Below, in pieces: positions 1 to 64,000 of a stretch of 64,000 nt of DNA. Location of the stretch: contig NZ_CP097218.1 of the NCBI RefSeq assembly GCF_023373525.1, positions 2,046,001 to 2,110,000 on the forward strand, in the 5' to 3' direction. Numbering within the stretch: position 1 is the first letter of the stretch; the number at the start of each line of letters is the position of its first letter. The notes under the pieces are model-generated. The model did not search any database, was not told where the DNA came from, and saw only the letters and a program-made list of their open reading frames with translations. Made by a program: the position numbers and the translations under genes. This stretch comes from Brachybacterium kimchii (GTDB taxonomy: Bacteria > Actinomycetota > Actinomycetes > Actinomycetales > Dermabacteraceae).

Positions 1-447
1 AGCCTCAAGAGCTCGCACGCGGACTTCCCGACCGAGGTCGGCGCCGTGATCGACCGGCCCGCCTACCTCGGCGGCCTCACCGGCATGGAGAACCTTCTCG
101 ACCTGGCCCGGATTCGTCGCGTGGTCTCCCGGGACCAGGTCGCCGAGGCGATGGAGAAGGTCGGCCTGAACCCCGGCACGCAGCAGAAGGTGCGGAACTA
201 CTCGTTGGGCATGAAGCAGAAACTCTCGATCGCTCAGGCGTTCATGGAAGATCAGCGGCTCATCATCTTGGACGAGGCGTTCAACGGCCTCGACGACTCG
301 AGCGTCGAGCGCATCAGGTCACTCCTGCACGAGCTCCAGGAGGACGGGCGGACCATTCTCCTGACGAGCCACAACCAAGGCGACATCGACGCCGTCTGCG
401 ACGATGTCTGGAAGATCGATCAGGGACAACTGCATCGCGTGAGATGA
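1..447 (+). CDS. ABC transporter ATP-binding protein, C-terminal part (5' end outside window)
   Basis: The reading frame is open from base 1 and ends at TGA 445-447; the Walker A part lies upstream of the window. Visible are the signature NYSLGMKQK, the Walker B LIILDEAFNGLD and the H-loop LLTSHNQGDID, in the order normal for an ABC ATPase. The LGMKQKL signature and short C-terminus resemble BcrA/MutF-type ATPases, which drive export or removal of lipid-II-binding peptides; that assignment is an inference from motif style. It couples ATP hydrolysis to a membrane partner that is not in this window. No permease follows: the next 650 bases carry only remnants, so the transporter operon either ends here or has been cut. 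Confidence 0.85.
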   Translation, partial: SLKSSHADFPTEVGAVIDRPAYLGGLTGMENLLDLARIRRVVSRDQVAEAMEKVGLNPGTQQKVRNYSLGMKQKLSIAQAFMEDQRLIILDEAFNGLDDSSVERIRSLLHELQEDGRTILLTSHNQGDIDAVCDDVWKIDQGQLHRVR

Positions 448-536
448 GGCGGAGCCGGGCCGGGGCGCTAGTGGCCACCCGTGGCCTCGGTCTCCTCCAC
501 GGGGACAACGTAGAGCGGCCCGTCGCCCGCGGCTGA

Positions 537-836
537 GATGATGGCGTCACGCTCGGCGAGTTCTTCACCATCTCCTCCATCAACGTGGCCCGGGCCGCCG
601 TGCGCGCGGCCTCGCGACGGGTCGAGGACCCGTGGACGCCGATGGAGGTGGGAAGCCACGACCCCGAGGGCTTCTACCGGATCTTCGTCAGGGTCGCCGG
701 CCGGGAGGTCGAAGTGGACGACGAGTCCGTGAAGGCCTGCCTCGCGGGCGATCTCGACGCCGAGGACCTCGTGGGCCGGGTGGCCGACGCGATCGTCTCA
801 GCGGTCCGCGCCGGGCGCGGAGCGGCGTCGCACTGA
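537..836 (+). pseudogene. Possible coding remnant (unrecognised)
   Basis: An open frame runs from just after a stop at 534 to TGA 834-836, but the first start codon (GTG 585) lacks a clear ribosome binding site. The translation has ordinary protein-like composition (GFYRIFVRVAGREVEVDDES, then DLVGRVADAIVSAVRAG), unlike the arginine- and proline-rich antisense frames nearby. I do not recognise it. On the opposite strand, about 468-560 also reads like the C-terminal end of a protein (ELAERDAIISAAGDGPLYVV). Two apparently truncated reading frames facing away from each other suggest decayed genes at an island edge rather than one intact gene. Confidence 0.25.
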
Positions 837-991
837 CCGGGCGGGCGGCCCAGCGAGTCCGCATCTACTCCGCACATTCAGCAGCGGACACCTGCAGGCC
901 CTGGTAGACGATTGGGCCGCTGACCTGCGGTCGCGAAGCCGGTAGCGCTCGGCGAAGACCTGCGAAGGGACCCCCTCTCACTCGAAAGGTC

Positions 992-1016
992 ACCGGATCG
1001 ACGCCGGTCGGAGCCA
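992..1016 (+). other. tRNA 3'-end fragment, possible attachment-site remnant
   Basis: The bases form a T-arm with a 5-bp stem (ACCGG/CCGGT, 992-996 and 1004-1008) closing a 7-nt loop ATCGACG. A 7-nt acceptor-strand-like segment CGGAGCC (1009-1015), an A and then CCCC follow. This is the geometry of the 3' end of a tRNA. No matching 5' acceptor strand GGCTCCG, anticodon arm or D-arm occurs in the preceding 100 bases, so it is not a complete tRNA gene. Such 3' fragments are left when elements integrate by site-specific recombination into tRNA genes. Confidence 0.5.
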
Positions 1017-1021
1017 CCCCC

Positions 1022-1057
1022 AGAGGCCCTCATGCGCACGCGTGAGGGCCTCTTCTC
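1022..1057 (+). terminator. Strong hairpin after the tRNA fragment
   Basis: A perfect 11-bp inverted repeat, AGAGGCCCTCA (1022-1032) with TGAGGGCCTCT (1043-1053), encloses a 10-nt loop and is followed by a short pyrimidine stretch (TCTC). This is the kind of intrinsic terminator that follows tRNA genes, and it sits 6 nt after the tRNA-like 3' end. It would also insulate the flavin reductase gene from upstream transcription. Confidence 0.7.
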
Positions 1058-1119
1058 ATGCGCTCCCGCCGGCGCAGCTCGACGCCTCCCGCGCGTGCTG
1101 GACGTGCTGGAATGGCCGG

Positions 1120-1725
1120 GTGACACATTTCTACCGCCCGTCCGAGGGGCACCGGCTCCCCCACGACCCGTTCAACGCCATCGTGGCACCGCGGCCCATC
1201 GGGTGGATCGCCACCGTCGACGCGCACGGCGGGAGGAACCTCGCGCCGTACTCGTTCTTCAACGCCCTGAACTACCGGCCCCCGCTGGTCGGCTTCTCCA
1301 GCAACGGCTGGAAGCACACCGTGGCCAACTGCGAGGCGACCGGGGAGTTCACCTGGAACCTGGTCTCGCGCGCGCAGGCCGAGCAGATGAACGCCACGTC
1401 GACCACCGCCGAGGTCGACGAGTTCGACACCGCGGGCATCGTCACCGCCCCCTCGATCGAGGTCGGGGCCCCACGAGTGGCCGCCTCACCCGTGAGCTTC
1501 GAGTGCAGGGTCACGCAGATCATCGACCTGCGGACCTCGGCCGGCGGCCCCTCGGGCTCGTGGTTCACCGTGGGCGAGGTCGTGGGCGTGCACCTGGAGG
1601 AGTCCGTCCTGGTGGACGGCGTCTTCGACACGGTCGCGGCCGACCCGGTGCTGCGCGGCGGCGGGCCCACGGCGTACTTCGGCATCGATCGTGCGCAGCG
1701 GTTCGACATGCGCCGGCCGGACTGA
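1120..1725 (+). CDS. Flavin reductase family protein (FMN-binding split barrel)
   Basis: The product of about 201 aa matches the flavin reductase-like domain. It starts THFYRPSEGH, has the family hallmark DPFNAIVAPRPIGWIATVD (about residues 16-34), then NLAPYSFFNALNYRPP and GSWFTVGEVVGVHLEE. Members bind FMN and either reduce flavin with NAD(P)H for partner oxygenases or have unassigned activity; the substrate here is unknown. I chose the GTG at 1120 because family members begin close to this motif; the open frame continues upstream through the terminator hairpin, which is unlikely to be coding. The gene stands alone, convergent with the Mrp operon (25 bases apart). Confidence 0.85.
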   Translation: MTHFYRPSEGHRLPHDPFNAIVAPRPIGWIATVDAHGGRNLAPYSFFNALNYRPPLVGFSSNGWKHTVANCEATGEFTWNLVSRAQAEQMNATSTTAEVDEFDTAGIVTAPSIEVGAPRVAASPVSFECRVTQIIDLRTSAGGPSGSWFTVGEVVGVHLEESVLVDGVFDTVAADPVLRGGGPTAYFGIDRAQRFDMRRPD

Positions 1726-1750
1726 GCGGACGCCCGGACGAGCCCTGCCC

Positions 1751-2353
1751 TCAGATGCCGTCCTCGTTGCGGCCGCGCCGCTCGACGACGTCCTCGAGCT
1801 CCTTCTCGGTCTCGTCCTCGAGGTCGATGTCGAGGTCCAGCGAGGTGGGGCCGCTCTCGTCCTCGGGCTCGTCCCAGTTCGAGAGGTTCGAGAGGTCCGC
1901 GTGCTCGTGTGCGCCGCCCACCACGTTCTCGGGGAAGCGCTCGGGGTGCTCCTCCTCCCCCAGGTGCGGGCCCTGGGTCTCGTCGACGAAGCCGTCCTCG
2001 TCGTCGTCCTCGTCGAACGTCGCCGCGAGGCGCGGGGTGAGCTCGTCGATCGTGTAGGCGCTGCCGGAGACGAAGCCGCGGCGGAACGCGGCCCGCCCCA
2101 CCATCGTGCTCGAGACCGTCACGGTGGCCATCTGCGCGAGCATCACCAGCAGCATCGAACCGGCGATCGTCCAGCTCCCGGCGATCAGAGCCGTCCCGGC
2201 GAGGACGAGCAGCAGGCCGACGGTCTGGGGCTTGGAGACGGCGTGCATGCGCCGCAGCACGTCGCTGAAGCGCTCGAGGCCGATCGAGGCGACCAGGGCG
2301 AACAGCGCGCCGAGCGCGATGAGCCCCAGTCCGATCACGTCCATCGCGCTCAT
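1751..2353 (-). CDS. mrpG: Na+/H+ antiporter subunit MrpG
   Basis: Last gene of the Mrp operon. The first ~105 residues carry the MrpG/MnhG family pattern: three membrane helices, with SIGLERFSDVLRRMHAVSKPQT between helices 1 and 2. The protein is 200 aa, whereas family members are usually about 110-130 aa. The extra ~90 residues form a very acidic tail (FDEDDDEDGFVDE; LDLDIDLEDETEKELEDVVE) with no membrane segment. MrpG is a small essential subunit of the multi-subunit Na+/H+ antiporter in the cytoplasmic membrane. Its ATG overlaps the TGA of mrpF (ATGA), indicating translational coupling. Confidence 0.9.
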   Translation of the reverse strand: MSAMDVIGLGLIALGALFALVASIGLERFSDVLRRMHAVSKPQTVGLLLVLAGTALIAGSWTIAGSMLLVMLAQMATVTVSSTMVGRAAFRRGFVSGSAYTIDELTPRLAATFDEDDDEDGFVDETQGPHLGEEEHPERFPENVVGGAHEHADLSNLSNWDEPEDESGPTSLDLDIDLEDETEKELEDVVERRGRNEDGI

Positions 2354-3090
2354 CGGTCCTCACCCCCGAACTCGCCGCCGCGGCCGTCGAGTCCCGGGGC
2401 GCCCGGCCCGGGCTCCTCGGCGCCGTCGTCGGCCTCGTGCACGTCGAGGCCGGAGGAGTGGGAGCCGGCGGCCGGGCCCGGCAGCCGCGGCGCCGCGCCT
2501 CCCGCGACGGCGTGAGGGCCGACGGGATGCGCGGCAGAGCGCGGACCCGGGCCGTCGTCGGTGAACGGGGCACGGGCCACCGGGGCCTCGTCGGCCTCCT
2601 CGCCGCCCGCGTCCGCACCGGACTCCGCCGCGACGCGCTCCGCGGCATCCGGCTCCGCCCCGGCACCCGCGGCGTCGACCGCCTCCTCGACGGCGCCCTG
2701 GGCGTCCGTGCCCTCCGCGTCGGCGGCCTCCGCGCTGGGCGGGTCCGAGGAGAGCGTGTCCGACTGCAGCGCGTCGGGGTCCTCCGGCGGGCGGGCCACG
2801 CCGGACCTGACCCGGTCGCGGGAGACGAAGCGGGCGACGGCGAGCGTGCCGACGAAGGCGAGCGCGGTCAGCCCGAGCATCGGCGCCACCGCGTAGCTCG
2901 TCCCCGTCGCCGCCGTGTACAGGGCCATCCCCGCGACCACCAGGACGATGAGCATGTCCGAGGCGACGGCGCGGTCCAGGATCGTCGGGCCGACGATCAT
3001 CCGGTGCACGGCCGGCAGAGCGGCGAGCGCGAGGATCCCCGCGATCACCATCAGCACCACGTCGAGCGCGTCCGCGTTCCCGGCGATCAT
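2350..3090 (-). CDS. mrpF: Na+/H+ antiporter subunit MrpF with long acidic extension
   Basis: Residues 1 to about 92 are MrpF: three helices with the family motif RMIVGPTILDRAVASDMLIV. The 246-aa product is far longer than the usual ~90 aa. Residues ~93-246 are a low-complexity Ala/Asp/Glu/Pro/Gly tail (for example DAEGTDAQGAVEEAVDAAGA) with no helix long enough to cross the membrane, presumably cytoplasmic and disordered. The start ATG at 3090 overlaps the mrpE stop, as elsewhere in this operon. MrpF, together with E and G, is needed for assembly of the Mrp complex. The tail may be a lineage feature, since mrpC and mrpG also carry one. Confidence 0.9.
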   Translation of the reverse strand: MIAGNADALDVVLMVIAGILALAALPAVHRMIVGPTILDRAVASDMLIVLVVAGMALYTAATGTSYAVAPMLGLTALAFVGTLAVARFVSRDRVRSGVARPPEDPDALQSDTLSSDPPSAEAADAEGTDAQGAVEEAVDAAGAGAEPDAAERVAAESGADAGGEEADEAPVARAPFTDDGPGPRSAAHPVGPHAVAGGAAPRLPGPAAGSHSSGLDVHEADDGAEEPGPGAPGLDGRGGEFGGEDR

Positions 3091-3623
3091 CGCAGCCCCG
3101 CCCCCTCGAGCACCTCGCCGCGGGCGAGTGCCCGCAGCAGGCGCAGCTCCTGGCGCCGGGCCCGCTCGCGCGCCTGCTCGGCGCCCTCCTCGTCGCCCAC
3201 GCCGATGACGTGCAGGAACAGGGTCCCCGTGGCGCGCTGCGCCTCGACGACCACGGACCCGGGGATCAGCGTGGACAGCGCCGCGGTGAAGGTGAGGAAC
3301 AGGTCGGAGCGGGAGGCGAGCTCCACGGCGATCACGGCCGTGGGCGGCTCCGGGCCGGGCCGCACCGCCCACCAGGCGATCTGCACCGCCGAGACGGTCA
3401 TGTCCCACAGGAACCGCGCCACCAGCCACACGAAGGCGAGCGGGCGCACCGTCACCTCGCGCGCCATCGACGGCAGCGGGAAGAGCACGTAGACGAGCAC
3501 GGCGACGACCAGGCCGCCCAGCACGTCGGACGCCGAGAAGCCGCCCCACAGCAGGCACCAGAACACGGTCGCGACCAGCAGGCCCAGCCAGCGGCTCGGC
3601 AGCTCGCGCAGCATCCCCCTCAT
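3087..3623 (-). CDS. mrpE: Na+/H+ antiporter subunit MrpE
   Basis: A 178-aa protein with the MrpE/MnhE pattern: two or three N-terminal helices (LGLLVATVFWCLLWGGFSAS; LGGLVVAVLVYVLFPLP), then ARFLWDMTVSAVQIAWWAVRP and the conserved TLIPGSVVVEAQ motif. MrpE supports assembly and stability of the antiporter in the membrane. The ATG at 3623 overlaps the TGA of mrpD; an open frame continues upstream inside mrpD but is only the shadow of that gene. The length is typical for the family. Confidence 0.92.
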   Translation of the reverse strand: MRGMLRELPSRWLGLLVATVFWCLLWGGFSASDVLGGLVVAVLVYVLFPLPSMAREVTVRPLAFVWLVARFLWDMTVSAVQIAWWAVRPGPEPPTAVIAVELASRSDLFLTFTAALSTLIPGSVVVEAQRATGTLFLHVIGVGDEEGAEQARERARRQELRLLRALARGEVLEGAGLR

Positions 3624-5188
3624 CGCTCCTCCACCCGCGTGCCGTCGTCGCCGATGCGCCAGGCGAGCTGGTCGGCCGCGTCGTCGCCGAGCACCGCGCT
3701 CACGTAGGGGCTGCGGTCCAGCACCGAGCGGGCCGCCTCGTCGGCGAAGTGCATGAGCGGTCCGGCGAGCACGGTCAGCAGCAGCGAGACCACGACGAGG
3801 GCCCCGGTCGCGCCGTACATGAGGGCCGGCACGCTCTCGCCGTCCCGCTCGATGTCCGCGCCCTGCGGCGCCTTCTGCCAGAACGCGCGGTTCCAGATCT
3901 TCGCGATCGCGTACAGCGTGAGCAGGCTCGTCACCACGCTGATCACGACCAGGATCCACGAGGCCGTGTTGCCGCGCGCGATGCCTGCCTCCACGAGACC
4001 CACCTTGCCCAGGAAGCCGGAGAAGGGCGGGATGCCCGAGAGGTTCATCGCGGGCACGAAGAAGATGATCGCGAGCAGCGGCGCGGCCTTCGCGAGACCT
4101 CCCAGGCGCCCCAGGTTCGTGGTGCCGGCGCGGTGCTCGATGAGCCCGGCGGCCAGGAACAGCGTCGACTGCACGGTGATGTGGTGGGCGACGTAGTAGA
4201 TGGTCGAGGCGATCGCGAGGCGGGTGGTGACGCCGATGCCGAACAGCATGAAGCCCATGTGCGAGACCAGGGTGAAGGACAGCACGCGCTTGAGGTCCGT
4301 CTGCGCGACCGCGCCCAGGATCCCGATCACGAGGCTCGCCCCGGCGGCCGCGAGCAGCAGGGTCTCCAGCTGCGAGGCCGGGAACAGCAGGGTCTCCAGC
4401 CGGATGATCGCGTAGATGCCGACCTTCGTGAGCAGCCCCGCGAACACGGCCGTGACCGGCGCGGGCGCCGTCGGGTACGAGTCGGGCAGCCACGCGCTCA
4501 GCGGGAAGATCGCGGCCTTGATCGCGAAGGCGACCAGCAGCATCAGCTCGAGCCCCATGCGCGTGGAGTCCGGCAGCTGGTCCAGGCGCACGGCCAGCTC
4601 GGCCAGGTTCACCGTGCCCACCGCCGCGTACACCGCGGCGATGCCGGCCAGGAAGATCACCGAGCTCAGCAGCGAGACGATCACGTAGGTGGTCGCGGCG
4701 CGGATACGGCTCGCGGACCCGCCCAGGGTGAGCAGCACGTAGCTCGCGGCCAGCAGGATCTCGAAGCTCACGTAGAGGTTGAACAGATCCCCCGCGAGGA
4801 AGGCGTTGGAGACGCCGGCGACCAGCACCAGATAGGTCGGATGGTAGATCGCGACAGGAGTGCGCTCGGTGTTCTCGCTGACGGACTGCGCGCTGGAGTA
4901 CACGAGCACGGCGAGGGTGACGATGCTCGAGACGACGAGCATGAGGGCCGTCAGCCGGTCGGCGACCAGCACGATCCCCAGGCGCGGGGTCCAGCTCGCG
5001 ATCTGCAGCACGAGCGTGCCGTCGACGGTGACGCGGTAGCCGATGGCGAGGGCGACCGCGAGGATCGCGACCAGGGTCGTCGTGGAGACCGCGCGCTGCA
5101 GCACGGCGTGGTGGCGCAGGATCAGGGTGAACGCGGCGCCGCCGAGCGGCAGCACCACGGGCAGGGCGAGGAGCAGGGCGACGCTCAT
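3620..5188 (-). CDS. mrpD: Na+/H+ antiporter subunit MrpD (NuoM/N-like)
   Basis: A 522-aa polytopic membrane protein of the proton-translocating antiporter family related to complex I subunits NuoL/M/N. Visible motifs are NLYVSFEILLAASYVLLTLG (containing the conserved Glu of the ion path), AIFPLSAWLPDSYPTAPAPVTAVFAGLLTKVG (conserved Lys and Pro) and the VLSFTLVSHMGFMLFGIG region. With MrpA it forms the ion-translocating core, exchanging cytoplasmic Na+ for external H+ and so serving alkaline pH and salt tolerance. The ATG at 5188 overlaps the mrpC stop (ATGA). Confidence 0.95.
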   Translation of the reverse strand: MSVALLLALPVVLPLGGAAFTLILRHHAVLQRAVSTTTLVAILAVALAIGYRVTVDGTLVLQIASWTPRLGIVLVADRLTALMLVVSSIVTLAVLVYSSAQSVSENTERTPVAIYHPTYLVLVAGVSNAFLAGDLFNLYVSFEILLAASYVLLTLGGSASRIRAATTYVIVSLLSSVIFLAGIAAVYAAVGTVNLAELAVRLDQLPDSTRMGLELMLLVAFAIKAAIFPLSAWLPDSYPTAPAPVTAVFAGLLTKVGIYAIIRLETLLFPASQLETLLLAAAGASLVIGILGAVAQTDLKRVLSFTLVSHMGFMLFGIGVTTRLAIASTIYYVAHHITVQSTLFLAAGLIEHRAGTTNLGRLGGLAKAAPLLAIIFFVPAMNLSGIPPFSGFLGKVGLVEAGIARGNTASWILVVISVVTSLLTLYAIAKIWNRAFWQKAPQGADIERDGESVPALMYGATGALVVVSLLLTVLAGPLMHFADEAARSVLDRSPYVSAVLGDDAADQLAWRIGDDGTRVEER

Positions 5189-5793
5189 GCGCGGTCCTCC
5201 TGATCCTCGGTCGGGTGTTCGGGCTGGTTCTCGGTCTGGTCCTCGGGCTGGTCCTCGGCCTCGTCGGCCTCCGTGTAGTCCTGCGGCACGTCCTGATCGC
5301 CCGTGAGGTCCTCTCCCAGCGGGTTCTCCTCCTCCTCGGGGGCGCGCAGACCCTGGGACGCCTGGAGGGCGCCGCGCCGGGCGTCCTCGTCGAGGGCGTC
5401 GGCCCAGCCCACCTCGATGCCCTGCCCGGTGCGGGCGCGGGAGCGGCGCAGCACGCGGCGGTCCTCGACGTCGTCGGGCACCTCGTCGTGGCCGAACAGC
5501 TGCCAGGCCCGGTAGGCCAGCGCCATCACGAACGCGGTCACCCCCAGGGTGATGACGATCGCCGTGAGCACCATCGCGAAGGGCAGCGGATCGGTCATCC
5601 GCTCCGGGTCGTCGGACCCCTCGAAGGGCGGCGAGCCCCACGGCCCCGCGGCGAGGATGAACAGGAGGTTCACCCCGTTGCCGAGCAGCACGAAGCCCAG
5701 GATGATGCGGGTCAGGGTGCGCTCGAGCACGAGGTAGACGCCGCAGGCGATGAGGACACCTGCGGTGAGGACGAGGGCGAGGCTCACGGTCAT
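5185..5793 (-). CDS. mrpC: Na+/H+ antiporter subunit MrpC (NuoK-like)
   Basis: Residues 1-110 contain three helices and the NuoK/MrpC signature GFVLLGNGVNLLFILAAG and DPLPFAMVLTAIVITLGVTAFVMAL. The protein is 202 aa; residues ~115-202 form a hydrophilic, strongly acidic tail ending in imperfect repeats of the type EDQPEDQTENQPEHPTEDQE. MrpC is part of the membrane antiporter core. The start codon overlaps the mrpA stop, so translation is coupled. Long tails of the same character on mrpF and mrpG make this operon unusual. Confidence 0.93.
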   Translation of the reverse strand: MTVSLALVLTAGVLIACGVYLVLERTLTRIILGFVLLGNGVNLLFILAAGPWGSPPFEGSDDPERMTDPLPFAMVLTAIVITLGVTAFVMALAYRAWQLFGHDEVPDDVEDRRVLRRSRARTGQGIEVGWADALDEDARRGALQASQGLRAPEEEENPLGEDLTGDQDVPQDYTEADEAEDQPEDQTENQPEHPTEDQEDRA

Positions 5794-8729
5794 CCGTCCT
5801 CGGCCTCCTGATGGAGATCGATCTGGGAGCCCAGGCTGCGCAGGATGTCGAGGACCACCCCGATCACCACGAGGTACACCCCGATGTCGAACAGCAGCGC
5901 CGTGGGCAGGTGCACCTCGCCGAGCACGGGGACGTGGAGCACGGGCGTCGCGGTCGAGAACACGCTGCCGCCGAAGGCGACGGGCACCACCCCGGCGAGC
6001 ACGGCCGTCGCCATGCCGACGCCCAGCACCAGGCCCGCCTGGACGGGCGCCGCCTCGGAGAGCTCGTAGCGGCCGCCCGCGATGTAGCGGAGGGTCAGCG
6101 CGATGCCCGCGACCAGCCCGCCCGCGAAGCCGCCGCCGGGATGGTTGTGCCCGGCCATCAGCAGGTACACCGAGAACATCATCATCAGCGGGAACGACAG
6201 CCGGGTGATGACCTCGAGGACCACCATGCGCCGCTGCGGGGCCAGCGTGCGCCCTGCCGAGAGCCACGTGCGCCAGCGGTTGCCGGCCACGTCCTCGGGC
6301 CGGGTGTCGAACTCCAGGAGGTTGCGCGGCAGCTCGCCGTCGATCCGCCGGTTCCAGATGGTGCGGCCGGTGCGCAGGCTGCTCACCCGGGAGATCGCCT
6401 GCTCGCGGCGGGTCACGAAGATCAGGGAAGCGACGCCGGTGGCGACCACGAGCAGCACCGAGATCTCGCCGAAGGTGTCCCACACGCGGGCGTCCACGAG
6501 GGTCACGTTGACGACGTTGTGGCCGCCCCCGATGGTGTACGCGGCCTCGATGAGGTCCTTGCCCAGCGGCGACTGCGTGCGCGCGGCCGCCGCGTAGACC
6601 GCGACGCCGCACATGGCGGCGGCGGTGCCGATCGCGATCGCCCACCGCACCCAGCGGTCCAGGTCCAGCGGCCGGCGCGAGAAGTACACGGGCAGCCGGC
6701 GCAGCGCGAGCACGAGCACGACCGTCATCATCGTCTCCACGAGCACCTGGGTCATCGCGACGTCCGGGGCGCCGGCGAGCAGGAAGTACAGGGCCACCAC
6801 GTAGCCGGTGACGGTGATGAGGAAGACCGCGCGCAGGCGCCGGCGGGCCCGGGCCGCGCCGATCGCGGCGACGGCCGCGACCACGAGCAGCAGCACCTCG
6901 ACGGGCGTCACGAAGGGCACGAGGTTGTCCGGCAGCGGGTTCTGCCAGATCAGGATCGGCGCGGCGAGGGCGATGGTCACCACCAGCATCGTGCCCAGGG
7001 TGAACGGGAGCGAGCCCCTCTGGTAGAGCGGGGTGACGAGGATGGCGAGGCCGTCGACCGCGCGCATGATCGCGCGGAAGCCGCGCTCGGCGTCGAGCAG
7101 CACCCCGATCCGGCCGTCGGTCCAGCGCTGCGGGGAGACCGCGCGCTGGAGGCGCTCGAGCGGGCGGGCGAGGACGGCGAGCACGGCGCCCAGCCCGAGG
7201 GCGAGACCGCTGAGCGCGAGCGGCACGCCCAGGTGCGGGAGCATCGTGAGGTGCACTGCCCCGTGCTCCGCGTGCTCCCCCAGCGCGGGGACCGTCTCGG
7301 AGAAGCCGCGCAGGACCTCCTCGAACGGGTGGCTCGCGAACGGCAGGGCGAGGCTCGCGGCGACGATGACCGCCGGCGGCGCCCAGAACCCCCAGGGGAT
7401 CCGCACGGCCCGCACGGGCGGTGCGCCGCCGGCGCGGCCGAAGGCGCCGACGACGAAGCGCCACGAGTAGGCGACGGTGAGGATCGACCCGACGACCAGG
7501 GCGATCAGCAGCACGCGCTGCCCCGTCCCGCCCTCCCAGAGCGCCGTGAAGATGGCCTCCTTGGCGACGAAGCCCAGCAGCGGCGGGACCGCCGCCATGG
7601 AGGCGGCGGAGAGCACGCCGATCGCCGCGACCACGGGCGCGACCCGCCACACCCCCGAGAGCATGCGGAGGTCGCGGGTGCCGAACTTCTTGTCGATGAT
7701 GCCGACGACCATGAACAGCGGGGCCTTGAAGGCGGCGTGGGCGACGAGCATCGCGGTCGCGGCGAGGGCAGCATCGGGGGTGGCGATGCCGGCGACGGCC
7801 ATCAGGAAGCCGAGCTGGGAGACGGTCCCGTAGGCCAGCAGCAGCTTGATGTCGGTCTGGCGCAGGGCGCGCCATCCGCCCAGCAGCATCGTCGCCGCGC
7901 CGAGCACCGCGATCACCGTCCCCACGGAGGGGACGTGCGCGATCGCGGGGTCGAGCCGCAGCACCATGTAGACGCCCGCCTTCACCATCGCCGCCGCGTG
8001 CAGATAGGCGGAGACGGGCGTGGGGGCCGCCATCGCCCCGGGCAGCCAGAAGTGCGTGGGGAGCAGCGCCGACTTGCTCGCGGCGCCCGCGGTGATCAGC
8101 AGCAGGGCGGTCACGAGGAAGGCATCGGGCGCGCGCCACATGGGGTCCTCGACGATCCCCGCGAGGCTGAGGGTGCCCGCGCGCTCGCCGAGCATCAGCA
8201 GGCCGACGAACATCGCGAGCCCGCCGGCGGTCGTCGAGATCAGCGCGTTGATCGCGGCGCGGCGCGAGGCCTGCTTCTCGGCGTAGTGGCCGATCAGCAG
8301 GTAGGAGAAGATCGTGGTGAGCTCCCAGAAGACGAACATCACCATGACGTCGTCGGCCAGGACCAGCCCCACCATCGCCCCGGCGAAGGCGGTGAGCACG
8401 CCCGCGAAGCGCCCCAGCCCCGGCTCCGTGTCCTTGAAGTAGCGGGCGCAGTAGAGCAGCACGAGGGTGCCGATCCCGGTGGCCAGCAGCGCCATCACCC
8501 AGCTGAGCGTGTCGAGCCGGAACGTCAGGGAGATCCCGAGCTGTGGGATCCAGGGGACCGACTCGACGCGGGGCTCCTCGGCGAGCTGGGCCGGGGACAT
8601 GCTCGCGAGCCAGACCGCGCTGAGCGCGGGGACCACGGCGAGCGGATAGAACGCGTTGCGCCCGATCGCGCGCACTGCAACCGGGCCCAGGAGGGCGGCT
8701 GCGAGGTGGGCGACGAGCACAAGGAGCAC
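5790..8729 (-). CDS. mrpA: Na+/H+ antiporter subunit MrpA (MrpA-MrpB fusion)
   Basis: First gene of the operon, 979 aa. The N-terminal ~500 residues are the NuoL-like proton channel domain (WVMALLATGIGTLVLLYCARYF; MFVFWELTTIFSYLLIGHY; ALLPTHFWLPGAMAAPTPVSAYLHAAAMVKAG). Residues about 600-750 carry the MrpA-specific region with FLLAGAPDVAMTQVLVETMM, and the last ~140 residues correspond to MrpB (MMFSVYLLMAGHNHPGGGFAGGLVAG). No separate mrpB exists, as expected for the A-B fused operon type. The start is GTG at 8729 with a GGAG about 6 nt upstream. On the minus strand a TAAAAT hexamer at 8773-8768 is a candidate -10 element. Confidence 0.95.
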   Translation of the reverse strand: MLLVLVAHLAAALLGPVAVRAIGRNAFYPLAVVPALSAVWLASMSPAQLAEEPRVESVPWIPQLGISLTFRLDTLSWVMALLATGIGTLVLLYCARYFKDTEPGLGRFAGVLTAFAGAMVGLVLADDVMVMFVFWELTTIFSYLLIGHYAEKQASRRAAINALISTTAGGLAMFVGLLMLGERAGTLSLAGIVEDPMWRAPDAFLVTALLLITAGAASKSALLPTHFWLPGAMAAPTPVSAYLHAAAMVKAGVYMVLRLDPAIAHVPSVGTVIAVLGAATMLLGGWRALRQTDIKLLLAYGTVSQLGFLMAVAGIATPDAALAATAMLVAHAAFKAPLFMVVGIIDKKFGTRDLRMLSGVWRVAPVVAAIGVLSAASMAAVPPLLGFVAKEAIFTALWEGGTGQRVLLIALVVGSILTVAYSWRFVVGAFGRAGGAPPVRAVRIPWGFWAPPAVIVAASLALPFASHPFEEVLRGFSETVPALGEHAEHGAVHLTMLPHLGVPLALSGLALGLGAVLAVLARPLERLQRAVSPQRWTDGRIGVLLDAERGFRAIMRAVDGLAILVTPLYQRGSLPFTLGTMLVVTIALAAPILIWQNPLPDNLVPFVTPVEVLLLVVAAVAAIGAARARRRLRAVFLITVTGYVVALYFLLAGAPDVAMTQVLVETMMTVVLVLALRRLPVYFSRRPLDLDRWVRWAIAIGTAAAMCGVAVYAAAARTQSPLGKDLIEAAYTIGGGHNVVNVTLVDARVWDTFGEISVLLVVATGVASLIFVTRREQAISRVSSLRTGRTIWNRRIDGELPRNLLEFDTRPEDVAGNRWRTWLSAGRTLAPQRRMVVLEVITRLSFPLMMMFSVYLLMAGHNHPGGGFAGGLVAGIALTLRYIAGGRYELSEAAPVQAGLVLGVGMATAVLAGVVPVAFGGSVFSTATPVLHVPVLGEVHLPTALLFDIGVYLVVIGVVLDILRSLGSQIDLHQEAEDG

Positions 8730-8767
8730 ACGCTCTCCGTCCGTGGTGGGGGCGGGGGATCATGAAC

Positions 8768-8773
8768 ATTTTA
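8768..8773 (-). promoter_or_regulatory. Candidate -10 element for the mrp operon
   Basis: TAAAAT read on the minus strand lies about 40 nt before the GTG of mrpA in an AT-richer patch. No good -35 hexamer is seen at the normal spacing, so this is only a candidate. Confidence 0.3.
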
Positions 8774-8803
8774 TCTGTTCGCCCTGGGGCGCCGCTGGGC
8801 CTT

Positions 8804-8871
8804 GGGATGTCGGGCATCCCGCACCGATCCGCAGACGGATCGGGAATACGGCGCGGCGCGCCCCCTAGAGT
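8804..8871 (+). promoter_or_regulatory. Putative promoter/operator region with two inverted repeats
   Basis: Two inverted repeats lie directly upstream of the MFS gene: GGGATG-5nt-CATCCC (8804-8820) and CCGATCCG-4nt-CGGATCGG (8824-8843). They are followed by a -10-like TAGAGT at 8866-8871, six nucleotides before the ATG at 8878. No Shine-Dalgarno sequence separates the -10 from the start codon, which suggests a leaderless mRNA starting at or next to the ATG. The repeats could bind a dimeric regulator. Confidence 0.4.
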
Positions 8872-8877
8872 GCTCCC

Positions 8878-10353
8878 ATGGCCTCCCCCACCGCTGGGTC
8901 CGTCGCTCCCGGCCCGTCCGGGCCCGCCTCCTCCTCCGTCCACTCGTCCCCCGCGCGCGGGGGACGCAGGGCGAAGGTCTCCTTCGCCCTCTGGGACGGG
9001 GGCATGTCCGCCTTCAGCTCCGTGATCCTCACCTTCGTGTTCGCGACCTACGTGACGAACGCGGTCGCGACCCAGGGCGCCGTGGGCGAGGAGGCCCTCA
9101 AGGCCGCCCAGGACCACGGCTCCCAGGTCCTCACCTCCTGGCAGGCGGCCGGCGCGGTCGCGATCGCCCTGCTCGCCCCGCTGCTGGGGAACCTCGCCGA
9201 CTCCGGCGGGGCGCGCAACACCCTGCTGCGCGTCACGACGCTCGCGACCGTGGTGACCGTGGCGCTGATGCCGCTGATCGCCAGGGACCCCGCCTTCCTC
9301 ACCCTGGGCGCGGCGCTGATCGCGCTGGGAGTGGTCTTCTCCGAGCTCGCCGGCGTCTTCGTGAACTCCGTGCTGCCGGAGATCTCGACGCCCGCCGACC
9401 GCGGCCGCGTCTCCGGCACCGCGTGGGCGGTCGGCTACTGGGGATCGATCGTGTGCCTGGGCCTGGTCCTCGTGCTGTTCGTGATGCCGGGGACGGGGAT
9501 CCTCGGCATCACGGGGGACGACGGCTGGAACCTGCGGGCGATCCCGCTGTTCGTCGCCGTCTGGATCCTGCTGGGCACCCTCCCCCTCATGCTGTGGGCG
9601 CCGCGGCATCGCGGCAGGGCCGGGCTCGAGGGCCGGATCCCGGCCGACGGGACCCCTGGCGCCGGCGGCGCCCGCGTCCGCTGGACGCCGTGGCAGGGGT
9701 ACGCGACCATCGTGCGCCGCGTGATCCGGGCCTTCCGCGAGGAGCCCGTGACCCTCGCCTACCTCGTCGCCTCCGCGATCTACCGCGACGGCCTCGGCGC
9801 GGTGTTCTCCGTGGCCGGCGTCCTCGCGGCCAACGCCTACGGCTTCTCGACCGTGCAGGTGATCGTCTTCGGGATCGCCGCGAACCTCGTGGCCGGCATC
9901 GGCGTGTTCGTGGGCGGTCGGGTCGACGACCGCGTGGGCTCGCGGGCCGTGATCATCGCGGGCTGCGCGGCGATCGTGGTGCTGGGCCTGGTGGTCTTCG
10001 CGATCGACGCGCAGATCGTGTTCTGGGTCGCGGGGCTCGCGATCTGCCTGTTCGTCGGGCCCGTGCAGTCCTCCTCGCGGAACCTGCTCACGCGGCTCTC
10101 GGAGCCCGGGCACGAGACGGAGAACTTCGGCCTCTACGCGACCACCGGGCGCGCGCTCGGCTTCCTCGGCACCGCGGCGTTCTCTCTCACCGTGTGGCTG
10201 TTCCACGACACGCGCATGGGCATCCTCGGGATCATCGTCGTGATCGCGCTGGGGCTGCTCGCGTTCGTGCCGATCCGCCTCGGCGCGGCGGGGCGCGCGG
10301 GCGACCTCGGGCCGGCCGCTCAGCCGTCGACGAGCGTGACCTCGAAGGAGTAG
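8878..10353 (+). CDS. MFS transporter, UMF1/Atg22-like family
   Basis: A 491-aa protein with about 12 predicted helices. After a Ser/Pro-rich N-terminus comes AKVSFALWDGGMSAFSSVILTFVFATYV (residues ~35-60), whose SFALWDxGxSAFxSVIxTFVF pattern is typical of UMF1 (YxiO-like) transporters. Other landmarks are GNLADSGGARNTLLRV, a loop-2 motif A equivalent, and GGRVDDRVGSRAVIIAG at the start of the second half. Substrates of bacterial members are mostly unknown. The start is ATG 8878, apparently leaderless. The gene is convergent with the GntR gene and overlaps its 3' end by 34 bases. It carries none of the inositol operator motifs. Confidence 0.85.
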   Translation: MASPTAGSVAPGPSGPASSSVHSSPARGGRRAKVSFALWDGGMSAFSSVILTFVFATYVTNAVATQGAVGEEALKAAQDHGSQVLTSWQAAGAVAIALLAPLLGNLADSGGARNTLLRVTTLATVVTVALMPLIARDPAFLTLGAALIALGVVFSELAGVFVNSVLPEISTPADRGRVSGTAWAVGYWGSIVCLGLVLVLFVMPGTGILGITGDDGWNLRAIPLFVAVWILLGTLPLMLWAPRHRGRAGLEGRIPADGTPGAGGARVRWTPWQGYATIVRRVIRAFREEPVTLAYLVASAIYRDGLGAVFSVAGVLAANAYGFSTVQVIVFGIAANLVAGIGVFVGGRVDDRVGSRAVIIAGCAAIVVLGLVVFAIDAQIVFWVAGLAICLFVGPVQSSSRNLLTRLSEPGHETENFGLYATTGRALGFLGTAAFSLTVWLFHDTRMGILGIIVVIALGLLAFVPIRLGAAGRAGDLGPAAQPSTSVTSKE

Positions 10354-11075
10354 CGCGAGGCGCGGTAGACGTGGTGGCCGTACTCGATGACGGCGCCGTC
10401 GTTCGCGAAGGACTTGCGGTCCATGGTCAGCAGCGCCGCGCCCACGGTCTCCCCCAGCAGGGCCGCGTTCTCCTCGTCGGCCGTGATCGCGCCGATCCTC
10501 TGATGGCCGACGGCCGTGGCGATCCCACGCTCCCGGAGCGCCGCGTACAGGCCCTTCTCGAGCAGGTCCTCGCGGCTGGGGGCGATGCGCTCGGGCAGGG
10601 TGTTGCGCATGACGGCCAGCGGCTCGTCGTCCGCATAGCGCACGCGCATGAGGTCCAGGACGAGCTCCCCGGTGTCCAGCAGCAGGCGCCCCGCGGCCTC
10701 GGCCGTGGGCCGTCCGATCCGGTACTCGAGGACCTCGGTGCGCGGATGCTTGCCCTCGCGCGCGAGGTCGTCGTACAGGGAGGTGAGCGCCACCGGACGG
10801 TTGACCTGGGACTCGACGACCTGGGTGCCCACCCCGCGCTTGCGCACAAGCAGCCCCTTGTCCACGAGCTCCTGGATGCCCTGGCGGACCGTGGGGCGCG
10901 AGAGGCCGAGGCGGCCGGCGAGCTGCAGCTCGTTCTCGATGCGCGAGCCCGGCACCAGGGTGCCCTCGCGGATCGCGCCCTCGATCGCCGCGGAGAGCTG
11001 GAGGTAGAGCGGGGTGGAGGAGCCGCGCGCGATCGGGATGCTCAGCTCGGTGGGGCGCGCGGGATCCGCGGTCAT
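10320..11075 (-). CDS. GntR-family regulator, HutC/UTRA subfamily (IolR-like)
   Basis: A 251-aa transcription factor: an N-terminal winged helix (about residues 18-85; LYLQLSAAIEGAIREGTLVP, LGLSRPTVRQGIQELVDKG) and a C-terminal UTRA ligand-binding domain (about 95-245; VMRNTLPERIAPSREDL, ending ASRYSFEVTLVDG). It is adjacent to the inositol island and its own upstream region carries TGTCCGGACAAATG, a motif repeated before iolC, iolD and a distant sugar porter. I infer that it represses inositol genes and itself, like C. glutamicum IolR, with an inositol pathway intermediate as inducer. The start ATG 11075 has GAGGAGGAG upstream. The C-terminal end overlaps the MFS gene by 34 bases. Confidence 0.85.
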   Translation of the reverse strand: MTADPARPTELSIPIARGSSTPLYLQLSAAIEGAIREGTLVPGSRIENELQLAGRLGLSRPTVRQGIQELVDKGLLVRKRGVGTQVVESQVNRPVALTSLYDDLAREGKHPRTEVLEYRIGRPTAEAAGRLLLDTGELVLDLMRVRYADDEPLAVMRNTLPERIAPSREDLLEKGLYAALRERGIATAVGHQRIGAITADEENAALLGETVGAALLTMDRKSFANDGAVIEYGHHVYRASRYSFEVTLVDG

Positions 11076-11111
11076 GGACGTCTCCTCCTCGTGCGCGGCT
11101 GCGGCGCCGCG

Positions 11112-11127
11112 TGTCCGGACAAATGTA
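11112..11127 (+). promoter_or_regulatory. Putative IolR-type operator, site A (gntR promoter)
   Basis: TGTCCGGACAAATGTA lies 37-52 nt upstream of the gntR start. Its first ten bases are a perfect palindrome. It shares TGTC, ACAAA and the G at position 14 with sites B, C and D. Read on the minus strand it overlaps a -10-like TACATT, so binding would block transcription of gntR (autoregulation, inferred). Confidence 0.55.
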
Positions 11128-11143
11128 CACAGGGTGTGCGGCG

Positions 11144-11187
11144 CCGCGGCGGGGTCGGGGTCGTCCGGGTCCCGGTCCCCGCCGCGG
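11144..11187 (-). terminator. GC-rich hairpin between the sugar porter and gntR
   Basis: A perfect 11-bp inverted repeat, CCGCGGCGGGG (11144-11154) with CCCCGCCGCGG (11177-11187), lies just after the stop of the sugar porter gene. It has no T-run, which is common in high-GC actinobacteria. It probably ends the inositol operon transcript before the gntR promoter. Confidence 0.4.
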
Positions 11188-11205
11188 CCTCCGCGTGCCC
11201 GCGGG

Positions 11206-12819
11206 TCATTCCCCGTGGGCGGCCTGGTAGCGCTCCTCGAACTCCTCGAGCGAGACCCCGCGGGTCTCGGGGACGACGCGCCAGTAGAACAGGAAGGCGA
11301 TGACGTTGATGATCGCGAACACGAGGTACGTCCTCGCGCCGCCGAGACCGGCCATCATCGAGGGGAACACCGCCGCGACGATGCCGTTGAACAGCCACAG
11401 CGTGCCCACGGAGATGCCCTGCGCGCCGCCGCGGATCTTCGCGGGGAAGATCTCCGCGAGCAGCACCCAGGTGACGGTGCCGGCCTGCTTGGCGAAGACG
11501 AACAGGGAGACCACCACCAGGATCAGCCACGGCACGAGGGTGGGGATGGTGTCCGCGATCGACCCGTCGGCGCTCATGTGGGGCTCGACCCCGAAGTGGA
11601 AGAGCGCGGCGAGGGCGAACAGGGCGATCGCCACGCCGAGCTCCTGGGCCATGCCCACGTGCCGACGGGCGAAGCGGTAGACGACGTACAGCCCGACCGC
11701 CGAGCCGACGGCGGAGACGGCGCCCGTGACGACGTTCAGGGTGATCGCGTCGGCCGTGGAGAAGCCGGCCGCGCCGAGGATCGTGGGCATGTACCACATG
11801 GCGGTGTTGATGCCCGTGAGCTGGTCGAAGATCCCCAGCATGATGCCGATGAGGATGAGCCGGCGCGCCCAGCGCCGCCGGAAGCCCTGCCGCAGCGTCC
11901 ACTCGACCTGCGTCGACTGCTTCTCCTCGAGCTCGACCATCTCGACGACCTCGTCGGCGACATCGTCCTTGGCGGGATCGCGCAGGGCCTTCAGGGTCCC
12001 GATGACCTCGTAGTACCGCTTGTTCGCGGCGAACCAGCGGGGCGACTCCGGCATCACCCGCATGCCCACCCAGAGCACGATCGCGGGGATCGTGGCGAGC
12101 ACGAGCATCCACCGCCAGGCCTCGCCGTTGCCGCTCGAGACCACCACGCCCTCGATGTGCTGGAGCACGTCCCAGGACACGGTCTCCCCCGGCCGGTACG
12201 CGCCGGAGGGGTCGTTCTCGACGACGGCCTGCGGGGCCGAGTGCATGTGGGCGATGACGGCGTTCAGCGAGTAGGCGACGAACTGGCCGAAGACGATCAT
12301 GAACTGGTCGACGGCCACGAGCGGCCCGCGGATCCGCTTGGGCGCGGCCTCGGCGAGATACAGCGGGACGGTCGAGGAGGCGCCGCCGACGGCCATGCCG
12401 AGGATGAAGCGGAAGGGCGCGATCACGGCGACGTTCGGGGCGAACGTGCAGCCCAGCGTGCCGACGACGAACAGGATCGCCAGCAGCATGATCGCCCGGC
12501 GCCGGCCGATCCGGTCGTTGAGCTGTCCGCCCAGCAGCGCCCCCGCGGCCGCGCCGAAGGCGAGCAGCGAGGTGACCAGACCCTCCTCCGCGGCGCTCAG
12601 CCCCAGGCCGCCGGCGGCGGTGGGCAGATGCATGTACGGCAGGGCGCCGGCGATGACGCCCGTGTCGTAGCCGAACAGCAGGGAGCCCATGGTCGCGATG
12701 GCCGCGATCACCAGCGGGCCGCGACGCCGGCCGGAGGCGGAGATCCGCGAGACCAGGGTCGGGATCTCGCCGGTGGTCGGGACGTGCCCGTCGGGCAGCT
12801 CGGAGCGGGGTGAAGACAT
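11206..12819 (-). CDS. MFS sugar porter, probable myo-inositol transporter
   Basis: A 537-aa sugar-porter-family protein with 12 helices. Family signatures are LLFGYDTGVI (residues ~48-56), DRIGRRRA in loop 2, PESPRWF before the central loop and a long cytoplasmic loop with charged residues (EVVEMVELEEKQSTQVEW). It should import inositol or a related polyol by proton symport in the cytoplasmic membrane. It is the last gene of the iolC-Cgl0158-iolB-iolG run, 38 nt after iolG, which supports inositol as substrate. The start ATG 12819 has an AGGAGG seven nt upstream. A paralogue lies at 31.1-32.5 kb. Confidence 0.85.
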   Translation of the reverse strand: MSSPRSELPDGHVPTTGEIPTLVSRISASGRRRGPLVIAAIATMGSLLFGYDTGVIAGALPYMHLPTAAGGLGLSAAEEGLVTSLLAFGAAAGALLGGQLNDRIGRRRAIMLLAILFVVGTLGCTFAPNVAVIAPFRFILGMAVGGASSTVPLYLAEAAPKRIRGPLVAVDQFMIVFGQFVAYSLNAVIAHMHSAPQAVVENDPSGAYRPGETVSWDVLQHIEGVVVSSGNGEAWRWMLVLATIPAIVLWVGMRVMPESPRWFAANKRYYEVIGTLKALRDPAKDDVADEVVEMVELEEKQSTQVEWTLRQGFRRRWARRLILIGIMLGIFDQLTGINTAMWYMPTILGAAGFSTADAITLNVVTGAVSAVGSAVGLYVVYRFARRHVGMAQELGVAIALFALAALFHFGVEPHMSADGSIADTIPTLVPWLILVVVSLFVFAKQAGTVTWVLLAEIFPAKIRGGAQGISVGTLWLFNGIVAAVFPSMMAGLGGARTYLVFAIINVIAFLFYWRVVPETRGVSLEEFEERYQAAHGE

Positions 12820-12857
12820 CGTCGTCCTCCTGGGACAGCGTCAGGGCGGGGAGGGGC

Positions 12858-13904
12858 TCAGGGACGCTCGCGCGTGTCGACCGGGACGAACCCGTCGGCG
12901 GTGAGCGCCTTCTCGGCGGCCTCGCACGCGGCGGCGGCGAGGTAGCCGTCCCACGCGCGGGCCGAGCGCTCGGCGACGTTGGTGCCGCCGGCGACGGCGG
13001 CGATCCAGGCCTGGACCTCGGCGTCGTAGGCGTCGATGAAGCGGGGGCGGAAGTCCCCGGGGATCTCCCCACCCCAGCGCGAGCCCTCGAGGTGGGTGGT
13101 GACGCGGCCGGACTCCTGGCCGATGGTGGCGATGCCCTTCGAGCCCAGCACCTCGGTGCGCACCTCGTATCCCGAGGAGGTGTTGACGTAGAGCTCGTCG
13201 GTGACGATGCGGCCCGAGGCCGTGCGGAACAGCAGCAGCATCGGGTCGTGCTGGCCCTCGTCGGCCCGCGGGCCGGGGACGGGCAGGACCGCCTGCACCG
13301 CGGTGATCGGCTCGTCGAGGAAGTAGTGGATCGCGTCGACCTCGTGGACGGCGGAGTCGTACACCATCATCGAGTCGACGAAGCCCGGCAGCGTGGTCGC
13401 GTTGCGGTGCTTGCAGTTGACGATGCTGATCTCGCCGAGCTCGCCCGAGGAGATCGCGTCATGCAGCTCGGCGTACCCGCGGTCGAAGCGGCGCATGAAG
13501 CCGAGCGAGAGGTACTGGCCGCCCGAGGCCTTCTCGGCCGCGACCACCTGGAAGGCGTCCTCGGGGTTCATCGCGAGCGGCTTCTCGCAGAGCACGGGCT
13601 TGCCGGCATCGATGCAGGCGATCGCCTGGTCGCGGTGGAACTTCCCGGGGCTCGCGATGAGCACGGCGTCGACGTCGTCGGCGGCGATGAGCTCCTCGGG
13701 GGTGTCCACCACGCGCGCGCCGGGGACGGTGTCGGCGATCTCCTGGGCCTTGTCCGTGAAGTAGTCGGTCACGACGCTCACGCGCGCGCCCTTGATGCGG
13801 TCGCGGATGCGGGTGACGTGGTCGGCGCCCATCTGGCCGACGCCGATGACGCCGACGCGGACGTCGGCCGGGAGGGATGCGGAGGTGCTGGGGGTGGTGC
13901 TCAT
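12858..13904 (-). CDS. iolG: Inositol 2-dehydrogenase (Gfo/Idh/MocA family)
   Basis: A 348-aa NAD(P)-dependent dehydrogenase. The Rossmann motif GVIGVGQMG is at ~18-26, CEKPLAMNPEDA near 110, and the C-terminal domain has LGFMRRFDRGYAELHDAI, HRNATTLPGF and the conserved SAVHEVDAIHYFL (catalytic His/Asp region). IolG oxidises myo-inositol to 2-keto-myo-inositol (scyllo-inosose), the first catabolic step. The position between iolB and the sugar porter supports this over other Gfo/Idh functions. The start ATG 13904 has GGAGAG upstream; the frame continues further upstream, but that part is only the antisense of iolB. Two further Gfo/Idh genes occur in the island. Confidence 0.88.
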   Translation of the reverse strand: MSTTPSTSASLPADVRVGVIGVGQMGADHVTRIRDRIKGARVSVVTDYFTDKAQEIADTVPGARVVDTPEELIAADDVDAVLIASPGKFHRDQAIACIDAGKPVLCEKPLAMNPEDAFQVVAAEKASGGQYLSLGFMRRFDRGYAELHDAISSGELGEISIVNCKHRNATTLPGFVDSMMVYDSAVHEVDAIHYFLDEPITAVQAVLPVPGPRADEGQHDPMLLLFRTASGRIVTDELYVNTSSGYEVRTEVLGSKGIATIGQESGRVTTHLEGSRWGGEIPGDFRPRFIDAYDAEVQAWIAAVAGGTNVAERSARAWDGYLAAAACEAAEKALTADGFVPVDTRERP

Positions 13905-13978
13905 GGGGTCTCTCCTTCGAAACGGGACGGATGAGGGCGGCGCGGGAGCGGGGCCGACGGGAGGCGCGGGACGGGCCG

Positions 13979-14884
13979 TCAGGCCCCGTCGGCGCCCTCG
14001 ACGAGGCGCGGGTCGGGGCCGAGCTCGTCCCAGGTGCCGCGCACCCAGGTCTGGTCGGGACGGTCGGTGATGTTCCAGGCCCGCTCGGCGCCGGGACCGG
14101 CCATCACGTTGAGGTAGTACATGGCGTGGCCGGGCGCCGCGGCGCACGGGCCGTGCCAGCCGTGGGGCACGAGCACGACGTCGCCGCTGCGGACCTCGAC
14201 GAGCACTTCGATCGGACGCTCGGGGTCGGCCTGGGTGGTCTGGTGGTAGCCGAAGCCGGGGCCGCCGTCGGGCGCGTCCTGGATCTCGTAGTAGTAGATC
14301 TCCTCGAGCTCGGACTCGGGACGCTCCGGGTCCTCGACCGTCTCGTCGTGCTTGTGGGCGGGGTAGCTCGACCAGTTGCCGCCGGGCGTGATGACCTCGC
14401 AGGCGATGATCGAGTCGCAGTCGTCGAAGGAGCCGACGGTGCCGAAGTTGCGCACCTGACGGGTCATGTTCCCGCCGCCGCGGACCTCCACGGGGACGTC
14501 CTGGGCGGCCACGCGGGCCGCGGGGTGGAAGGAGGTCGCGACCGCGATGGCGAGGGCGAAGCGGCCGCCCTGCGCGCTGCGCACCGTGAGGGTGGACTCG
14601 ATGCCCGCGTAGGCCACGTCGGTCGCCGAGGCGAAGACGTCGCTGCGCCCGGCGAGCTCGAACTCGTGGTCGCCGTCGCGGTCGGAGACCTGCACGCTGC
14701 AGGAGCCGCCGAGCGGCACCACCATGATCTCGGTGCGGCCGGTGCCCAGGCGCGCGGAGCCTCCCGGCTCGAGCGCGAGGACGCGCAGGCCGGTGTGGAC
14801 CCAGTCCTCGCGCTCTCCGGGGTCGATGACGGTGTCGTAGGGGGCCTGCGCCGAGGTCCCCGCGGGGATGTGCAGCTCGCTCAT
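13979..14884 (-). CDS. iolB: 5-deoxy-glucuronate isomerase
   Basis: A 301-aa cupin-type isomerase. It shows VRNFGTVGSFDDCDSIIACEVITPGGNWSSYPAHKHDE (about residues 142-179), with the metal-binding His-His-Glu set, then LEEIYYYEI and a second cupin half with VVLVPHGWHGPCAAAPGHAMYYLNVMAGP. IolB converts 5-deoxy-D-glucuronate to 2-deoxy-5-keto-D-gluconate in the cytoplasm. The length is normal for the family. It lies 91 nt after the Cgl0158-type gene and 74 nt before iolG, in the minus-strand iol operon. Confidence 0.95.
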   Translation of the reverse strand: MSELHIPAGTSAQAPYDTVIDPGEREDWVHTGLRVLALEPGGSARLGTGRTEIMVVPLGGSCSVQVSDRDGDHEFELAGRSDVFASATDVAYAGIESTLTVRSAQGGRFALAIAVATSFHPAARVAAQDVPVEVRGGGNMTRQVRNFGTVGSFDDCDSIIACEVITPGGNWSSYPAHKHDETVEDPERPESELEEIYYYEIQDAPDGGPGFGYHQTTQADPERPIEVLVEVRSGDVVLVPHGWHGPCAAAPGHAMYYLNVMAGPGAERAWNITDRPDQTWVRGTWDELGPDPRLVEGADGA

Positions 14885-14975
14885 GCTCTCGCCCTTCTGG
14901 TCGGGGTGGGTGTGCCTGGTCGGTGTGGGTGTGCTCGTGCCGATGCCTGCGCCCGATGCCGCGGGCGGCCGGGCA

Positions 14976-15923
14976 TCAGCGGATCATGCTCGCGGCGGTG
15001 CTCACGGCCCCGCGCACGTCGTCGTCGGCCGGGTAGAGCAGGCTGCGGCCGACGACGAGGCCGCGCACGTTGGGCCGGGCGAGCGCCTCGCGCCAGGTCG
15101 CGTAGACGGCCTCCGGGTCGGTCGCTCCGGGGTCCCCGCCGAGGATCAGGGTGGGCAGCGTGGTCGCGTCCATGACACGGGCCATGTCCGCCACCGCGGG
15201 CAGCTTCAGCCACGTGTACGCGCTGGTCGTCCCGAGGCCCTGGGCGACGTGGATCGAGCGGATGACGGCCTCGGGGCTGAGGTCGTTGACGACCCTGCCT
15301 CCCTGCCGTGAGGACCAGAAGGGCTCGACCATGGCGATGAGCTCGCGCGCGGCGAGCTCGTCGATCGCCTCGGCGCTCCACTTCAGCGTCTTCGAGGTGC
15401 GGTCGTCGCCGAGGTCGATGCGGGTGAGCATCTTGCCTCCCGCGAAACCGGCCCGCGCGATGGACTCGGCGTCGTAGGAGGTGAAGCGGTCCTCGATCTC
15501 CCAGGAGCCGCCCTGCAGGCCGCCGCGGTTCATGGAGGCGAACACGACCTTGTCCTCGAGGGCGCCCATGAGCAGCAGGTCCTCGAGCACGTCGGCCGTC
15601 CCGAGCACGCCGTCGACGCCGGGCACGGCGAGCGCGGTGCGCATGCGGTCGAGCATGTCGGTGCGGCTGGCCATCGCCTCGGTGCGCGCGCCCACGCCGA
15701 GGGCCCCGCGGGCGGGGTGGTCGGCGGCGACGATGAGCATCGAGCCGTCGGTGTCGGCGACGGTGCGCCGCGCGCGGCGCGCGAGCAGCCGGCCGATCCG
15801 GCCCGGATCCTCGATGCGCACCCGGGTGACGTCCTCGTAGGTGGCGACGAAGGCGTCGTCCCCGGTCCCGGTCGGCTCTGCGGTGCCGGTCGACGGGGTC
15901 CGGCTGGTCGGGTCTGCTGTCAT
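14976..15923 (-). CDS. Cgl0158-family (beta/alpha)8-barrel protein, probable DKGP aldolase
   Basis: A 315-aa protein of the DhnA/LacD-like aldolase superfamily that accompanies iol genes in corynebacteria and relatives. Recognisable stretches are SMLIVAADHPARGALGVG (about residues 60-77; phosphate-sugar aldolase entry motif), GVLGTADVLEDLLLMGALEDK, TYDAESIARAGFAGGKMLTRID and NVRGLVVGRSLLYPADDDV. No other candidate for cleaving 2-deoxy-5-keto-gluconate-6-phosphate (IolJ step) occurs here, so this protein is the likely aldolase giving dihydroxyacetone phosphate and malonic semialdehyde; that role is an inference. Its ATG at 15923 overlaps the iolC stop (ATGA). Confidence 0.8.
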   Translation of the reverse strand: MTADPTSRTPSTGTAEPTGTGDDAFVATYEDVTRVRIEDPGRIGRLLARRARRTVADTDGSMLIVAADHPARGALGVGARTEAMASRTDMLDRMRTALAVPGVDGVLGTADVLEDLLLMGALEDKVVFASMNRGGLQGGSWEIEDRFTSYDAESIARAGFAGGKMLTRIDLGDDRTSKTLKWSAEAIDELAARELIAMVEPFWSSRQGGRVVNDLSPEAVIRSIHVAQGLGTTSAYTWLKLPAVADMARVMDATTLPTLILGGDPGATDPEAVYATWREALARPNVRGLVVGRSLLYPADDDVRGAVSTAASMIR

Positions 15924-16945
15924 CGCTGCGCGTCCTCCCCGAGGCCGCGGGAGCGGATCCCCGCGAGCATCTGGTCGATGGTCTGGCCGTGGTTGGGGTC
16001 CCCGCCGTCCAGCAGCAGGTCGATCTCCTCGGTGGTCGGCATGGCCGTCGAGCACTCCAGACGGCTGGTGACGATCGCGCCGGCCGCGTTGCAGCGGGTG
16101 AGGGTCTCGGTGAGCGACTGGCCGCTGAGCAGGCCGTGGCACAGGGACCCGCCGAAGCTGTCCCCGGCGCCGAGCCCGTTGATCACCTGGATGAGGTTGG
16201 GGGCGACCTCGACGCGCTCGTCGCGGGTCTTGCCGAGCACGCCCTTGGGGCCCTGCTTGACGATCGCGATCTCGACGCCTGCCTCCAGGAGGGCGTCGGC
16301 GGCGCGCTCGGGCTCGGTCTCGCCCACGGCGACCTCGCACTCCTCGCGGTTGCCCACGGCGACCGTCGCGTGCTGGAGGGCGCGGCGGTACTCCTCGCGC
16401 GCCTCCTCGACGGAGGACCAGAACATCGGCCGGTAGTCGAGGTCGAAGACCGTGTGGCGGGTGCGGCCGCGTGCCTCGAGCGCCGCGTGGTGCGCGGAGC
16501 GGCTGGGCTCCTCGGAGAGGCCGGTGCCGGAGAACCAGAACAGCGGGACCTCGCGGATCGCCGCGAGGTCGAGGTCCTCGGGCCGGACCTGCAGGTCCGG
16601 TGCGCTGGGCCTGCGGTAGAAGTACAGCGGGAAGTCGTCGGGCGGGTAGATCTCGCAGAAGGTGATGGGGGTGTTGAGGTCGTCGGCCGTGATGACGAAG
16701 CCGTCGTCCACCCCGAGGCGCACGAGCTCCTGCTTCACGTACCCGCCGAAGGGGTCGTCCCCCACCCCGGTGATCACCGCGGGGCGGTGGCCCAGGCGGG
16801 CCGCGGCGACGGCGACGTTCGCGGGGCTGCCGCCCAGGAACTTGCCGAAGCTGAAGACGTCCTCGAGTCCGGTGCCCACCGCGAGGGGGTACAGGTCCAC
16901 CCCGCTGCGGCCGAAGGTGATGATGTCGAGATCTGCTGCTGCCAT
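15920..16945 (-). CDS. iolC: 5-dehydro-2-deoxygluconokinase
   Basis: A 341-aa PfkB/ribokinase-family kinase. It shows FGRSGVDLYP near the start, the N-terminal signature GGSPANVAVAAARLG (residues ~38-52), the lid region FCEIYPPDDFPLYFYR and the catalytic NGLGAGDSFGG near 275 with the base Asp. IolC phosphorylates 2-deoxy-5-keto-D-gluconate using ATP. I place the start at ATG 16945 (MAAADLDIITFG) because the further upstream in-frame ATG at 17020 would lie inside operator site B. First gene of the minus-strand iol operon, with the operator 69-84 nt upstream. Confidence 0.93.
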   Translation of the reverse strand: MAAADLDIITFGRSGVDLYPLAVGTGLEDVFSFGKFLGGSPANVAVAAARLGHRPAVITGVGDDPFGGYVKQELVRLGVDDGFVITADDLNTPITFCEIYPPDDFPLYFYRRPSAPDLQVRPEDLDLAAIREVPLFWFSGTGLSEEPSRSAHHAALEARGRTRHTVFDLDYRPMFWSSVEEAREEYRRALQHATVAVGNREECEVAVGETEPERAADALLEAGVEIAIVKQGPKGVLGKTRDERVEVAPNLIQVINGLGAGDSFGGSLCHGLLSGQSLTETLTRCNAAGAIVTSRLECSTAMPTTEEIDLLLDGGDPNHGQTIDQMLAGIRSRGLGEDAQR

Positions 16946-17004
16946 GGAACTGATGCCTCTCTGCGGTCGTGCGACGTTGCGCGTGCCAACATGTTCCCAC
17001 GATT

Positions 17005-17034
17005 CCTGATCTATGTCCATACAAATGGATCAGG
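17005..17034 (-). promoter_or_regulatory. Putative IolR-type operator, site B (iolC promoter)
   Basis: TGTCCATACAAATGGA (17014-17029, plus strand) matches sites A, C and D. It is framed by a perfect 7-bp inverted repeat, CCTGATC (17005-17011) and GATCAGG (17028-17034). It lies in the 107-nt gap between the tautomerase gene and iolC, so iolC probably has its own regulated promoter. Confidence 0.55.
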
Positions 17035-17052
17035 GGCGGGGCGGCCGGGTGC

Positions 17053-17442
17053 TCAGAGCTCCCCGGTGAGGAACTGCGCGCGGCCGTGGCCGAAGGACCA
17101 GTCCTCCCGGCCGTTCTCCGCGACGGAGACGATGAGGTCCTCGGGCCGCACGAGCCCCTCCTCCCCCAGCCGCCGGGCGAGCTCGGCGAAGATCGCCTGC
17201 TTCTGCTCCTGCGAGCGCCCCTGCTGGAGGATCTGGATGATGGTCACGCCGTCGCTGCGCTCGATACCCAGCCCCGTGTCCTCCGCGATGATGCTGCCCA
17301 CGGGCAGCTCCTCGAGGATCTGGTAGCGGTCCCCGGGCGGGGCCGAGAAGTGCTCGAGCATCACGTCCTGGACGACGTCCGCCAGACGCCGCTTCTGCTG
17401 GGGCGTGCGCCCCTCCTGCATGGTCATCCGCACCAGCGGCAT
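17053..17442 (-). CDS. Tautomerase family protein (4-OT-like)
   Basis: A 129-aa protein beginning Met-Pro-Leu-Val, so the processed N-terminal Pro could act as the catalytic base of the tautomerase superfamily. The conserved core is MPLVRMTMQEGRTPQQKRRL followed by LGEEGLVRPEDLIVSVAENG near the end; the length fits the tandem-motif members of about 130 aa. The substrate is unknown. In this operon it could act on a keto-enol intermediate of inositol-derived sugars (inference). The start ATG 17442 has GAGGAGGA seven nt upstream. It lies between the isomerase gene and iolC. Confidence 0.85.
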   Translation of the reverse strand: MPLVRMTMQEGRTPQQKRRLADVVQDVMLEHFSAPPGDRYQILEELPVGSIIAEDTGLGIERSDGVTIIQILQQGRSQEQKQAIFAELARRLGEEGLVRPEDLIVSVAENGREDWSFGHGRAQFLTGEL

Positions 17443-17514
17443 GGGAGTCCTCCTCGTTCTCGGCGGGTCGCCCTGGGTCGACGGAGTCGTCGGGGCTCGT
17501 CGGGGGTGGCCGCC

Positions 17515-18519
17515 TCAGGCGCCCGAGGCCTCCGCGGCGGCGAGCAGGGTGCGGGCGCCGCGCTCGATGCCCTCGATGCGGCCGAGGGCGGCGTCCTCGT
17601 GCTCGATGTTGATGCTGAGGTCCGCGTCGACGGCCGCGAGGGCCTGCAGGAAGCGGGTCCAGTAGCCGACGTCGTGCCCCTCCCCGAGCGCCACGAACCG
17701 CCAGGCGGGATCCTCGGGCCAGGTCGAGCACCAGTGGCCGATGCCGGTGGGGGTGCGCTGGGCCGGGTCCTCGGGCACCGGGCCGAAATCGGTGTCGAGC
17801 ACGCCGCGGGTCGCCGCCCCGGCCAGCACCGCCGTGTCCTTCGCGTGCACGTGGAGGATGTGCGACCCGAGGCGCTCGATGCAGTCGATCGGCTCCATCT
17901 GCTGCCAGAACAGGTGCGAGGGGTCGAGGTTCACCCCGATGTGCGTGGGCTCGACGCGCTCCACGAACTCCTCGAAGCTGGGCGGGCTGAAGGCGATGTT
18001 GCGCGGGTGCAGCTCGAGGGCCACCTTCACGTCGCGCTCGCGGGCCAGGGCGTCGATCCGCTTCCAGAACGGCACGGCGACGGACCACTGGTGCTCGAGG
18101 ATCTCGAGTTCGATGCCGTTCCAGGGGTTCACGATCCACGCCGGATAGCGGGCGCCGGGGTCGGTGCCGGGCGTGCCGGACATGGCGACGACCTCGGGGA
18201 CCTCGAGGGCGCCGGCGAGCTCGATGGTGCGGCGCAGGTCCTCGGCATGCCCGAGGCCCTCGCTGGGCAGCGGCGAGAGCGGGTTGCCGGAGACCGTGAG
18301 CCCGGTGAGGGCCATGCCCCGGTCGGCGAAGACCGCGAGGTAGTCGCGGCGGGCCCGCTCGCTCGCGAGCAGCAGGTCGACGGGCGCATGCGGGGAGGGG
18401 ATGAAGCCTCCGGTGTTGACCTCCGCCCCGGTGAGGCCGAGCCCTGCGAGCACGTCGAGGGCCTCCTCGAGGGTGCGGTCCTGGAGGCAGGCGGTGTAGG
18501 CGCCGTAGGTGAATGCCAT
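17515..18519 (-). CDS. Sugar phosphate isomerase/epimerase (xylose isomerase-like TIM barrel)
   Basis: A 334-aa AP-endonuclease-2/xylose-isomerase-like TIM barrel. Metal-ligand strands are visible: ALELHPRNIAF, GVNLDPSHLFWQQ (Asp/His pair), HILHVHAKDTAVL and SINIEHEDAALG near the C-terminus. Such proteins catalyse isomerisation, epimerisation or dehydration of sugars and inososes; the exact reaction cannot be read from the sequence. It lies 47 nt downstream of a Gfo/Idh gene, a pairing common in polyol pathways, where the dehydrogenase and TIM barrel act one after the other. Start ATG 18519, with GAGAGGAA upstream. Confidence 0.82.
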   Translation of the reverse strand: MAFTYGAYTACLQDRTLEEALDVLAGLGLTGAEVNTGGFIPSPHAPVDLLLASERARRDYLAVFADRGMALTGLTVSGNPLSPLPSEGLGHAEDLRRTIELAGALEVPEVVAMSGTPGTDPGARYPAWIVNPWNGIELEILEHQWSVAVPFWKRIDALARERDVKVALELHPRNIAFSPPSFEEFVERVEPTHIGVNLDPSHLFWQQMEPIDCIERLGSHILHVHAKDTAVLAGAATRGVLDTDFGPVPEDPAQRTPTGIGHWCSTWPEDPAWRFVALGEGHDVGYWTRFLQALAAVDADLSINIEHEDAALGRIEGIERGARTLLAAAEASGA

Positions 18520-18566
18520 GGTGGAGGGTTCCTCTCGGTCGTGGGATGGCTGCGCGGCGGGAAGGG

Positions 18567-19760
18567 TCAGGCGATCTCGACGCTCGTGCCGCCGGCCCCG
18601 GCGGAGCGGGCCACGGCGTCGAGGATGCGCATCTCGCGGTAACCGTCGGCGAAGCTCGCGCAGGGCGGCAGGGCGCCCTCGTCGATCCCGGCGACCTGCT
18701 GCAGGAAGGCGTGGGCCTGGTAGGTGAACTGCTCGATCTGGTTGAGGCCGACGCCCGCGAAGGCCATCGACGACCCGTTGCCGAAGTACGGGAAGCCGGG
18801 GTTCGCGAGCACCTGGCGGAAGCCGCCGAGGCCCGCGGGGCTCGAGCCGTCGGCCACACGGATCTCCCCGGTGCGGGCGAGGTCCCAGCTCGCCGAGCCG
18901 TGGCTGCCGGAGACGTCGATCATCATCTGGTTGGGCCGGCCGAAAGCCACGCGGGAGCAGGAGAAGGTGCCGGCGGCGCCGCTCGCGAAGTGGGCGGTGA
19001 ACGTCGCGACGTCGTCGTTCTCGACGGGCTCGGTTGGATCGTCGGCGCTCGCGGTGACGCCGCGGCCGCCCGCGACCGCGCCGCTCGCGACGGGGCGCTC
19101 GGTGATCGAGGTGGTGAGCACCGCGCCCGAGACCGAGGCGATGGGGCCTCCGATGAGCTCGGCCGTGTCCACGAGGTGGCTGCCGATGTCGCCGAGGGCG
19201 CCGGTCCCCATCGGCCCCTTGTACCGCCAGGCGATCGGGACCAGCGGGTCGGCGCCGTAGTCGCACCAGTAGCGGGCGTCGAGGTGGTTGACCGTGCCGA
19301 GGGCGCCGTCGGCCACGAGCCGGGCGAGCTGGGCGACGGCGGGGTTGCGGCGGAAGGTGAAGCCGGTGGCCAGCACGAGGTCGGGGTGGGCGGCCTCGAG
19401 CACGGCCATGGCCTCGGCGTCCTCGAGGGTGCCCGCGAGCGGCTTCTCGCACAGCACGTGCTTGCCCGCGGCCACCATCGCCTCGGCGATCTCGCGGTGC
19501 AGGGCGTTGCCGACCACGATCGAGACGACGTCGATCGAGGGGTCGTCGGCGACCTCGCGCCAGTCGCCCACGGCCGTCTCGTACCCGTAGTGGGCGGCGG
19601 CGTCCTCGGCGAAGGGCAGGTGGGCGTCGGCGATCGTCGCCAGGCGCACGGGCGGCAGGCCCAGGCCGAAGACGGTGCCGGCCTGGCGCCAGGCGTTGGC
19701 GTGGGTGCGGCCGGCCATGCCGGCTCCGATGACGGCGACGGAGAGGGGCGAGGTGCTCAT
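18567..19760 (-). CDS. Gfo/Idh/MocA family oxidoreductase
   Basis: A 397-aa NAD(P)-dependent dehydrogenase. The Rossmann fold starts at once (SVAVIGAGMAGRTHANAWRQAG), with HVLCEKPLAGTLEDAEAM near 95, ATGFTFRRNPAVAQLARLV near 120 and DARYWCDYGADPLVPIAWRYKG followed by GALGDIGSHLVDTAEL (catalytic His region) near 185. The substrate may be another inositol isomer or an inositol-derived sugar acid; not known. First gene of a minus-strand operon (dehydrogenase, isomerase, tautomerase). Start ATG 19760, with GGAAGGA upstream. A weaker operator-like motif (site E) lies about 135 nt upstream. Confidence 0.85.
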   Translation of the reverse strand: MSTSPLSVAVIGAGMAGRTHANAWRQAGTVFGLGLPPVRLATIADAHLPFAEDAAAHYGYETAVGDWREVADDPSIDVVSIVVGNALHREIAEAMVAAGKHVLCEKPLAGTLEDAEAMAVLEAAHPDLVLATGFTFRRNPAVAQLARLVADGALGTVNHLDARYWCDYGADPLVPIAWRYKGPMGTGALGDIGSHLVDTAELIGGPIASVSGAVLTTSITERPVASGAVAGGRGVTASADDPTEPVENDDVATFTAHFASGAAGTFSCSRVAFGRPNQMMIDVSGSHGSASWDLARTGEIRVADGSSPAGLGGFRQVLANPGFPYFGNGSSMAFAGVGLNQIEQFTYQAHAFLQQVAGIDEGALPPCASFADGYREMRILDAVARSAGAGGTSVEIA

Positions 19761-19892
19761 GGGGAGTCCTTCCGGTGGGTGCGGCGGGTTCGGCGTCGAC
19801 GGCCGGCCGCCGGGGTACGTGGAGAGCCGAGCGGCGGGCCGGCGGGGAATCGTGGTGCCACGGTGCGCGGATCCACCCTGCCGGACGTTCCT

Positions 19893-19908
19893 TGTCCGGT
19901 CAAAGTGC
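19893..19908 (+). promoter_or_regulatory. Weak IolR-type operator candidate, site E
   Basis: TGTCCGGTCAAAGTGC keeps TGTC and CAAA of the inositol motif but differs from sites A-D at the central A (T) and in the right part. It lies upstream of the minus-strand Gfo/Idh-isomerase-tautomerase operon. Confidence 0.3.
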
Positions 19909-20045
19909 TCGTCACGTCCGATAGCCGAGGACCGTAGCACGCCATCGCCGACCAGGGAAGGCCTGTTCGCACGCGATCCGAAGGGCTCCGCACCTCATCG
20001 GCGCGGATGTCGGTGCACGCCTTGAACCCGCCACCGCATCTCGCT

Positions 20046-20066
20046 TGTCAATACAAAAGATTGACA
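20046..20066 (+). promoter_or_regulatory. Putative IolR-type operator, site C, overlapping the iolD -35
   Basis: A perfect inverted repeat TGTCAAT-7nt-ATTGACA. The first 16 bases, TGTCAATACAAAAGAT, match the shared motif. The right half provides a consensus -35 hexamer TTGACA (20061-20066); a weak -10-like CATGCT follows 18 bp downstream. A repressor bound here would cover the -35 element of iolD. Confidence 0.6.
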
Positions 20067-20184
20067 TGCAGGTCCGGTTGTCGGCATGCTGTTCCCACGA
20101 CCCACCGCCGAGTCGTCAGGTCCCGGCGGTCGCACGAATCCCGGACCGCCCAGGGCGGCCGGCCGTCCCGTCCACGGAGGCAGC

Positions 20185-22110
20185 ATGAGTGAGCACAGCG
20201 GAAACGTCAGCGGCGCCCAGGAGGGCGCGACCATCCGCCTCACCGTCGGCCAGGCCCTCGTCCGCTTCCTCTCCGCCCAGTACACGGAGCGCGACGGCGA
20301 GCGGCAGCGGCTGATCGCGGGCACCTTCGGGATCTTCGGCCACGGCAACGTGGCGGGCGTGGGCCAGGCCCTCCTGCAGAACGCGGTCGACCCCGCCGAC
20401 GGCGAGGCCGAGATGCCCTACTACCAGGCGCGCAACGAGCAGAACATGGTGCACGCGGCCGTCGCCTACGCGCGCACCAAGAACCGTCTGCAGACCCTCG
20501 CCTGCACAGCCTCCATCGGCCCCGGGTCGACGAACATGGTCACCGGTGCGGCGCTCGCGACGATCGACCGGATCCCCGTGCTGATCCTGCCCAGCGACGT
20601 CTTCGCCAGCCGCGCCGTGGACCCCGTGCTCCAGCAGCTCGAGGACGAGCGCGCCATGGACGTCACCGTCAACGACGCCTTCCGCCCCGTCTCCCGCTTC
20701 TTCGACCGCATCTGGCGCCCCGAGCAGCTCATCCCGAGCGCGCTGGCGGCGATGCGCGTGCTCACCGACCCGGCCGAGACCGGCGCCGTCACCCTCGCGC
20801 TCCCCCAGGACGTCCAGGCCGAGGCCCACGACTGGCCGCTCGAGTTCTTCCGCGAGCGCACCTGGCACGTCGGCCGGCCGGTCCCCGAGCCCGCCGCGCT
20901 CGAGCGCGCCCTCGCGGTGATCCGCTCGGCCAGGCGGCCCCTCGTCGTCGCCGGCGGCGGCGCGGTCTACTCCGAGGCGAGCGCGGCCCTCGCCGCCTTC
21001 GCCGACGCCACCGGCATCCCCGTGGCCGACACCCAGGCGGGCAAGGGCGCGATCAGCGCCGACCACCCTTCGAGCGTCGGCGGCGTGGGCGCGACCGGCA
21101 ACGACGCGGCGAACACGCTCGCCGCGGAGGCGGACGTCGTGATCGGCGTCGGCACCCGGTACACGGACTTCACGACCGCCTCGCACACCGCCTTCCGCAA
21201 CCCCGACGTGCGCTTCGTGAACCTCAACGTGAAGGCCTTCGACGCCGCCAAGCACTCGGCGGAGATGCTCGTGGCCGACGCCCGCGCCGGCCTCGAGGCC
21301 CTCACCGCGGGGCTCGCGGGCGAGAAGGCCCCGCAGGAGCACCGGGACCGGGCCCGCGAGCTCGTCGCCGCCTGGGAGGAGCGCAGCGCACCCTGCTTCG
21401 CCCCGCACGACCAGGAGCTGCCCGCGCAGACCGAGATCTTCGGCGCCCTCAACGAGCTCTTGGGGGACGAGGACATCGTCATCAACGCCGCGGGCTCGAT
21501 GCCCGGCGACCTGCAGGCGCTGTGGCGGGCCCGCACTCCCCTGCAGTACCACCTCGAGTACGGCTACTCGTGCATGGGCTACGAGCTGCCCGCGTCCCTG
21601 GGCGCGAAGCTGGCGGCCCCGGACAGCGAGGTCGTCGCGATCATCGGCGACGGCACCTTCCAGATGGCGCCGCAGGAGATCGCGACGATCGTCGCCGAGG
21701 ACGTGAAGGTCATCCTCGTGATCCTGCAGAACCACGGCTGGTCCTCGATCGGCTCCCTGTCCGAGTCCCACGGCTCGCAGCGCTTCGGCACCAAGTACCG
21801 CATGCGCAACGAGAAGACCGGCCTGCTCGACGGCGCGAAGCTGCCGATGGACATCGCCGCGAACATCCGCTCGTACGGCATCGAGGTCAGCGAGGTCTCC
21901 TCGACGGACGACTTCCGCGCCGCCTACCGCCGGGCCGAGGACTCCGAGCACGCCGCCGCGATCGTCGTGAACACCGACCTGTACGGGCCGAACCCGCCCG
22001 GCATCGGCTGGTGGGACGTGCCCGTCTCCCAGGTCTCCCGCCTGGGCTCCACGCAGGAGGCCTCCGCGCGCTACGAGGCGGAGAAGGCGCCGCAGCGCCA
22101 CTACCTGTGA
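20185..22110 (+). CDS. iolD: 3D-(3,5/4)-trihydroxycyclohexane-1,2-dione hydrolase
   Basis: A 641-aa thiamine-diphosphate enzyme. It has the N-terminal PYR domain with the catalytic Glu in YQARNEQNMVHAAVAYAR (~residues 70-90), the central domain PLVVAGGGAVYSEA, and the C-terminal PP domain with the TPP-binding IIGDGTFQMAPQEI near 485-498. IolD opens the ring of the diketo intermediate to 5-deoxy-D-glucuronate, the committed step. The start ATG 20185 follows ACGGAGGCAGC; the open frame upstream has no better start. First gene of the plus-strand iolD-iolA-iolE-iolH-Gfo/Idh operon, under operator C. Confidence 0.95.
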   Translation: MSEHSGNVSGAQEGATIRLTVGQALVRFLSAQYTERDGERQRLIAGTFGIFGHGNVAGVGQALLQNAVDPADGEAEMPYYQARNEQNMVHAAVAYARTKNRLQTLACTASIGPGSTNMVTGAALATIDRIPVLILPSDVFASRAVDPVLQQLEDERAMDVTVNDAFRPVSRFFDRIWRPEQLIPSALAAMRVLTDPAETGAVTLALPQDVQAEAHDWPLEFFRERTWHVGRPVPEPAALERALAVIRSARRPLVVAGGGAVYSEASAALAAFADATGIPVADTQAGKGAISADHPSSVGGVGATGNDAANTLAAEADVVIGVGTRYTDFTTASHTAFRNPDVRFVNLNVKAFDAAKHSAEMLVADARAGLEALTAGLAGEKAPQEHRDRARELVAAWEERSAPCFAPHDQELPAQTEIFGALNELLGDEDIVINAAGSMPGDLQALWRARTPLQYHLEYGYSCMGYELPASLGAKLAAPDSEVVAIIGDGTFQMAPQEIATIVAEDVKVILVILQNHGWSSIGSLSESHGSQRFGTKYRMRNEKTGLLDGAKLPMDIAANIRSYGIEVSEVSSTDDFRAAYRRAEDSEHAAAIVVNTDLYGPNPPGIGWWDVPVSQVSRLGSTQEASARYEAEKAPQRHYL

Positions 22111-22210
22111 CCCGCGGGCCGCGCCCGCGCACCGCCGACACCGCCGACAGAACCCCCTTCATCACCGCTCCACCCGAGACCACACCATCCGAGACCACCA
22201 CGGAGGAACC

Positions 22211-23704
22211 ATGACCGACGTCAAGCACTGGATCGACGGCCGCGAGGCCGAGGGCACCGGCTCCACCCAGCCCATCCTGAACCCGGCGACCAACGAGGAG
22301 ATCGCGACCCTGCACCTGGGCGACGCGGGGACCGTCGACCAGGCCGTGCAGGTCGCCGTGGCCGCCCAGCGCGAGTGGTCGAAGGTCTCGCTCGCCAAGC
22401 GCACCCAGATCATGTACCGGATGCGCCAGCTGCTGATCGACGCGACGGACGAGATCGCGGAGGTCATCTCCCGCGAGCACGGCAAGACCGTCGCCGACGC
22501 CCGCGGCGAGATCGCCCGCGGCCAGGAGACCCTCGAGTTCGCCACCTCGATCACCCAGGACCTCAAGGGCGGGTTCTCCGAGAACGTCTCGACCGGCGTG
22601 GACGGGTTCACCTTCCGCCAGCCGCTCGGCGTCGTCGCCGGCATCACGCCCTTCAACTTCCCGGCGATGGTGCCCTTCTGGATGCACCCGATCGCGATCG
22701 CCACCGGCAACGCCTTCATCCTCAAGCCCTCCGAGCGCGACCCCTCCGCCTCGAACATCGTCGCGCGCCTCTACCAGGAGGCCGGGCTGCCCGACGGCGT
22801 CTTCCAGGTCGTCCACGGCGGCAAGGACACGGTCGACGCGCTGTGCACGCACGAGCAGATCGCCGCGGTCTCCTTCGTCGGCTCGACCCCGATCGCGAAG
22901 CACGTGCACGCCACCGCGTCCGCGGCCGGCAAGCGGGTGCAGGCCCTCGGCGGCGCGAACAACCACGCCGTGGTGATGCCGGACGCGAACGTCGAGTTCG
23001 CGGCCGCGCAGGTCGCCTCGGGCGCCTTCGGCTCCGCGGGCGAGCGCTGCATGGCCGTCCCGGTCGCCGTGACCGTCGGCGACGCCCACGAACCCTTCCT
23101 CGAGGCGATCGCCGCCGAGGCCGCGAAGCTCACCGTCGGCCCCGGCTCCGACCCGGCGACCGACATGCCGCCGGTGATCACGAAGGACGCCCGCGAGCGG
23201 GTCGTCCGCATGGCCGACGAGGCCGAGCAGGCCGGCGGCCGGATCGTCGTGGACGGGCGCGGCCTGGTCGTCGAGGGCTTCGAGAACGGCAACTTCGTGG
23301 GGCCGACGGTCGTCACCGACCTCCCCGCCGATCACCCCACGTACACCGAGGAGGTCTTCGGGCCGCTGCTGGTGGTCATGCACGTCCACAACTTCGACGA
23401 GGCCATCGAGCTCGTGAACTCCTCGCGCTTCGGCAACGGCACCGCGATCTTCACCGGCTCCGGCCACTACGCGCGCCGCTACCAGGAGGAGGTCCAGGTG
23501 GGCATGGTCGGCATCAACGTGCCGATCCCGACGCCGGTGGGCTACTACTCCTTCGGCGGCTGGAAGGACTCGCTGTTCGGCGAGCACCACGCGCACGGCC
23601 CCGAGGGCCTCGAGTTCTACACGAAGCAGAAGGCGGTCACCTCGCGCTGGCCCCGCCAGGACGAGCACGTCGAGGCGTCCATGAGCTTCCCGACGCACGA
23701 CTGA
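22211..23704 (+). CDS. iolA: CoA-acylating methylmalonate-semialdehyde dehydrogenase
   Basis: A 497-aa aldehyde dehydrogenase of the MmsA/IolA group: WIDGREAEGTGSTQPILNPA at the start, GVVAGITPFNFPAMVPFWM near 137, SFVGSTPIAKHVHATASAAGKRVQALGGANNHAVVMPDA and the catalytic Cys280 in GSAGERCMAVPVAV. The general-base Glu of other ALDHs is Asn in this motif (GGANNH), as is normal for the CoA-dependent subfamily. It converts malonic semialdehyde to acetyl-CoA and CO2 with NAD+. The start ATG 22211 follows GGAGG. It lies 100 nt after iolD. Confidence 0.93.
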   Translation: MTDVKHWIDGREAEGTGSTQPILNPATNEEIATLHLGDAGTVDQAVQVAVAAQREWSKVSLAKRTQIMYRMRQLLIDATDEIAEVISREHGKTVADARGEIARGQETLEFATSITQDLKGGFSENVSTGVDGFTFRQPLGVVAGITPFNFPAMVPFWMHPIAIATGNAFILKPSERDPSASNIVARLYQEAGLPDGVFQVVHGGKDTVDALCTHEQIAAVSFVGSTPIAKHVHATASAAGKRVQALGGANNHAVVMPDANVEFAAAQVASGAFGSAGERCMAVPVAVTVGDAHEPFLEAIAAEAAKLTVGPGSDPATDMPPVITKDARERVVRMADEAEQAGGRIVVDGRGLVVEGFENGNFVGPTVVTDLPADHPTYTEEVFGPLLVVMHVHNFDEAIELVNSSRFGNGTAIFTGSGHYARRYQEEVQVGMVGINVPIPTPVGYYSFGGWKDSLFGEHHAHGPEGLEFYTKQKAVTSRWPRQDEHVEASMSFPTHD

Positions 23705-23741
23705 GACCCGCTCCCACCGCCCCATCGAAGGAGATGACCCC

Positions 23742-24713
23742 GTGACCTCTGCGCACTCCCCCGCGCCCACTCCGGCGACCACCGACCTCTCGCGCAATCC
23801 CGAGGCGCCGTTCGACCGCCTGACGATCGGCGTGTGCCCGGACCAATGGGGCGTGTGGTTCCCCCAGGACGAGCAGCAGATCCCCTGGCGCACGGCGCTC
23901 GCGGAGATGGCCGAGGCCGGCTTCTCCGTCATGGAGACGGGACCCTGGGGGTACTTCCCCCAGGACGCCGCCGACCTGAAGCACGTCATGGACGAGCACG
24001 GCTTCCGCGTGGTCGCGGGCACCGGCTGGGGCATCCTGCACAAGGAGGAGGCCTGGCCGGAGACGGAGCGCACCTTCCGGGCGATCGCCGAGACCCACGC
24101 GGCCGTCGGCGCGGAGTACATGGTGCACCTGCCCCCGCTGTACCGCGACGACAAGACCTGGGAGTTCACGGACGACCGGCAGCTGACGGGCGAGGCCTGG
24201 AAGCTCTACGTCACCCACGCCAACGAGCTGGGGCGGATCCTCAAGGAGGACTACGGGCTGACGATGGTGCTGCACCCGCACGGGGACAGCCACATCGAGA
24301 CGCCCGAGGAGATCGCGCGCGTCTTCGAGGCGACGGACCCGGATCTGGTCTCGTTCTGCCTGGACACCGGGCACGTCGTCTACGGCGGCGGCGACCCGGT
24401 CTCGATGATCGACGAGTACCCCGACCGCATCGGCTACGTCCACATCAAGGCCTTCGACGCCGACATCACCCGCGAGGCGCACGAGAAGGACTGGCCCTTC
24501 GGGCAGACCGTGGCGAAGGGCGCCTCGGTGCGTCCGCCGGCCGGGCTGCCCGACATGAAGGACCTGGTGGCGAAGCTCGCGACGCTCGACAAGGACCTCT
24601 ACGTGATCTGCGAGCAGGACCTCTACCCCTGTGATCCGTCGCTGCCCCTGCCCAATGCCGTGAAGACCCGCGAGTTCCTGGCCGAGTGCGGCCTGGGCCT
24701 GAAGCACGCCTGA
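23742..24713 (+). CDS. iolE: Inosose dehydratase
   Basis: A 323-aa xylose-isomerase-like TIM barrel with IolE features: LTIGVCPDQWGVWFPQDEQQIPW (residues ~27-49), FSVMETGPWGYFP, GTGWGILHKEEAWPET, then metal-binding TMVLHPHGDSHIETPEE, FCLDTGHVVYGGGDP and GYVHIKAFDADI. IolE dehydrates 2-keto-myo-inositol to 3D-(3,5/4)-trihydroxycyclohexane-1,2-dione, the IolD substrate. The start is GTG 23742, with GAAGGAG about 8 nt upstream, 37 nt after iolA. The assignment to inosose dehydratase rests on motif similarity and position between iolA and iolH; a related isomerase role is possible but less likely. Confidence 0.85.
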   Translation: MTSAHSPAPTPATTDLSRNPEAPFDRLTIGVCPDQWGVWFPQDEQQIPWRTALAEMAEAGFSVMETGPWGYFPQDAADLKHVMDEHGFRVVAGTGWGILHKEEAWPETERTFRAIAETHAAVGAEYMVHLPPLYRDDKTWEFTDDRQLTGEAWKLYVTHANELGRILKEDYGLTMVLHPHGDSHIETPEEIARVFEATDPDLVSFCLDTGHVVYGGGDPVSMIDEYPDRIGYVHIKAFDADITREAHEKDWPFGQTVAKGASVRPPAGLPDMKDLVAKLATLDKDLYVICEQDLYPCDPSLPLPNAVKTREFLAECGLGLKHA

Positions 24714-24729
24714 GACGAGGGAGACCCCC

Positions 24730-25614
24730 ATGGTGAAGGTCCTGCTGGATCCGAGCATGTACCACCCGCACCTCTCCGTCGCGCAGGAGGTGCACAAGGC
24801 GGCCGAGCTCGGCTTCCGGTACATCGAACTGTCCCCGCGCGCCGACTTCCACGAGTGGCACCACTACCCCAAGGTGGACCGTCACCAGATCGCCGAGGTC
24901 GCTCAGGCGATGAAGGACACGGGGGTGCGGATCTGGACGTTCAACCCCGTCTTCGACTGGTCGAACCCCGATGAGCAGGAGCGCCAGGCGCAGGTGCGCA
25001 ACTGGCGGCGGCTGCTGGAGATCGCCGACGCCCTCGAGGTGCCCATGATCGCCACCGAGCTCTCCGGGGACCCGAACCAGCCCCGGCGCAGCGAGTCGCA
25101 GTTCTACCGCTCCATCGAGGAGCTCATCCCCGACTTCGAGCGCTACGGCATCGAGTGCACGGTCGAGGCGCACCCGTACGACTTCGCCGAGACGAACGAG
25201 CGCGCGGTGCAGATCGTGCGCGGCGTGGACCGGGACTGGTTCAACTACGAGTTCTGCTTCCCCCACGCCTTCCACCTGGGCGGCGGAGCACCGGGCGCGC
25301 CGGGCGCGAGCGTGCGCGACATGCTCGACTACGCGGGTGACCGCCTGCGCCACCTGCACATCGCCGACGTCTTCGACCACACGGCGAACGTGGGCAACCG
25401 CTACATCGTGAACCCGCCCGGGGTCGACGCCCGCGTGCACCAGCACAACGAGATCGGCAACGGCGAGATCGACTGGGACGACGCCTTCTCCGCCCTGCGC
25501 GAGCGCGAGTACGACGGACCGGTGTCCGTGTGCGTGTTCGGCTGGGAGGAGGACGCCGACGCCATCAACCGCCGCATGCGCGAGCGGATCCTCACCGAGC
25601 TCGGAGGGGAGTGA
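24730..25614 (+). CDS. iolH: IolH-like sugar phosphate isomerase/epimerase
   Basis: A 294-aa TIM-barrel protein whose N-terminus (VLLDPSMYHPHL; LGFRYIELSPRADFHEW) resembles IolH. Further metal-site strands are TVEAHPYDFAETNE, FNYEFCFPHAFHLGGG, LRHLHIADVFDH and VSVCVFGWEEDAD. The precise reaction of IolH is not established; family members isomerise or epimerise inososes or sugar phosphates. It follows iolE by 16 nt and its TGA overlaps the ATG of the next Gfo/Idh gene by one base, so it is translated from the same operon. Confidence 0.75.
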   Translation: MVKVLLDPSMYHPHLSVAQEVHKAAELGFRYIELSPRADFHEWHHYPKVDRHQIAEVAQAMKDTGVRIWTFNPVFDWSNPDEQERQAQVRNWRRLLEIADALEVPMIATELSGDPNQPRRSESQFYRSIEELIPDFERYGIECTVEAHPYDFAETNERAVQIVRGVDRDWFNYEFCFPHAFHLGGGAPGAPGASVRDMLDYAGDRLRHLHIADVFDHTANVGNRYIVNPPGVDARVHQHNEIGNGEIDWDDAFSALREREYDGPVSVCVFGWEEDADAINRRMRERILTELGGE

Positions 25615-26870
25615 TGGCGGTGGAGGCGACGAACGCGGAGAACAGCCCGCGCTCCCTCGGGGTGGGCGTCGTGGGCCTGGGCTGGATGGGCCGACTGCAT
25701 GCGAGCTCGTACCGGAACCTGGCGGCGCGCTATCCGGAGCTGGGCCTCGCCCCGCGCCTCGTGTGCGCGGCGGACCCGCTGCCCGAGAACCAGCGCGCGG
25801 CGCGCGCGCAGTTCGGCTTCGAGCGCGCGGTGGACGACGTCGAGGAGATGCTCGCCGACCCGGAGGTCGACGTGGTCTCGATCGCGACGCCGAACTTCCT
25901 GCACCGGGACGTCGCCCTCCCGGCCGCCCGCGCCGGCAAGCCCTTCTGGATCGAGAAGCCGATGGGTGTGGATGCGGCGCAGAGCCGCGAGATCCACGAG
26001 GCGGCGCGCGCGGCGGGCGTCGCGACCGCGGTCGGCTTCAACTATCGGCACGCTCCGGCCGTCGAGCACCTGCGCGCACTGGTCGCCGCCGGGAGGCTGG
26101 GGCGGATCACGAACGTGCGCTGCTGGCTCTACGCCGACTACGCCTCCTCGCCCGACGGCCCGCTGACCTGGCGCTACGACCGTTCCCGGGCAGGAGCGGG
26201 GGTGATCGGCGATCTGCTGAGCCACGGCACGGACCTCGTCCAGTACGTGACCGGGCAGGGCATCTCCGAGGTGAGCGCTGCGACCGACGTGTTCCTGCGC
26301 GAGCGTCCGATCCCGACGTCGGCCGGGGTGGGGCACGGCGCCGTCGAGGTGGGGACCGAGCGCGGCGAGGTCGGCAACGAGGACTGGGTGGCGGCGCTCG
26401 CGAACCTCGCGGACGGCACCCGGGCGACCCTCGAGTCCTCGCGCGTGGCGCGTGGGCATCGCAGCGACTACGCCCTCGAGGTGTACGGGACCGAGGGATC
26501 GGCGCGCTGGTCCTTCACCCGGATGAACGAGTTCGAGGTGATGATCGGCGACGGCGGCCTCGAGCACGGGTACACGACGGTCCTCGCGGGCGCGGGGCAC
26601 GGCGACTACGGGCGCTTCCAGCCGGGTCCCGGCATCCCGATGAGCTTCGACGACCTCAAGGCGATCGAGTGCGCGGAGTTCCTGACGGATGTGGCCGGCG
26701 AGGGCGGCGGGGCCGGCGGCGCCGCCAGGCCCGCCAGCGGCTCCGGTGCCGCTCCGAACACGGCCGACGGGCTCTCCGCGGCGGAGGTCACCGAGGCGAT
26801 CGCGCGCTCGGCGGCCTCCCGCAGCTGGGTCGAGGTGCCGCAGGTCGAGGGGACCACCTGGGGCGCGTGA
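25614..26870 (+). CDS. Gfo/Idh/MocA family oxidoreductase
   Basis: A 418-aa dehydrogenase with GVGVVGLGWMGRLHASSYRN (Rossmann, ~residues 15-34), FWIEKPMGVDAAQSREIHEA near 113-132, VGFNYRHAPAVEHLRALV and the catalytic AGVIGDLLSHGTDLVQYV near 197. The region around 365-395 is a low-complexity Gly/Ala/Ser insert (GEGGGAGGAARPASGSGAA). Substrate unknown; it ends the iolD operon and may oxidise another inositol stereoisomer or an inositol derivative. Start ATG 25614 in a TGATG overlap, with GGAGGGG just upstream. Third Gfo/Idh of the island. Confidence 0.83.
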   Translation: MAVEATNAENSPRSLGVGVVGLGWMGRLHASSYRNLAARYPELGLAPRLVCAADPLPENQRAARAQFGFERAVDDVEEMLADPEVDVVSIATPNFLHRDVALPAARAGKPFWIEKPMGVDAAQSREIHEAARAAGVATAVGFNYRHAPAVEHLRALVAAGRLGRITNVRCWLYADYASSPDGPLTWRYDRSRAGAGVIGDLLSHGTDLVQYVTGQGISEVSAATDVFLRERPIPTSAGVGHGAVEVGTERGEVGNEDWVAALANLADGTRATLESSRVARGHRSDYALEVYGTEGSARWSFTRMNEFEVMIGDGGLEHGYTTVLAGAGHGDYGRFQPGPGIPMSFDDLKAIECAEFLTDVAGEGGGAGGAARPASGSGAAPNTADGLSAAEVTEAIARSAASRSWVEVPQVEGTTWGA

Positions 26871-26933
26871 TCACGCCGGACTGCGCACGAGTGCAGGTGA
26901 CGGCGGAGGTGGAGGTGTGTTCCGGGCTCGGAT

Positions 26934-29141
26934 TCAGGCGGAGTCCCTGAGGGCACCGAGGTCCTCGTCGGGACGGCCGAGCGCGTCGAGACGGTCGAGC
27001 TCCTCGAGGATCTCGCACTCGTCGACGAAGCGCCGTCCCTCCGGCCCGCGCTCCTCGAACACCTCGTCGTCGGGCCCGAAGCTCGCGAAGGCGGCGGCGG
27101 TCATCCGGTCCTCGTCCTCCGGGGAGAGGTCCGCGTAGGGGTCGCGCGCGGGAAGGTCCTCCCCTTCGACGAGCATCCGCAGGTGGCGGCGGCTGCGCAC
27201 GGGGTTCACTGCGTCGGGGCAGGCCGCCGGATCGGCGTCACCGACCGCTCCCCCGCCGGCCCTGGCACTCGCTGAACCGAGGATCTTCGCGGGATCGTGG
27301 GCCAGGCCGGTGAGCGACGGCGGGGTGACGGTCGCCGTGGCGCCGAGGCGACTGGTCCAGGTCACGTGGTGGCTGCCGTCGGCCGACGGCACGTGCTCGA
27401 CGCGGCCGAGCGCCTCCTTCGTGAGATTGCAGTGCGCGCACAGGCCCTGACCGTTCGCGACGCTCGTCGGCCCGCCCTCGGCGACCGGCCGGATGTGGTC
27501 GGCGTGGCGGATCGGCGCGCCGCAGTACGGGCCCACGCAGCTGACATCGCGCAGCCGCATGTACAGCTTGAGGCCCTCGGGGAAAGCACGCGAGCGGGAG
27601 TCCATCGCGATCAGCTCGCCCGTGGTCGGGTGCGTGAACACGCGGCGCAGGGAATCGCCCATCTGCTGCTCGAAGCGCGCGAGGTCGTGCTCGATCTGCT
27701 CGCGCGAGGGCGTGCTCCGAGCCTCTGCCGGAGAGGGCGGGTTCGGGGGCACCGGGGCGGGGCGCGACGGCGGGCCGCTCGCGGCGATCTCACCGGTGAG
27801 GAGCGGTGGCGCACCACGGTCCCGGCGCATGATGTCGATGATGTCGAGGGTTTGCCTGCGTGGGGTCGTTCCCGGACTCTGCCGATCGTGACCAGCACCG
27901 AGGCCCGTGGTTCCGTCTGCTGCGACGGCTCCGTGCACATGCTCGGGCCCCGATGCGGCTCCCTGTTCATGGACCGAGCCGGCGAGGGGCCGGCCGGAGG
28001 CGGTGCGCCGTTCCGGGAAGCGCTGGTCGAGCACGTGGTCGCGCACCTGCGTGGCCTCGACCAGGCCGTACCCCTCGACGACGGCGGGTTCGCCGTGTGT
28101 GGGCGTGAACAGGGAGCGCTCGGAGATCACCACGTTGATCGCGAAGTGCACCGGGTCCATCGTCTCGTCGCGGCCCAGCAGGGTGTCGGCGAAGAGATCG
28201 GCCATGAGCTGGCCGTGCGTGCGCTCGTCACCCTGGACCTGCAGGGATTCGGCGGCGAGGGCGAGCTTGCGGCGGATCGCGGCGCAGTCGGGGCCGGGGA
28301 GCACCGCGGTGACGGTGCCCATGCCGTGTGCACCGGGGGTGACGGTGACGCCGCGCTGCTTCGCGGCACGCCTGTGGCGCTCCGGTCCGCCGCGCGGGTC
28401 GAGCTTCTGGGCGAGCGCACCGACCTCCTGCGACCAGCGCGCGGGGGTCGAGCCGTCGAGATCGGGCAGGTGCTCGGCGAGGACGTCGTCGACGTGGCCG
28501 CGCAGCTCGGGCTCGACGGGCCCGGTGGAGCGGCCGACGGCGTATCCGGCGTCGGCCTGCATCGTTCCGCGCGCGAGGGCCTCGAACATGCGGGGCATCT
28601 CGCGGGTCATCCGCTGCCCGGCTCGCAGTCTCCTCGAGGCCGCGGCCGGTGAGATGCGCGAGGCCATCTGGATCTCACCGGTGGTGCGCCGGCCCTGGTC
28701 CCTCACGGGCAGGCCCGCGCGCACGTCCTGCGCGCGGATCGCATCGTCGAGCTCCGACATGGTGCGCATCTCGAGCGCGGCGAGGGCCGAGCGCATCTCG
28801 TCGATGCCCACGAGCACGCGCGAGAGATCGGCTGCCTCGAGGGCCGCCGGGCCGATGAGCGCCGCGTCGGCGATCGCCGAGGTCGTCTCGCGCAGGTCGA
28901 TGGTGCCTGCGTCGATCCTGCCCGCGTCGATCGCGCGTGCGTCGATGGTGCGTGCGTCGTCCGTGCGGCCGTCCGACGCGGAACGGAGCAGCACTGCCCC
29001 GTCCGCCGAAAGACTGATCCGGGACGACGCATCCGACGCTCCCGGCCGCGCGGGCACCGCGGCTGGGCGGGCGGCGATGCCGTCCGTCCCAGGTGCGGTC
29101 GCGCCGTGCGCGCCGAGGTCTTCGTCGTCCATGGCACCCAT
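26934..29141 (-). CDS. HNH endonuclease with DUF222 domain
   Basis: A 735-aa protein of the actinobacterial DUF222-HNH family. The N-terminal ~130 residues are low complexity and include five-residue tandem repeats (DARTIDARAIDAGRIDAGTI). DUF222 covers about 150-450 (MASRISPAAASRRLRAGQRM), and the HNH core lies near 590-625: YCGAPIRHADHIRPVAEGGP, then NGQGLCAHCNLTKE. This gives a Cys/His metal site and the catalytic His. These multicopy genes are often linked to mobility, but their biological role is unsettled. The start is ATG 29141 or, with better spacing from GAGGAGC, ATG 29132. It stands alone, convergent with the inositol operon. Confidence 0.85.
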   Translation of the reverse strand: MGAMDDEDLGAHGATAPGTDGIAARPAAVPARPGASDASSRISLSADGAVLLRSASDGRTDDARTIDARAIDAGRIDAGTIDLRETTSAIADAALIGPAALEAADLSRVLVGIDEMRSALAALEMRTMSELDDAIRAQDVRAGLPVRDQGRRTTGEIQMASRISPAAASRRLRAGQRMTREMPRMFEALARGTMQADAGYAVGRSTGPVEPELRGHVDDVLAEHLPDLDGSTPARWSQEVGALAQKLDPRGGPERHRRAAKQRGVTVTPGAHGMGTVTAVLPGPDCAAIRRKLALAAESLQVQGDERTHGQLMADLFADTLLGRDETMDPVHFAINVVISERSLFTPTHGEPAVVEGYGLVEATQVRDHVLDQRFPERRTASGRPLAGSVHEQGAASGPEHVHGAVAADGTTGLGAGHDRQSPGTTPRRQTLDIIDIMRRDRGAPPLLTGEIAASGPPSRPAPVPPNPPSPAEARSTPSREQIEHDLARFEQQMGDSLRRVFTHPTTGELIAMDSRSRAFPEGLKLYMRLRDVSCVGPYCGAPIRHADHIRPVAEGGPTSVANGQGLCAHCNLTKEALGRVEHVPSADGSHHVTWTSRLGATATVTPPSLTGLAHDPAKILGSASARAGGGAVGDADPAACPDAVNPVRSRRHLRMLVEGEDLPARDPYADLSPEDEDRMTAAAFASFGPDDEVFEERGPEGRRFVDECEILEELDRLDALGRPDEDLGALRDSA

Positions 29142-29267
29142 GCTCCTCGGGGGGACCGACGAACGAAGGGCTGCTGTGGACTCCCGCCAATGTGAGCTGC
29201 ATCACTCGCCGGGGGTGGGCGACACCAGGCACGCGCGGCGCCCGACGCGCCGCCCGGCACCCTCGGA

Positions 29268-30164
29268 TCAGACGAGGTCGGCCGGATCGACGAGGAAGCC
29301 CTCGAGGTCCACGATGTACCCGCCGACGGTCTCGACGATCAGGCCCGCGAGCAGGCCGATCCTGCGATAGATCTCGGTCCAGCGGGCGGCGGTCGCGTCG
29401 TCGGGGACGTCGATCTCGGCATCGAGCTCGTCGAGCACCTCGTGCACGATCTCGTAGTCGACCGCGCCCTCGAGCCAGGGCAGCGCCTCGAGCGCCGTCG
29501 GCCGGGACGTCGGGCCCACGCGCAGGAGGATCTCGTCCTGCGGATCGTCGGCCGACGGGGCCAGGAGCACCGCGCCGGCGCCCGCCGTGGCGATCCCGGA
29601 AGCATCGCCCGCGTCGCCGATCGGGATGCGCAGCATGTACCCGGTGGTGTCGGCCTCCGGCGGAGGCGTGACGAGCTCCGCAGCCGGCTCCACCGACTGC
29701 ACGAGCGCGAGAAGGTCCTGCGCGAGCAGCGCGTTCGGGCTGGTCACGAAGAGATCCCGCACATGGCACGGGTGCGGCTCGAGCCGTGCGTGCGCATCGG
29801 TGACCACGGCGCCGTCGAGCCGCCGCGCGAGCGACCAGGCGAGATCGAGGGCCTCGCGCTCGTCGCCGAAGGGCATGCCGTCCGCGAAGGCGCGGCCGTA
29901 GCCGTGGGAGTCGGGGAGGCCCTCGGCGGGCTCGCTGTCGCGCACGCGCGGGGTGCGCAGCGTCCAGCGGCTCGGTCGTCGCGCGTCCTCGACGAGGACC
30001 GCGCCGCCGCCGATGTCGATGCCCCCGTCCTCGAGCCGGGCATCCGGCAGGACGTTGCGGATCATCGTCAGGACCGTCTCGGCGGGCGTGCCGTGGGGCA
30101 GCTGGAGCCGGTGCGAGGTCACCGCGCGGGTGCCCGTCGCGCCTGCGCCGGGCTCACTCGTCAT
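29268..30164 (-). CDS. Unrecognised 298-aa protein overlapping dcd
   Basis: I do not recognise this protein. It is soluble and acidic, with no signal peptide or membrane helix. Visible features are an N-terminal [20 protein letters not shown], a tryptophan-containing [15 protein letters not shown], a C-terminal [31 protein letters not shown] and [17 protein letters not shown]. Codon use is like its neighbours, and its start overlaps the 3' end of dcd by 11 bases, which supports a real gene co-transcribed with dcd. A role in nucleotide metabolism cannot be inferred from sequence. Confidence 0.7.
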
Positions 30165-30789
30165 CGTCGGGTCCCACCGTGTCCACCGTGCCCACCGGGT
30201 TCTCCGGGTCGACCGGGATCAGCGTGCGGTGGAAGTTCATGTGCGAGCGGGACGCGGTGGGCCCGCGCTGCCCGCTGTAGCGGTTGAGGTTGCCCTCGCT
30301 GCCGTAGGGGTTCTGCGAGGCCGACGAGAGCCGGAAGAAGCACAGCTGCCCGATCTTCATGCCCGGCCACAGTGCCACAGGCAGCGTCGCCATGTTCGAC
30401 AGCTCGAGGGTGATGTGCCCGGTGAAGCCCGGGTCGATGAATCCCGCGGTCGAATGGGTGAGCAGTCCCAGGCGCCCCAGGGAGCTCTTGCCCTCGAGGC
30501 GCGCGGCGATGTCGTCGGGGAGCGTGACCTGCTCGTACGTCGAGGCGAGCACGAACTCCCCCGGGTGCAGCACGTAGGGCTCCTCGGGGTCGACGGCGAC
30601 CTCTCGGGTCAGCGCCGGCTGCTCGACCGCCGGGTCGATCATCGGGTACTTGTGGTTGTCGAAGAGCCGGAAGAAGCGGTCGATGCGCACGTCCACGGAC
30701 GCGGGCTGGACCATCGAGGCGTCGAACGGGTCCAGTCGCACCCGACCGCTGTCGATCTGGGCGCGGATGTCGTTGTCGCTGAGCAGCAC
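30154..30789 (-). CDS. dcd: dCTP deaminase, dUMP-forming (bifunctional Dcd-Dut type)
   Basis: A 211-aa trimeric all-beta enzyme. [12 protein letters not shown] at the start, the core [20 protein letters not shown] and [14 protein letters not shown], and [20 protein letters not shown] match actinobacterial Dcd. Actinobacterial members of this type both deaminate dCTP and hydrolyse the dUTP product to dUMP, feeding thymidylate synthesis and keeping dUTP low. The start is GTG 30789 without a Shine-Dalgarno; a -10-like TAGGGT ends seven nt upstream, which points to a leaderless transcript. The downstream unknown gene overlaps its stop. Confidence 0.95.
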
Positions 30790-30795
30790 GGGGCA

Positions 30796-30801
30796 ACCCT
30801 A
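30796..30801 (-). promoter_or_regulatory. Candidate -10 element for leaderless dcd mRNA
   Basis: TAGGGT on the minus strand is separated by six nucleotides from the GTG of dcd, so transcription would start at the first codon. No convincing -35 element is seen. Confidence 0.4.
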
Positions 30802-30865
30802 TCGGGCGAGCGTGACGTGCACGGCAGCGTCCGCGGACGGTTTCGCGCCGGCGCGGATCGCACGC

Positions 30866-30871
30866 TATGCT
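30866..30871 (+). promoter_or_regulatory. Candidate -10 element for the tRNA-Gly gene
   Basis: TATGCT lies 52 nt upstream of the tRNA 5' end, in the plus-strand gap between the divergent dcd gene and the tRNA. It is a good match to a -10 hexamer in a very GC-rich context; no clear -35 element is seen. Confidence 0.35.
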
Positions 30872-30923
30872 GGATCCCGTTCGACTCGCCGACGGGCACG
30901 TTCCCGCAGGTCGAGGAGGATGC

Positions 30924-30997
30924 GCGGGTGTAGTTCAATGGTAGAACTTCAGCTTCCCAAGCTGACAGCGCGGGTTCGATTCCCGTCACCCGCTCCA
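30924..30997 (+). tRNA. tRNA-Gly (anticodon CCC)
   Basis: A complete cloverleaf: acceptor GCGGGTG pairs with CACCCGC (30987-30993). The anticodon stem TCAGC/GCTGA encloses the loop TTCCCAA with anticodon CCC at 30956-30958, and the T-arm contains the standard GGTTCGATTCC. The discriminator T is followed by an encoded CCA (30995-30997). It reads GGG glycine codons. A strong terminator hairpin follows ten nt downstream. Confidence 0.97.
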
Positions 30998-31006
30998 TGC
31001 GATGAG

Positions 31007-31036
31007 AAGGCCCCGGTGAGTGATCACCGGGGCCTT
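31007..31036 (+). terminator. Intrinsic terminator after tRNA-Gly
   Basis: A perfect 13-bp stem, AAGGCCCCGGTGA (31007-31019) with TCACCGGGGCCTT (31024-31036), encloses a 4-nt loop GTGA. It ends the tRNA transcript; its symmetry may also stop readthrough from the convergent sugar porter gene. Confidence 0.88.
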
Positions 31037-31116
31037 CGTCGTGGCGACCGTCAGCCGCTCCGGCCGCAGCACCCGCCGCAGCATGGGCACCGCAGGGGCG
31101 AGCCCGCGGCCGCGCG

Positions 31117-32550
31117 TCAGGACGCCGTCGCGGACTCGCGCCGGTCCTCGTGCCTGCGCCGGAAGTCCTGCTCGATGTCCTCGAGCGTGCGGTCCTTGGT
31201 CTCCGGAGCCACCCGCCACACCCAGATGAACGCGACCACCTGAAGGGCGACGAAGATGAGCACCGTGGCACCGGCGCCGATCGCCTCGGCGAGCACCGGG
31301 AAGGTGAGGCCCACCAGGAACGTGAACATCCACAGCACCCACGTGCACAGGCCCATCCCGGCGCCGCGCACGCGCAGCGGGAAGATCTCCGAGAGGTAGA
31401 GCCAGGTGACCGTGCCGATGCAGCACTGCATGAAGCCCACGAAGACCACGATGCACGCGAGGATCGCGAAGGGGCGCGCAGGGCTGCCCTCGGGGATCAG
31501 CTGGAAGGCCAGGGCGAAGCACGCGAGGGAGCAGATCGTGCCGCCGAGCCCGGTCAGGAGCATCCGCTTGCGGCGCGCGGTGCGCAGCAGCACCATCGCC
31601 AGGCCCACCGCGCCGACGCCCACCAGACCGGGGATGATGTTCGCGTAGAAGGCGCCGTTGCCGCCGAAGCCGGCGCTCTCGAGGACGCTGACCCCGTAGT
31701 ACTGGATCGCGTTGATGCCCGAGATCTGGTTGATCACCGCCATCCCGAGGCCGATGCCCAGGATCCTGCGCATCCAGGGGCTGACGAGGATGTCGCGCAG
31801 CGTCCCCGATGCGGCCTGGTAGTCCTCCCGCGCGAGCTCGCGCACCTCGCTCAGCTCGTCGGAGCTGTAGGCGTCGCCGCGGATGTCTCGCAGCACCTCC
31901 TGGACGCGGTCGTAGAGTCCCGCGCGCGCGAGCCACCGGGGCGACTCGGGGACCGTGTGCATGCCGATCCACAGCGCGATCGCCGGGAGCGTCGCGAGCG
32001 ACAGCATGTAGCGCCAGACGTGACCGGTCTCCGGCATGAGCGTCGCCAGCAGGGCGTTCATCATGAACGCGAGAGCCTGCCCGGTGACGATCATGAACTC
32101 GTTCTGCGCGACGACGCGCCCCCGCAGATGGGTCGGCGCCATCTCCGCCAGGAAGACGGGGACGATCGCCGACGCACCGCCGACCGCGAGGCCGAGGACG
32201 AAGCGGAAGAGCGCGAGGACGGCCGCGCTCGGCGCGAGGGAGCAGCCGATGGTCGCGAAGGCGAAGACCACCGCGAGGCCGACGATCGAGGGGCGCCTGC
32301 CGAAGCGGTCCGCGATCCGGCCGCCGAACACCGCTCCCCAGGCCGCGCCGAAGGGCAGGATCGAGGCCACGAGCCCCTCGGTGAGACTGGTCAGCTGCAG
32401 GTCGCTGCGGATCGACGGCAGGGCGCCGTTGATGACGCCGGTGTCGTAGCCGAAGAGCAGTCCGCCGAACGTCGCGATGGTCGCGATCGTCCGCATGCGA
32501 CCGGGGAGCTTGCCCGAGGTGAGGTCCCTCCGGGATTCATGACCCGACAT
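31117..32550 (-). CDS. MFS sugar porter, probable second inositol/polyol transporter
   Basis: A 477-aa sugar-porter-family protein: FGGLLFGYDTGVINGALPSI (residues ~28-47), ADRFGRRPSIVGL in loop 2, HTVPESPRWLARAGLYDRV before the central loop and GINAIQYYGVSVLESAGF in helix 7, a typical sugar-binding stretch. A proton-coupled importer in the cytoplasmic membrane. The start is ATG 32550, preceded by AAGGACG. Operator site D, a close match to the inositol motif, lies 61-76 nt upstream, so I infer control by the IolR-like protein encoded 20 kb away and an inositol-type substrate. It is a paralogue of the porter at 11.2-12.8 kb. Confidence 0.87.
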   Translation of the reverse strand: MSGHESRRDLTSGKLPGRMRTIATIATFGGLLFGYDTGVINGALPSIRSDLQLTSLTEGLVASILPFGAAWGAVFGGRIADRFGRRPSIVGLAVVFAFATIGCSLAPSAAVLALFRFVLGLAVGGASAIVPVFLAEMAPTHLRGRVVAQNEFMIVTGQALAFMMNALLATLMPETGHVWRYMLSLATLPAIALWIGMHTVPESPRWLARAGLYDRVQEVLRDIRGDAYSSDELSEVRELAREDYQAASGTLRDILVSPWMRRILGIGLGMAVINQISGINAIQYYGVSVLESAGFGGNGAFYANIIPGLVGVGAVGLAMVLLRTARRKRMLLTGLGGTICSLACFALAFQLIPEGSPARPFAILACIVVFVGFMQCCIGTVTWLYLSEIFPLRVRGAGMGLCTWVLWMFTFLVGLTFPVLAEAIGAGATVLIFVALQVVAFIWVWRVAPETKDRTLEDIEQDFRRRHEDRRESATAS

Positions 32551-32610
32551 GTTTCGTCCTTCCGACAGCGTCGTCGTCCTTCGAGACGGCACGACACTAC
32601 CTCAGACGGA

Positions 32611-32626
32611 ATCTTTTGTCAGGACA
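32611..32626 (-). promoter_or_regulatory. Putative IolR-type operator, site D (second sugar porter)
   Basis: Read on the minus strand, TGTCCTGACAAAAGAT. It shares TGTC, ACAAA and G14 with sites A-C and the whole right part with site C. Its first ten bases, TGTCCTGACA, fit the KGWCHTRACA motif recalled for C. glutamicum IolR. It overlaps the 3' end of the upstream small gene. Confidence 0.55.
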
Positions 32627-33053
32627 TGCCGTGCGCCCGCTCCTCGAGCTGGACGAGCAGGGCGCCCGCGTAGGCGTCCTCGACCTTCCGGGCGCGGATC
32701 TCGCGCGACTCCTCGGGGCCGGACAGCGTCACCACGTGCACCAGGTGTCCGGAGGCGGAGCGCTCGCAGCGCAACTGGGCGAAGTGCGTGCCGAGCGCCT
32801 CGCGCAGCTGGTCCTCGCGCGGGATCCAGATCGCCTCGTCCTCCTCGATGGAGTCCAGGGCCCACTCGGTCGTGCCGTTGAAGGTGAAGAGGGGCTCGCC
32901 GCGGCGACCGCGACCGGGCTCGACGACCATCGAGGAGAGCATGAAGGTCTGCTCGCGCAGATCGGGCACGTCGATGGTGAAGCGGTCCCCCTCGGCGGGC
33001 TCCCAGGGGAGGCCGAGGTCTCGCAGTCGTCGGGCGATGTCGACATCGATCAC
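32619..33053 (-). CDS. Conserved actinobacterial protein of unknown function (144 aa)
   Basis: A small soluble protein from a family I recognise from other actinobacteria but cannot assign a function to. Characteristic stretches are IARRLRDLGLPWEPAEGDRF, FTFNGTTEWALDSIEEDEAI and WIPREDQLREALGTHF. No signal peptide, membrane helix or known catalytic motif is seen. It lies 68 nt upstream of the second sugar porter on the same strand, and operator D overlaps its stop codon, so the porter probably has its own promoter. The upstream neighbour is the divergent TetR gene. Confidence 0.75.
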   Translation of the reverse strand: MIDVDIARRLRDLGLPWEPAEGDRFTIDVPDLREQTFMLSSMVVEPGRGRRGEPLFTFNGTTEWALDSIEEDEAIWIPREDQLREALGTHFAQLRCERSASGHLVHVVTLSGPEESREIRARKVEDAYAGALLVQLEERAHGMS

Positions 33054-33225
33054 GTTGCGAGTCTAGCCGCGCGGGGCCGGCGATGGCCGGTCGATGCGAC
33101 GTCCGACGGCCGCCGTGCGCGCCCCTCCCCGACCCCTCGCCGGACTCTCCCCGGGCGTTCACGGGGCGCTCACCGCCCGCGTCCCGGCCGATCAACCCGG
33201 GATCGAGCTGACACGGTGCAAGAAT

Positions 33226-33810
33226 ATGTCCATGCCCAAGATCATCGGAGGCTCCCTGGAGGAGCATCGCGAGCGGACGCGCGAGAAGATCTTCTCCGCG
33301 CTCGGCGAGCTCATGGAGACCGAGCCCTTCGAGGACATCACGTTCTCCCGCATCGCCACCGTCGCCGGTGTGGGGCGCACCGCGATGTACAACCACTTCC
33401 CCGACAAGGACACGCTCCTGGTCGAGTACACGATGCACGAGACCAGCGACTACCTCGACCAGCTGCGCGAGGGCATCGAGGGCGCCTCCACGCCCATCGA
33501 GGCGATCGAGCTCTACGTGCGCACCCAGCTGGGACTGAGCACGTCCTTCCACGTCTCGAGCACGCGCGGGCGCGTGAACCTCGACCCGGACATCGCCCGG
33601 AAGATGCGCGAGCACGTCGTGCTGATCGAGAAGGTGCTCCACTCGATCCTGGACGACGGCGTCGCCTCCGGCGACTTCAGCGCCGATCTGGACGTGGACG
33701 CGAGCCTGCGCATCATCAACGCGATGCTCATCGGCCGCACCCTGCCTCCGGGGACCGACGAGACCGCGCTCGTGCGCTTCATCCAGAGGGCGCTCGGCGC
33801 GAGCGTCTGA
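33226..33810 (+). CDS. TetR/AcrR family transcriptional regulator
   Basis: A 194-aa regulator with an N-terminal TetR helix-turn-helix: REKIFSALGELMETEPFEDITFSRIATVAGVGRTAMYNHFPDKDTLLVEY (about residues 16-65), then a helical ligand domain with HVVLIEKVLHSILDDGVASGDF. The ligand and targets are unknown. The start is ATG 33226 or ATG 33232; no Shine-Dalgarno precedes either, and a -10-like AAGAAT ends six nt before 33232, which would suit a leaderless mRNA. It is divergent from the 144-aa protein and convergent with the pyrophosphatase-like gene (40 nt apart), both possible targets. Confidence 0.88.
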   Translation: MSMPKIIGGSLEEHRERTREKIFSALGELMETEPFEDITFSRIATVAGVGRTAMYNHFPDKDTLLVEYTMHETSDYLDQLREGIEGASTPIEAIELYVRTQLGLSTSFHVSSTRGRVNLDPDIARKMREHVVLIEKVLHSILDDGVASGDFSADLDVDASLRIINAMLIGRTLPPGTDETALVRFIQRALGASV

Positions 33811-33850
33811 GACGAGCCCGGGTCAGGGCACCGCGGTCAGGGCACCGCGC

Positions 33851-36535
33851 TCAGCGCTTCTTCTTCGCGCCGCGTCCCTTCTTCTTCCGACGTGACGAGC
33901 CCGAGGCCGCCGCTGCGCCCGCTCGCGCGGACGCATCGGCTCCGTCGGTCTCCTCGTCGTCGTCCGCCCAGTCCATGAGCAGGGGGTTCGTCGACTCGGC
34001 GGCGTCCTCCCCGTCGTCCTCGGCCCGGGAGAAGAGGGGCTTGGAGTCCTCCCCGAAGTCGTCCTCGAGGTCCGTCTGCGGGGCGGTGATCTCGTAGAGC
34101 CAGCAGGCGCCGAGCGCGAGCAGCGCCACGAGCGCCACGCCCCAGCGCAGGAACTCGTTGGTGCCGTCGATCATCGCGTTGATCATCGAGGCCACCGAGA
34201 GCACGCCGATCAGGGAGCCGACCAGCGCCGCCATCGAGATGAAGGTGCCCAGGGCGTTGCGCAGGCCGCCCATGAGCACCGTGGTGCCGAGCGCGCCCGA
34301 GTGGCCCCACGAGCCCGGGCCGCCGTAGCGGCCGCTCTCGATGACGCGCACCGACGAGGTGCTCAGGCCCGCGGCGAGCGTCGAGGCCACGGCGGTCGCG
34401 AGGGCCGCGAGCACCAGGGTCCCGACGAAGGCCGGGAGGGCCGACGGGCCCAGGCCGAAGCCCGCGACCACCGGCATCAGCGCAGCGATCGCGACCGGCG
34501 CGAGGGCGGCACGGCGCGAGGTGAGCGGGAGATCGTCGAAGTCCATGGTGTCGCGGCCGTCGAGGATCGCGGCGCGGGTCTCGACGACGGCGGCGACGCC
34601 CAGGCGGCGCAGACCGTGCAGCAGCGAGGAGGCGATCAGGGCGATCGTCACCACGCCCAGGGCGATCCCGCCGAGCACCGCGACCGAGTCGGGCGTCATC
34701 GCGTGCAGGGCGCGGTCCTCCCAGACGCTCTTCGCGCGCGAGGCGCCGGCGACCGCGGCGACGATCGTGGCGAGGAAGGGCAGCGCGGCGAGGGCCGCGA
34801 CCAGCTGGACGCCGACGGCGGTCTCGGCGCCGCCGGTGCGGCTCGCGTCGCGCCACGGCTCGGCCGTGCCGGGACGGTCCGCGAAGGCGCCCGACGTGTG
34901 CAGGGCGGCGCTCGCGGTGATCACCACGAGTCCGCCGAGGCCCGCGAAGGCCACGAGCGAGAGCGCCAGGGCCGGGACGCCCTCGGCGAGCACCACGAGC
35001 ACCGCCAGCACGAGCGCGCCGAGCGCGAGGACGCCCGCGGCCGCGAGTGCCGCGGTGCCCAGCACGGTCATCGCGCCGAGGGCCCCGCCGGTGCGGCTGC
35101 TGCGCGCGGCCCGCAGCGAGGCGGACTGGTGCGGGTCGAGCACGCGCGCGGCGAGGAGCTGGGCGAGCAGCGTGATCACGGCGCCCAGGGCCAGGCCCAG
35201 TGCGGCGAGCGCGTTGGGGTGGGTGCCGTAGAGGGTGAGGGTGTCCAGGAAGGTGTTCGCGTAGTGCGACTCGTCGGTCGCGGTGATCCACTGCGACATG
35301 TCGGAGATCGCCGAGGTGATCTGGCTCTGCAGGTCGCTGCGGGGCACCGGCGAGTCGGAGCCCGTGAGGGCCTTGTCGGTGAAGCTGCCCATGCCCACGG
35401 CGGTGAAGCGCAGGTTCTGGTAGCTCGAGGGCAGCCACAGCGCGACGCCCGCGATCATCCCGCCGACGCCCAGCAGGGCCGGCACGAGCTGCCCGGCGCG
35501 CAGGGCCGTGCGCTCGCGGCCCTCGCGGCCGGTGTGCGGGAACAGGGCGACGACGAGGGCGACCGCGACGGCCACCGTGAGCGCGAGGATCGTGATGCCC
35601 AGGCCGTGCGTCGCGAAGACGGGAACGGAGACGCGGATGCCCGCGGCCGCGAGGGCCGCCGTGAGCGCGACCAGCGTGGCCGCGCGGGCGGGGCCACGGC
35701 GCAGCAGCTGCGCGAGGCGCAGGTGGGGACCGCCCGGGTTGGTCTCGTCCTCGGCGTGGATCTCGTTCTCGTCGGAGCCGACGAGCATCGTCGCGGCATG
35801 ACCCGTGCCATGGGCGAGGGAGGCGATCGCGTGCAGGGCGAGCGCGTAGACGGCGGCGCCCGCGGCGTAGGCGATGATCGGCGAGGCGGCGTCCTCGCGC
35901 ATGAAGTACACGGACAGCGCGACGGGCAGTGCGCCGATGCCCAGGGCCGTCGCGACGAACAGGCCGCCGAAGCGGGAGATCGCGCGCGGACGGTCGCTCG
36001 GGGCGATCCCGAAGGCGCTCATCATCATCCCGCTCGCGCGCCAGGCGGCGAGCGCGCCGGCCATCAGGCCGATGAGGAAGAAGCCGATGCGCAGGATGCG
36101 CACGTCGGACGAGCCGGGGACGAGCAGCAGCAGGAGTCCCGCGGGCACCCCGACCCAGCCGGCGACGACGGTCGCCGTGGTGACGAGCGAGCCCAGCCGG
36201 CGCCCCAGATCCCGGTCGACCGCGGGGTCGCCGGTGTCCGAGTCCTCCTCGGTGAGCAGGTCCGGGTCGTCCTCGTCGGCCGGGGCGATGCCCTCCTCGG
36301 CCTCGTGCGCCTCGAGGTCCTCGGCGCTCTCGGTGCTCGCTGCGTCCGCCGCGCGGGCCGACCCCTTCCTGCTCGCGCGGGACTCCGCGCGGCGCCGGGC
36401 CACGGCCGCCCCGTGATGGGCGAGGCGCGGCGGGATGATCGCGCCGAGCACGATCGCGGCGACGGCGAGGACGCCGAGCACCAGGAGCAGGACGGCGTTG
36501 TCCTCTCCGAGAGCGAAATCGGTGATGAACTCCAC
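33851..36535 (-). CDS. Membrane-bound pyrophosphatase-like protein lacking catalytic motifs
   Basis: An 894-aa polytopic membrane protein with about 15-16 helices. By eye it follows the H+-translocating pyrophosphatase (HppA) fold along its length. ENEIHAEDETNPGG (residues 256-269) sits where HppA has the EAGIPEDDPRNP segment. ADRPGTAEPWRDASRTGGAE (552-571) replaces the DNAGGI region. VRVIESGRYGGPGSWGHSGA (729-748) matches KYIEEGxxGGKGSxxHKAA, but the following GDTVGDPxKDT has become GTTVLMGGLRN (750-760). The Asp/Lys ligands for pyrophosphate and Mg2+ are therefore gone and enzymatic activity is unlikely. Extra parts are an acidic loop (60-108) and a Lys/Arg-rich C-terminus (882-894). Start GTG 36535 with GGAG upstream. 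Confidence 0.72.
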   Translation of the reverse strand: MEFITDFALGEDNAVLLLVLGVLAVAAIVLGAIIPPRLAHHGAAVARRRAESRASRKGSARAADAASTESAEDLEAHEAEEGIAPADEDDPDLLTEEDSDTGDPAVDRDLGRRLGSLVTTATVVAGWVGVPAGLLLLLVPGSSDVRILRIGFFLIGLMAGALAAWRASGMMMSAFGIAPSDRPRAISRFGGLFVATALGIGALPVALSVYFMREDAASPIIAYAAGAAVYALALHAIASLAHGTGHAATMLVGSDENEIHAEDETNPGGPHLRLAQLLRRGPARAATLVALTAALAAAGIRVSVPVFATHGLGITILALTVAVAVALVVALFPHTGREGRERTALRAGQLVPALLGVGGMIAGVALWLPSSYQNLRFTAVGMGSFTDKALTGSDSPVPRSDLQSQITSAISDMSQWITATDESHYANTFLDTLTLYGTHPNALAALGLALGAVITLLAQLLAARVLDPHQSASLRAARSSRTGGALGAMTVLGTAALAAAGVLALGALVLAVLVVLAEGVPALALSLVAFAGLGGLVVITASAALHTSGAFADRPGTAEPWRDASRTGGAETAVGVQLVAALAALPFLATIVAAVAGASRAKSVWEDRALHAMTPDSVAVLGGIALGVVTIALIASSLLHGLRRLGVAAVVETRAAILDGRDTMDFDDLPLTSRRAALAPVAIAALMPVVAGFGLGPSALPAFVGTLVLAALATAVASTLAAGLSTSSVRVIESGRYGGPGSWGHSGALGTTVLMGGLRNALGTFISMAALVGSLIGVLSVASMINAMIDGTNEFLRWGVALVALLALGACWLYEITAPQTDLEDDFGEDSKPLFSRAEDDGEDAAESTNPLLMDWADDDEETDGADASARAGAAAASGSSRRKKKGRGAKKKR

Positions 36536-36669
36536 GGGGTCTCCTGCCTGGTGGGACGGGCCGAGAGGACGGGCCCGTCGGATCGTTCCTGACGGATCGT
36601 GCCTGGGGAGGCTGGGGAGGGGCTGGGCCGGGCGGGGCCGGGTCGGGTCGGCCGGACCGGGTCAGTCCA

Positions 36670-38661
36670 TCAGCCCAGCAGCGAGAGGTCCAGGACGTCC
36701 GGGGCGCCGTCGACGACGCGGATCGGGACGCCCCAGTCCTGCTGGTGCATGTGGCAGGCCGGGAACTCGACCGACGGATCCGCGTCGCACGAGGCGGCGC
36801 GCGCGTTCACGTGCAGCACGCCGTCCGAGTACGCGGGGTCCAGCACGACCGTGCGCTCGAGGGCGGTCGAGGTGCCCGATCCGGAGGTGAGCATCGAGGT
36901 GGGCGTCGTCGAGATCGACACCTGGGTCGAGGGGCCCAGCGAGTCGTCGAGCTTGTGCCCGGGCGGCGGGGTGAACAGCACGCGCACCGTGAGGGCGCCG
37001 GGGCCCACCTCGGTGACCGGGCGCGAGGTGCGCTGCGCGCCCTCGTCGAGCACGCGCTCGGCGGCGCGGGCCACGGGCACCCAGGTGAGGCGGTGCGCGC
37101 CGGACTCGACGACGATGAGCTGGCCGATGCCGTCGATCGGCGCGCCGATCACCGCGCCCGAGGGCTCGGCGAGATCGGTCGCGACGGTCACCACGGTGCC
37201 CTTGCCCTCGTCGCCCGTGAGGTCGATGAGGCGGATCGCGCCGTTGTAGGTGTCGCAGACGGCGAGGCGGCCGTCGGGCAGCGCGGTCACGCCCAGCGGG
37301 TGCTGCAGGCGGGCGTGGTCGGCGGCGCCGTCGACGTGCCCGAAGTCGAACAGGCCCTTGCCCACGACGGTGCGCACGGTGAGGGTCTGCGGGTCCAGCA
37401 GGCGGATCGCGGAGGACTCGGAGTCGGCGATCGCGAGGGTCCCGTCGTCCATCTCGTCGATCCCGGAGGGCTGCGCCCACCAGGAGGACACGAGGGCGCC
37501 GTCGACGAGGCCCTCCTGGGTGGTGCCCGCGAGCACGGCGAGCGAGCCGGTGCGCGGATCGAACGTCCAGATCTGGTGGATGCCGGCCATGGTGATCACG
37601 ACGCGGTCCAGGGCGTGGGACCAGGTGAGGTCCCATGGCGTGGAGAGCGCGAAGCCGAGCGGGTCGCCCTCCCCCGTGGGCAGGGCCTGGCCCTGCATCC
37701 ACTGGGCGCCGTCGCCCGCGACGGTGCCCACGATGCTCGTGGTGCGCGAGCGCAGCAGGCGGCTGCGGCCGAGCTCCACCGAGCGCAGCAGATGGTTGGC
37801 GCTGTCGGCGACCAGGACCTCGTAGCCGGCCTCGTCGGCGACCTCCGGCGGGAGGACGAGCACGCCGTTGGGCTCGGCGAACAGGACGTCGGGCGCGTCG
37901 CCGTCGGCGCGGCCCCGTCGGCCCGCCCCGATGATCTCGGAGACCGTGGAGCCGTCGGGCTCGAAGACCACGAGGCGGTGCTGTCCGGCGTCGGAGACGA
38001 TCAGGCGGCCGTCGTCGAGGGTCGCGACCTTCGAGGGGAAGCGCAGGGTCTGGGGGACGCGATCGGCGATCACCGTCGGCGCGGGGCCGCGGCGCAGGGA
38101 GCCGTCGGCCTCCCCCTCGGTCACGAGCTGCGCGGCGAGCGAGTCGATCGTGTCCGCATGGCCCTCGCCCGAGAGGTTCGCGGCGATGCGGCCGTGGGTG
38201 TCCAGCACGATGAGGGTGGGCCAGGCGCGCGCCCCGTACTCGCTCCAGGTGCTGAGCTCGGGGTCGTCGAGCACCGGGTGGGTGATCTCGTAGCGCTCGA
38301 TGTTCGCGGCGAGGGCGTCGGCGTCCTTCTCGAACTCGAACTTCGGGGAGTGCACGCCGACGACGACGAGCTCGTCGGCCCACTTCTCCTCGATCGGCCG
38401 CAGCTCGTCGAGGACGTGCAGGCAGTTCACGCAGCAGAAGGCCCAGAAGTCCAGGACGACGACCTTGCCGCGCAGGTCCTCGAGGTCCAGCTCGATGCCG
38501 CCGGTGTTCAGCCAGCCGCGGCCGCGCAGGGCGCTCCCGTGCACGCGGACGTCGCGCGCGGCGCCCCCTGCGGTCGCGGACGAGGGGCCGCCCGCGGGCG
38601 GAGCGGAGGCAGATCCGTCGCTGCTGGCAGGTCCGTCGGTCGCTTCGCCTGATGAAGTCAT
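36670..38661 (-). CDS. Thioredoxin-like/NHL-repeat protein (NHLRC2-like)
   Basis: A 663-aa protein. After a Ser/Ala/Gly-rich N-terminus (1-35) there is a thioredoxin-like domain with CxxC Cys77-Val-Asn-Cys80 in VVLDFWAFCCVNCLHVLDEL and the cis-Pro region GARAWPTLIVLDTHG. Next come about five NHL beta-propeller repeats (for example FAEPNGVLVLPPEVADEAGY, LQHPLGVTALPDGRLAVCDT) and a C-terminal beta domain. This architecture is that of NHLRC2 and bacterial relatives; a redox or scaffold role is likely but the substrate is unknown. No signal peptide or lipobox is seen, so it is probably cytoplasmic. Start ATG 38661; the 134-nt gap downstream of the pyrophosphatase-like gene holds only GC-rich sequence. 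Confidence 0.85.
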   Translation of the reverse strand: MTSSGEATDGPASSDGSASAPPAGGPSSATAGGAARDVRVHGSALRGRGWLNTGGIELDLEDLRGKVVVLDFWAFCCVNCLHVLDELRPIEEKWADELVVVGVHSPKFEFEKDADALAANIERYEITHPVLDDPELSTWSEYGARAWPTLIVLDTHGRIAANLSGEGHADTIDSLAAQLVTEGEADGSLRRGPAPTVIADRVPQTLRFPSKVATLDDGRLIVSDAGQHRLVVFEPDGSTVSEIIGAGRRGRADGDAPDVLFAEPNGVLVLPPEVADEAGYEVLVADSANHLLRSVELGRSRLLRSRTTSIVGTVAGDGAQWMQGQALPTGEGDPLGFALSTPWDLTWSHALDRVVITMAGIHQIWTFDPRTGSLAVLAGTTQEGLVDGALVSSWWAQPSGIDEMDDGTLAIADSESSAIRLLDPQTLTVRTVVGKGLFDFGHVDGAADHARLQHPLGVTALPDGRLAVCDTYNGAIRLIDLTGDEGKGTVVTVATDLAEPSGAVIGAPIDGIGQLIVVESGAHRLTWVPVARAAERVLDEGAQRTSRPVTEVGPGALTVRVLFTPPPGHKLDDSLGPSTQVSISTTPTSMLTSGSGTSTALERTVVLDPAYSDGVLHVNARAASCDADPSVEFPACHMHQQDWGVPIRVVDGAPDVLDLSLLG

Positions 38662-38789
38662 GGGGTCAAGTCAACACCGAGCCGCGGCGCGCGTGCCAGT
38701 CAAGCCCGCCATGCCGACGGGTCGGTCACACCCTGAGCGCGCCGACCTGGGCGTACGTCGCCATGTGACGGGCGGGCCGACGGGCCGGT

Positions 38790-39551
38790 TCACCAGCTCT
38801 CGATCCAGCTCAGCAGGCCGGGGTCGGCGAGGGTGCGCAGGGAGAGGTCCGCGGGCGGGGCCTCGCCGTCCTGCGGGATCGTGATCAGGCGCAGCCCCGC
38901 CGAGCGCGCGGCCTGCGCGCCCGTGTGGGAGTCCTCGAAGGCGAGGGCCTGGGCGGGCCGGGCGCCGAGGGCGCGGGCTCCCGCCTCGTACATGTCGGGG
39001 AACGGCTTGCCGCGCTCCACGGTGTCGGCCGACTCGAGCACCCGGAAGTAGTCGCGCAGACCGGCGCGGCCCAGCTTGTCCTCGAGCATCTCGTGCCAGG
39101 AGTTCGAGGCGCAGGCGATCGGGACACGCGCACTGGTCGCGGCGAGGACCTCGTGCACGCCCGGGAGGACGTCGAGGTCGCCCGCGACGTCGCTGCGGAA
39201 GCGCTCGCGGGTCGCGTGGAGGACGTCCTCGTAGGGGGCGCCGGCGAGGTCCGCGATCACCCGGGAGGCGTCCTCGACGGTGAGGCCCAGCGGCAGGGCG
39301 CCCTCGGCGGCGGCAGGGTCCACACCGTAGCGGGCGAGGATCGCGGGCTGCGTGCGGTGGCTCCACGCGGTCTCCGTGTCCAGCAGCATCCCGTCGCAGT
39401 CGAAGACGACGGCGCGCGGCGTCCAGTCGCCGAAGGCCTCGCGGAAGCGGTCGCCGGACGTGCCGGGGGCGGCCGCGGCGGAGCTGGCCGACGCTGGGGA
39501 CGACGCAGCGGGCGCGGGGGCAGGACCGGGCGTCGGGGCGGGGGTGTTCAT
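38790..39551 (-). CDS. HAD superfamily hydrolase, beta-phosphoglucomutase-like
   Basis: A 253-aa HAD subfamily IA protein: motif I VVFDCDGMLLDTE (nucleophile Asp, ~residues 47-59), motif II ACASNSWHEMLEDK, the Lys in ERGKPFPDMYEAGARALG and motif III/IV ALAFEDSHTGAQAARSAG. Such enzymes dephosphorylate sugar phosphates or nucleotides, or act as phosphoglucomutases; the substrate is not evident. The N-terminal 38 residues are Ala/Pro/Ser-rich linker. The start ATG 39551 overlaps the stop of a second HAD gene (ATGA); the two share their motifs and look like a tandem duplication. Confidence 0.87.
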   Translation of the reverse strand: MNTPAPTPGPAPAPAASSPASASSAAAAPGTSGDRFREAFGDWTPRAVVFDCDGMLLDTETAWSHRTQPAILARYGVDPAAAEGALPLGLTVEDASRVIADLAGAPYEDVLHATRERFRSDVAGDLDVLPGVHEVLAATSARVPIACASNSWHEMLEDKLGRAGLRDYFRVLESADTVERGKPFPDMYEAGARALGARPAQALAFEDSHTGAQAARSAGLRLITIPQDGEAPPADLSLRTLADPGLLSWIESW

Positions 39552-40252
39552 CGGGCTCTCTCCCAGGTGCGGATCCAGGCGTGCAGGTCGGTGTCCTCGA
39601 GGCTCGCCAGGGTGCGGTCGGCGACGGGCTGCTGCCCGGGGATCGAGGGGACGGCGATGAGTGGCAGCCCTGCCGCGCGGGCGGCCGTCGCCCCGGTCTC
39701 GGAGTCCTCGAAGGCCAGGGTGTCGGCGACGTCGGCGCCCAGGCGCCGGGCGGCCTCGACGTAGATGTCGGGCGCGGGCTTGCCCTCGGCGACGTCGTCG
39801 ACGCTCACGGAGGTGAGGACGACGTCCCCGATCCCGAGGCCCTCGAGGGCGTCGTCCAGGAGGTCGCGCGGGGAGTTCGAGGCGATCGCGACCGGGACGC
39901 GCGCGGCGACCGCGCGCACGGTCTCGACGGCGCCGGGCAGGACGCCCACGGCGTCCGTGAGGGCCTCCCGGTGCAGGGCCATGAGCTCGTCGGCCGCGGC
40001 ATAGGGATCCTGGCCGGTCTCGGCGGAGAGCGTGCGCACGACGGTCTCGATGCTGCGGCCCGTGAGCGACCTGCGCGTCTCCTCGTCGATCCTCGCTCCG
40101 TGGCCCGCGAGGTAGCGGGCCTGCGTCGCGAGCCACTCGGACTCGGTGTCCACGAGCAGCCCGTCGCAGTCGAAGACGACGGCGCGCGGGCTCCAGCGCG
40201 GCGGCCAGGTCGCCAGCGGGCCGGGGTCAGGAGCGGAGGGGGCGGAAGTCAC
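39548..40252 (-). CDS. HAD superfamily hydrolase, beta-phosphoglucomutase-like
   Basis: A 234-aa HAD IA hydrolase: VVFDCDGLLVDTESEWLATQ (motif I), AIASNSPRDLLDDALEGLG (motif II), EGKPAPDIYVEAARRLGADV (Lys) and LAFEDSETGATAARAAGLPL (motif III/IV). It is closely similar in motif layout to the next gene and translationally coupled to it, which suggests duplication followed by substrate divergence. Probably a cytoplasmic phosphatase for a small phosphorylated sugar. It starts at 40252, the end of a 190-nt gap that carries the terminator of metY. Confidence 0.87.
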   Translation of the reverse strand: MTSAPSAPDPGPLATWPPRWSPRAVVFDCDGLLVDTESEWLATQARYLAGHGARIDEETRRSLTGRSIETVVRTLSAETGQDPYAAADELMALHREALTDAVGVLPGAVETVRAVAARVPVAIASNSPRDLLDDALEGLGIGDVVLTSVSVDDVAEGKPAPDIYVEAARRLGADVADTLAFEDSETGATAARAAGLPLIAVPSIPGQQPVADRTLASLEDTDLHAWIRTWERAR

Positions 40253-40392
40253 CCCTCAAGGCTCTCACGTCGCTGCCCGCACGGACGATGTGAACCCGGC
40301 GACCGCGGGACGTGCGAGCAGGTCGTGACCAGGGAGGGAACCGGATGTTCACGCGTTGTTCCGTGCCCCGTTCACCTGGCCGTCAGGAGCGG

Positions 40393-40427
40393 GCGGGGCG
40401 GGCCGGACCGAGCCCGGCCCGCCCCGT
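40393..40427 (-). terminator. GC-rich hairpin, terminator of metY
   Basis: A perfect 12-bp stem, GGGGCGGGCCGG (40395-40406) with CCGGCCCGCCCC (40414-40425), plus an outer C-G pair, encloses a 7-nt loop. It lies 18 nt after the metY stop. It lacks a T-run. Confidence 0.6.
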
Positions 40428-40444
40428 TCGGGCCCGCCTCCGTC

Positions 40445-41758
40445 TCAGAGCTCGGCGACCGCCGCGAAGCCCTTCTCGAGGTCGGCGAGGATGTCGTCGA
40501 TGTGCTCGAGGCCCACCGAGAGCCGCACGAAGCCGGGCTCGACGCCCGCGGCGCGCTGCTCCTCCTCCGTGAGCTGCGAGTGGGTGGTCGAGGCCGGGTG
40601 GATGACGAGGCTGCGCACGTCGCCGATGTTCGCCACGTGCGAGTGCAGCTCGAGGGCGTCGACGAAGGCCACGCCCGCCTCGCGACCTCCTTCGAGGACG
40701 AAGCCCAGCACCGAGCCCGCGCCCTTCGGGAGGTACTTCTGCGCGCGCTCGTGGTACGGCGAGTCAGGGAGGCCCGCGTAGGCGACCGAGACGACGCCGG
40801 GCCTGGTGGTGAGGTGGTCCGCGACCTTCTGGGCGTTCTCCACGTGACGTTCGATGCGCAGGGGCAGGGTCTCGACGCCCTGCGCGATGAGGAAGGCGCT
40901 GTGCGGCGAGACCGCGGGGCCGAGATCGCGCAGCAGCGCCACGCGGGCGCGGATCGCGTACGGGGGCAGGTCGGGCGCGATCGAGCTGTACACCAGGCCG
41001 TGGTACGCCGGGTCGGGCTCGTTGAACAGGGGGAACCTCTCGGGATCGGCGGAGAAGTCGAAGCTGCCGCCGTCCACGATCACGCCGGCGATCGCGGTGC
41101 CGTGGCCGCCCAGGAACTTGGTCGCGGAGTGCACGACCACGTCGGCCCCGTGCGCGAGCGGGCGCAGCAGGTAGGGGGTCGCGATCGTGTTGTCGACGAT
41201 CAGGGGGACGCCGGCCTCGTGCGCGATCGCGGAGACGTTCTCGATGTCCAGGATGTCCTGGCGGGGGTTCGGGATGGACTCGGCGAAGAAGGCCTTGGTG
41301 TTCGGGCGGACCGCGGCGCGCCAGGAGTCGAGGTCGTCGGGGTCCTCGACGAAGACCGTCTCGATGCCGAGCTTGCTCAGGGTGTGCTTGAGCAGCGAGT
41401 AGGCGCCGCCGTAGAGGCTCGGGGAGGCGACGATGCTGTCGCCGGCCTGCGCCACGTTGAGGATCGACAGCGTGATCGCGCTCTGGCCGGAGGCGACGAG
41501 GAGACCCGCGACGCCGCCCTCGAGCGCGGCGATGCGGTTCTCGACCGCCTCCTGGGTGGGGTTCGTCAGGCGGGTGTAGATGGGGCCGAGCTCGGCCAGG
41601 CCGAAGCGGTCGGCGGCCGACTGCGCGCTCGGGAACACGAAGCTCGTGGTCTGGTAGATCGGCAGCGCACGGGCGCCGGTGTCGGAGTCCGGGGCCTGGC
41701 CGGCGTGGATCGCGAGGGTCTCGAAGTGCGGGGCGGGGGCGGTGTCGTTGTCGGGCAT
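40445..41758 (-). CDS. metY: O-acetylhomoserine sulfhydrylase
   Basis: A 437-aa PLP-dependent Cys/Met-metabolism enzyme: [20 protein letters not shown] (residues ~9-28), [31 protein letters not shown] and the PLP lysine in [20 protein letters not shown]. The 40-residue surplus over MetB/MetZ and the AIHAG start are typical of MetY. It joins O-acetylhomoserine and sulfide to homocysteine for methionine synthesis. Start ATG 41758; an in-frame TTG at 41794 is possible but has no ribosome binding site. It is monocistronic, with its own hairpin terminator. No metX neighbour. Confidence 0.93.
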
Positions 41759-41860
41759 GGGGACACCGTCGGCGAGCACCGCGCGCGAGCGCAAGGATCG
41801 CGTGCGAACGTGAACGGGTGTGACGCACGGGGATGGCCGACCATGCCCCGGTGGACCTGG

Positions 41861-43582
<1,722 letters not shown>

Positions 43583-43687
43583 GGATCGGCTCCGAGATGT
43601 CGTCGGGACGCGGACGGGGATGCCGATCAGATGCTCATGGGTCTCACGCTAGCCCGTGCCGGTCCCACGGCGACAGGGATTTTCGGT

Positions 43688-43706
43688 CGCCGTCGGCCCG
43701 ACGGCG
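43688..43706. promoter_or_regulatory. Inverted repeat, possible operator or hairpin
   Basis: CGCCGTCGG and CCGACGGCG (9 bp each) are separated by a single C. It lies 106-124 nt upstream of the ABC-F start. It could be an operator, or with a slightly opened centre, an RNA hairpin in a long ABC-F leader. Confidence 0.4.
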
Positions 43707-43717
43707 CACCCGTGCGC

Positions 43718-43735
43718 ATCCGGTGCGCACCGGAT
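43718..43735. promoter_or_regulatory. Perfect 18-bp palindrome, possible operator
   Basis: ATCCGGTGCGCACCGGAT is fully self-complementary. It lies between the divergent ABC-F and aldo/keto reductase genes, a position suited to a shared dimeric regulator. Confidence 0.45.
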
Positions 43736-43737
43736 GA

Positions 43738-44892
<1,155 letters not shown>

Positions 44893-44903
44893 GGGCGGCG
44901 GGC

Positions 44904-45008
44904 GGCTGTCGGCTGTCGGCTGTCGGACGGCAGTCGGCTGCGCGGCCGAGCAGCCGGCGGACCGGATCGCCGGATCGGGACCTCCGACCCTGGTGGGCCG
45001 GGTCGGAG
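44904..45008 (+). other. Short tandem repeat and hairpin between AKR and ldh
   Basis: Three direct copies of GGCTGTC (44904-44924) are followed by a 9-bp hairpin, CTCCGACCC (44982-44990) with GGGTCGGAG (45000-45008), loop 9 nt. The hairpin may terminate the aldo/keto reductase transcript or lie in the ldh leader; it lacks a T-run. Confidence 0.35.
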
Positions 45009-45025
45009 AGCGTGAGGATGGGGCC

Positions 45026-46069
45026 ATGAGCGCATCGCACGCCCCGGAGCCCCGTCCGTCGTCCGCCTCCGACCACGCGAGCGCCGCTGCGCCGCCCACC
45101 GGCGGGCGCCTCGCCGTCGTCGGCGCCGGGGCCGTGGGCTCCTCGGTCGCCTACGCCGCGATGCTGCGCGGCAGCGCCCGCAGCATCGCGCTGTACGACA
45201 TCCGCGCCGAGAAGGTGCGCGCCGAGGTGCTCGACCTCGCGCACGGCTCCCCTCTCGCGGGCGGCGCGGAGATCACGGGCGGCGACGACGTCTCGTGCAT
45301 CGCGGGGGCCGACCTCGTCGTCATCACGGCGGGCGCCGCGCAGGCTCCGGGGCAGACCCGTCTCGACCTCGCAGGCACCAACGTGAAGATCCTCGAGAGC
45401 CTCATGCCGCAGCTGCTCGCGCAGGCCCCCGATGCCGTGTTCATCCTGGTCACGAACCCCTGCGACGTGCTGACCGTCGCCGCCGACGCGCTCGCGGGTC
45501 TCCCCCGCGGGCGAGTCTTCGCCTCCGGGACCGTGCTCGACACCTCGCGCCTGCGCTGGCGGCTCGCGGAGCGGCTCGGCGTGGCCCCGCGCAGCATCCA
45601 CGCCACGATCATCGGCGAGCACGGGGACAGCGAGTTCCCCCTGTGGTCCTCGGCGCACATCGGCCAGGTGCCGCTGCGGGACTGGACCGACGGACCGGGC
45701 GCGGCGGGCGCGGCGGGGGCGGCGGACTCCCCCGCCCTCTCCCGCGAGGAGCTCGACCGCCTCGGCCACGAGGTCGCGGGCGCCGCCTACGAGGTCATCC
45801 AGGGCAAGGGGGCGACGAACCTCGCGATCGGCGTCGCCGCCGCCCGCATCGTCGAGGCCGTGCTGCGCGACGAGCGCGCGGTGCTGCCGGTCTCGAGCCC
45901 GCTCACCGGCTACCGGGGGATCTCGGGCGTCGCGATGAGCGTGCCCTCGATCGTCGGCCGCGCCGGTGTCGAGCGGACGCTCGAGGTGCCGATGGACGAG
46001 GACGAGCGGGCGCGGTTGCTTGCCTCGGGCGATGCTCTGCGGGAGGTCCAGCGCAGCCTCGGGCTGTGA
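45026..46069 (+). CDS. ldh: L-lactate dehydrogenase
   Basis: A 347-aa NAD-dependent enzyme of the LDH/MDH family. The Rossmann motif VVGAGAVGSSVAYAAML is at ~31, the substrate loop AAQAPGQTRLDLAGTNVKI has Gln at the specificity position (Arg would indicate malate) and the catalytic His199 lies in IIGEHGDSEFPLW. It interconverts pyruvate and L-lactate in the cytoplasm. A Gly/Ala insert (GPGAAGAAGAADSPALS) lies in the loop near residue 230, and a 25-residue N-terminal extension precedes the fold. The start ATG 45026 has GAGGATGGGG upstream. It is convergent with the RpiR gene across a 260-base gap. Confidence 0.9.
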   Translation: MSASHAPEPRPSSASDHASAAAPPTGGRLAVVGAGAVGSSVAYAAMLRGSARSIALYDIRAEKVRAEVLDLAHGSPLAGGAEITGGDDVSCIAGADLVVITAGAAQAPGQTRLDLAGTNVKILESLMPQLLAQAPDAVFILVTNPCDVLTVAADALAGLPRGRVFASGTVLDTSRLRWRLAERLGVAPRSIHATIIGEHGDSEFPLWSSAHIGQVPLRDWTDGPGAAGAAGAADSPALSREELDRLGHEVAGAAYEVIQGKGATNLAIGVAAARIVEAVLRDERAVLPVSSPLTGYRGISGVAMSVPSIVGRAGVERTLEVPMDEDERARLLASGDALREVQRSLGL

Positions 46070-46113
46070 GGGGGGTCTGCGGCTCGCGGTCATGTCGCCG
46101 ACCGGCATATACG

Positions 46114-46145
46114 GGACATCTCTGCCATATATGGCAGAGATGTCC
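46114..46145. repeat. Perfect 32-bp palindrome
   Basis: The 16 bases GGACATCTCTGCCATA are followed directly by their reverse complement, with an AT-rich centre (CCATATATGG). It lies between the convergent ldh and RpiR genes. Possible roles are a bidirectional terminator, an operator or a cruciform. It stands out because the flanks are extremely GC-rich. Confidence 0.75.
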
Positions 46146-46189
46146 GCTCACGGCCGTTCGACGACGTCGGCCACCTCATCAGCGGGTGC

Positions 46190-46310
46190 CGGCGGCCGCG
46201 CGGACGGGGCCCGGCTGAGCCGGCAGGCGACTGGGCCGGCAGGCGACGGGCCCGGCTGGGCCGACGGGGCCGGGAGGGCGACGGGGCCTGCTGCGGGCCG
46301 GGTCGGCCGG
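46190..46310. repeat. Degenerate GC-rich short tandem repeats
   Basis: Imperfect units of about 16-17 bases built on GGGCCGGCAGGCGAC are repeated several times (two near-identical copies around 46213-46250, then diverging). Non-coding filler after the palindrome; no gene is seen here. Confidence 0.45.
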
Positions 46311-46329
46311 CCGCCCCGCCGTGCTCAGC

Positions 46330-47196
46330 TCAGTGCACGCGGCGGTCGTCGACGGCGGCGCGGGTGCGGCGCAGGGCCTCGCGGCCCAGATCCGGCACGC
46401 GGGTCGCGACCGCCACGAAGATGCAGTCCACGACCGTGAGCTGGGCGATCCTCGAGGCCGTCGCCCCCGAGCGCAGCTCCGACTCGACGGCGGCGGTGAG
46501 CAGGACGTCGTCGGCGGCCTTGGCGAGCGGGGAGCCCGCGGCGCCGGTGACGGCGACCACCCGGACGCCCGCCTCGCGGGCGATGCGCGTCGCGTCCAGC
46601 AGTTCCGCGGTGCGGCCCGAGTGGGAGAAGGCGATGAGCACGTCGTCCGAGTCGAGCAGGGCGACAGCGGGCAGACCGTTGTGGGCCTCCGTGTGCACGA
46701 CGGCCGGCAGGCCGAGCCGGGCGAGCTTCTGCTGCTCGTCCGTGGCCGCGAGCCCCGAGGCGCCGACGCCGAAGAGGACGATGCGGCGCGCGGGGGCGAC
46801 CGCGTCGGCCACCCGGGTGAGCGCCTCGAGGTCGAGCCCGCGCACGGTGTCGTGCACCGCGCGGGAGTCCGCCGCGGCGATCTTCCCGGTCATCGTCGCG
46901 ATGTCGTCCGAGGGGTCGATGTCGCCGTCGCTACTGTGGTCCTCCCCCGCGGTGGCCGCGGCGACGGCCTCCTCGTGGAGGCGGAAGCGCAGGTCACGGT
47001 AGCCGCGGAAGCCGAGCTGACGCGCGAAGCGCACGACGCTCGCCTCCGAGCAGTCGGCCTCCCGGGCCAGGTCGCCGATGGTCATCGAGGCGACGCCCGC
47101 GGGATCGGAGAGGATGAGGTCGGCGATGCGGGCGAGGGCCGGCTTGAGGTCGCCGCGCAGGCTGCGCAGCCTCAGCAGGAGCGGCGGCGTGCTCAT
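46330..47196 (-). CDS. RpiR-family regulator, MurR-like
   Basis: A 288-aa regulator: an N-terminal RpiR helix-turn-helix (ALARIADLILSDPAGVASMT; IGDLAREADCSEASVVRFAR, ~residues 18-65) and a C-terminal SIS sugar-phosphate-binding domain (RRIVLFGVGASGLAATDEQQ near 138; LIAFSHSGRTAELLDATRIA near 186). It is the last gene of the peptidoglycan-recycling operon, just after murQ, so MurNAc-6-phosphate or GlcNAc-6-phosphate is the likely effector (inference). An inverted repeat at 54484-54515 in the divergent promoter region is one possible binding site. Start ATG 47196; the longer frame upstream is antisense of murQ. Confidence 0.87.
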   Translation of the reverse strand: MSTPPLLLRLRSLRGDLKPALARIADLILSDPAGVASMTIGDLAREADCSEASVVRFARQLGFRGYRDLRFRLHEEAVAAATAGEDHSSDGDIDPSDDIATMTGKIAAADSRAVHDTVRGLDLEALTRVADAVAPARRIVLFGVGASGLAATDEQQKLARLGLPAVVHTEAHNGLPAVALLDSDDVLIAFSHSGRTAELLDATRIAREAGVRVVAVTGAAGSPLAKAADDVLLTAAVESELRSGATASRIAQLTVVDCIFVAVATRVPDLGREALRRTRAAVDDRRVH

Positions 47197-47230
47197 CGCC
47201 GGTCCGTGGACGGGGTGTCCGGCTGCATGC

Positions 47231-48262
47231 TCATGGTGACTCCTTCGTCGTGAGGCTCGCGACCGCGCTGCGGATCCCCGCCGGGTCGCCCCGTCTCCCG
47301 GGGTCCTTCCCGAAGCGTACTGCGGCGACCTCCGCATCCGTGACATCCGCGTGCGCGAGGAGCGCCACCAGGGCGACGCGCACGCGGCCGCCCGCCTCCT
47401 CCAGCACCTCGGCGGCCCGCTCGGGCGACTCGCCGGTGGCCTGGACGAGCATCCGCACGGTGCGCGCGACGAGCTTCGCGTTCGTCGGCCGCACATCGAT
47501 CATGAGGTTCTGGAAGGTGGTGCCGAGCCGCACCATCGTCGCCGTCGACAGCGCGTTGAGCACGAGCTTCTGCGCGGTCGCGGCCTTCATGCGGGTCGAG
47601 CCGGTGACGGCCTCGGGGCCGACGTCCACGAGCACCGCGACGTCCGCGAGGCGCGCGAGGGGCGCCTGCGGATTGGCCGCGACCAGGCCCGTGGACAGGC
47701 CCCGCTCGCGGGCTGCGGCGAGGGACCCGCGCACGAACGGCGTGCGACCGCTCGCGGCCAGGCCGATCACCACGTCCCCCTCGCCGCACTGCTCGGCGAC
47801 CAGGGCGGCGCCCGCGTCGGCGTCGTCCTCCGCACCCTCGACGGCGCGGGTCATCGCGGCGATGCCGCCCGCGAGGTGCGCGGTGACCATCTGCTCGGTC
47901 GCGCTGTACGTGGGGAGGAGCTCGACGGCGTCGAGCACGCCCAGGCGACCCGAGGTGCCCGCGCCCACGTAATGCACGGTGCTGCCGCCGGCGACGGCCT
48001 CGACGCACAGGTCGACGAGGCGTGCGATGGGCGCGGAGACGGCCTGCACGGCGCCGGCCACGCGGGCGTCCTCCGCGAGGATAGTGTCGACGAGCTCGGG
48101 GGCGTCCAGGGTGTCGAGCTCGTGCGTGCGCGGGTTCCGCTCCTCCGTGGGCGAGGCGAGCGCGATGAGGTCCTGCCAGCGCTCGGCGGGCTCAGCACGG
48201 ACGGTCGGCTCTGCGTGTGCGGCCGGCTCGGTGGGGGCGGCGGGCTCGGTCTGCTCGGTCAA
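47231..48262 (-). CDS. murQ: N-acetylmuramic acid 6-phosphate etherase
   Basis: A 343-aa SIS-domain lyase: LASPTEERNPRTHELDTLDA near the start, then VHYVGAGTSGRLGVLDAVEL (with the conserved Glu of the active-site motif), GLAASGRTPFVRGSLAAARE and STRMKAATAQKLVLNALSTA. It splits MurNAc-6-phosphate into GlcNAc-6-phosphate and D-lactate. I choose the TTG start at 48262: GGGAGG lies about 7 nt upstream and the codon overlaps the anmK stop (TTGA), as is usual in this operon. It is preceded by anmK and followed by the RpiR gene. Confidence 0.93.
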   Translation of the reverse strand: MTEQTEPAAPTEPAAHAEPTVRAEPAERWQDLIALASPTEERNPRTHELDTLDAPELVDTILAEDARVAGAVQAVSAPIARLVDLCVEAVAGGSTVHYVGAGTSGRLGVLDAVELLPTYSATEQMVTAHLAGGIAAMTRAVEGAEDDADAGAALVAEQCGEGDVVIGLAASGRTPFVRGSLAAARERGLSTGLVAANPQAPLARLADVAVLVDVGPEAVTGSTRMKAATAQKLVLNALSTATMVRLGTTFQNLMIDVRPTNAKLVARTVRMLVQATGESPERAAEVLEEAGGRVRVALVALLAHADVTDAEVAAVRFGKDPGRRGDPAGIRSAVASLTTKESP

Positions 48263-49662
48263 CGGGCACCTCCCGGGGTGCGGTGGTCGGGTCCGAGCAG
48301 CCGCAGGCGCCGGGGGCGCGGGCGCGCGGCGGGAGCGTCGGACGGGTCGGACGTGCCGCGCGGGGCGGCGCAGCACGGATCGAGGCCGGCGACGGGCACC
48401 GGCGGGGTGAGGGAGCCCAGCACGGCGGCGCTGCGGGCGCCGGTGACGGGCCCTCCGTCGGGGCCGACGGGCAGGGCGGGGATGCCGTGGACCGAGAGCC
48501 AGCCGACGACGGCCATGAGCAGCGCCTCCTTGGCGTCCGAGGGGACGCCGAGGTCGGTGCTCGAGCGCAGCGGCACCGGGTCGAGCAGGTCGGCGAGGCG
48601 CGCGCGCAGCACGGGGTTGCGCATGCCGCCTCCGGAGCCGTGCACGACGGGGGCGCCGGCCTCGCGCACGAGGTCGGCGACGGTGCGGGCGGTGAGCTCG
48701 GTGAGCGTCGCCAGCAGGTCCGGCAGGTCGAGCCGGGCGGCGCGGGGGCTCATGCGCTCGACGTACGCGGCGTCGAAGTGCTCGCGGCCCGTCGAGCGCG
48801 GCAGCGGGAGCGCGAAGAAGGGGTCCGCGAGCAGCTCGGCGAGCGCGCGCTGGTCGACCGTGCCGGAGGCGGCGAGGCGACCGTCCTCGTCGCAGTGCAT
48901 GCGTCCGGCCGTCGCCCGGCGCACGGCGGAGTCGAGGAGGGCGTTGGCGGGGCCGACGTCGCCGGCGCGCACCGTCAGACGCTGCCCCGAGGCGCCGGAT
49001 GCACCGTCGGACGCGGAGGAGCCGGCGGACCCTGTGGGGCCGGTGGGCTCTGCGGCCTCGACGAGCGTCACGTTCGCGATCCCGCCGAGGTTGAGCACGG
49101 CTCCGCCCTCCTCCCCCATCAGCAGCACGTCGAGGGCCGGGGCGAAGGGCGCGCCCTGGCCTCCGCGGGCGACGTCCGCGCTGCGCAGGTCGTGCAGGAC
49201 GCTCGCGTGCGTCGCCTCGGCGATCCGCGCGGCGTCCCCGATCTGGAGGGTGCCCAGCACGCGGCCGTCCGCGGCGGCCCAGTGGTGGAGGGTCTGGCCG
49301 TGGGAGACGACGAGGTCGGCGCCGCCCGAGCGCCCGAGCACCCGCGCGGCGACCTCGCCGAGGTGGGCGCCGATCTGTGCGTGCAGCATGTCCCAGGTGG
49401 CGACGCCGCTGCTCGCGGGCGGCAGCACGTCGAGGATCGCCTCGCGCAGAGGGCCGGGCCAGGGATGCTCGTCGACGTCCAGCAGGCGCGCCGTGAGCAC
49501 GTCGGGGTCCGACGCGTCGCGCGCGAGGTCGACGAGGACGGTGTCGACGGCGTCGACCGAGGTGCCGGACATCATGCCCAGGACGCGCATCGTGACGGGC
49601 TCGCTCAGCGTGCCGGGGTCGCTCAGCGTGACGGGCTCGCTCAGCGTGACGGGCTCGCTCAT
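48259..49662 (-). CDS. anmK: Anhydro-N-acetylmuramic acid kinase
   Basis: A 467-aa ASKHA-fold kinase. The family core begins MRVLGMMSGTSVDAVDTVLV at residue 25, followed by VVSHGQTLHHWAAADGRVLG, QIGDAARIAEATHASVLHDL, VLNLGGIANVTLV and PVVHGSGGGMRNPVLRARLA. It converts 1,6-anhydroMurNAc to MurNAc-6-phosphate with ATP. Residues 1-24 come from four tandem 18-bp DNA units encoding (M/L)SEPVT-like hexapeptides before the usual family start, so ATG 49590 is an alternative start. ATG 49662 is favoured by its ATGA overlap with nagZ. The C-terminal ~60 residues are a Pro/Arg-rich extension. Confidence 0.92.
   Translation of the reverse strand: MSEPVTLSEPVTLSDPGTLSEPVTMRVLGMMSGTSVDAVDTVLVDLARDASDPDVLTARLLDVDEHPWPGPLREAILDVLPPASSGVATWDMLHAQIGAHLGEVAARVLGRSGGADLVVSHGQTLHHWAAADGRVLGTLQIGDAARIAEATHASVLHDLRSADVARGGQGAPFAPALDVLLMGEEGGAVLNLGGIANVTLVEAAEPTGPTGSAGSSASDGASGASGQRLTVRAGDVGPANALLDSAVRRATAGRMHCDEDGRLAASGTVDQRALAELLADPFFALPLPRSTGREHFDAAYVERMSPRAARLDLPDLLATLTELTARTVADLVREAGAPVVHGSGGGMRNPVLRARLADLLDPVPLRSSTDLGVPSDAKEALLMAVVGWLSVHGIPALPVGPDGGPVTGARSAAVLGSLTPPVPVAGLDPCCAAPRGTSDPSDAPAARPRPRRLRLLGPDHRTPGGAR
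49591..49662 (-). repeat. Four tandem 18-bp repeats at the 5' end of anmK
   Basis: Plus-strand units at 49591-49608, 49609-49626, 49627-49644 and 49645-49662 (consensus CGTGACGGGCTCGCTCAG) encode repeated SEPVTL. The second unit is the most diverged and the last contains the start codon. Copy number can change without a frameshift. Confidence 0.85.
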
Positions 49663-51131
49663 CGCGGCTCCCGCCCGGCGCGCAGCAGCAGGTCGACGGC
49701 GGCGCGCATCATCGTCAGCGAGCTGCCCAGGGTGCTCACGCTCTCCCGGTGCTCGAGGGCGGCATCCGGGACGCCGGTGTGGACGAGGATCGCGTCGGGC
49801 CGCTCGTCCAGCGCCTCGGCGACCCGCTGGGACTCCGCGGCGTCGGAGCGCGGGAGCCGGGTGACCACGAGGACCTCGGCGGCGCCGGAGAGATCGCCGG
49901 GGTACTGGGCCTCGGTGACGTCGATCCCGCGCTCCCGGAGGGCAGTGACCAGGTGCGGGCTGCGGGAGCCAGAGGCGTGGTCGGCGCGGACGCGGGCGTC
50001 CGCGACCACCACAGGTCCCCCGCTGAGGGCGGCACGGCGGGCGGTGACCGCGCGGCGCGCGGCGTCGGCCCCGATCTCCTCGAGATCGTGCAGGGTCTCC
50101 GGGATGCTCCGGCGCGGCTCGACGCCGCGGCGGATGCGCAGCGAGCGGATGGCGGCGCGGGTCTGCGCGGCCCGTAGGCCGATCTCCTCACGGTCCAGGC
50201 GCCCGCTCTCGAGCGCGGCGAGGATCGCGTCGTGCGCCTCGCGGACCATCTGGGCGGCGTCGCGGCGCAGCGAGGTGCCCAGGCACAGCAGGTGGGCGCC
50301 CGCCTCGAGCGCGCGCACGGCGGCCTCCCCGAATCCGGGATCGGCGGCGACGGCGGCCATGTCCAGGGCGTCGGTGATCACGAGCCCGTGAAAGCCGTTC
50401 CCGGAGACCTCGTCGAGCAGCGTCGTCGACCAGCGCGAGAGCGAGGCGGGGCCCTCGCCGAGGGAGGGCACGAGGATGTGCGCGGTCATCACCGCGTCGA
50501 GCCACGGGGCGATCTGGAAGGGCGCGAGGTGCTCGCTGCGCATGTCGCGCGCGTCGAGGTCGATGCGGGGCAGGGCGGTGTGGGAGTCGACGGACGTGGC
50601 GCCGTGCCCCGGGAAGTGCTTTCCGGTCACGCCGAGTCCCGCGCTGCGCAGGCCGCTGGCCATGGCGCGGCCGTGGCGCGAGACGCGGTCGGGGTCGTCG
50701 CCGTACGAGCGGGTGCCGATCACGGGGTTCGCCGGGTCGGTCGAGACGTCGAGCACCGGGGAGAGCACGAGGTCCATGTCGCAGGCGGCGAGAAGCTCGC
50801 CGAGTGCCTCGCCCGCGCGGGCCGTGAGCGCGACCTCGTCGATCTGCCCGAAGGCCCAGGCGCTGGGCAGGGAGGAGCCGGTCGCCGCCTGCAGGCGGGA
50901 GACGTCACCGCCCTCCTCGTCGATCGCCACGAGCACCTCGTCGCAGCGCTCGTGGATCGAGGCGGCGAGCGCGGCCGCCGTCCCCGGATCCGGCGTGTTG
51001 TATCCGAACAGGATGATCGAGCCGAGGCCGGCGTCGAGCGCGTCGCCCGCCCAGTCAGGGAGCGTCGTGCCCTCGAGCGGGGCCATGAGCAGGGTGAGGA
51101 CGTCGCGGTCCCAGGCGGGCGTCCCGCTCAT
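49659..51131 (-). CDS. nagZ: Beta-N-acetylhexosaminidase, glycoside hydrolase family 3
   Basis: A 490-aa GH3 enzyme with a (beta/alpha)8 domain and a C-terminal sandwich-type part. Signature KHFPGHGATSVDSH (residues 171-184) supplies the NagZ His/Asp acid-base loop, and VITDALDM contains the nucleophile Asp254. There is no signal peptide, so it should act in the cytoplasm, cleaving GlcNAc from GlcNAc-anhydroMurNAc or related muropeptides after import. It lies between the MalG-type permease and anmK, coupled to both by 4-base overlaps. The C-terminal ~120 residues exceed the minimal single-domain NagZ (about 340 aa). Confidence 0.92.
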   Translation of the reverse strand: MSGTPAWDRDVLTLLMAPLEGTTLPDWAGDALDAGLGSIILFGYNTPDPGTAAALAASIHERCDEVLVAIDEEGGDVSRLQAATGSSLPSAWAFGQIDEVALTARAGEALGELLAACDMDLVLSPVLDVSTDPANPVIGTRSYGDDPDRVSRHGRAMASGLRSAGLGVTGKHFPGHGATSVDSHTALPRIDLDARDMRSEHLAPFQIAPWLDAVMTAHILVPSLGEGPASLSRWSTTLLDEVSGNGFHGLVITDALDMAAVAADPGFGEAAVRALEAGAHLLCLGTSLRRDAAQMVREAHDAILAALESGRLDREEIGLRAAQTRAAIRSLRIRRGVEPRRSIPETLHDLEEIGADAARRAVTARRAALSGGPVVVADARVRADHASGSRSPHLVTALRERGIDVTEAQYPGDLSGAAEVLVVTRLPRSDAAESQRVAEALDERPDAILVHTGVPDAALEHRESVSTLGSSLTMMRAAVDLLLRAGREPR

Positions 51132-52054
51132 CCCTTCACCGCGCCCTGGGTGAGGCCGCTCGCGAGGTTGCGCTGGACCAGGACGAAGAAGATCACCACG
51201 GGCAGGGCGATGATCGTCGAGGCGGCCATCACGGCGCCCCAGTTCGCCGTGTTCTGGGTGAAGAAGCTGCGCAGCCCCACGCCCACGGTGTACTTCGAGC
51301 TGTCCTGCATGAAGGTCAGCGCGAAGATGAACTCGTTCCAGGCGGTGATGAAGCTGAACACGCTGGTCGCGACGAGGCCCGGGGCGACCAGCGGGAACAG
51401 GATCGAGCGGAACATCCGCGGCCAGCTCGCGCCGTCCACGTAGGCGGCCTCCTCGAGCTCCTTCGGGACGGCGGCCACGAAGCCCCGCAGGTTCCAGATC
51501 GCGAAGGGCAGCGAGAACGCCAGGTAGACGATGATCAGTCCCAGCATCGAGTTCAGCAGGTGCAGGTTGCGGGCCTGCAGGAACAGGGGGATCACGAGCG
51601 CCTCGAGCGGCACCATCTGCACGAGCAGCACGAGGATCAGCACCTGGGTGCGCAGGCGGAAGCGGAAGCGGGCCACCGCCACGGCGGCCAGCAGCGCGAT
51701 GGCGCCGGAGATCAGCACGGTGCCCAGGGCGACGACCGCCGAGTTCTTCACGTAGTCCAGGAACCCGGCGTCCACGAGCACGAACCGGAAGTTCTTGAGC
51801 GTGAAACCGGTGGGCAGCCAGCTCGCGCCGCGCCCCAGCGGATTGGGATCCACGGCCGTGGAGAGCATCCAGTAGAAGGGGAACAGCGAGAACACGAGCA
51901 CCAGCACGATGCCGACGACCTTGCCGACGACGGTCGCGATGCGCCGCGGACTGCGACGACGGATCGCCGCGCGCTGGGCGGTGCGCTCGGCGGCGGTGGG
52001 CGCGGGGCCGACGGGGGCCGCGGGGGCGGTGCGGGCGGCAGGGGCGGTGCTCAC
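51128..52054 (-). CDS. ABC sugar transporter permease, MalG type
   Basis: A 308-aa inner-membrane permease with six helices and the EAA loop EEAAYVDGASWPRMFRSILFP (about residues 208-228), which contacts the ATPase. FSLFPFYWMLSTAVDPNP at the first helix and QGAVKG at the very end are typical of CUT1-family MalG proteins. Start GTG 52054 with GGAGGA seven nt upstream, overlapping the MalF stop (GTGA). Together with the next gene and the lipoprotein it should import a saccharide, here probably a peptidoglycan-derived amino sugar. No ATPase gene is present in the operon. Confidence 0.92.
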   Translation of the reverse strand: MSTAPAARTAPAAPVGPAPTAAERTAQRAAIRRRSPRRIATVVGKVVGIVLVLVFSLFPFYWMLSTAVDPNPLGRGASWLPTGFTLKNFRFVLVDAGFLDYVKNSAVVALGTVLISGAIALLAAVAVARFRFRLRTQVLILVLLVQMVPLEALVIPLFLQARNLHLLNSMLGLIIVYLAFSLPFAIWNLRGFVAAVPKELEEAAYVDGASWPRMFRSILFPLVAPGLVATSVFSFITAWNEFIFALTFMQDSSKYTVGVGLRSFFTQNTANWGAVMAASTIIALPVVIFFVLVQRNLASGLTQGAVKG

Positions 52055-53025
52055 AGCTCGTCCTCCTTCATGAGCGAGCGCATGTAGATCACGGAGATCA
52101 CCAGCAGCAGGAGCGTCAGCAGCACGGCGATCGCCGAGCCGCGTCCGTACAGACCCTGGGCGAAGGACTCCGAGTACGACCACACGCCCAGGTTCATCAC
52201 GTCGCGGTTGGTGCCGTTGCCGCCGGGCATCAGGTAGATCTGCGTGAAGACCTTGAAGTCCCAGATGGTCGACAGGATGATGCAGACCGCGAGGATCGGG
52301 CGGATGCCCGGGATGGTCACGCTGCGGAAGCGGGACAGGGGCCCCGCGCCGTCGAGCGACGCGGCCTCGTAGAGCTCCTTGGGGACGGTGCCGAGGCCCG
52401 CGAGCACCGTGACCGCGATGAACGGGAACCCGTGGTAGACGACGTTCGCGGTCGCGATCGCGTAGAACGCCCAGCGGTTGGCGAACCAGTTCCACGAGCC
52501 GGCCTCCATGATCCCCAGCTGGTCCAGGGTGCTCGCGACCAGCCCGTTCAGGGGGTCGAAGAGCCACACGAACACATAGGTGCCGGTGATCGCGGGCACC
52601 GCCCAGGCGACCATGATCGCGGTGGTGCAGATGCTGCGCCACCAGGTGCCCAGGGTGTTCAGGAACAGGGCGACCACGATCCCGACGACCATCGTGAGCA
52701 CCACGCACACGACCGCGAAGCCCACCGTGTTGGGCAGCACCGTGCCCCACAGGAACGGGTCGGAGAGGATCTCCCGGTAGTTCGTCAGGCCCGTGTAGTT
52801 CGAGTCCCCGCGGATGAGGTTGCGCAGCCGGTAGTCCTGCACGGACAGGTTCAGCACCCGCACCAGCGGCCACAGCAGCAGGATCGCGAGGGTCACCAGT
52901 CCCGGGGCGAGCAGCAGCCAGGGAGCGGAGCCGCGCTGGAGGCGTCGGCGCACCGGGACCCGTCGGCGCTCGAGGGTCCCGGTGGCGTTCGCGGCGTTCT
53001 TCGGGGTGGAGGTGGCCGCGCTCAT
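52051..53025 (-). CDS. ABC sugar transporter permease, MalF type
   Basis: A 324-aa permease with six helices, starting APWLLLAPGLVTLAILLLWPLVRV after a basic N-terminus. The EAA loop is ELYEAASLDGAGPLSRFRSV (about residues 217-236). It is the MalF-type partner of the downstream MalG-type protein in a CUT1 importer. Its ATG overlaps the stop of the substrate-binding protein (ATGA). The open frame continues upstream through the binding-protein gene as an antisense-like shadow and is not coding. Confidence 0.92.
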   Translation of the reverse strand: MSAATSTPKNAANATGTLERRRVPVRRRLQRGSAPWLLLAPGLVTLAILLLWPLVRVLNLSVQDYRLRNLIRGDSNYTGLTNYREILSDPFLWGTVLPNTVGFAVVCVVLTMVVGIVVALFLNTLGTWWRSICTTAIMVAWAVPAITGTYVFVWLFDPLNGLVASTLDQLGIMEAGSWNWFANRWAFYAIATANVVYHGFPFIAVTVLAGLGTVPKELYEAASLDGAGPLSRFRSVTIPGIRPILAVCIILSTIWDFKVFTQIYLMPGGNGTNRDVMNLGVWSYSESFAQGLYGRGSAIAVLLTLLLLVISVIYMRSLMKEDEL

Positions 53026-54320
53026 CCGCCGAAGATCTTGTCCATCTCGGTGGCGGCGGCGTCGGCGGCCTGCTTCGCGTCGGTGCCGCCGAGGATGTCG
53101 CTGAACAGGGTGGACAGCGTCTTCTTGCCCTCGATCTGTCCCCAGGCCGGGGTGACGGGGACGGTGGTGCCGCCCTCTGTCATCTGCTGGGCGAAGACCT
53201 TGGTGAGGTCGTCGCCGTCGGACACGACCTGGTCCAGGGCCTTCTGCTCGCCGGGGAAGTAGTTCGTCTCCTTCGCCCACTTGGTCGCGAGCTCGCCGGT
53301 GGACATGAGCTTGATGAGCTCGAAGGCGAGCTCGGGCTCCTCGGTCTCGGTGAAGCGGCACAGCAGCGACCCGCCCAGGAAGGAGGGCGCGACGGCCTTG
53401 TCCTTCGCGGGGATCGTGAAGGCGACCAGGCGCTTGTAGAGGTCCTCGTCGTCGGCCTTGATCGTCGCGGGGACCCACGAGCCGGTGATGAACATGGCGA
53501 CCTTGCCCTGCTGGAAGGCGGCCAGGGAGTCGGTCTCGAGCCAGCTCGAGGCGGCCGCGGTCGACGCGTCGTGCTTGAGCGCGAGATCCGTGTACCAGGT
53601 GATGCCCTCGACCGACTCGGTCGAGTTGATCGTGGCCTTCCACTTCCCGCCGGACTCGGCGGCGATGTCGCCGCCCGCGCCCCACACGAAGGGCATGCCG
53701 GCGAAGATCGAGCCCCCCGCGACGGGGAACGGGATGATGTCGGGGTTCTTCTTCTTGAGCGTCTCGATCATGCTGAGCAGGTCGTCCCAGCTGGCGGGCT
53801 GCTCGGTCACGCCCGCGTCCTCGAGGATCTTCCTGTCCGCGAGGATCGAGCGGACGCCCGCGTACCAGGGCATGCCGTAGAGCTCGTCGTCCAGGGTGCC
53901 GGCGTCCACGAGGCCCTGCACGAGGCCGTCCCCGATGCCCGCCTCGTCGACGTCCTTGGTGAGCGGGTCGAGGCCGCCCGCGTCGGCGAACTCGGGGACC
54001 CAGGTGGTGCCGACCTCGGCCACGTCCGGGCCGGTGCCGCCGCTCATCGCGGTCACGAACTTGTCGTGCGCGCCGTCCCAGGGCTGCACCTCGACCTTGA
54101 GGGTCGCGCCGGTCTTGTCCTTGAACGCCTTGGTGATCGCGTCGACGTACTCGTCGGTCTTCGCGTTGGTGCCCTGCATGATCCACAGGGTGATGGTCTT
54201 GTCGGCGTTGGCCTCGGTGTCGGTCGGGTCGCTGCCGCCCGAGCCGCCCGAGCAGGCGGCAAGGCCGAGCGCGGCGGAGCCGGCGGCCCCGGCGGAGAGA
54301 ACACCTCGTCGTGAGATCAT
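53022..54320 (-). CDS. Extracellular sugar-binding lipoprotein of ABC importer
   Basis: A 432-aa family 1 solute-binding protein. The N-terminus MISRRGVLSAGAAGSAALGL has a twin-arginine (SRRGVLS) followed by the lipobox LAAC (Cys23), so a Tat-exported lipoprotein is likely. Mature features are TITLWIMQGTNAKTDEYVDA, EVQPWDGAHDKFVTAMSGGT, DVAEVGTTWVPEFADAGGLD and FITGSWVP, all typical of CUT1 binding proteins. It captures the sugar outside the membrane and hands it to the two permeases. First gene of the operon that continues through nagZ, anmK and murQ; the ligand is inferred from that context. Confidence 0.92.
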   Translation of the reverse strand: MISRRGVLSAGAAGSAALGLAACSGGSGGSDPTDTEANADKTITLWIMQGTNAKTDEYVDAITKAFKDKTGATLKVEVQPWDGAHDKFVTAMSGGTGPDVAEVGTTWVPEFADAGGLDPLTKDVDEAGIGDGLVQGLVDAGTLDDELYGMPWYAGVRSILADRKILEDAGVTEQPASWDDLLSMIETLKKKNPDIIPFPVAGGSIFAGMPFVWGAGGDIAAESGGKWKATINSTESVEGITWYTDLALKHDASTAAASSWLETDSLAAFQQGKVAMFITGSWVPATIKADDEDLYKRLVAFTIPAKDKAVAPSFLGGSLLCRFTETEEPELAFELIKLMSTGELATKWAKETNYFPGEQKALDQVVSDGDDLTKVFAQQMTEGGTTVPVTPAWGQIEGKKTLSTLFSDILGGTDAKQAADAAATEMDKIFGG

Positions 54321-54483
54321 CGGAACTCCTCACAGCTGTCGGGTCGGCACGTGCCGGGCGGCACTGTGGATATCGTCTCGTCGTCGAGCGATGCGGGAAC
54401 CGCGTCGAGAAGCAGCGTCATCGAGGATCCGGGGACCCGGGATGGCACCCTCCGGGATCGCTCCCGGAGCCGAACGTCAAGAA

Positions 54484-54515
54484 AACTTCCCTCGCCGATC
54501 TTCTATGCTGAAGTT
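54484..54515 (+). promoter_or_regulatory. Promoter with flanking inverted repeat, recycling locus
   Basis: AACTTC (54484-54489) and GAAGTT (54510-54515) form a 6-bp inverted repeat around a -10-like TATGCT (54504-54509) upstream of the GlcNAc kinase gene. It lies in the 215-nt divergent region and could bind the RpiR-type regulator; a matching -35 is not obvious. Confidence 0.4.
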
Positions 54516-54535
54516 ACCACGATGAAGGAGGTCCC

Positions 54536-55570
54536 GTGCAGGCTCCCCAGGACCGTGACCGAGCTGTGACGTCGCCCGTCGTGCTGGTGGCGGACGTCGG
54601 CGGCACCCGCAGCAGATTCCTCGTCGCGCCGGTCGATCCGGACGATCCGCCGCTGATGGCCGAGCCCGTCTTGGGGCCCGGTGCGAACCTGCGCTCGAGC
54701 GGCCCCGGAGCGCTCGCGGCGCTCGCCGAGCCGGCCCGTCGGGCTCTCGAGGCGGCCGGCATCGACGGCCCCGTGGCGGCGCGGGAGCGCGTGGGCGCCG
54801 CGGTGCTCGGCCTCGCGGGCAACGGCGCGGCCCGCCGACGGGAGATCACCGCCGCGGTGGCCGAGGCGCTCGCACCGCTCGGCATCGAGCCGGCCCGCCT
54901 CACGGCGACCGACGACCACCTCACCGCCTTCCTCGGCGCGGGCGTGGGCGAGGACGGCCTGCTGCTGCTCGCCGGCACCGGCTCCGTGTGCGTGCGCTTC
55001 GAGGGCCGCCGTCCCGCGGAGCGCTGCGACGGGATGGGATGGCTGCTCGGGGACGTGGGCTCCGCGGTCTGGCTGGGGCGCGCCGTGCTGCAGGCGGTCG
55101 CCGCGGACATCGACGGCCGCGGACCGCGCACCCGCCTCACCGAGTCGCTCGGCGACGTGCTGGAGCTCGATCTGCGCGACGGGCTCGTCCCGCTCTCCCC
55201 CACCGGCGATCCGCGACAGGATCTGGTCGCCGCGATCGACCCGCTCTCCCTCGCCGACCTGGGCCGCTTCGCGCCGCTGCCCGGTTCCCTGTGCGAGGAC
55301 CAGTTCGACGAGGTCGCCCGCGGGATCCTCGACGGCGCGGGCCGGCACTTCTCCCGCACCGTGCAGCGCCTGGACCCCGAGGCGGCGTTGCCCGTGGTGC
55401 TCGCCGGCGGCGTGCTCACGACCTCCGGCCCCATCCACGACGACCTCGTGACCTGGCTCGAAGCGGCGGGGCGCACTGTGGCCCCGGTCCAGGACGGTCT
55501 CGCCGGGGCGCTCCGCCTGGCGCGCGAGGCGGCGGGCGGGCCGGACGGCGCCGCCGGCCCGATCCGATGA
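54536..55570 (+). CDS. N-acetylglucosamine kinase-like protein (BadF/BadG/BcrA/BcrD ATPase family)
   Basis: A 344-aa ASKHA-fold kinase. The phosphate-1 loop VVLVADVGGTRSRFLVAPVD is at ~15-34, the phosphate-2 region LLLLAGTGSVCVRFEG near 140, GWLLGDVGSAVWLGRAVL near 163 and the adenosine loop PVVLAGGVLTTSGP near 288. The architecture is that of eukaryotic-type GlcNAc kinases. It probably phosphorylates GlcNAc released by NagZ to GlcNAc-6-phosphate, the MurQ product as well. The start is GTG 54536, after GAAGGAGGTCCC. It is divergent from the importer operon and overlaps the following membrane protein gene (ATGA). Confidence 0.85.
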   Translation: MQAPQDRDRAVTSPVVLVADVGGTRSRFLVAPVDPDDPPLMAEPVLGPGANLRSSGPGALAALAEPARRALEAAGIDGPVAARERVGAAVLGLAGNGAARRREITAAVAEALAPLGIEPARLTATDDHLTAFLGAGVGEDGLLLLAGTGSVCVRFEGRRPAERCDGMGWLLGDVGSAVWLGRAVLQAVAADIDGRGPRTRLTESLGDVLELDLRDGLVPLSPTGDPRQDLVAAIDPLSLADLGRFAPLPGSLCEDQFDEVARGILDGAGRHFSRTVQRLDPEAALPVVLAGGVLTTSGPIHDDLVTWLEAAGRTVAPVQDGLAGALRLAREAAGGPDGAAGPIR

Positions 55571-56433
55571 GCGCGCCCGCGGAGGACACTGCGCACGAAG
55601 AGCCCCGTGCAGCCGACGACCCCCGTGCAGACCCCCGCGCACGCGCGCGAGAAGCCGCAGCGGCCTCGGCGCACCGCCGGCGCGAGCGCCTGGCCCGCGC
55701 GCGGGAGCGACGTGCCCGGCGAGCCGGACGCGAGGCGGATCTCGCGCTCCGTCTGCGCTCGGAGAACCGCCGCAACACGATCGCCCTCACCGTCACCGTC
55801 GTCCTCTCCCTCGCCGCCACCTTCGCGCTGAGCTCGCTGTTCCCGAGCGAGCGGGAGCGCGAGGCGCTCTCCCTCCCGGGCACGTTCGCCGTCATCGCGA
55901 TCACCGTGTACGCCGCGAGCTTCGCGCTGCTCACGCACTGGACCTTCCACCGTCTCCCCCGGCGCGACGTCGTGATCGCCGCGCGCCTGGCACGGGCACG
56001 GCGCGCCTCCGCTTGGCTGCGATGGGTCTCGGGGCGCGGATCCGTCAGCTCCGAAGCACTGGGGCTGGTCATGCTCGCGGTGCTCGCGATCGTGCTGCTC
56101 CTGCTCAGCGAGTCCGGCCCCTACCGCGTGGTGCTCCTGGTGACGACGATCGCCGCGATCCTGTGCACCTGGTACTCCACAGCGATCACCCTCGCCGTCG
56201 AGTACGCGGCGGAGGACGGCCATGGCGACGCCTTCGAGCTGTCCGCCCCGCAGCGCGGCTTCGACGAGTACCTCTACGTCTCCATGATCGTCCAGGTCTC
56301 GGGCTCGGCGAACGAGAACGTGCCGCTCACGAGCGGAGCCCGCCGCCTGGTGCGGCTGCAGGCGCTCCTCGGGCACGTGATGACCTCGGTGGTCGTCGCG
56401 CTCGGGATCTCCGTCGTGATCACGGTCCTGTGA
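55567..56433 (+). CDS. DUF1345 family membrane protein
   Basis: A 288-aa protein. The N-terminal ~75 residues are strongly charged, with many Arg/Ala/Glu (ARERRARRAGREADLALRLR), possibly a coiled segment. Five or so helices follow: IALTVTVVLSLAATFALSSL, FAVIAITVYAASFALLTHWT, EALGLVMLAVLAIVLLLLSE, VVLLVTTIAAILCTWYSTAI and SVVVALGISVVITVL. The motif FDEYLYVSMIVQVSGSAN then SGARRLVRLQALLGHVMTSV matches DUF1345. Function unknown. Coupled to the GlcNAc kinase by ATGA overlap, though a link to recycling is only contextual. Confidence 0.8.
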   Translation: MSAPAEDTAHEEPRAADDPRADPRARAREAAAASAHRRRERLARARERRARRAGREADLALRLRSENRRNTIALTVTVVLSLAATFALSSLFPSEREREALSLPGTFAVIAITVYAASFALLTHWTFHRLPRRDVVIAARLARARRASAWLRWVSGRGSVSSEALGLVMLAVLAIVLLLLSESGPYRVVLLVTTIAAILCTWYSTAITLAVEYAAEDGHGDAFELSAPQRGFDEYLYVSMIVQVSGSANENVPLTSGARRLVRLQALLGHVMTSVVVALGISVVITVL

Positions 56434-56593
56434 TCGCCGCAGGATGATCGCCGTCCGCTGGGACCCCGCGGACGGGGTCGCGGATAGGATGGCCGCGCCC
56501 CACGGCGTCGTCGCCCCGACCGGACCTCGCGTCCGACGGGACCGGTGCGCCGGGGGCCATGATCCGCAAGCCCCGATCGGAAGGCCCTCCGCG

Positions 56594-58063
56594 ATGTCCC
56601 ACGCCTCCGCCACGCAGCAGACCTCCGCCGAGGACGCCGGCGTCGACGTCCCCAGCCGCGAGAAGGTCCTGGTCGTCGGCGCGGGCCCCGCGGGCCTCGC
56701 CGCGGCGGCCGCGCTGAAGGCGCTCCGCGTGCCCTTCGACCTGGTGGACGCGGGCAAGGACGTCGGCGGCATCTGGAGCACCTCGCGCGAGGACTCCCCC
56801 GTCTGGCCGGCGATGGAGATGATCTCCTCGACGCAGTTCACGCAGTACGAGGACATGATCCAGCCGGTCTCCTTCCCGCCCTTCCTGCGCCCCGCGCAGA
56901 TGTCGAAGTACCTGCGCGCCTACGCCGCCCGCTACGACCTCACCGACCATTTCCTGCCGCGCCTCGTGGTGCGCACCGCGAAGCCCTTCGAGGAGGGCGT
57001 GTGGCAGGTCGAGTTCTCCGACGGCCGCGTCACGGTCTACCGCGCGATCGTCGCCGCCCATGGCGTCTCCTCACGCCCGCACCTGCCGGAATGGGCCGGT
57101 GACGTGCCCGAGGGCATCCGCACCCTGCACTCGTCGGACTGGGAGGGCAGCGACGGCCTCGAGGGCAGGCGCGTGCTCGTGGTCGGCTCCGGCCAGTCCG
57201 CGGCCGACATCGCCGTGGACGCCGCCCGCCGCGCGCTCGAGGTGCGCTGGTCGGTGCGCACCGGCCACTGGATCGTCCCGCGCACGATCGGCGGGCAGCC
57301 GGGCGACGTCGCCGCGTCCCGCGAGCCCTCCGTGCTGGGCGGGCTGAACGAGAAGATCGCCGAGCAGGTCGTGCGCCGCGCCGTCGGCGCCCCGGAGTCG
57401 CTGGGCCTGCCCAGGCCCGCCGCTCCCCTGCTCGAGGACGCCGTGATCGTCTCCGACGAGATCGCCCCGCGCATCCGCGACGGCCGCGTCACCCCCACGG
57501 GCGACGTCGAGGCGATCGACGAGGACGGCACGGTGTCCTTCACCGGCGGGAACCGCGCCCACGCGGACTTCGCGCCCGACGTCATCGTCTTCGCGACGGG
57601 CTACGAGCAGGGCGCCGACTACCTCCCCGACGACGTGGTGCCCCGCACCGCGAGCGGTGAGCTCGACCTGTTCCTCGGCGCCTTCCCGCGCGGCCGCGGC
57701 GACCTCGTGCTGCTGGGCCAGCAGCGCGTGAACGGCGGCGTGCTGCCCCTGCTCGTCGAGCAGGCCGACGTCGCCGCCTATGCCCTGCACGCCGAGCGCG
57801 AGGGCACCCCGCAGGCCGCGCAGTTCCAGCGTCTGCGCGAGGGCTCGGACGCCCAGGTGCCGCTGCCCGGCGAGTCAGGTCTGCGCGGCCGCCTCGGCGC
57901 GCTGCTGCCGCCGCGCCGGGAGGACCGTCGCAGCGCGGGAGCGGGCGCGTCGGGCTCCGGCGCATCTGGCTCCGCGGCGGCCGAGGACCGCGCCCTCGTC
58001 CCCTTCGTGGATCGCGACCTGCTGCTCGCCCGCCTGCGCTCCGTGCGCGCGCTCTTCGACTGA
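56594..58063 (+). CDS. FAD-dependent flavoprotein monooxygenase-like protein
   Basis: A 489-aa two-dinucleotide-fold protein. The FAD motif VLVVGAGPAGLAAAAALKAL is at ~25-44, followed by GGIWSTSREDSPVWPAMEMI. The NADPH motif VLVVGSGQSAADIAVDAARR is near 195, and VIVFATGYEQGADYLPDDVV near 335 is the C-terminal ATG motif. The FMO fingerprint FxGxxxHxxxY is not intact: the HLPEWAGDVPEGIRTLHSSD region keeps only its outline. Substrate unknown; oxygenation of an amine, ketone or sulfide is possible. Start ATG 56594, after GGAAGG. Residues ~440-460 are a Gly/Ala/Ser linker. Its stop lies inside the first unit of a tandem repeat. Confidence 0.82.
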   Translation: MSHASATQQTSAEDAGVDVPSREKVLVVGAGPAGLAAAAALKALRVPFDLVDAGKDVGGIWSTSREDSPVWPAMEMISSTQFTQYEDMIQPVSFPPFLRPAQMSKYLRAYAARYDLTDHFLPRLVVRTAKPFEEGVWQVEFSDGRVTVYRAIVAAHGVSSRPHLPEWAGDVPEGIRTLHSSDWEGSDGLEGRRVLVVGSGQSAADIAVDAARRALEVRWSVRTGHWIVPRTIGGQPGDVAASREPSVLGGLNEKIAEQVVRRAVGAPESLGLPRPAAPLLEDAVIVSDEIAPRIRDGRVTPTGDVEAIDEDGTVSFTGGNRAHADFAPDVIVFATGYEQGADYLPDDVVPRTASGELDLFLGAFPRGRGDLVLLGQQRVNGGVLPLLVEQADVAAYALHAEREGTPQAAQFQRLREGSDAQVPLPGESGLRGRLGALLPPRREDRRSAGAGASGSGASGSAAAEDRALVPFVDRDLLLARLRSVRALFD

Positions 58064-58124
58064 TCGGTCGGGTCTGCTGATCGGCCGGGCCGACTGATCT
58101 GTCGGGCCGACTGATCTGTCGGGC
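58057..58124. repeat. Four tandem 17-bp repeats after the monooxygenase gene
   Basis: Units at 58057-58073, 58074-58090, 58091-58107 and 58108-58124, consensus CGACTGATCTGTCGGGC. The last two are identical and the first two diverge at a few positions. The first unit contains the stop codon of the upstream gene. A minisatellite between convergent genes; no coding. Confidence 0.88.
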
Positions 58125-58167
58125 GGCCCGGCGCTCGGCCGACGAGCCGGATCGCCGGACGGTCCGG

Positions 58168-59814
58168 TCACCCGCCCGTGCGGGCGGAGAGGCGCGACGT
58201 CCGGGACGCGACGCCCCGAGCTGCGAGCGCGATCCCCGCGAGCACGGCGAGGCCCACGAGGATCCAGCCGCCCGTCTGCTGATCCGCGAGGGCGTCCGCC
58301 CGCCAGGTGCGCCCCGTCGCGCCGAAGCGGTCGGAGGCCAGCAGCGTGCTGCCGAGCGCGACGGCCAGTCCGCTCACCGCGAGTCCCGCGACGGGCAGGG
58401 CGGCGAGGACGATGCGCCACGCGCGGAGGCGACCGGTGGGCTCCGTCGGACCTGCGCCCTCGTCTCCGTCCCGCAGGGGACCCGCGCCCGGGTCCACGGT
58501 CCACCAGGTGAGCGCACCCAGGACCACCGGGGCCAGGAGCAGCAGCTCGTGCCCGGGGATCGTCGCGAGCGCCGGCCCCAGCAGCCACGGCGTGGCGTGC
58601 ACGAGGACGAGCAGGCACGTCGGCCCGAGCGCGAGCAGCGGTGCGACCCACGGGTCGCGGTGCAGCAGACGGACGAGTCCGCCGGGCGTGGGCACTGCAC
58701 TGGCGAGGAGGGGCCCGACGACCACGAGCAGGAGGCCCTGCTGCAGCAGGTGCGCCGAGCTCAGCACCGGGCCGTAGACGCCGAGAGGTCCGCAGACGAC
58801 GAGCACGAGGAGCACGGCCCCGACGACGAGTCGCGCCTCGGTCGAGCGCGCATGTCGCGACGGGCGGGGTCCCGTGCGCGGGAAGCGGAGCGCGAACACG
58901 AGGCCGAGGGCGAGGGCGATCACCAGGGCGTCGGGCCGCCAGGACGTCAGCAGCGCGGCCGCGCTCGGGGCGGACGGCAGGGCGTGGCCGGTGAGCTCCG
59001 CCGCCGGGCCCGCCGCCGCGCCGCCGAGGAGGCCGGGGGCCGGCAGGAGCGCGAGGATCCCGCCGAGGGCCACGGCGACCACCATCAGCACGAGCTCGAT
59101 GCCGGCGAGCCGGACGAAGGGACGCCCCGGCCCGTCGGCCCTCATCCGTGTCGCCAGGTGCCTCCGCTGGAGCGCGCCGAGGACGCCGAGCGCGAGCAGC
59201 AGCACGATCTTCGCGAGACCCGCGAGGCCGAAGGCCGTGGTCACGAGGTCCAGCGGCGAGCCGAGGCGGGTCAGCAGCGCCCACAGCCCGCTGAGCGCGA
59301 GCACGCACCACGCGAGCAGCGCCAGATGGGAGAAGCGGGAGATGACGGCCCGCGCGTCCGTGAGCGGGCCGCGGGCGCGCAGCAGCAGGATCGCGCCGAG
59401 CCCGCCCAGCCACACGGACATCGCGAGGACGTGCACCAGCACTGGCACGGCCGCCCCTGCCTGAGGGAGCAGGAACCCCTGGTCGCCGAGCACCCGGATC
59501 GTGATGCCGAGGACCGCGAGCACTCCCGTGAGCAGGCCGACGATCCGGGCACGGGCACTCGTGCCGAGGCCCGCCGCGAGCAGCGTGATGAGGGCGGCGA
59601 GGGCGGCGACAAGAGCGGGCACCAGACGCGGTGCGGGCGCGAGGGCCAGCAGCTGGGTGAGGGTCCAGACGCCGCCGAGCACCGCGATCGGGGTCATCGC
59701 GCGGGCACGGTCCGCCGGCGCGACCAGCACCAGGCAGGCGAGCAGGGAGGCGCCGAGCGCGCCGGCCGCGGCGAGGTCCTCGATCACCCCCAGGAGGACA
59801 GGGAGCATGCTCAC
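58168..59814 (-). CDS. CopD/CtaG fusion-type membrane protein
   Basis: A polytopic protein of about 548 aa with ~13 helices. The N-terminal half resembles CopD copper-resistance proteins (VLVHVLAMSVWLGGLGAILL with its conserved His; SRFSHLALLAWCVLALSG; FGLAGLAKIVLLLALGVLGA). The C-terminal half resembles caa3-type oxidase assembly factor CtaG (YGPVLSSAHLLQQGLLLVVV, PWLLGPALATIPGHELLLLA). This pairing in one protein is typical of actinobacteria and is linked to copper uptake or delivery to cytochrome oxidase. The GTG at 59814 overlaps the crcB stop (GTGA); ATG 59808 is an alternative start. Confidence 0.85.
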   Translation of the reverse strand: MSMLPVLLGVIEDLAAAGALGASLLACLVLVAPADRARAMTPIAVLGGVWTLTQLLALAPAPRLVPALVAALAALITLLAAGLGTSARARIVGLLTGVLAVLGITIRVLGDQGFLLPQAGAAVPVLVHVLAMSVWLGGLGAILLLRARGPLTDARAVISRFSHLALLAWCVLALSGLWALLTRLGSPLDLVTTAFGLAGLAKIVLLLALGVLGALQRRHLATRMRADGPGRPFVRLAGIELVLMVVAVALGGILALLPAPGLLGGAAAGPAAELTGHALPSAPSAAALLTSWRPDALVIALALGLVFALRFPRTGPRPSRHARSTEARLVVGAVLLVLVVCGPLGVYGPVLSSAHLLQQGLLLVVVGPLLASAVPTPGGLVRLLHRDPWVAPLLALGPTCLLVLVHATPWLLGPALATIPGHELLLLAPVVLGALTWWTVDPGAGPLRDGDEGAGPTEPTGRLRAWRIVLAALPVAGLAVSGLAVALGSTLLASDRFGATGRTWRADALADQQTGGWILVGLAVLAGIALAARGVASRTSRLSARTGG

Positions 59815-60248
59815 GCGCCGGCCGAGCCCATGCCCTGGGTGACGAGCACGCCGAGCCAGAGCGCGGCCATGCCGAGCGCCGCGGTCACCAGCAGGTAGCC
59901 GACGGAGATCACCGGGGTGCCGCGACGCGCGAGCTGGACGACGTCGAGGGCGGCGCCCGCGAGGGTCGACAGTCCGCCGCAGACGCCCGCCCCGAGCAGC
60001 AGGAACAGGTAGCGCACGGCACCCGTGGGCTCCGCGCCGATCCGGGTGACGACGATGCCCAGCAGGAAGCACGCGACGACGTTCGCGATCATCGTCGGCC
60101 ACGGCACGACCTCGAGGAGGATCGAGGGGCTCTCACGCCGATCGATGGCGCGCGAGAAGCTCTCGCGCACGGCCCAGCGCGCGGCCGCGCCGATGCCGCA
60201 TCCGGCGCCGACGACGAGCACGGAGAGGATGCCCAGCAGGATCGTCAT
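59811..60248 (-). CDS. crcB: CrcB/Fluc family protein, degenerate Phe box
   Basis: A 145-aa four-helix protein of the CrcB fluoride channel family: GIGAAARWAVRES (residues 18-30, the GxxxR motif), TMIANVVACFLLG (52-64, the Asn-containing helix 2) and GVCGGLSTLAGAA (88-100) where the family normally has GGFTTFSTF. Both Phe residues of the fluoride-track motif are replaced by Leu. It may be the non-canonical half of a heterodimer with the next CrcB, or have a different ion specificity. Translationally coupled to both neighbours by 4-base overlaps. Confidence 0.82.
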   Translation of the reverse strand: MTILLGILSVLVVGAGCGIGAAARWAVRESFSRAIDRRESPSILLEVVPWPTMIANVVACFLLGIVVTRIGAEPTGAVRYLFLLLGAGVCGGLSTLAGAALDVVQLARRGTPVISVGYLLVTAALGMAALWLGVLVTQGMGSAGA

Positions 60249-61132
60249 CGCCCCTCCCCCTCGCTCGGGCGGCGGGGCGCCGGCGCGGCCGACCGCGGGC
60301 TCGGGCGCGAGGGCGACCGCGGGCTCGGGGCGGCGGGCGTCGCGGAGGAGAGCGTCGTGTGCACCTCGGCGTCGCCCGGGGCGTCGAGGGAGGGCACGGG
60401 CGCGGGGGCGTCGGACGCGTCGGACTCGGGCGTCAGGGCCTCGGCGCTCCCGCTCCCGGAGTCCGCGTCGGCACCCGTCCCTGTCCCGGAGGCGGGCCGT
60501 GCGGCGCTGCCGTGGCCCACGCGGGCGAAGCGGTGAGAACGGGCGGGAACCGGCGTGTGCGCGGCGCGGGCACCCCCGAAGGGCCTCCCACCGAGCCGGA
60601 TCCCGCGCCGGTGCAGCAGCGCGGCGAGACCCAGCCCGAGCAGCACCCCGCCGATCGCACCGAACACCGTGATCGCTCCGTACACGAACGCGAGCGCCGG
60701 GAAGTCGGCGCCGATCATCGCGGAGCCCTCGAGCACCACCCCGGAGTAGATGGTGAAGCCCTCGAGGAAGCCGATGCCCAGCAGCGGACGCATCCAGCGC
60801 GGCGCGTCGGGCTGACGCTCGAGCAGGCCCGTGAGGATCCCGAGGCCCACGCAGCCCAGCACGTTCACCAGCAGCGTCGAGCGCGGCACCTCGATGAGGG
60901 TGGGCGTCTGGATCGTGGGCATGAGCAGCGTGAACAGTTCGCGCAGCACTCCGCCCGCGACGCCGCCGCAGGCCACGAGCAGCAGCGTGCGCTGCCAGGA
61001 CAGCGGAGGCAGTCCGGGGCCCGAGCTGAGGGTCTCGGAGTCCTCCTCCTCGGCGGTGACGCTGACGGCCTCCATCTCGACGGTGCGCATGCGCGGATCG
61101 TCGCGGCGGCGCGGTGCGGGAGGCGTGGTCAC
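60245..61132 (-). CDS. crcB: CrcB/Fluc family protein with long N- and C-terminal extensions
   Basis: A 295-aa protein. The CrcB core spans about residues 50-175: VACGGVAGGVLRELF (53-67), STLLVNVLGCVGLGILTGLL (85-104) and GIGFLEGFTIYSGVVLEG (119-136). The Phe-box FTTFS is altered to FTIYS. An acidic 45-residue N-terminus and a ~115-residue disordered Ala/Pro/Ser/Arg tail (181-295) are not found in ordinary CrcB proteins of ~125 aa. It probably pairs with the adjacent CrcB in a dual-topology heterodimer exporting fluoride. GTG 61132 or ATG 61090 may be the start. First gene of the crcB-crcB-copD/ctaG run. Confidence 0.8.
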   Translation of the reverse strand: MTTPPAPRRRDDPRMRTVEMEAVSVTAEEEDSETLSSGPGLPPLSWQRTLLLVACGGVAGGVLRELFTLLMPTIQTPTLIEVPRSTLLVNVLGCVGLGILTGLLERQPDAPRWMRPLLGIGFLEGFTIYSGVVLEGSAMIGADFPALAFVYGAITVFGAIGGVLLGLGLAALLHRRGIRLGGRPFGGARAAHTPVPARSHRFARVGHGSAARPASGTGTGADADSGSGSAEALTPESDASDAPAPVPSLDAPGDAEVHTTLSSATPAAPSPRSPSRPSPRSAAPAPRRPSEGEGR

Positions 61133-61208
61133 CGCACCAGGGTACCGAGGAGAAGGCGGGCGGACCTGCGCGCGCCGCGGACGGTCACCACGGCGGCGTC
61201 GCGGGGGC

Positions 61209-62726
61209 TCAGCCCCACACGAGGCCCAGCTGGGGCTGCTCGAGCACCGCGGAGATGTCGCGCAGCAGCTCCGAGCCGAGCGCGCCGTCGATGAGGCGGT
61301 GGTCGAAGCTCAGGGCGAGCTGGGTCACCTCGCGGATCTCGATCTTCCCGTCGACCGCCCAGGGCTTCTGCTTGACCGCGCCCATGCCCAGGATCACGGA
61401 CTCGCCCGGGTTCAGGATCGGGGTGCCCGAGTCGATGCCGAAGACGCCGAAGTTCGTCACCGTGATGGTGCCGTTGCGCGTCGCCGACAGCGGCGTCGAC
61501 CCGGAGCGCGCGGTCTTCGCGAGGTCGTTGATGCCCTCGGCGAGCTCCTTGAGGGTGAGCAGGTGGGCGTCCTTGATGTTGGGCACGATGAGGCCGCGCG
61601 GGGTGGCCGCGGCGATGCCCAGGTTCACGAAGTGCTTGTAGACGATCTCCTGCGCCGCCTCGTCCCACGAGGCGTTGACCTCGGGGTTCCGGCGGATCGC
61701 GACGAGCAGGGCCTTCGCGACGATCGCGAGCGGGGAGATCTTGACGTCGGCCCATTCGCGGGACGCGCGCAGCGAGCGCACGAGGTCCATGGTCGCGGTC
61801 ATGTCGACCTCGTTGAACACGGTCACGTGCGGGGCGGTGAAGGCGCTCGAGACCATCGCCTCGGCGGTGCGCTTGCGCACCGAGCGGATCGGCACCCGCG
61901 TGGTCCGGTCGTCGCTCGTCACACCCGAGAACGACTGCTGGTTCATGGGCTGGCTGGTCGCCGACTTCATGGTGCCGTGCAGCGAGGCGGGCGCCTGCGG
62001 GGACTCGTCCGGGAAGTAGTCGCCGTCGCCGGGCATCTCGTCGCCGATCGCGCGCTGCTGCGCGGCGAGCACGTCCTCGCGGGTGACGGTCCCGCCGGGG
62101 CCCGTCGCGAAGACGTCGGCGAGGGCGATGCCGAGGTCGCGGGCGAGCTTGCGCACGGGCGGCTTGGCGAGGATGCGGTCGATCGGCACCTGCGGGTCCT
62201 CGCCCTCCTGCGCGGCCGCGCGGCGCCGACGGCGGGCGCTGCTCGGGCGCGCGCCGTAGCCCACGAGGTTCTTGGGCTGCTCGTCCTCGGGGGCGGGGGC
62301 GGGGGCGGCAGCGGTGGCAGTGGCGGGCACGGTGTCGTCGACGGGCTCGGAGGTCTCGCCGGTCGCCTCCTGGGCCTGGGCCGCGAGCTCCTCGGCCGAC
62401 GGGTCCGGCTCGGTGGCGGCGCCGTCGGGCGCGGCGCCGGCGCTGTCGGCCGATCCGGCGGGCGCGGGGCCGCTGCCGTCGGCATCGGTGTCGACCTCGA
62501 TGAGCGGGGCGCCCACCTGCACCTCGTCGCCCACGGCGACGAGCACGCGGGTGACGCGGCCGGCGATGTGGCTGGGCAGCTCGACGGCGGACTTCGCGGT
62601 CTCGACCTCGATGACGGGATCGTTGATGGCGACCGTGTCGCCCACGCTCACCTTGATGTCGAGGATCTCGGCCTCGGTGAGTCCTTCGCCGGGGTCGGTG
62701 AGGGTGATCATGACGAGGGTGCTCAT
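61209..62726 (-). CDS. 2-oxoacid dehydrogenase E2 (dihydrolipoamide acyltransferase)
   Basis: A 505-aa E2. The lipoyl domain (1-80) has Lys45 in EVETAKSAVELP. An Ala/Pro/Glu linker (80-180) is followed by the peripheral-subunit-binding domain PPVRKLARDLGIALADVFAT (~189-208). The catalytic acyltransferase domain (~270-505) has LSFDHRLIDGA with His476 and Asp480. It moves acyl groups from E1-bound thiamine to CoA. Organisation E1alpha-E1beta-E2 and the lipoyl-site sequence suggest a branched-chain 2-oxoacid dehydrogenase (bkdABC-like), though pyruvate cannot be excluded. E3 is not encoded here. Start ATG 62726. Confidence 0.93.
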   Translation of the reverse strand: MSTLVMITLTDPGEGLTEAEILDIKVSVGDTVAINDPVIEVETAKSAVELPSHIAGRVTRVLVAVGDEVQVGAPLIEVDTDADGSGPAPAGSADSAGAAPDGAATEPDPSAEELAAQAQEATGETSEPVDDTVPATATAAAPAPAPEDEQPKNLVGYGARPSSARRRRRAAAQEGEDPQVPIDRILAKPPVRKLARDLGIALADVFATGPGGTVTREDVLAAQQRAIGDEMPGDGDYFPDESPQAPASLHGTMKSATSQPMNQQSFSGVTSDDRTTRVPIRSVRKRTAEAMVSSAFTAPHVTVFNEVDMTATMDLVRSLRASREWADVKISPLAIVAKALLVAIRRNPEVNASWDEAAQEIVYKHFVNLGIAAATPRGLIVPNIKDAHLLTLKELAEGINDLAKTARSGSTPLSATRNGTITVTNFGVFGIDSGTPILNPGESVILGMGAVKQKPWAVDGKIEIREVTQLALSFDHRLIDGALGSELLRDISAVLEQPQLGLVWG

Positions 62727-62814
62727 CGTCGGGTCCTTCCGTTCACGCCGCTGTGGGGGCGCTGGTCAGTGGGCGAAGGGGACATCGCAGGGAGGCGGAG
62801 GCGGTGGGGCGCCG

Positions 62815-63798
62815 TCAGTATGCGAGGGAACGGTCGACGGCGTCGAGCACGCGGTCGAGGTCGGGCAGGTAGGCCTCCTCCATCCGCGCCGGCGGGTAGG
62901 GAGTGTGATAGCCGCCGACGCGCAGCACGGGCGCCTCGAGATGGAAGAAGCACTGCTCGGAGACGCGGGCTGCGACCTCGCCGCCGATCGCCCCGAAGAC
63001 GGGGGCCTCGTGGACGATCACCAGACGGCCGGTGCGCTTCACCGACTCGACGACCGTGGGGACGTCGAAGGGCGAGATCGAGCGGGCGTCGATCACCTCG
63101 AGGTCCAGGCCGTCCTCGGTCGCGGCCTCGGCGGCCTCACGGGCCACGGAGACCGAGGGGCCCCAGGCCAGCAGCGTCGCGTCGCTCCCGGGGCGCACGA
63201 TCTTCGCGCTGTGCATGCCGGTCGCGGGCCGCACGTCGGTGTCGACGTCGCCCTTGATCCAGTACTGCTTCTTGGGCTCGAAGACGATCACCGGGTCGTC
63301 GGACTCGATGGCCTCGCGGGTCATCCAGTAGCCGTCCTGCGCGTTCGAGGGGGTGACGATGCGCAGGCCCGCGGTGTGGGCGAACAGCGCCTCGGGGCTC
63401 TCCGAGTGGTGCTCGACCGCGCCGATGCCGCCGCCGTAGGGGATGCGGATGACCATCGGCACCCGCACCTGCCCGCGGGTGCGGTAGTGCATCTTCGCCA
63501 GCTGCGTGGTGATCTGGTTGAAGGCGGGGAAGACGAAGCCGTCGAACTGGATCTCGACCACGGGCCGGTAGCCGCGGTAGCACAGGCCGATGCCCGTGCC
63601 CACGATGCCCGCCTCGCCCAGCGGGGTGTCCACGACGCGGTCGCCGCCGAACTCGGCGTGCAGTCCGTCGGTGACGCGGAAGACGCCGCCGAGCAGACCG
63701 ATGTCCTCGCCCATCAGCATGACCTTCTCGTCGGCCCGCATGGCGTCGCGCAGGCCCGCGGTGATCGCCTTCGCGATCGGAAGCTTCACGGTGCTCAT
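62815..63798 (-). CDS. 2-oxoacid dehydrogenase E1 component, beta subunit
   Basis: A 327-aa transketolase-like subunit: VMLMGEDIGLLGGVFRVTDG (~26-45), DTPLGEAGIVGTGIGLCYRG (~57-76), VPMVIRIPYGGGIGAVEHHS and AGLRIVTPSNAQDGYWMTRE. With E1alpha it binds thiamine diphosphate and decarboxylates the 2-oxoacid, passing the acyl group to E2 lipoamide. The YGGGIGAVEHHSE loop and QYWIKGDVDTDV region look like branched-chain enzymes. ATG 63798 overlaps the stop of E1alpha (ATGA). An 88-nt gap separates it from E2. Confidence 0.94.
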   Translation of the reverse strand: MSTVKLPIAKAITAGLRDAMRADEKVMLMGEDIGLLGGVFRVTDGLHAEFGGDRVVDTPLGEAGIVGTGIGLCYRGYRPVVEIQFDGFVFPAFNQITTQLAKMHYRTRGQVRVPMVIRIPYGGGIGAVEHHSESPEALFAHTAGLRIVTPSNAQDGYWMTREAIESDDPVIVFEPKKQYWIKGDVDTDVRPATGMHSAKIVRPGSDATLLAWGPSVSVAREAAEAATEDGLDLEVIDARSISPFDVPTVVESVKRTGRLVIVHEAPVFGAIGGEVAARVSEQCFFHLEAPVLRVGGYHTPYPPARMEEAYLPDLDRVLDAVDRSLAY

Positions 63799-64000
63799 CG
63801 ACGGCCCTCCTCGGCGGACTCGGAGGCGGCCTGGTCGCCGGCGTCCTCGAACTGGGAGCGGTAGCGCTCGAACTCCGCCCGCTCGGCCTCGACCAGCGGG
63901 TGCGGATCTGCGTAGACGTGACTGAAGATCTCGATCGGGTCGGGATCGGCCATCGCGTGGATCTCGTGGTGCAGGGCCATCGCCAGGTCGTGGCCCTCTT
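63795..64000 (-). CDS. 2-oxoacid dehydrogenase E1 component, alpha subunit (C-terminal part only)
   Basis: Only the last ~67 codons are inside the window. The frame is open to base 64000 (EGHDLAMALHHEIHAMADPD), then DPIEIFSHVYADPHPLVEAE and RYRSQFEDAGDQAASESAEE to the stop at 63795-63797. The position directly before E1beta with an ATGA overlap and the C-terminal DPIEIFSHVYA pattern fit an E1alpha subunit. Thiamine-binding motifs lie outside the window. Confidence 0.8.
   Translation of the reverse strand, partial: EGHDLAMALHHEIHAMADPDPIEIFSHVYADPHPLVEAERAEFERYRSQFEDAGDQAASESAEEGRR

Follow-up and report, generated by a model that had tools for sequence, protein, structure and literature searches.

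We observed that a gene of Brachybacterium kimchii encodes a full-length protein of the membrane-bound pyrophosphatase (mPPase) fold, as judged by profile alignment and predicted structure, which no longer has the site for pyrophosphate and Mg2+, has lost the ion gate for the most part, and shows strict conservation in loops and tail instead. The gene lies at 33851-36535 (-) of the 64,000-nucleotide stretch that was analysed (the window; contig NZ_CP097218.1), and represents a real, conserved and apparently non-catalytic branch of the mPPase superfamily. It is constantly found behind a thioredoxin/NHL-propeller gene with HAD genes further upstream, so that the parts of the plant protein SOQ1 are present as separate genes. 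Together, these observations suggest that an old pump has been co-opted as the membrane component of another system.

The gene has a GTG start and specifies 894 residues; the family consensus begins with MDLIT, and the window protein likewise with MEFIT. The sides of the loops were assigned from the mPPase helix order, with the 17th helix of actinobacterial mPPases. On this topology, Lys and Arg number 50 in 358 residues inside and 8 in 165 residues outside; loop 1-2 was placed from the mPPase loop order and the charge count. The features are as follows.

33851..36535 (-): apparently non-catalytic mPPase homologue, 894 aa, 17 transmembrane helices by homology, N-terminus out, C-terminus in
36185..36430 (-): residues 36-117, putative cytoplasmic loop 1-2, a variable basic, then acidic insert, with a partly conserved DRDLGRRLG at its end
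35675..35800 (-): residues 246-287, the place of mPPase DVGADLVGK, DNVGDNVGD and D6.50; Asp and Lys are gone, Arg has appeared (R273, R279, R280) and E256 is kept
35216..35437 (-): residues 367-440, enlarged extracytoplasmic loop 8-9
34835..34900 (-): residues 546-567, the place of D-x-x-GPxxDNAGG and GNTT; D553 kept
34685..34747 (-): residues 597-617, extracytoplasmic loop 12-13, with a conserved WEDRxLH
34223..34360 (-): residues 726-771, the place of DNAKK, KGS--H, GDTVGDPxKDT and K16.50; Asp lost, with a new near-invariant GRYGGxGSWGHSGAL
34028..34087 (-): residues 817-836, conserved tail motif TAPExDLED...PLF
33854..34027 (-): residues 837-894, acidic, then Lys/Arg-rich tail, of low pLDDT with one conserved Trp (W856)
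36670..38661 (-): SOQ1/NHLRC2-like protein of 663 aa with a thioredoxin-like domain (CCVNC) and an NHL beta-propeller, encoded directly upstream (Pfam and PDB matches)
38790..39509 (-): second HAD phosphatase copy (beta-phosphoglucomutase-like), with an approximate start
39548..40252 (-): HAD phosphatase (beta-phosphoglucomutase-like), 234 aa
33094..33810 (+): gene for a TetR-family regulator, transcribed towards the mPPase homologue

A Pfam scan of the protein returned no family, and its NCBIfam match to NF001952 (sodium-translocating pyrophosphatase) reached E 8.6e-6 and 24 bits against a cut-off of 912; some relatives do score above the PF03030 cut-off, while the window protein does not. 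At least 70 relatives were found among 5.8 billion proteins (the best 7993 candidates by common words were scored). All species named among the 70 listed are Brachybacterium, and the database names are pyrophosphatase, pyrophosphate-energized pump or hypothetical protein. A single-sequence search of the PDB sequences gave nothing relevant, while a profile of 60 relatives detected TmPPase (1.8e-13), PaPPase (1.1e-7) and VrPPase (1.1e-4). When 70 relatives were aligned by hhalign with 18 canonical mPPases (the 18 of 40 loci, on one strand and selected by motif, that also supply the joint alignment and the table of 26 sites), we obtained E 1.2e-32 over 767 columns. The reversed control gave E 0.2, and five block-shuffled controls gave 8e-4 to 8e-3 over 21-48 columns. 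Rougher alignments gave E 0.0079 (-M 50) and 1.2e-24 (-M first), and refined alignments 4e-31 (-M 50). With these controls, the homology to the mPPase fold superfamily extends over the full length of the sequence.

The predicted model has a full helix bundle with the mPPase core fold, and overlays on the solved mPPases. A preliminary description of this DNA had placed three stretches on the HppA scaffold, had taken the fold and helix order to be kept, and had proposed a profile-profile comparison with H_PPase. All of this held up: the comparison is the significant hhalign match given above, and residues 256-267, 552-569 and 729-745, as stated there, align to mPPase E-GIPEDDPRN, SDNA-GIAEM and K-IVEDG-YGGKGS--H. 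The likeness to the known enzymes (PF03030; TmPPase 5lzq and 9g8j, VrPPase 4a01 and 6afx, PaPPase 8b37) lies in the predicted fold, the helix order and homology over about 770 columns; the differences are the missing active-site Asp, Asn and Lys, a mostly lost ion gate, an enlarged loop 8-9 and new loop and tail motifs, and the protein is missed by PF03030. In a tree that included 20 of the 40 canonical loci (picked on one strand, with the motif), the canonical and non-catalytic groups stood apart with support 1.0, on a stem of 1.56 substitutions per site. Since this stem is so long, the origin of the non-catalytic group cannot be placed on the tree.

We examined the catalytic residues using those alignment columns that correspond to the metal ligands of the VrPPase literature. 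In the table of 26 sites, none of the ten active-site Asp positions was acidic in the window protein; acidic residues at these positions averaged 0.78 per row in Brachybacterium (65 rows) and 1.4 per row in other genera (five rows). All ten Asp were present in 40 of 40 canonical mPPase loci (both strands, picked without the motif) and in eight of nine further hits from Brachybacterium, the ninth (G001, cut off) having seven, with gaps for the rest. The sites of N503, K216, K227, K676 and K706 were all replaced, that of K706 by Arg in 63 of the 65 Brachybacterium rows. The window protein therefore lacks the Asp/Asn/Lys set with which an mPPase binds Mg2+ and PPi, and this loss of residues is what supports the proposal that it is a non-enzymatic protein derived from H+-PPase. 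The related claim that every PPi- and Mg2+-binding Asp/Lys had been replaced was slightly overstated: the ten Asp and the active-site Lys are indeed gone, but the mPPase residues E256, D263, D553 and H745 are kept in the window protein, and D6.50 in 49 of the 65 Brachybacterium rows. PMC10897367 describes the active-site residues of mPPases as completely conserved, and names D6.43 and D16.39 as the two Asp holding the attacking water. By spacing from the gate residues, these correspond to R280 and N760 in the window protein. Since the scaffold is kept and the catalytic site is not, database names such as 'pyrophosphatase' probably misstate the function. We found no paper on an mPPase pseudoenzyme in the open-licence literature; the iRhoms, membrane pseudoenzymes among the rhomboid proteases, would be comparable in principle only, as inactive polytopic enzymes retained for regulation in another enzyme family.

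The gene directly upstream encodes, from its translation and its Pfam and PDB matches, a CC(I/V)NC thioredoxin-like domain joined to an NHL propeller. Among solved structures, the protein is closest to Arabidopsis SOQ1 (7djj, 7.4e-85) and human NHLRC2 (6gc1, 1.2e-63). In all 39 other copies, each from a different genome, a SOQ1/NHLRC2-like gene was upstream and on the same strand, a set that leaves out G005, G006 and G023; in G006 the two genes lie side by side on one contig. Match ends were separated by anything from an overlap to 167 bp, with a gap of 134 bp in the window. A HAD gene was upstream in all 18 long loci carrying the mPPase homologue (17, and one by tblastn only), and 32 of the 39 copies were flanked on the opposite side by a TetR gene (two of the seven exceptions are cut by contig ends, and the other five belong to g23 or g25). 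Much of the surrounding gene order was conserved as well. Six outgroup loci of the same order had the NHLRC2-like gene with no mPPase neighbour, and the g27 loci L117 and L118 showed the order HAD-HAD-NHLRC2-TetR with no mPPase homologue in between. This g27 arrangement could reflect either loss or late arrival of the gene.

The NHLRC2 family is essential in mammals, its function being described as unknown in PMC6107167. The paper reports no conserved neighbours in the 7 bacterial genomes viewed, except for a HAD gene in one actinobacterium. It also describes SOQ1 as HAD-TM-Trx-propeller, with the propeller across the membrane from the HAD domain, and gives NHLRC2 a cleft of negative charge as the presumed binding site for a ligand or partner. 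The upstream gene is clearly related to SOQ1, and the HAD genes that adjoin it parallel the HAD domain of SOQ1 (PMC6107167). However, the parts are separate genes here; the membrane part is an mPPase-fold protein, where SOQ1 has a single helix; and no signal peptide was seen by eye in the propeller protein, whereas the SOQ1 propeller lies across the membrane from HAD. A search of the open-licence literature for Dermabacter with thioredoxin and NHL found no paper.

We tentatively favour, at a little below an even chance, a role as a non-catalytic mPPase-fold membrane platform for the NHLRC2/SOQ1-like module, a partnership read from gene order alone. Such a platform would hydrolyse no pyrophosphate and pump no ion. 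Loops 8-9 and 12-13, extended on the extracytoplasmic side, would serve as the binding surface for a ligand or an envelope partner, and helix movement inherited from the pump would pass this state across the membrane. At the cytoplasmic face, the Arg-bearing former active site, the GRYGGxGSWGH loop and the DLED...PLF tail would anchor or control the soluble thioredoxin-propeller protein, and the HAD phosphatases might be held or regulated together with it. As a guess, the basic tail end and the old pocket, which has gained Arg in Brachybacterium, could meet the negative cleft of the NHLRC2-like protein. The preliminary description had left a choice of channel, sensor or scaffold without mentioning this neighbour; its constancy leans towards scaffold or sensor.

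Several points stand against the platform. The partnership is gene order within one family, and may reflect shared ancestry and not function. As the NHLRC2-like gene stands alone in the six outgroup loci and in g27, the partner is not everywhere dependent on the mPPase homologue. The gene also evolves fast, the GRYGGxGSWGH loop and the Arg cluster are strict only in Brachybacterium, and the SOQ1 propeller lies on the other side of the membrane from its HAD domain, whereas no signal peptide was seen by eye here. It is a further and more doubtful step, though a possible one, that a dead mPPase has given rise to an undescribed class of transmembrane sensor or scaffold, forming a bacterial envelope redox module with the SOQ1/NHLRC2-like thioredoxin-propeller protein and HAD phosphatases. 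If true, this would open a bacterial route to the role of the NHLRC2/SOQ1 family, and the locus would be a bacterial setting for testing the function of the NHLRC2 family.

We also considered a repurposed transporter or channel, in which the mPPase scaffold would still move a solute, or leak ions, through a rebuilt path without pyrophosphate and the Arg-bearing pocket would bind an anion. The ion gate residues of mPPases are given as D6.50, E6.53/57, S6.54, D/N16.46 and K16.50 in PMC10897367. At D6.50, E6.53, S6.54, N16.46 and K16.50 the window protein has T287, A290, L291, S767 and L771, so that the gate is not retained. Besides the predicted full helix bundle, a transport role would fit the change in net charge over the 26 sites, from -8.0 in the canonical rows to -1.5 in the relatives (-1.0 in the window), and a charge pair at the R208/D260 sites that survives in most relatives (R-D in 47 and R-E in 5 of 65). 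However, both pair residues are replaced in the window protein (H235, T287), and these changes may simply follow clade; four gate positions have become A, L, S and L; and strict conservation is mostly in loops and tail. We regard this reading as rather unlikely. As an observation in its own right, the alignment columns of window residues 235 and 287 may be a membrane charge pair that co-varies and derives from the former ion path: where R-D or R-E is not kept, as in the window protein, His or Gln is mostly paired with Thr or Ala, and the partner is non-acidic in 10 of 12 cases.

As can be seen from the near-invariant positions (97% identity over 65 rows), conservation now lies away from the old catalytic stretch, where 0 of 25 positions (546-570) qualify. 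The counts were 13 of 74 in loop 8-9 (367-440), 5 of 21 in loop 12-13 (597-617), 7 of 21 at residues 470-490, 10 of 31 at 735-765, 7 of 20 in the tail (817-836) and 8 of 40 in the first 40 residues. Residues 381-430 of loop 8-9 are gaps in the aligned canonical rows, and D, L and the second D of the tail motif DLED are invariant in the wider alignment A2 too. The added acidic loop and Lys/Arg-rich tail reported earlier are both present, but poorly conserved and largely of low pLDDT. The invariant or near-invariant polar residues of loops 8-9 and 12-13 (W367, R376, D387, R399, Q405, W605, D607, R608, H611) might instead point to a new enzyme on the mPPase scaffold with another active site, for example at the extracytoplasmic face of these two loops. 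No known catalytic arrangement was recognised among them and Pfam finds nothing, and we consider this improbable.

The homologue was detected in 35 of 36 Brachybacterium genomes (G000-G035), and also in G058 and G059. In G025, the only one of the 36 without it, the contig ends at the neighbour gene. For 31 of the 35, the gene gave a single match spanning 730 or more of the 817 profile positions. Of the other four, G005 has the gene on two contigs, G006 only 121 positions, and G022 and G023 have it split over frames. These last (G022:C1:1121161-1123619, two matches; G023:C1:2815875-2818324, four) lie in different frames through sequencing error or decay. Six matches with an internal stop were inspected, and in each the stop was the natural end near the C-terminus; one of them, G026, has its first 42 positions in a separate frame. 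Elsewhere in Dermabacteraceae, the gene was present in 4 of 4 g23 genomes, one g24 and one g25, while g26 has a canonical mPPase and two g27 genomes gave no mPPase homologue. Counts outside Brachybacterium made with profile A1 (Brachybacterium only) are lower bounds, as the G061 copy was missed by A1 and scored 614 bits with a wider profile.

In pairwise comparison with B. endophyticum, the mPPase homologue had a dN/dS of 0.36, and the NHLRC2-like, TetR and dcd genes had values of 0.24, 0.33 and 0.11. The medians were 0.72 (91 pairs), 0.33 (91), 0.56 (66) and 0.18 (78), respectively, and the four closest pairs of the homologue gave 0.22-0.40. These are Nei-Gojobori values from 14 loci with very high GC3, and the closest pairs were judged more trustworthy than the medians. 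The values indicate a gene constrained among close relatives, yet evolving faster than its neighbours. This speed, the pieces in G022 and G023 and the absence from g27 would suit a decaying pseudogene or fast-drifting relic. However, the long frames that 31 of 35 Brachybacterium genomes have kept, 69 columns given as invariant over 60 rows and the low values of the closest pairs make that very improbable.

Canonical hppA was detected in 17 of 36 Brachybacterium genomes, and in 16 of the 35 with the homologue. It was not detected in the remaining 19, of which 15 are at least 90% complete. The apparently non-catalytic gene is widely kept in Dermabacteraceae, and because these 19 genomes show no canonical hppA, it is kept independently of the pump. 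A PF03030 search did not find canonical hppA in the genome of the window, which does have a soluble PPase (ppa). Both checks proposed in the preliminary description, for conservation across Dermabacteraceae beside the same neighbours and for a normal hppA in the same genome, thereby have their answers. As mPPases are homodimers (PMC10897367) and 16 genomes carry both genes, the homologue could be a regulatory half of a heterodimer with the canonical enzyme; this is disfavoured for the 19 genomes, that of the window included, and we hold it to be highly improbable overall. The names pyrophosphatase and pyrophosphate-energized pump given to relatives would suit an active pyrophosphatase with a rearranged metal site, but with no acidic residue at ten Asp positions, the active-site Lys gone and a soluble ppa present, this has practically no chance of being correct.

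Wider surveys gave no further clear member at order, class or phylum level, within the sensitivity of the profiles and among the matches listed. In the order, where profile A1 was run on 149 genomes, scores above 103 bits came only from the 11 matching genomes of Dermabacteraceae. In the class (148 genomes, profile A2, up to 6 best candidates scored per genome), the next match listed after this genome had 126 bits, and the three best non-self matches listed carried canonical motifs. In the phylum, 187 of 246 genomes had a PF03030 match, with E about 1e-48 or better among those listed; PF03030 misses the window's own gene, and this survey is blind to many such genes.

Some further loci were seen in passing. 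L159 (G013:C76:8300-10800), from one Brachybacterium genome, encodes a divergent mPPase, with 366 bits to the canonical profile against about 890-1100 for other loci, and with all ten Asp kept. L049:6468-10538 (g26) is a canonical mPPase extended at the C-terminus by an acidic, repetitive stretch of about 620 residues, which by eye ends in two similar repeats; Pfam recognised H_PPase only. The window also contains a DUF222 and HNH endonuclease protein at 26934-29141 (-) and a tRNA-Gly (CCC) at 30924-30997 (+), the only tRNA found in it.
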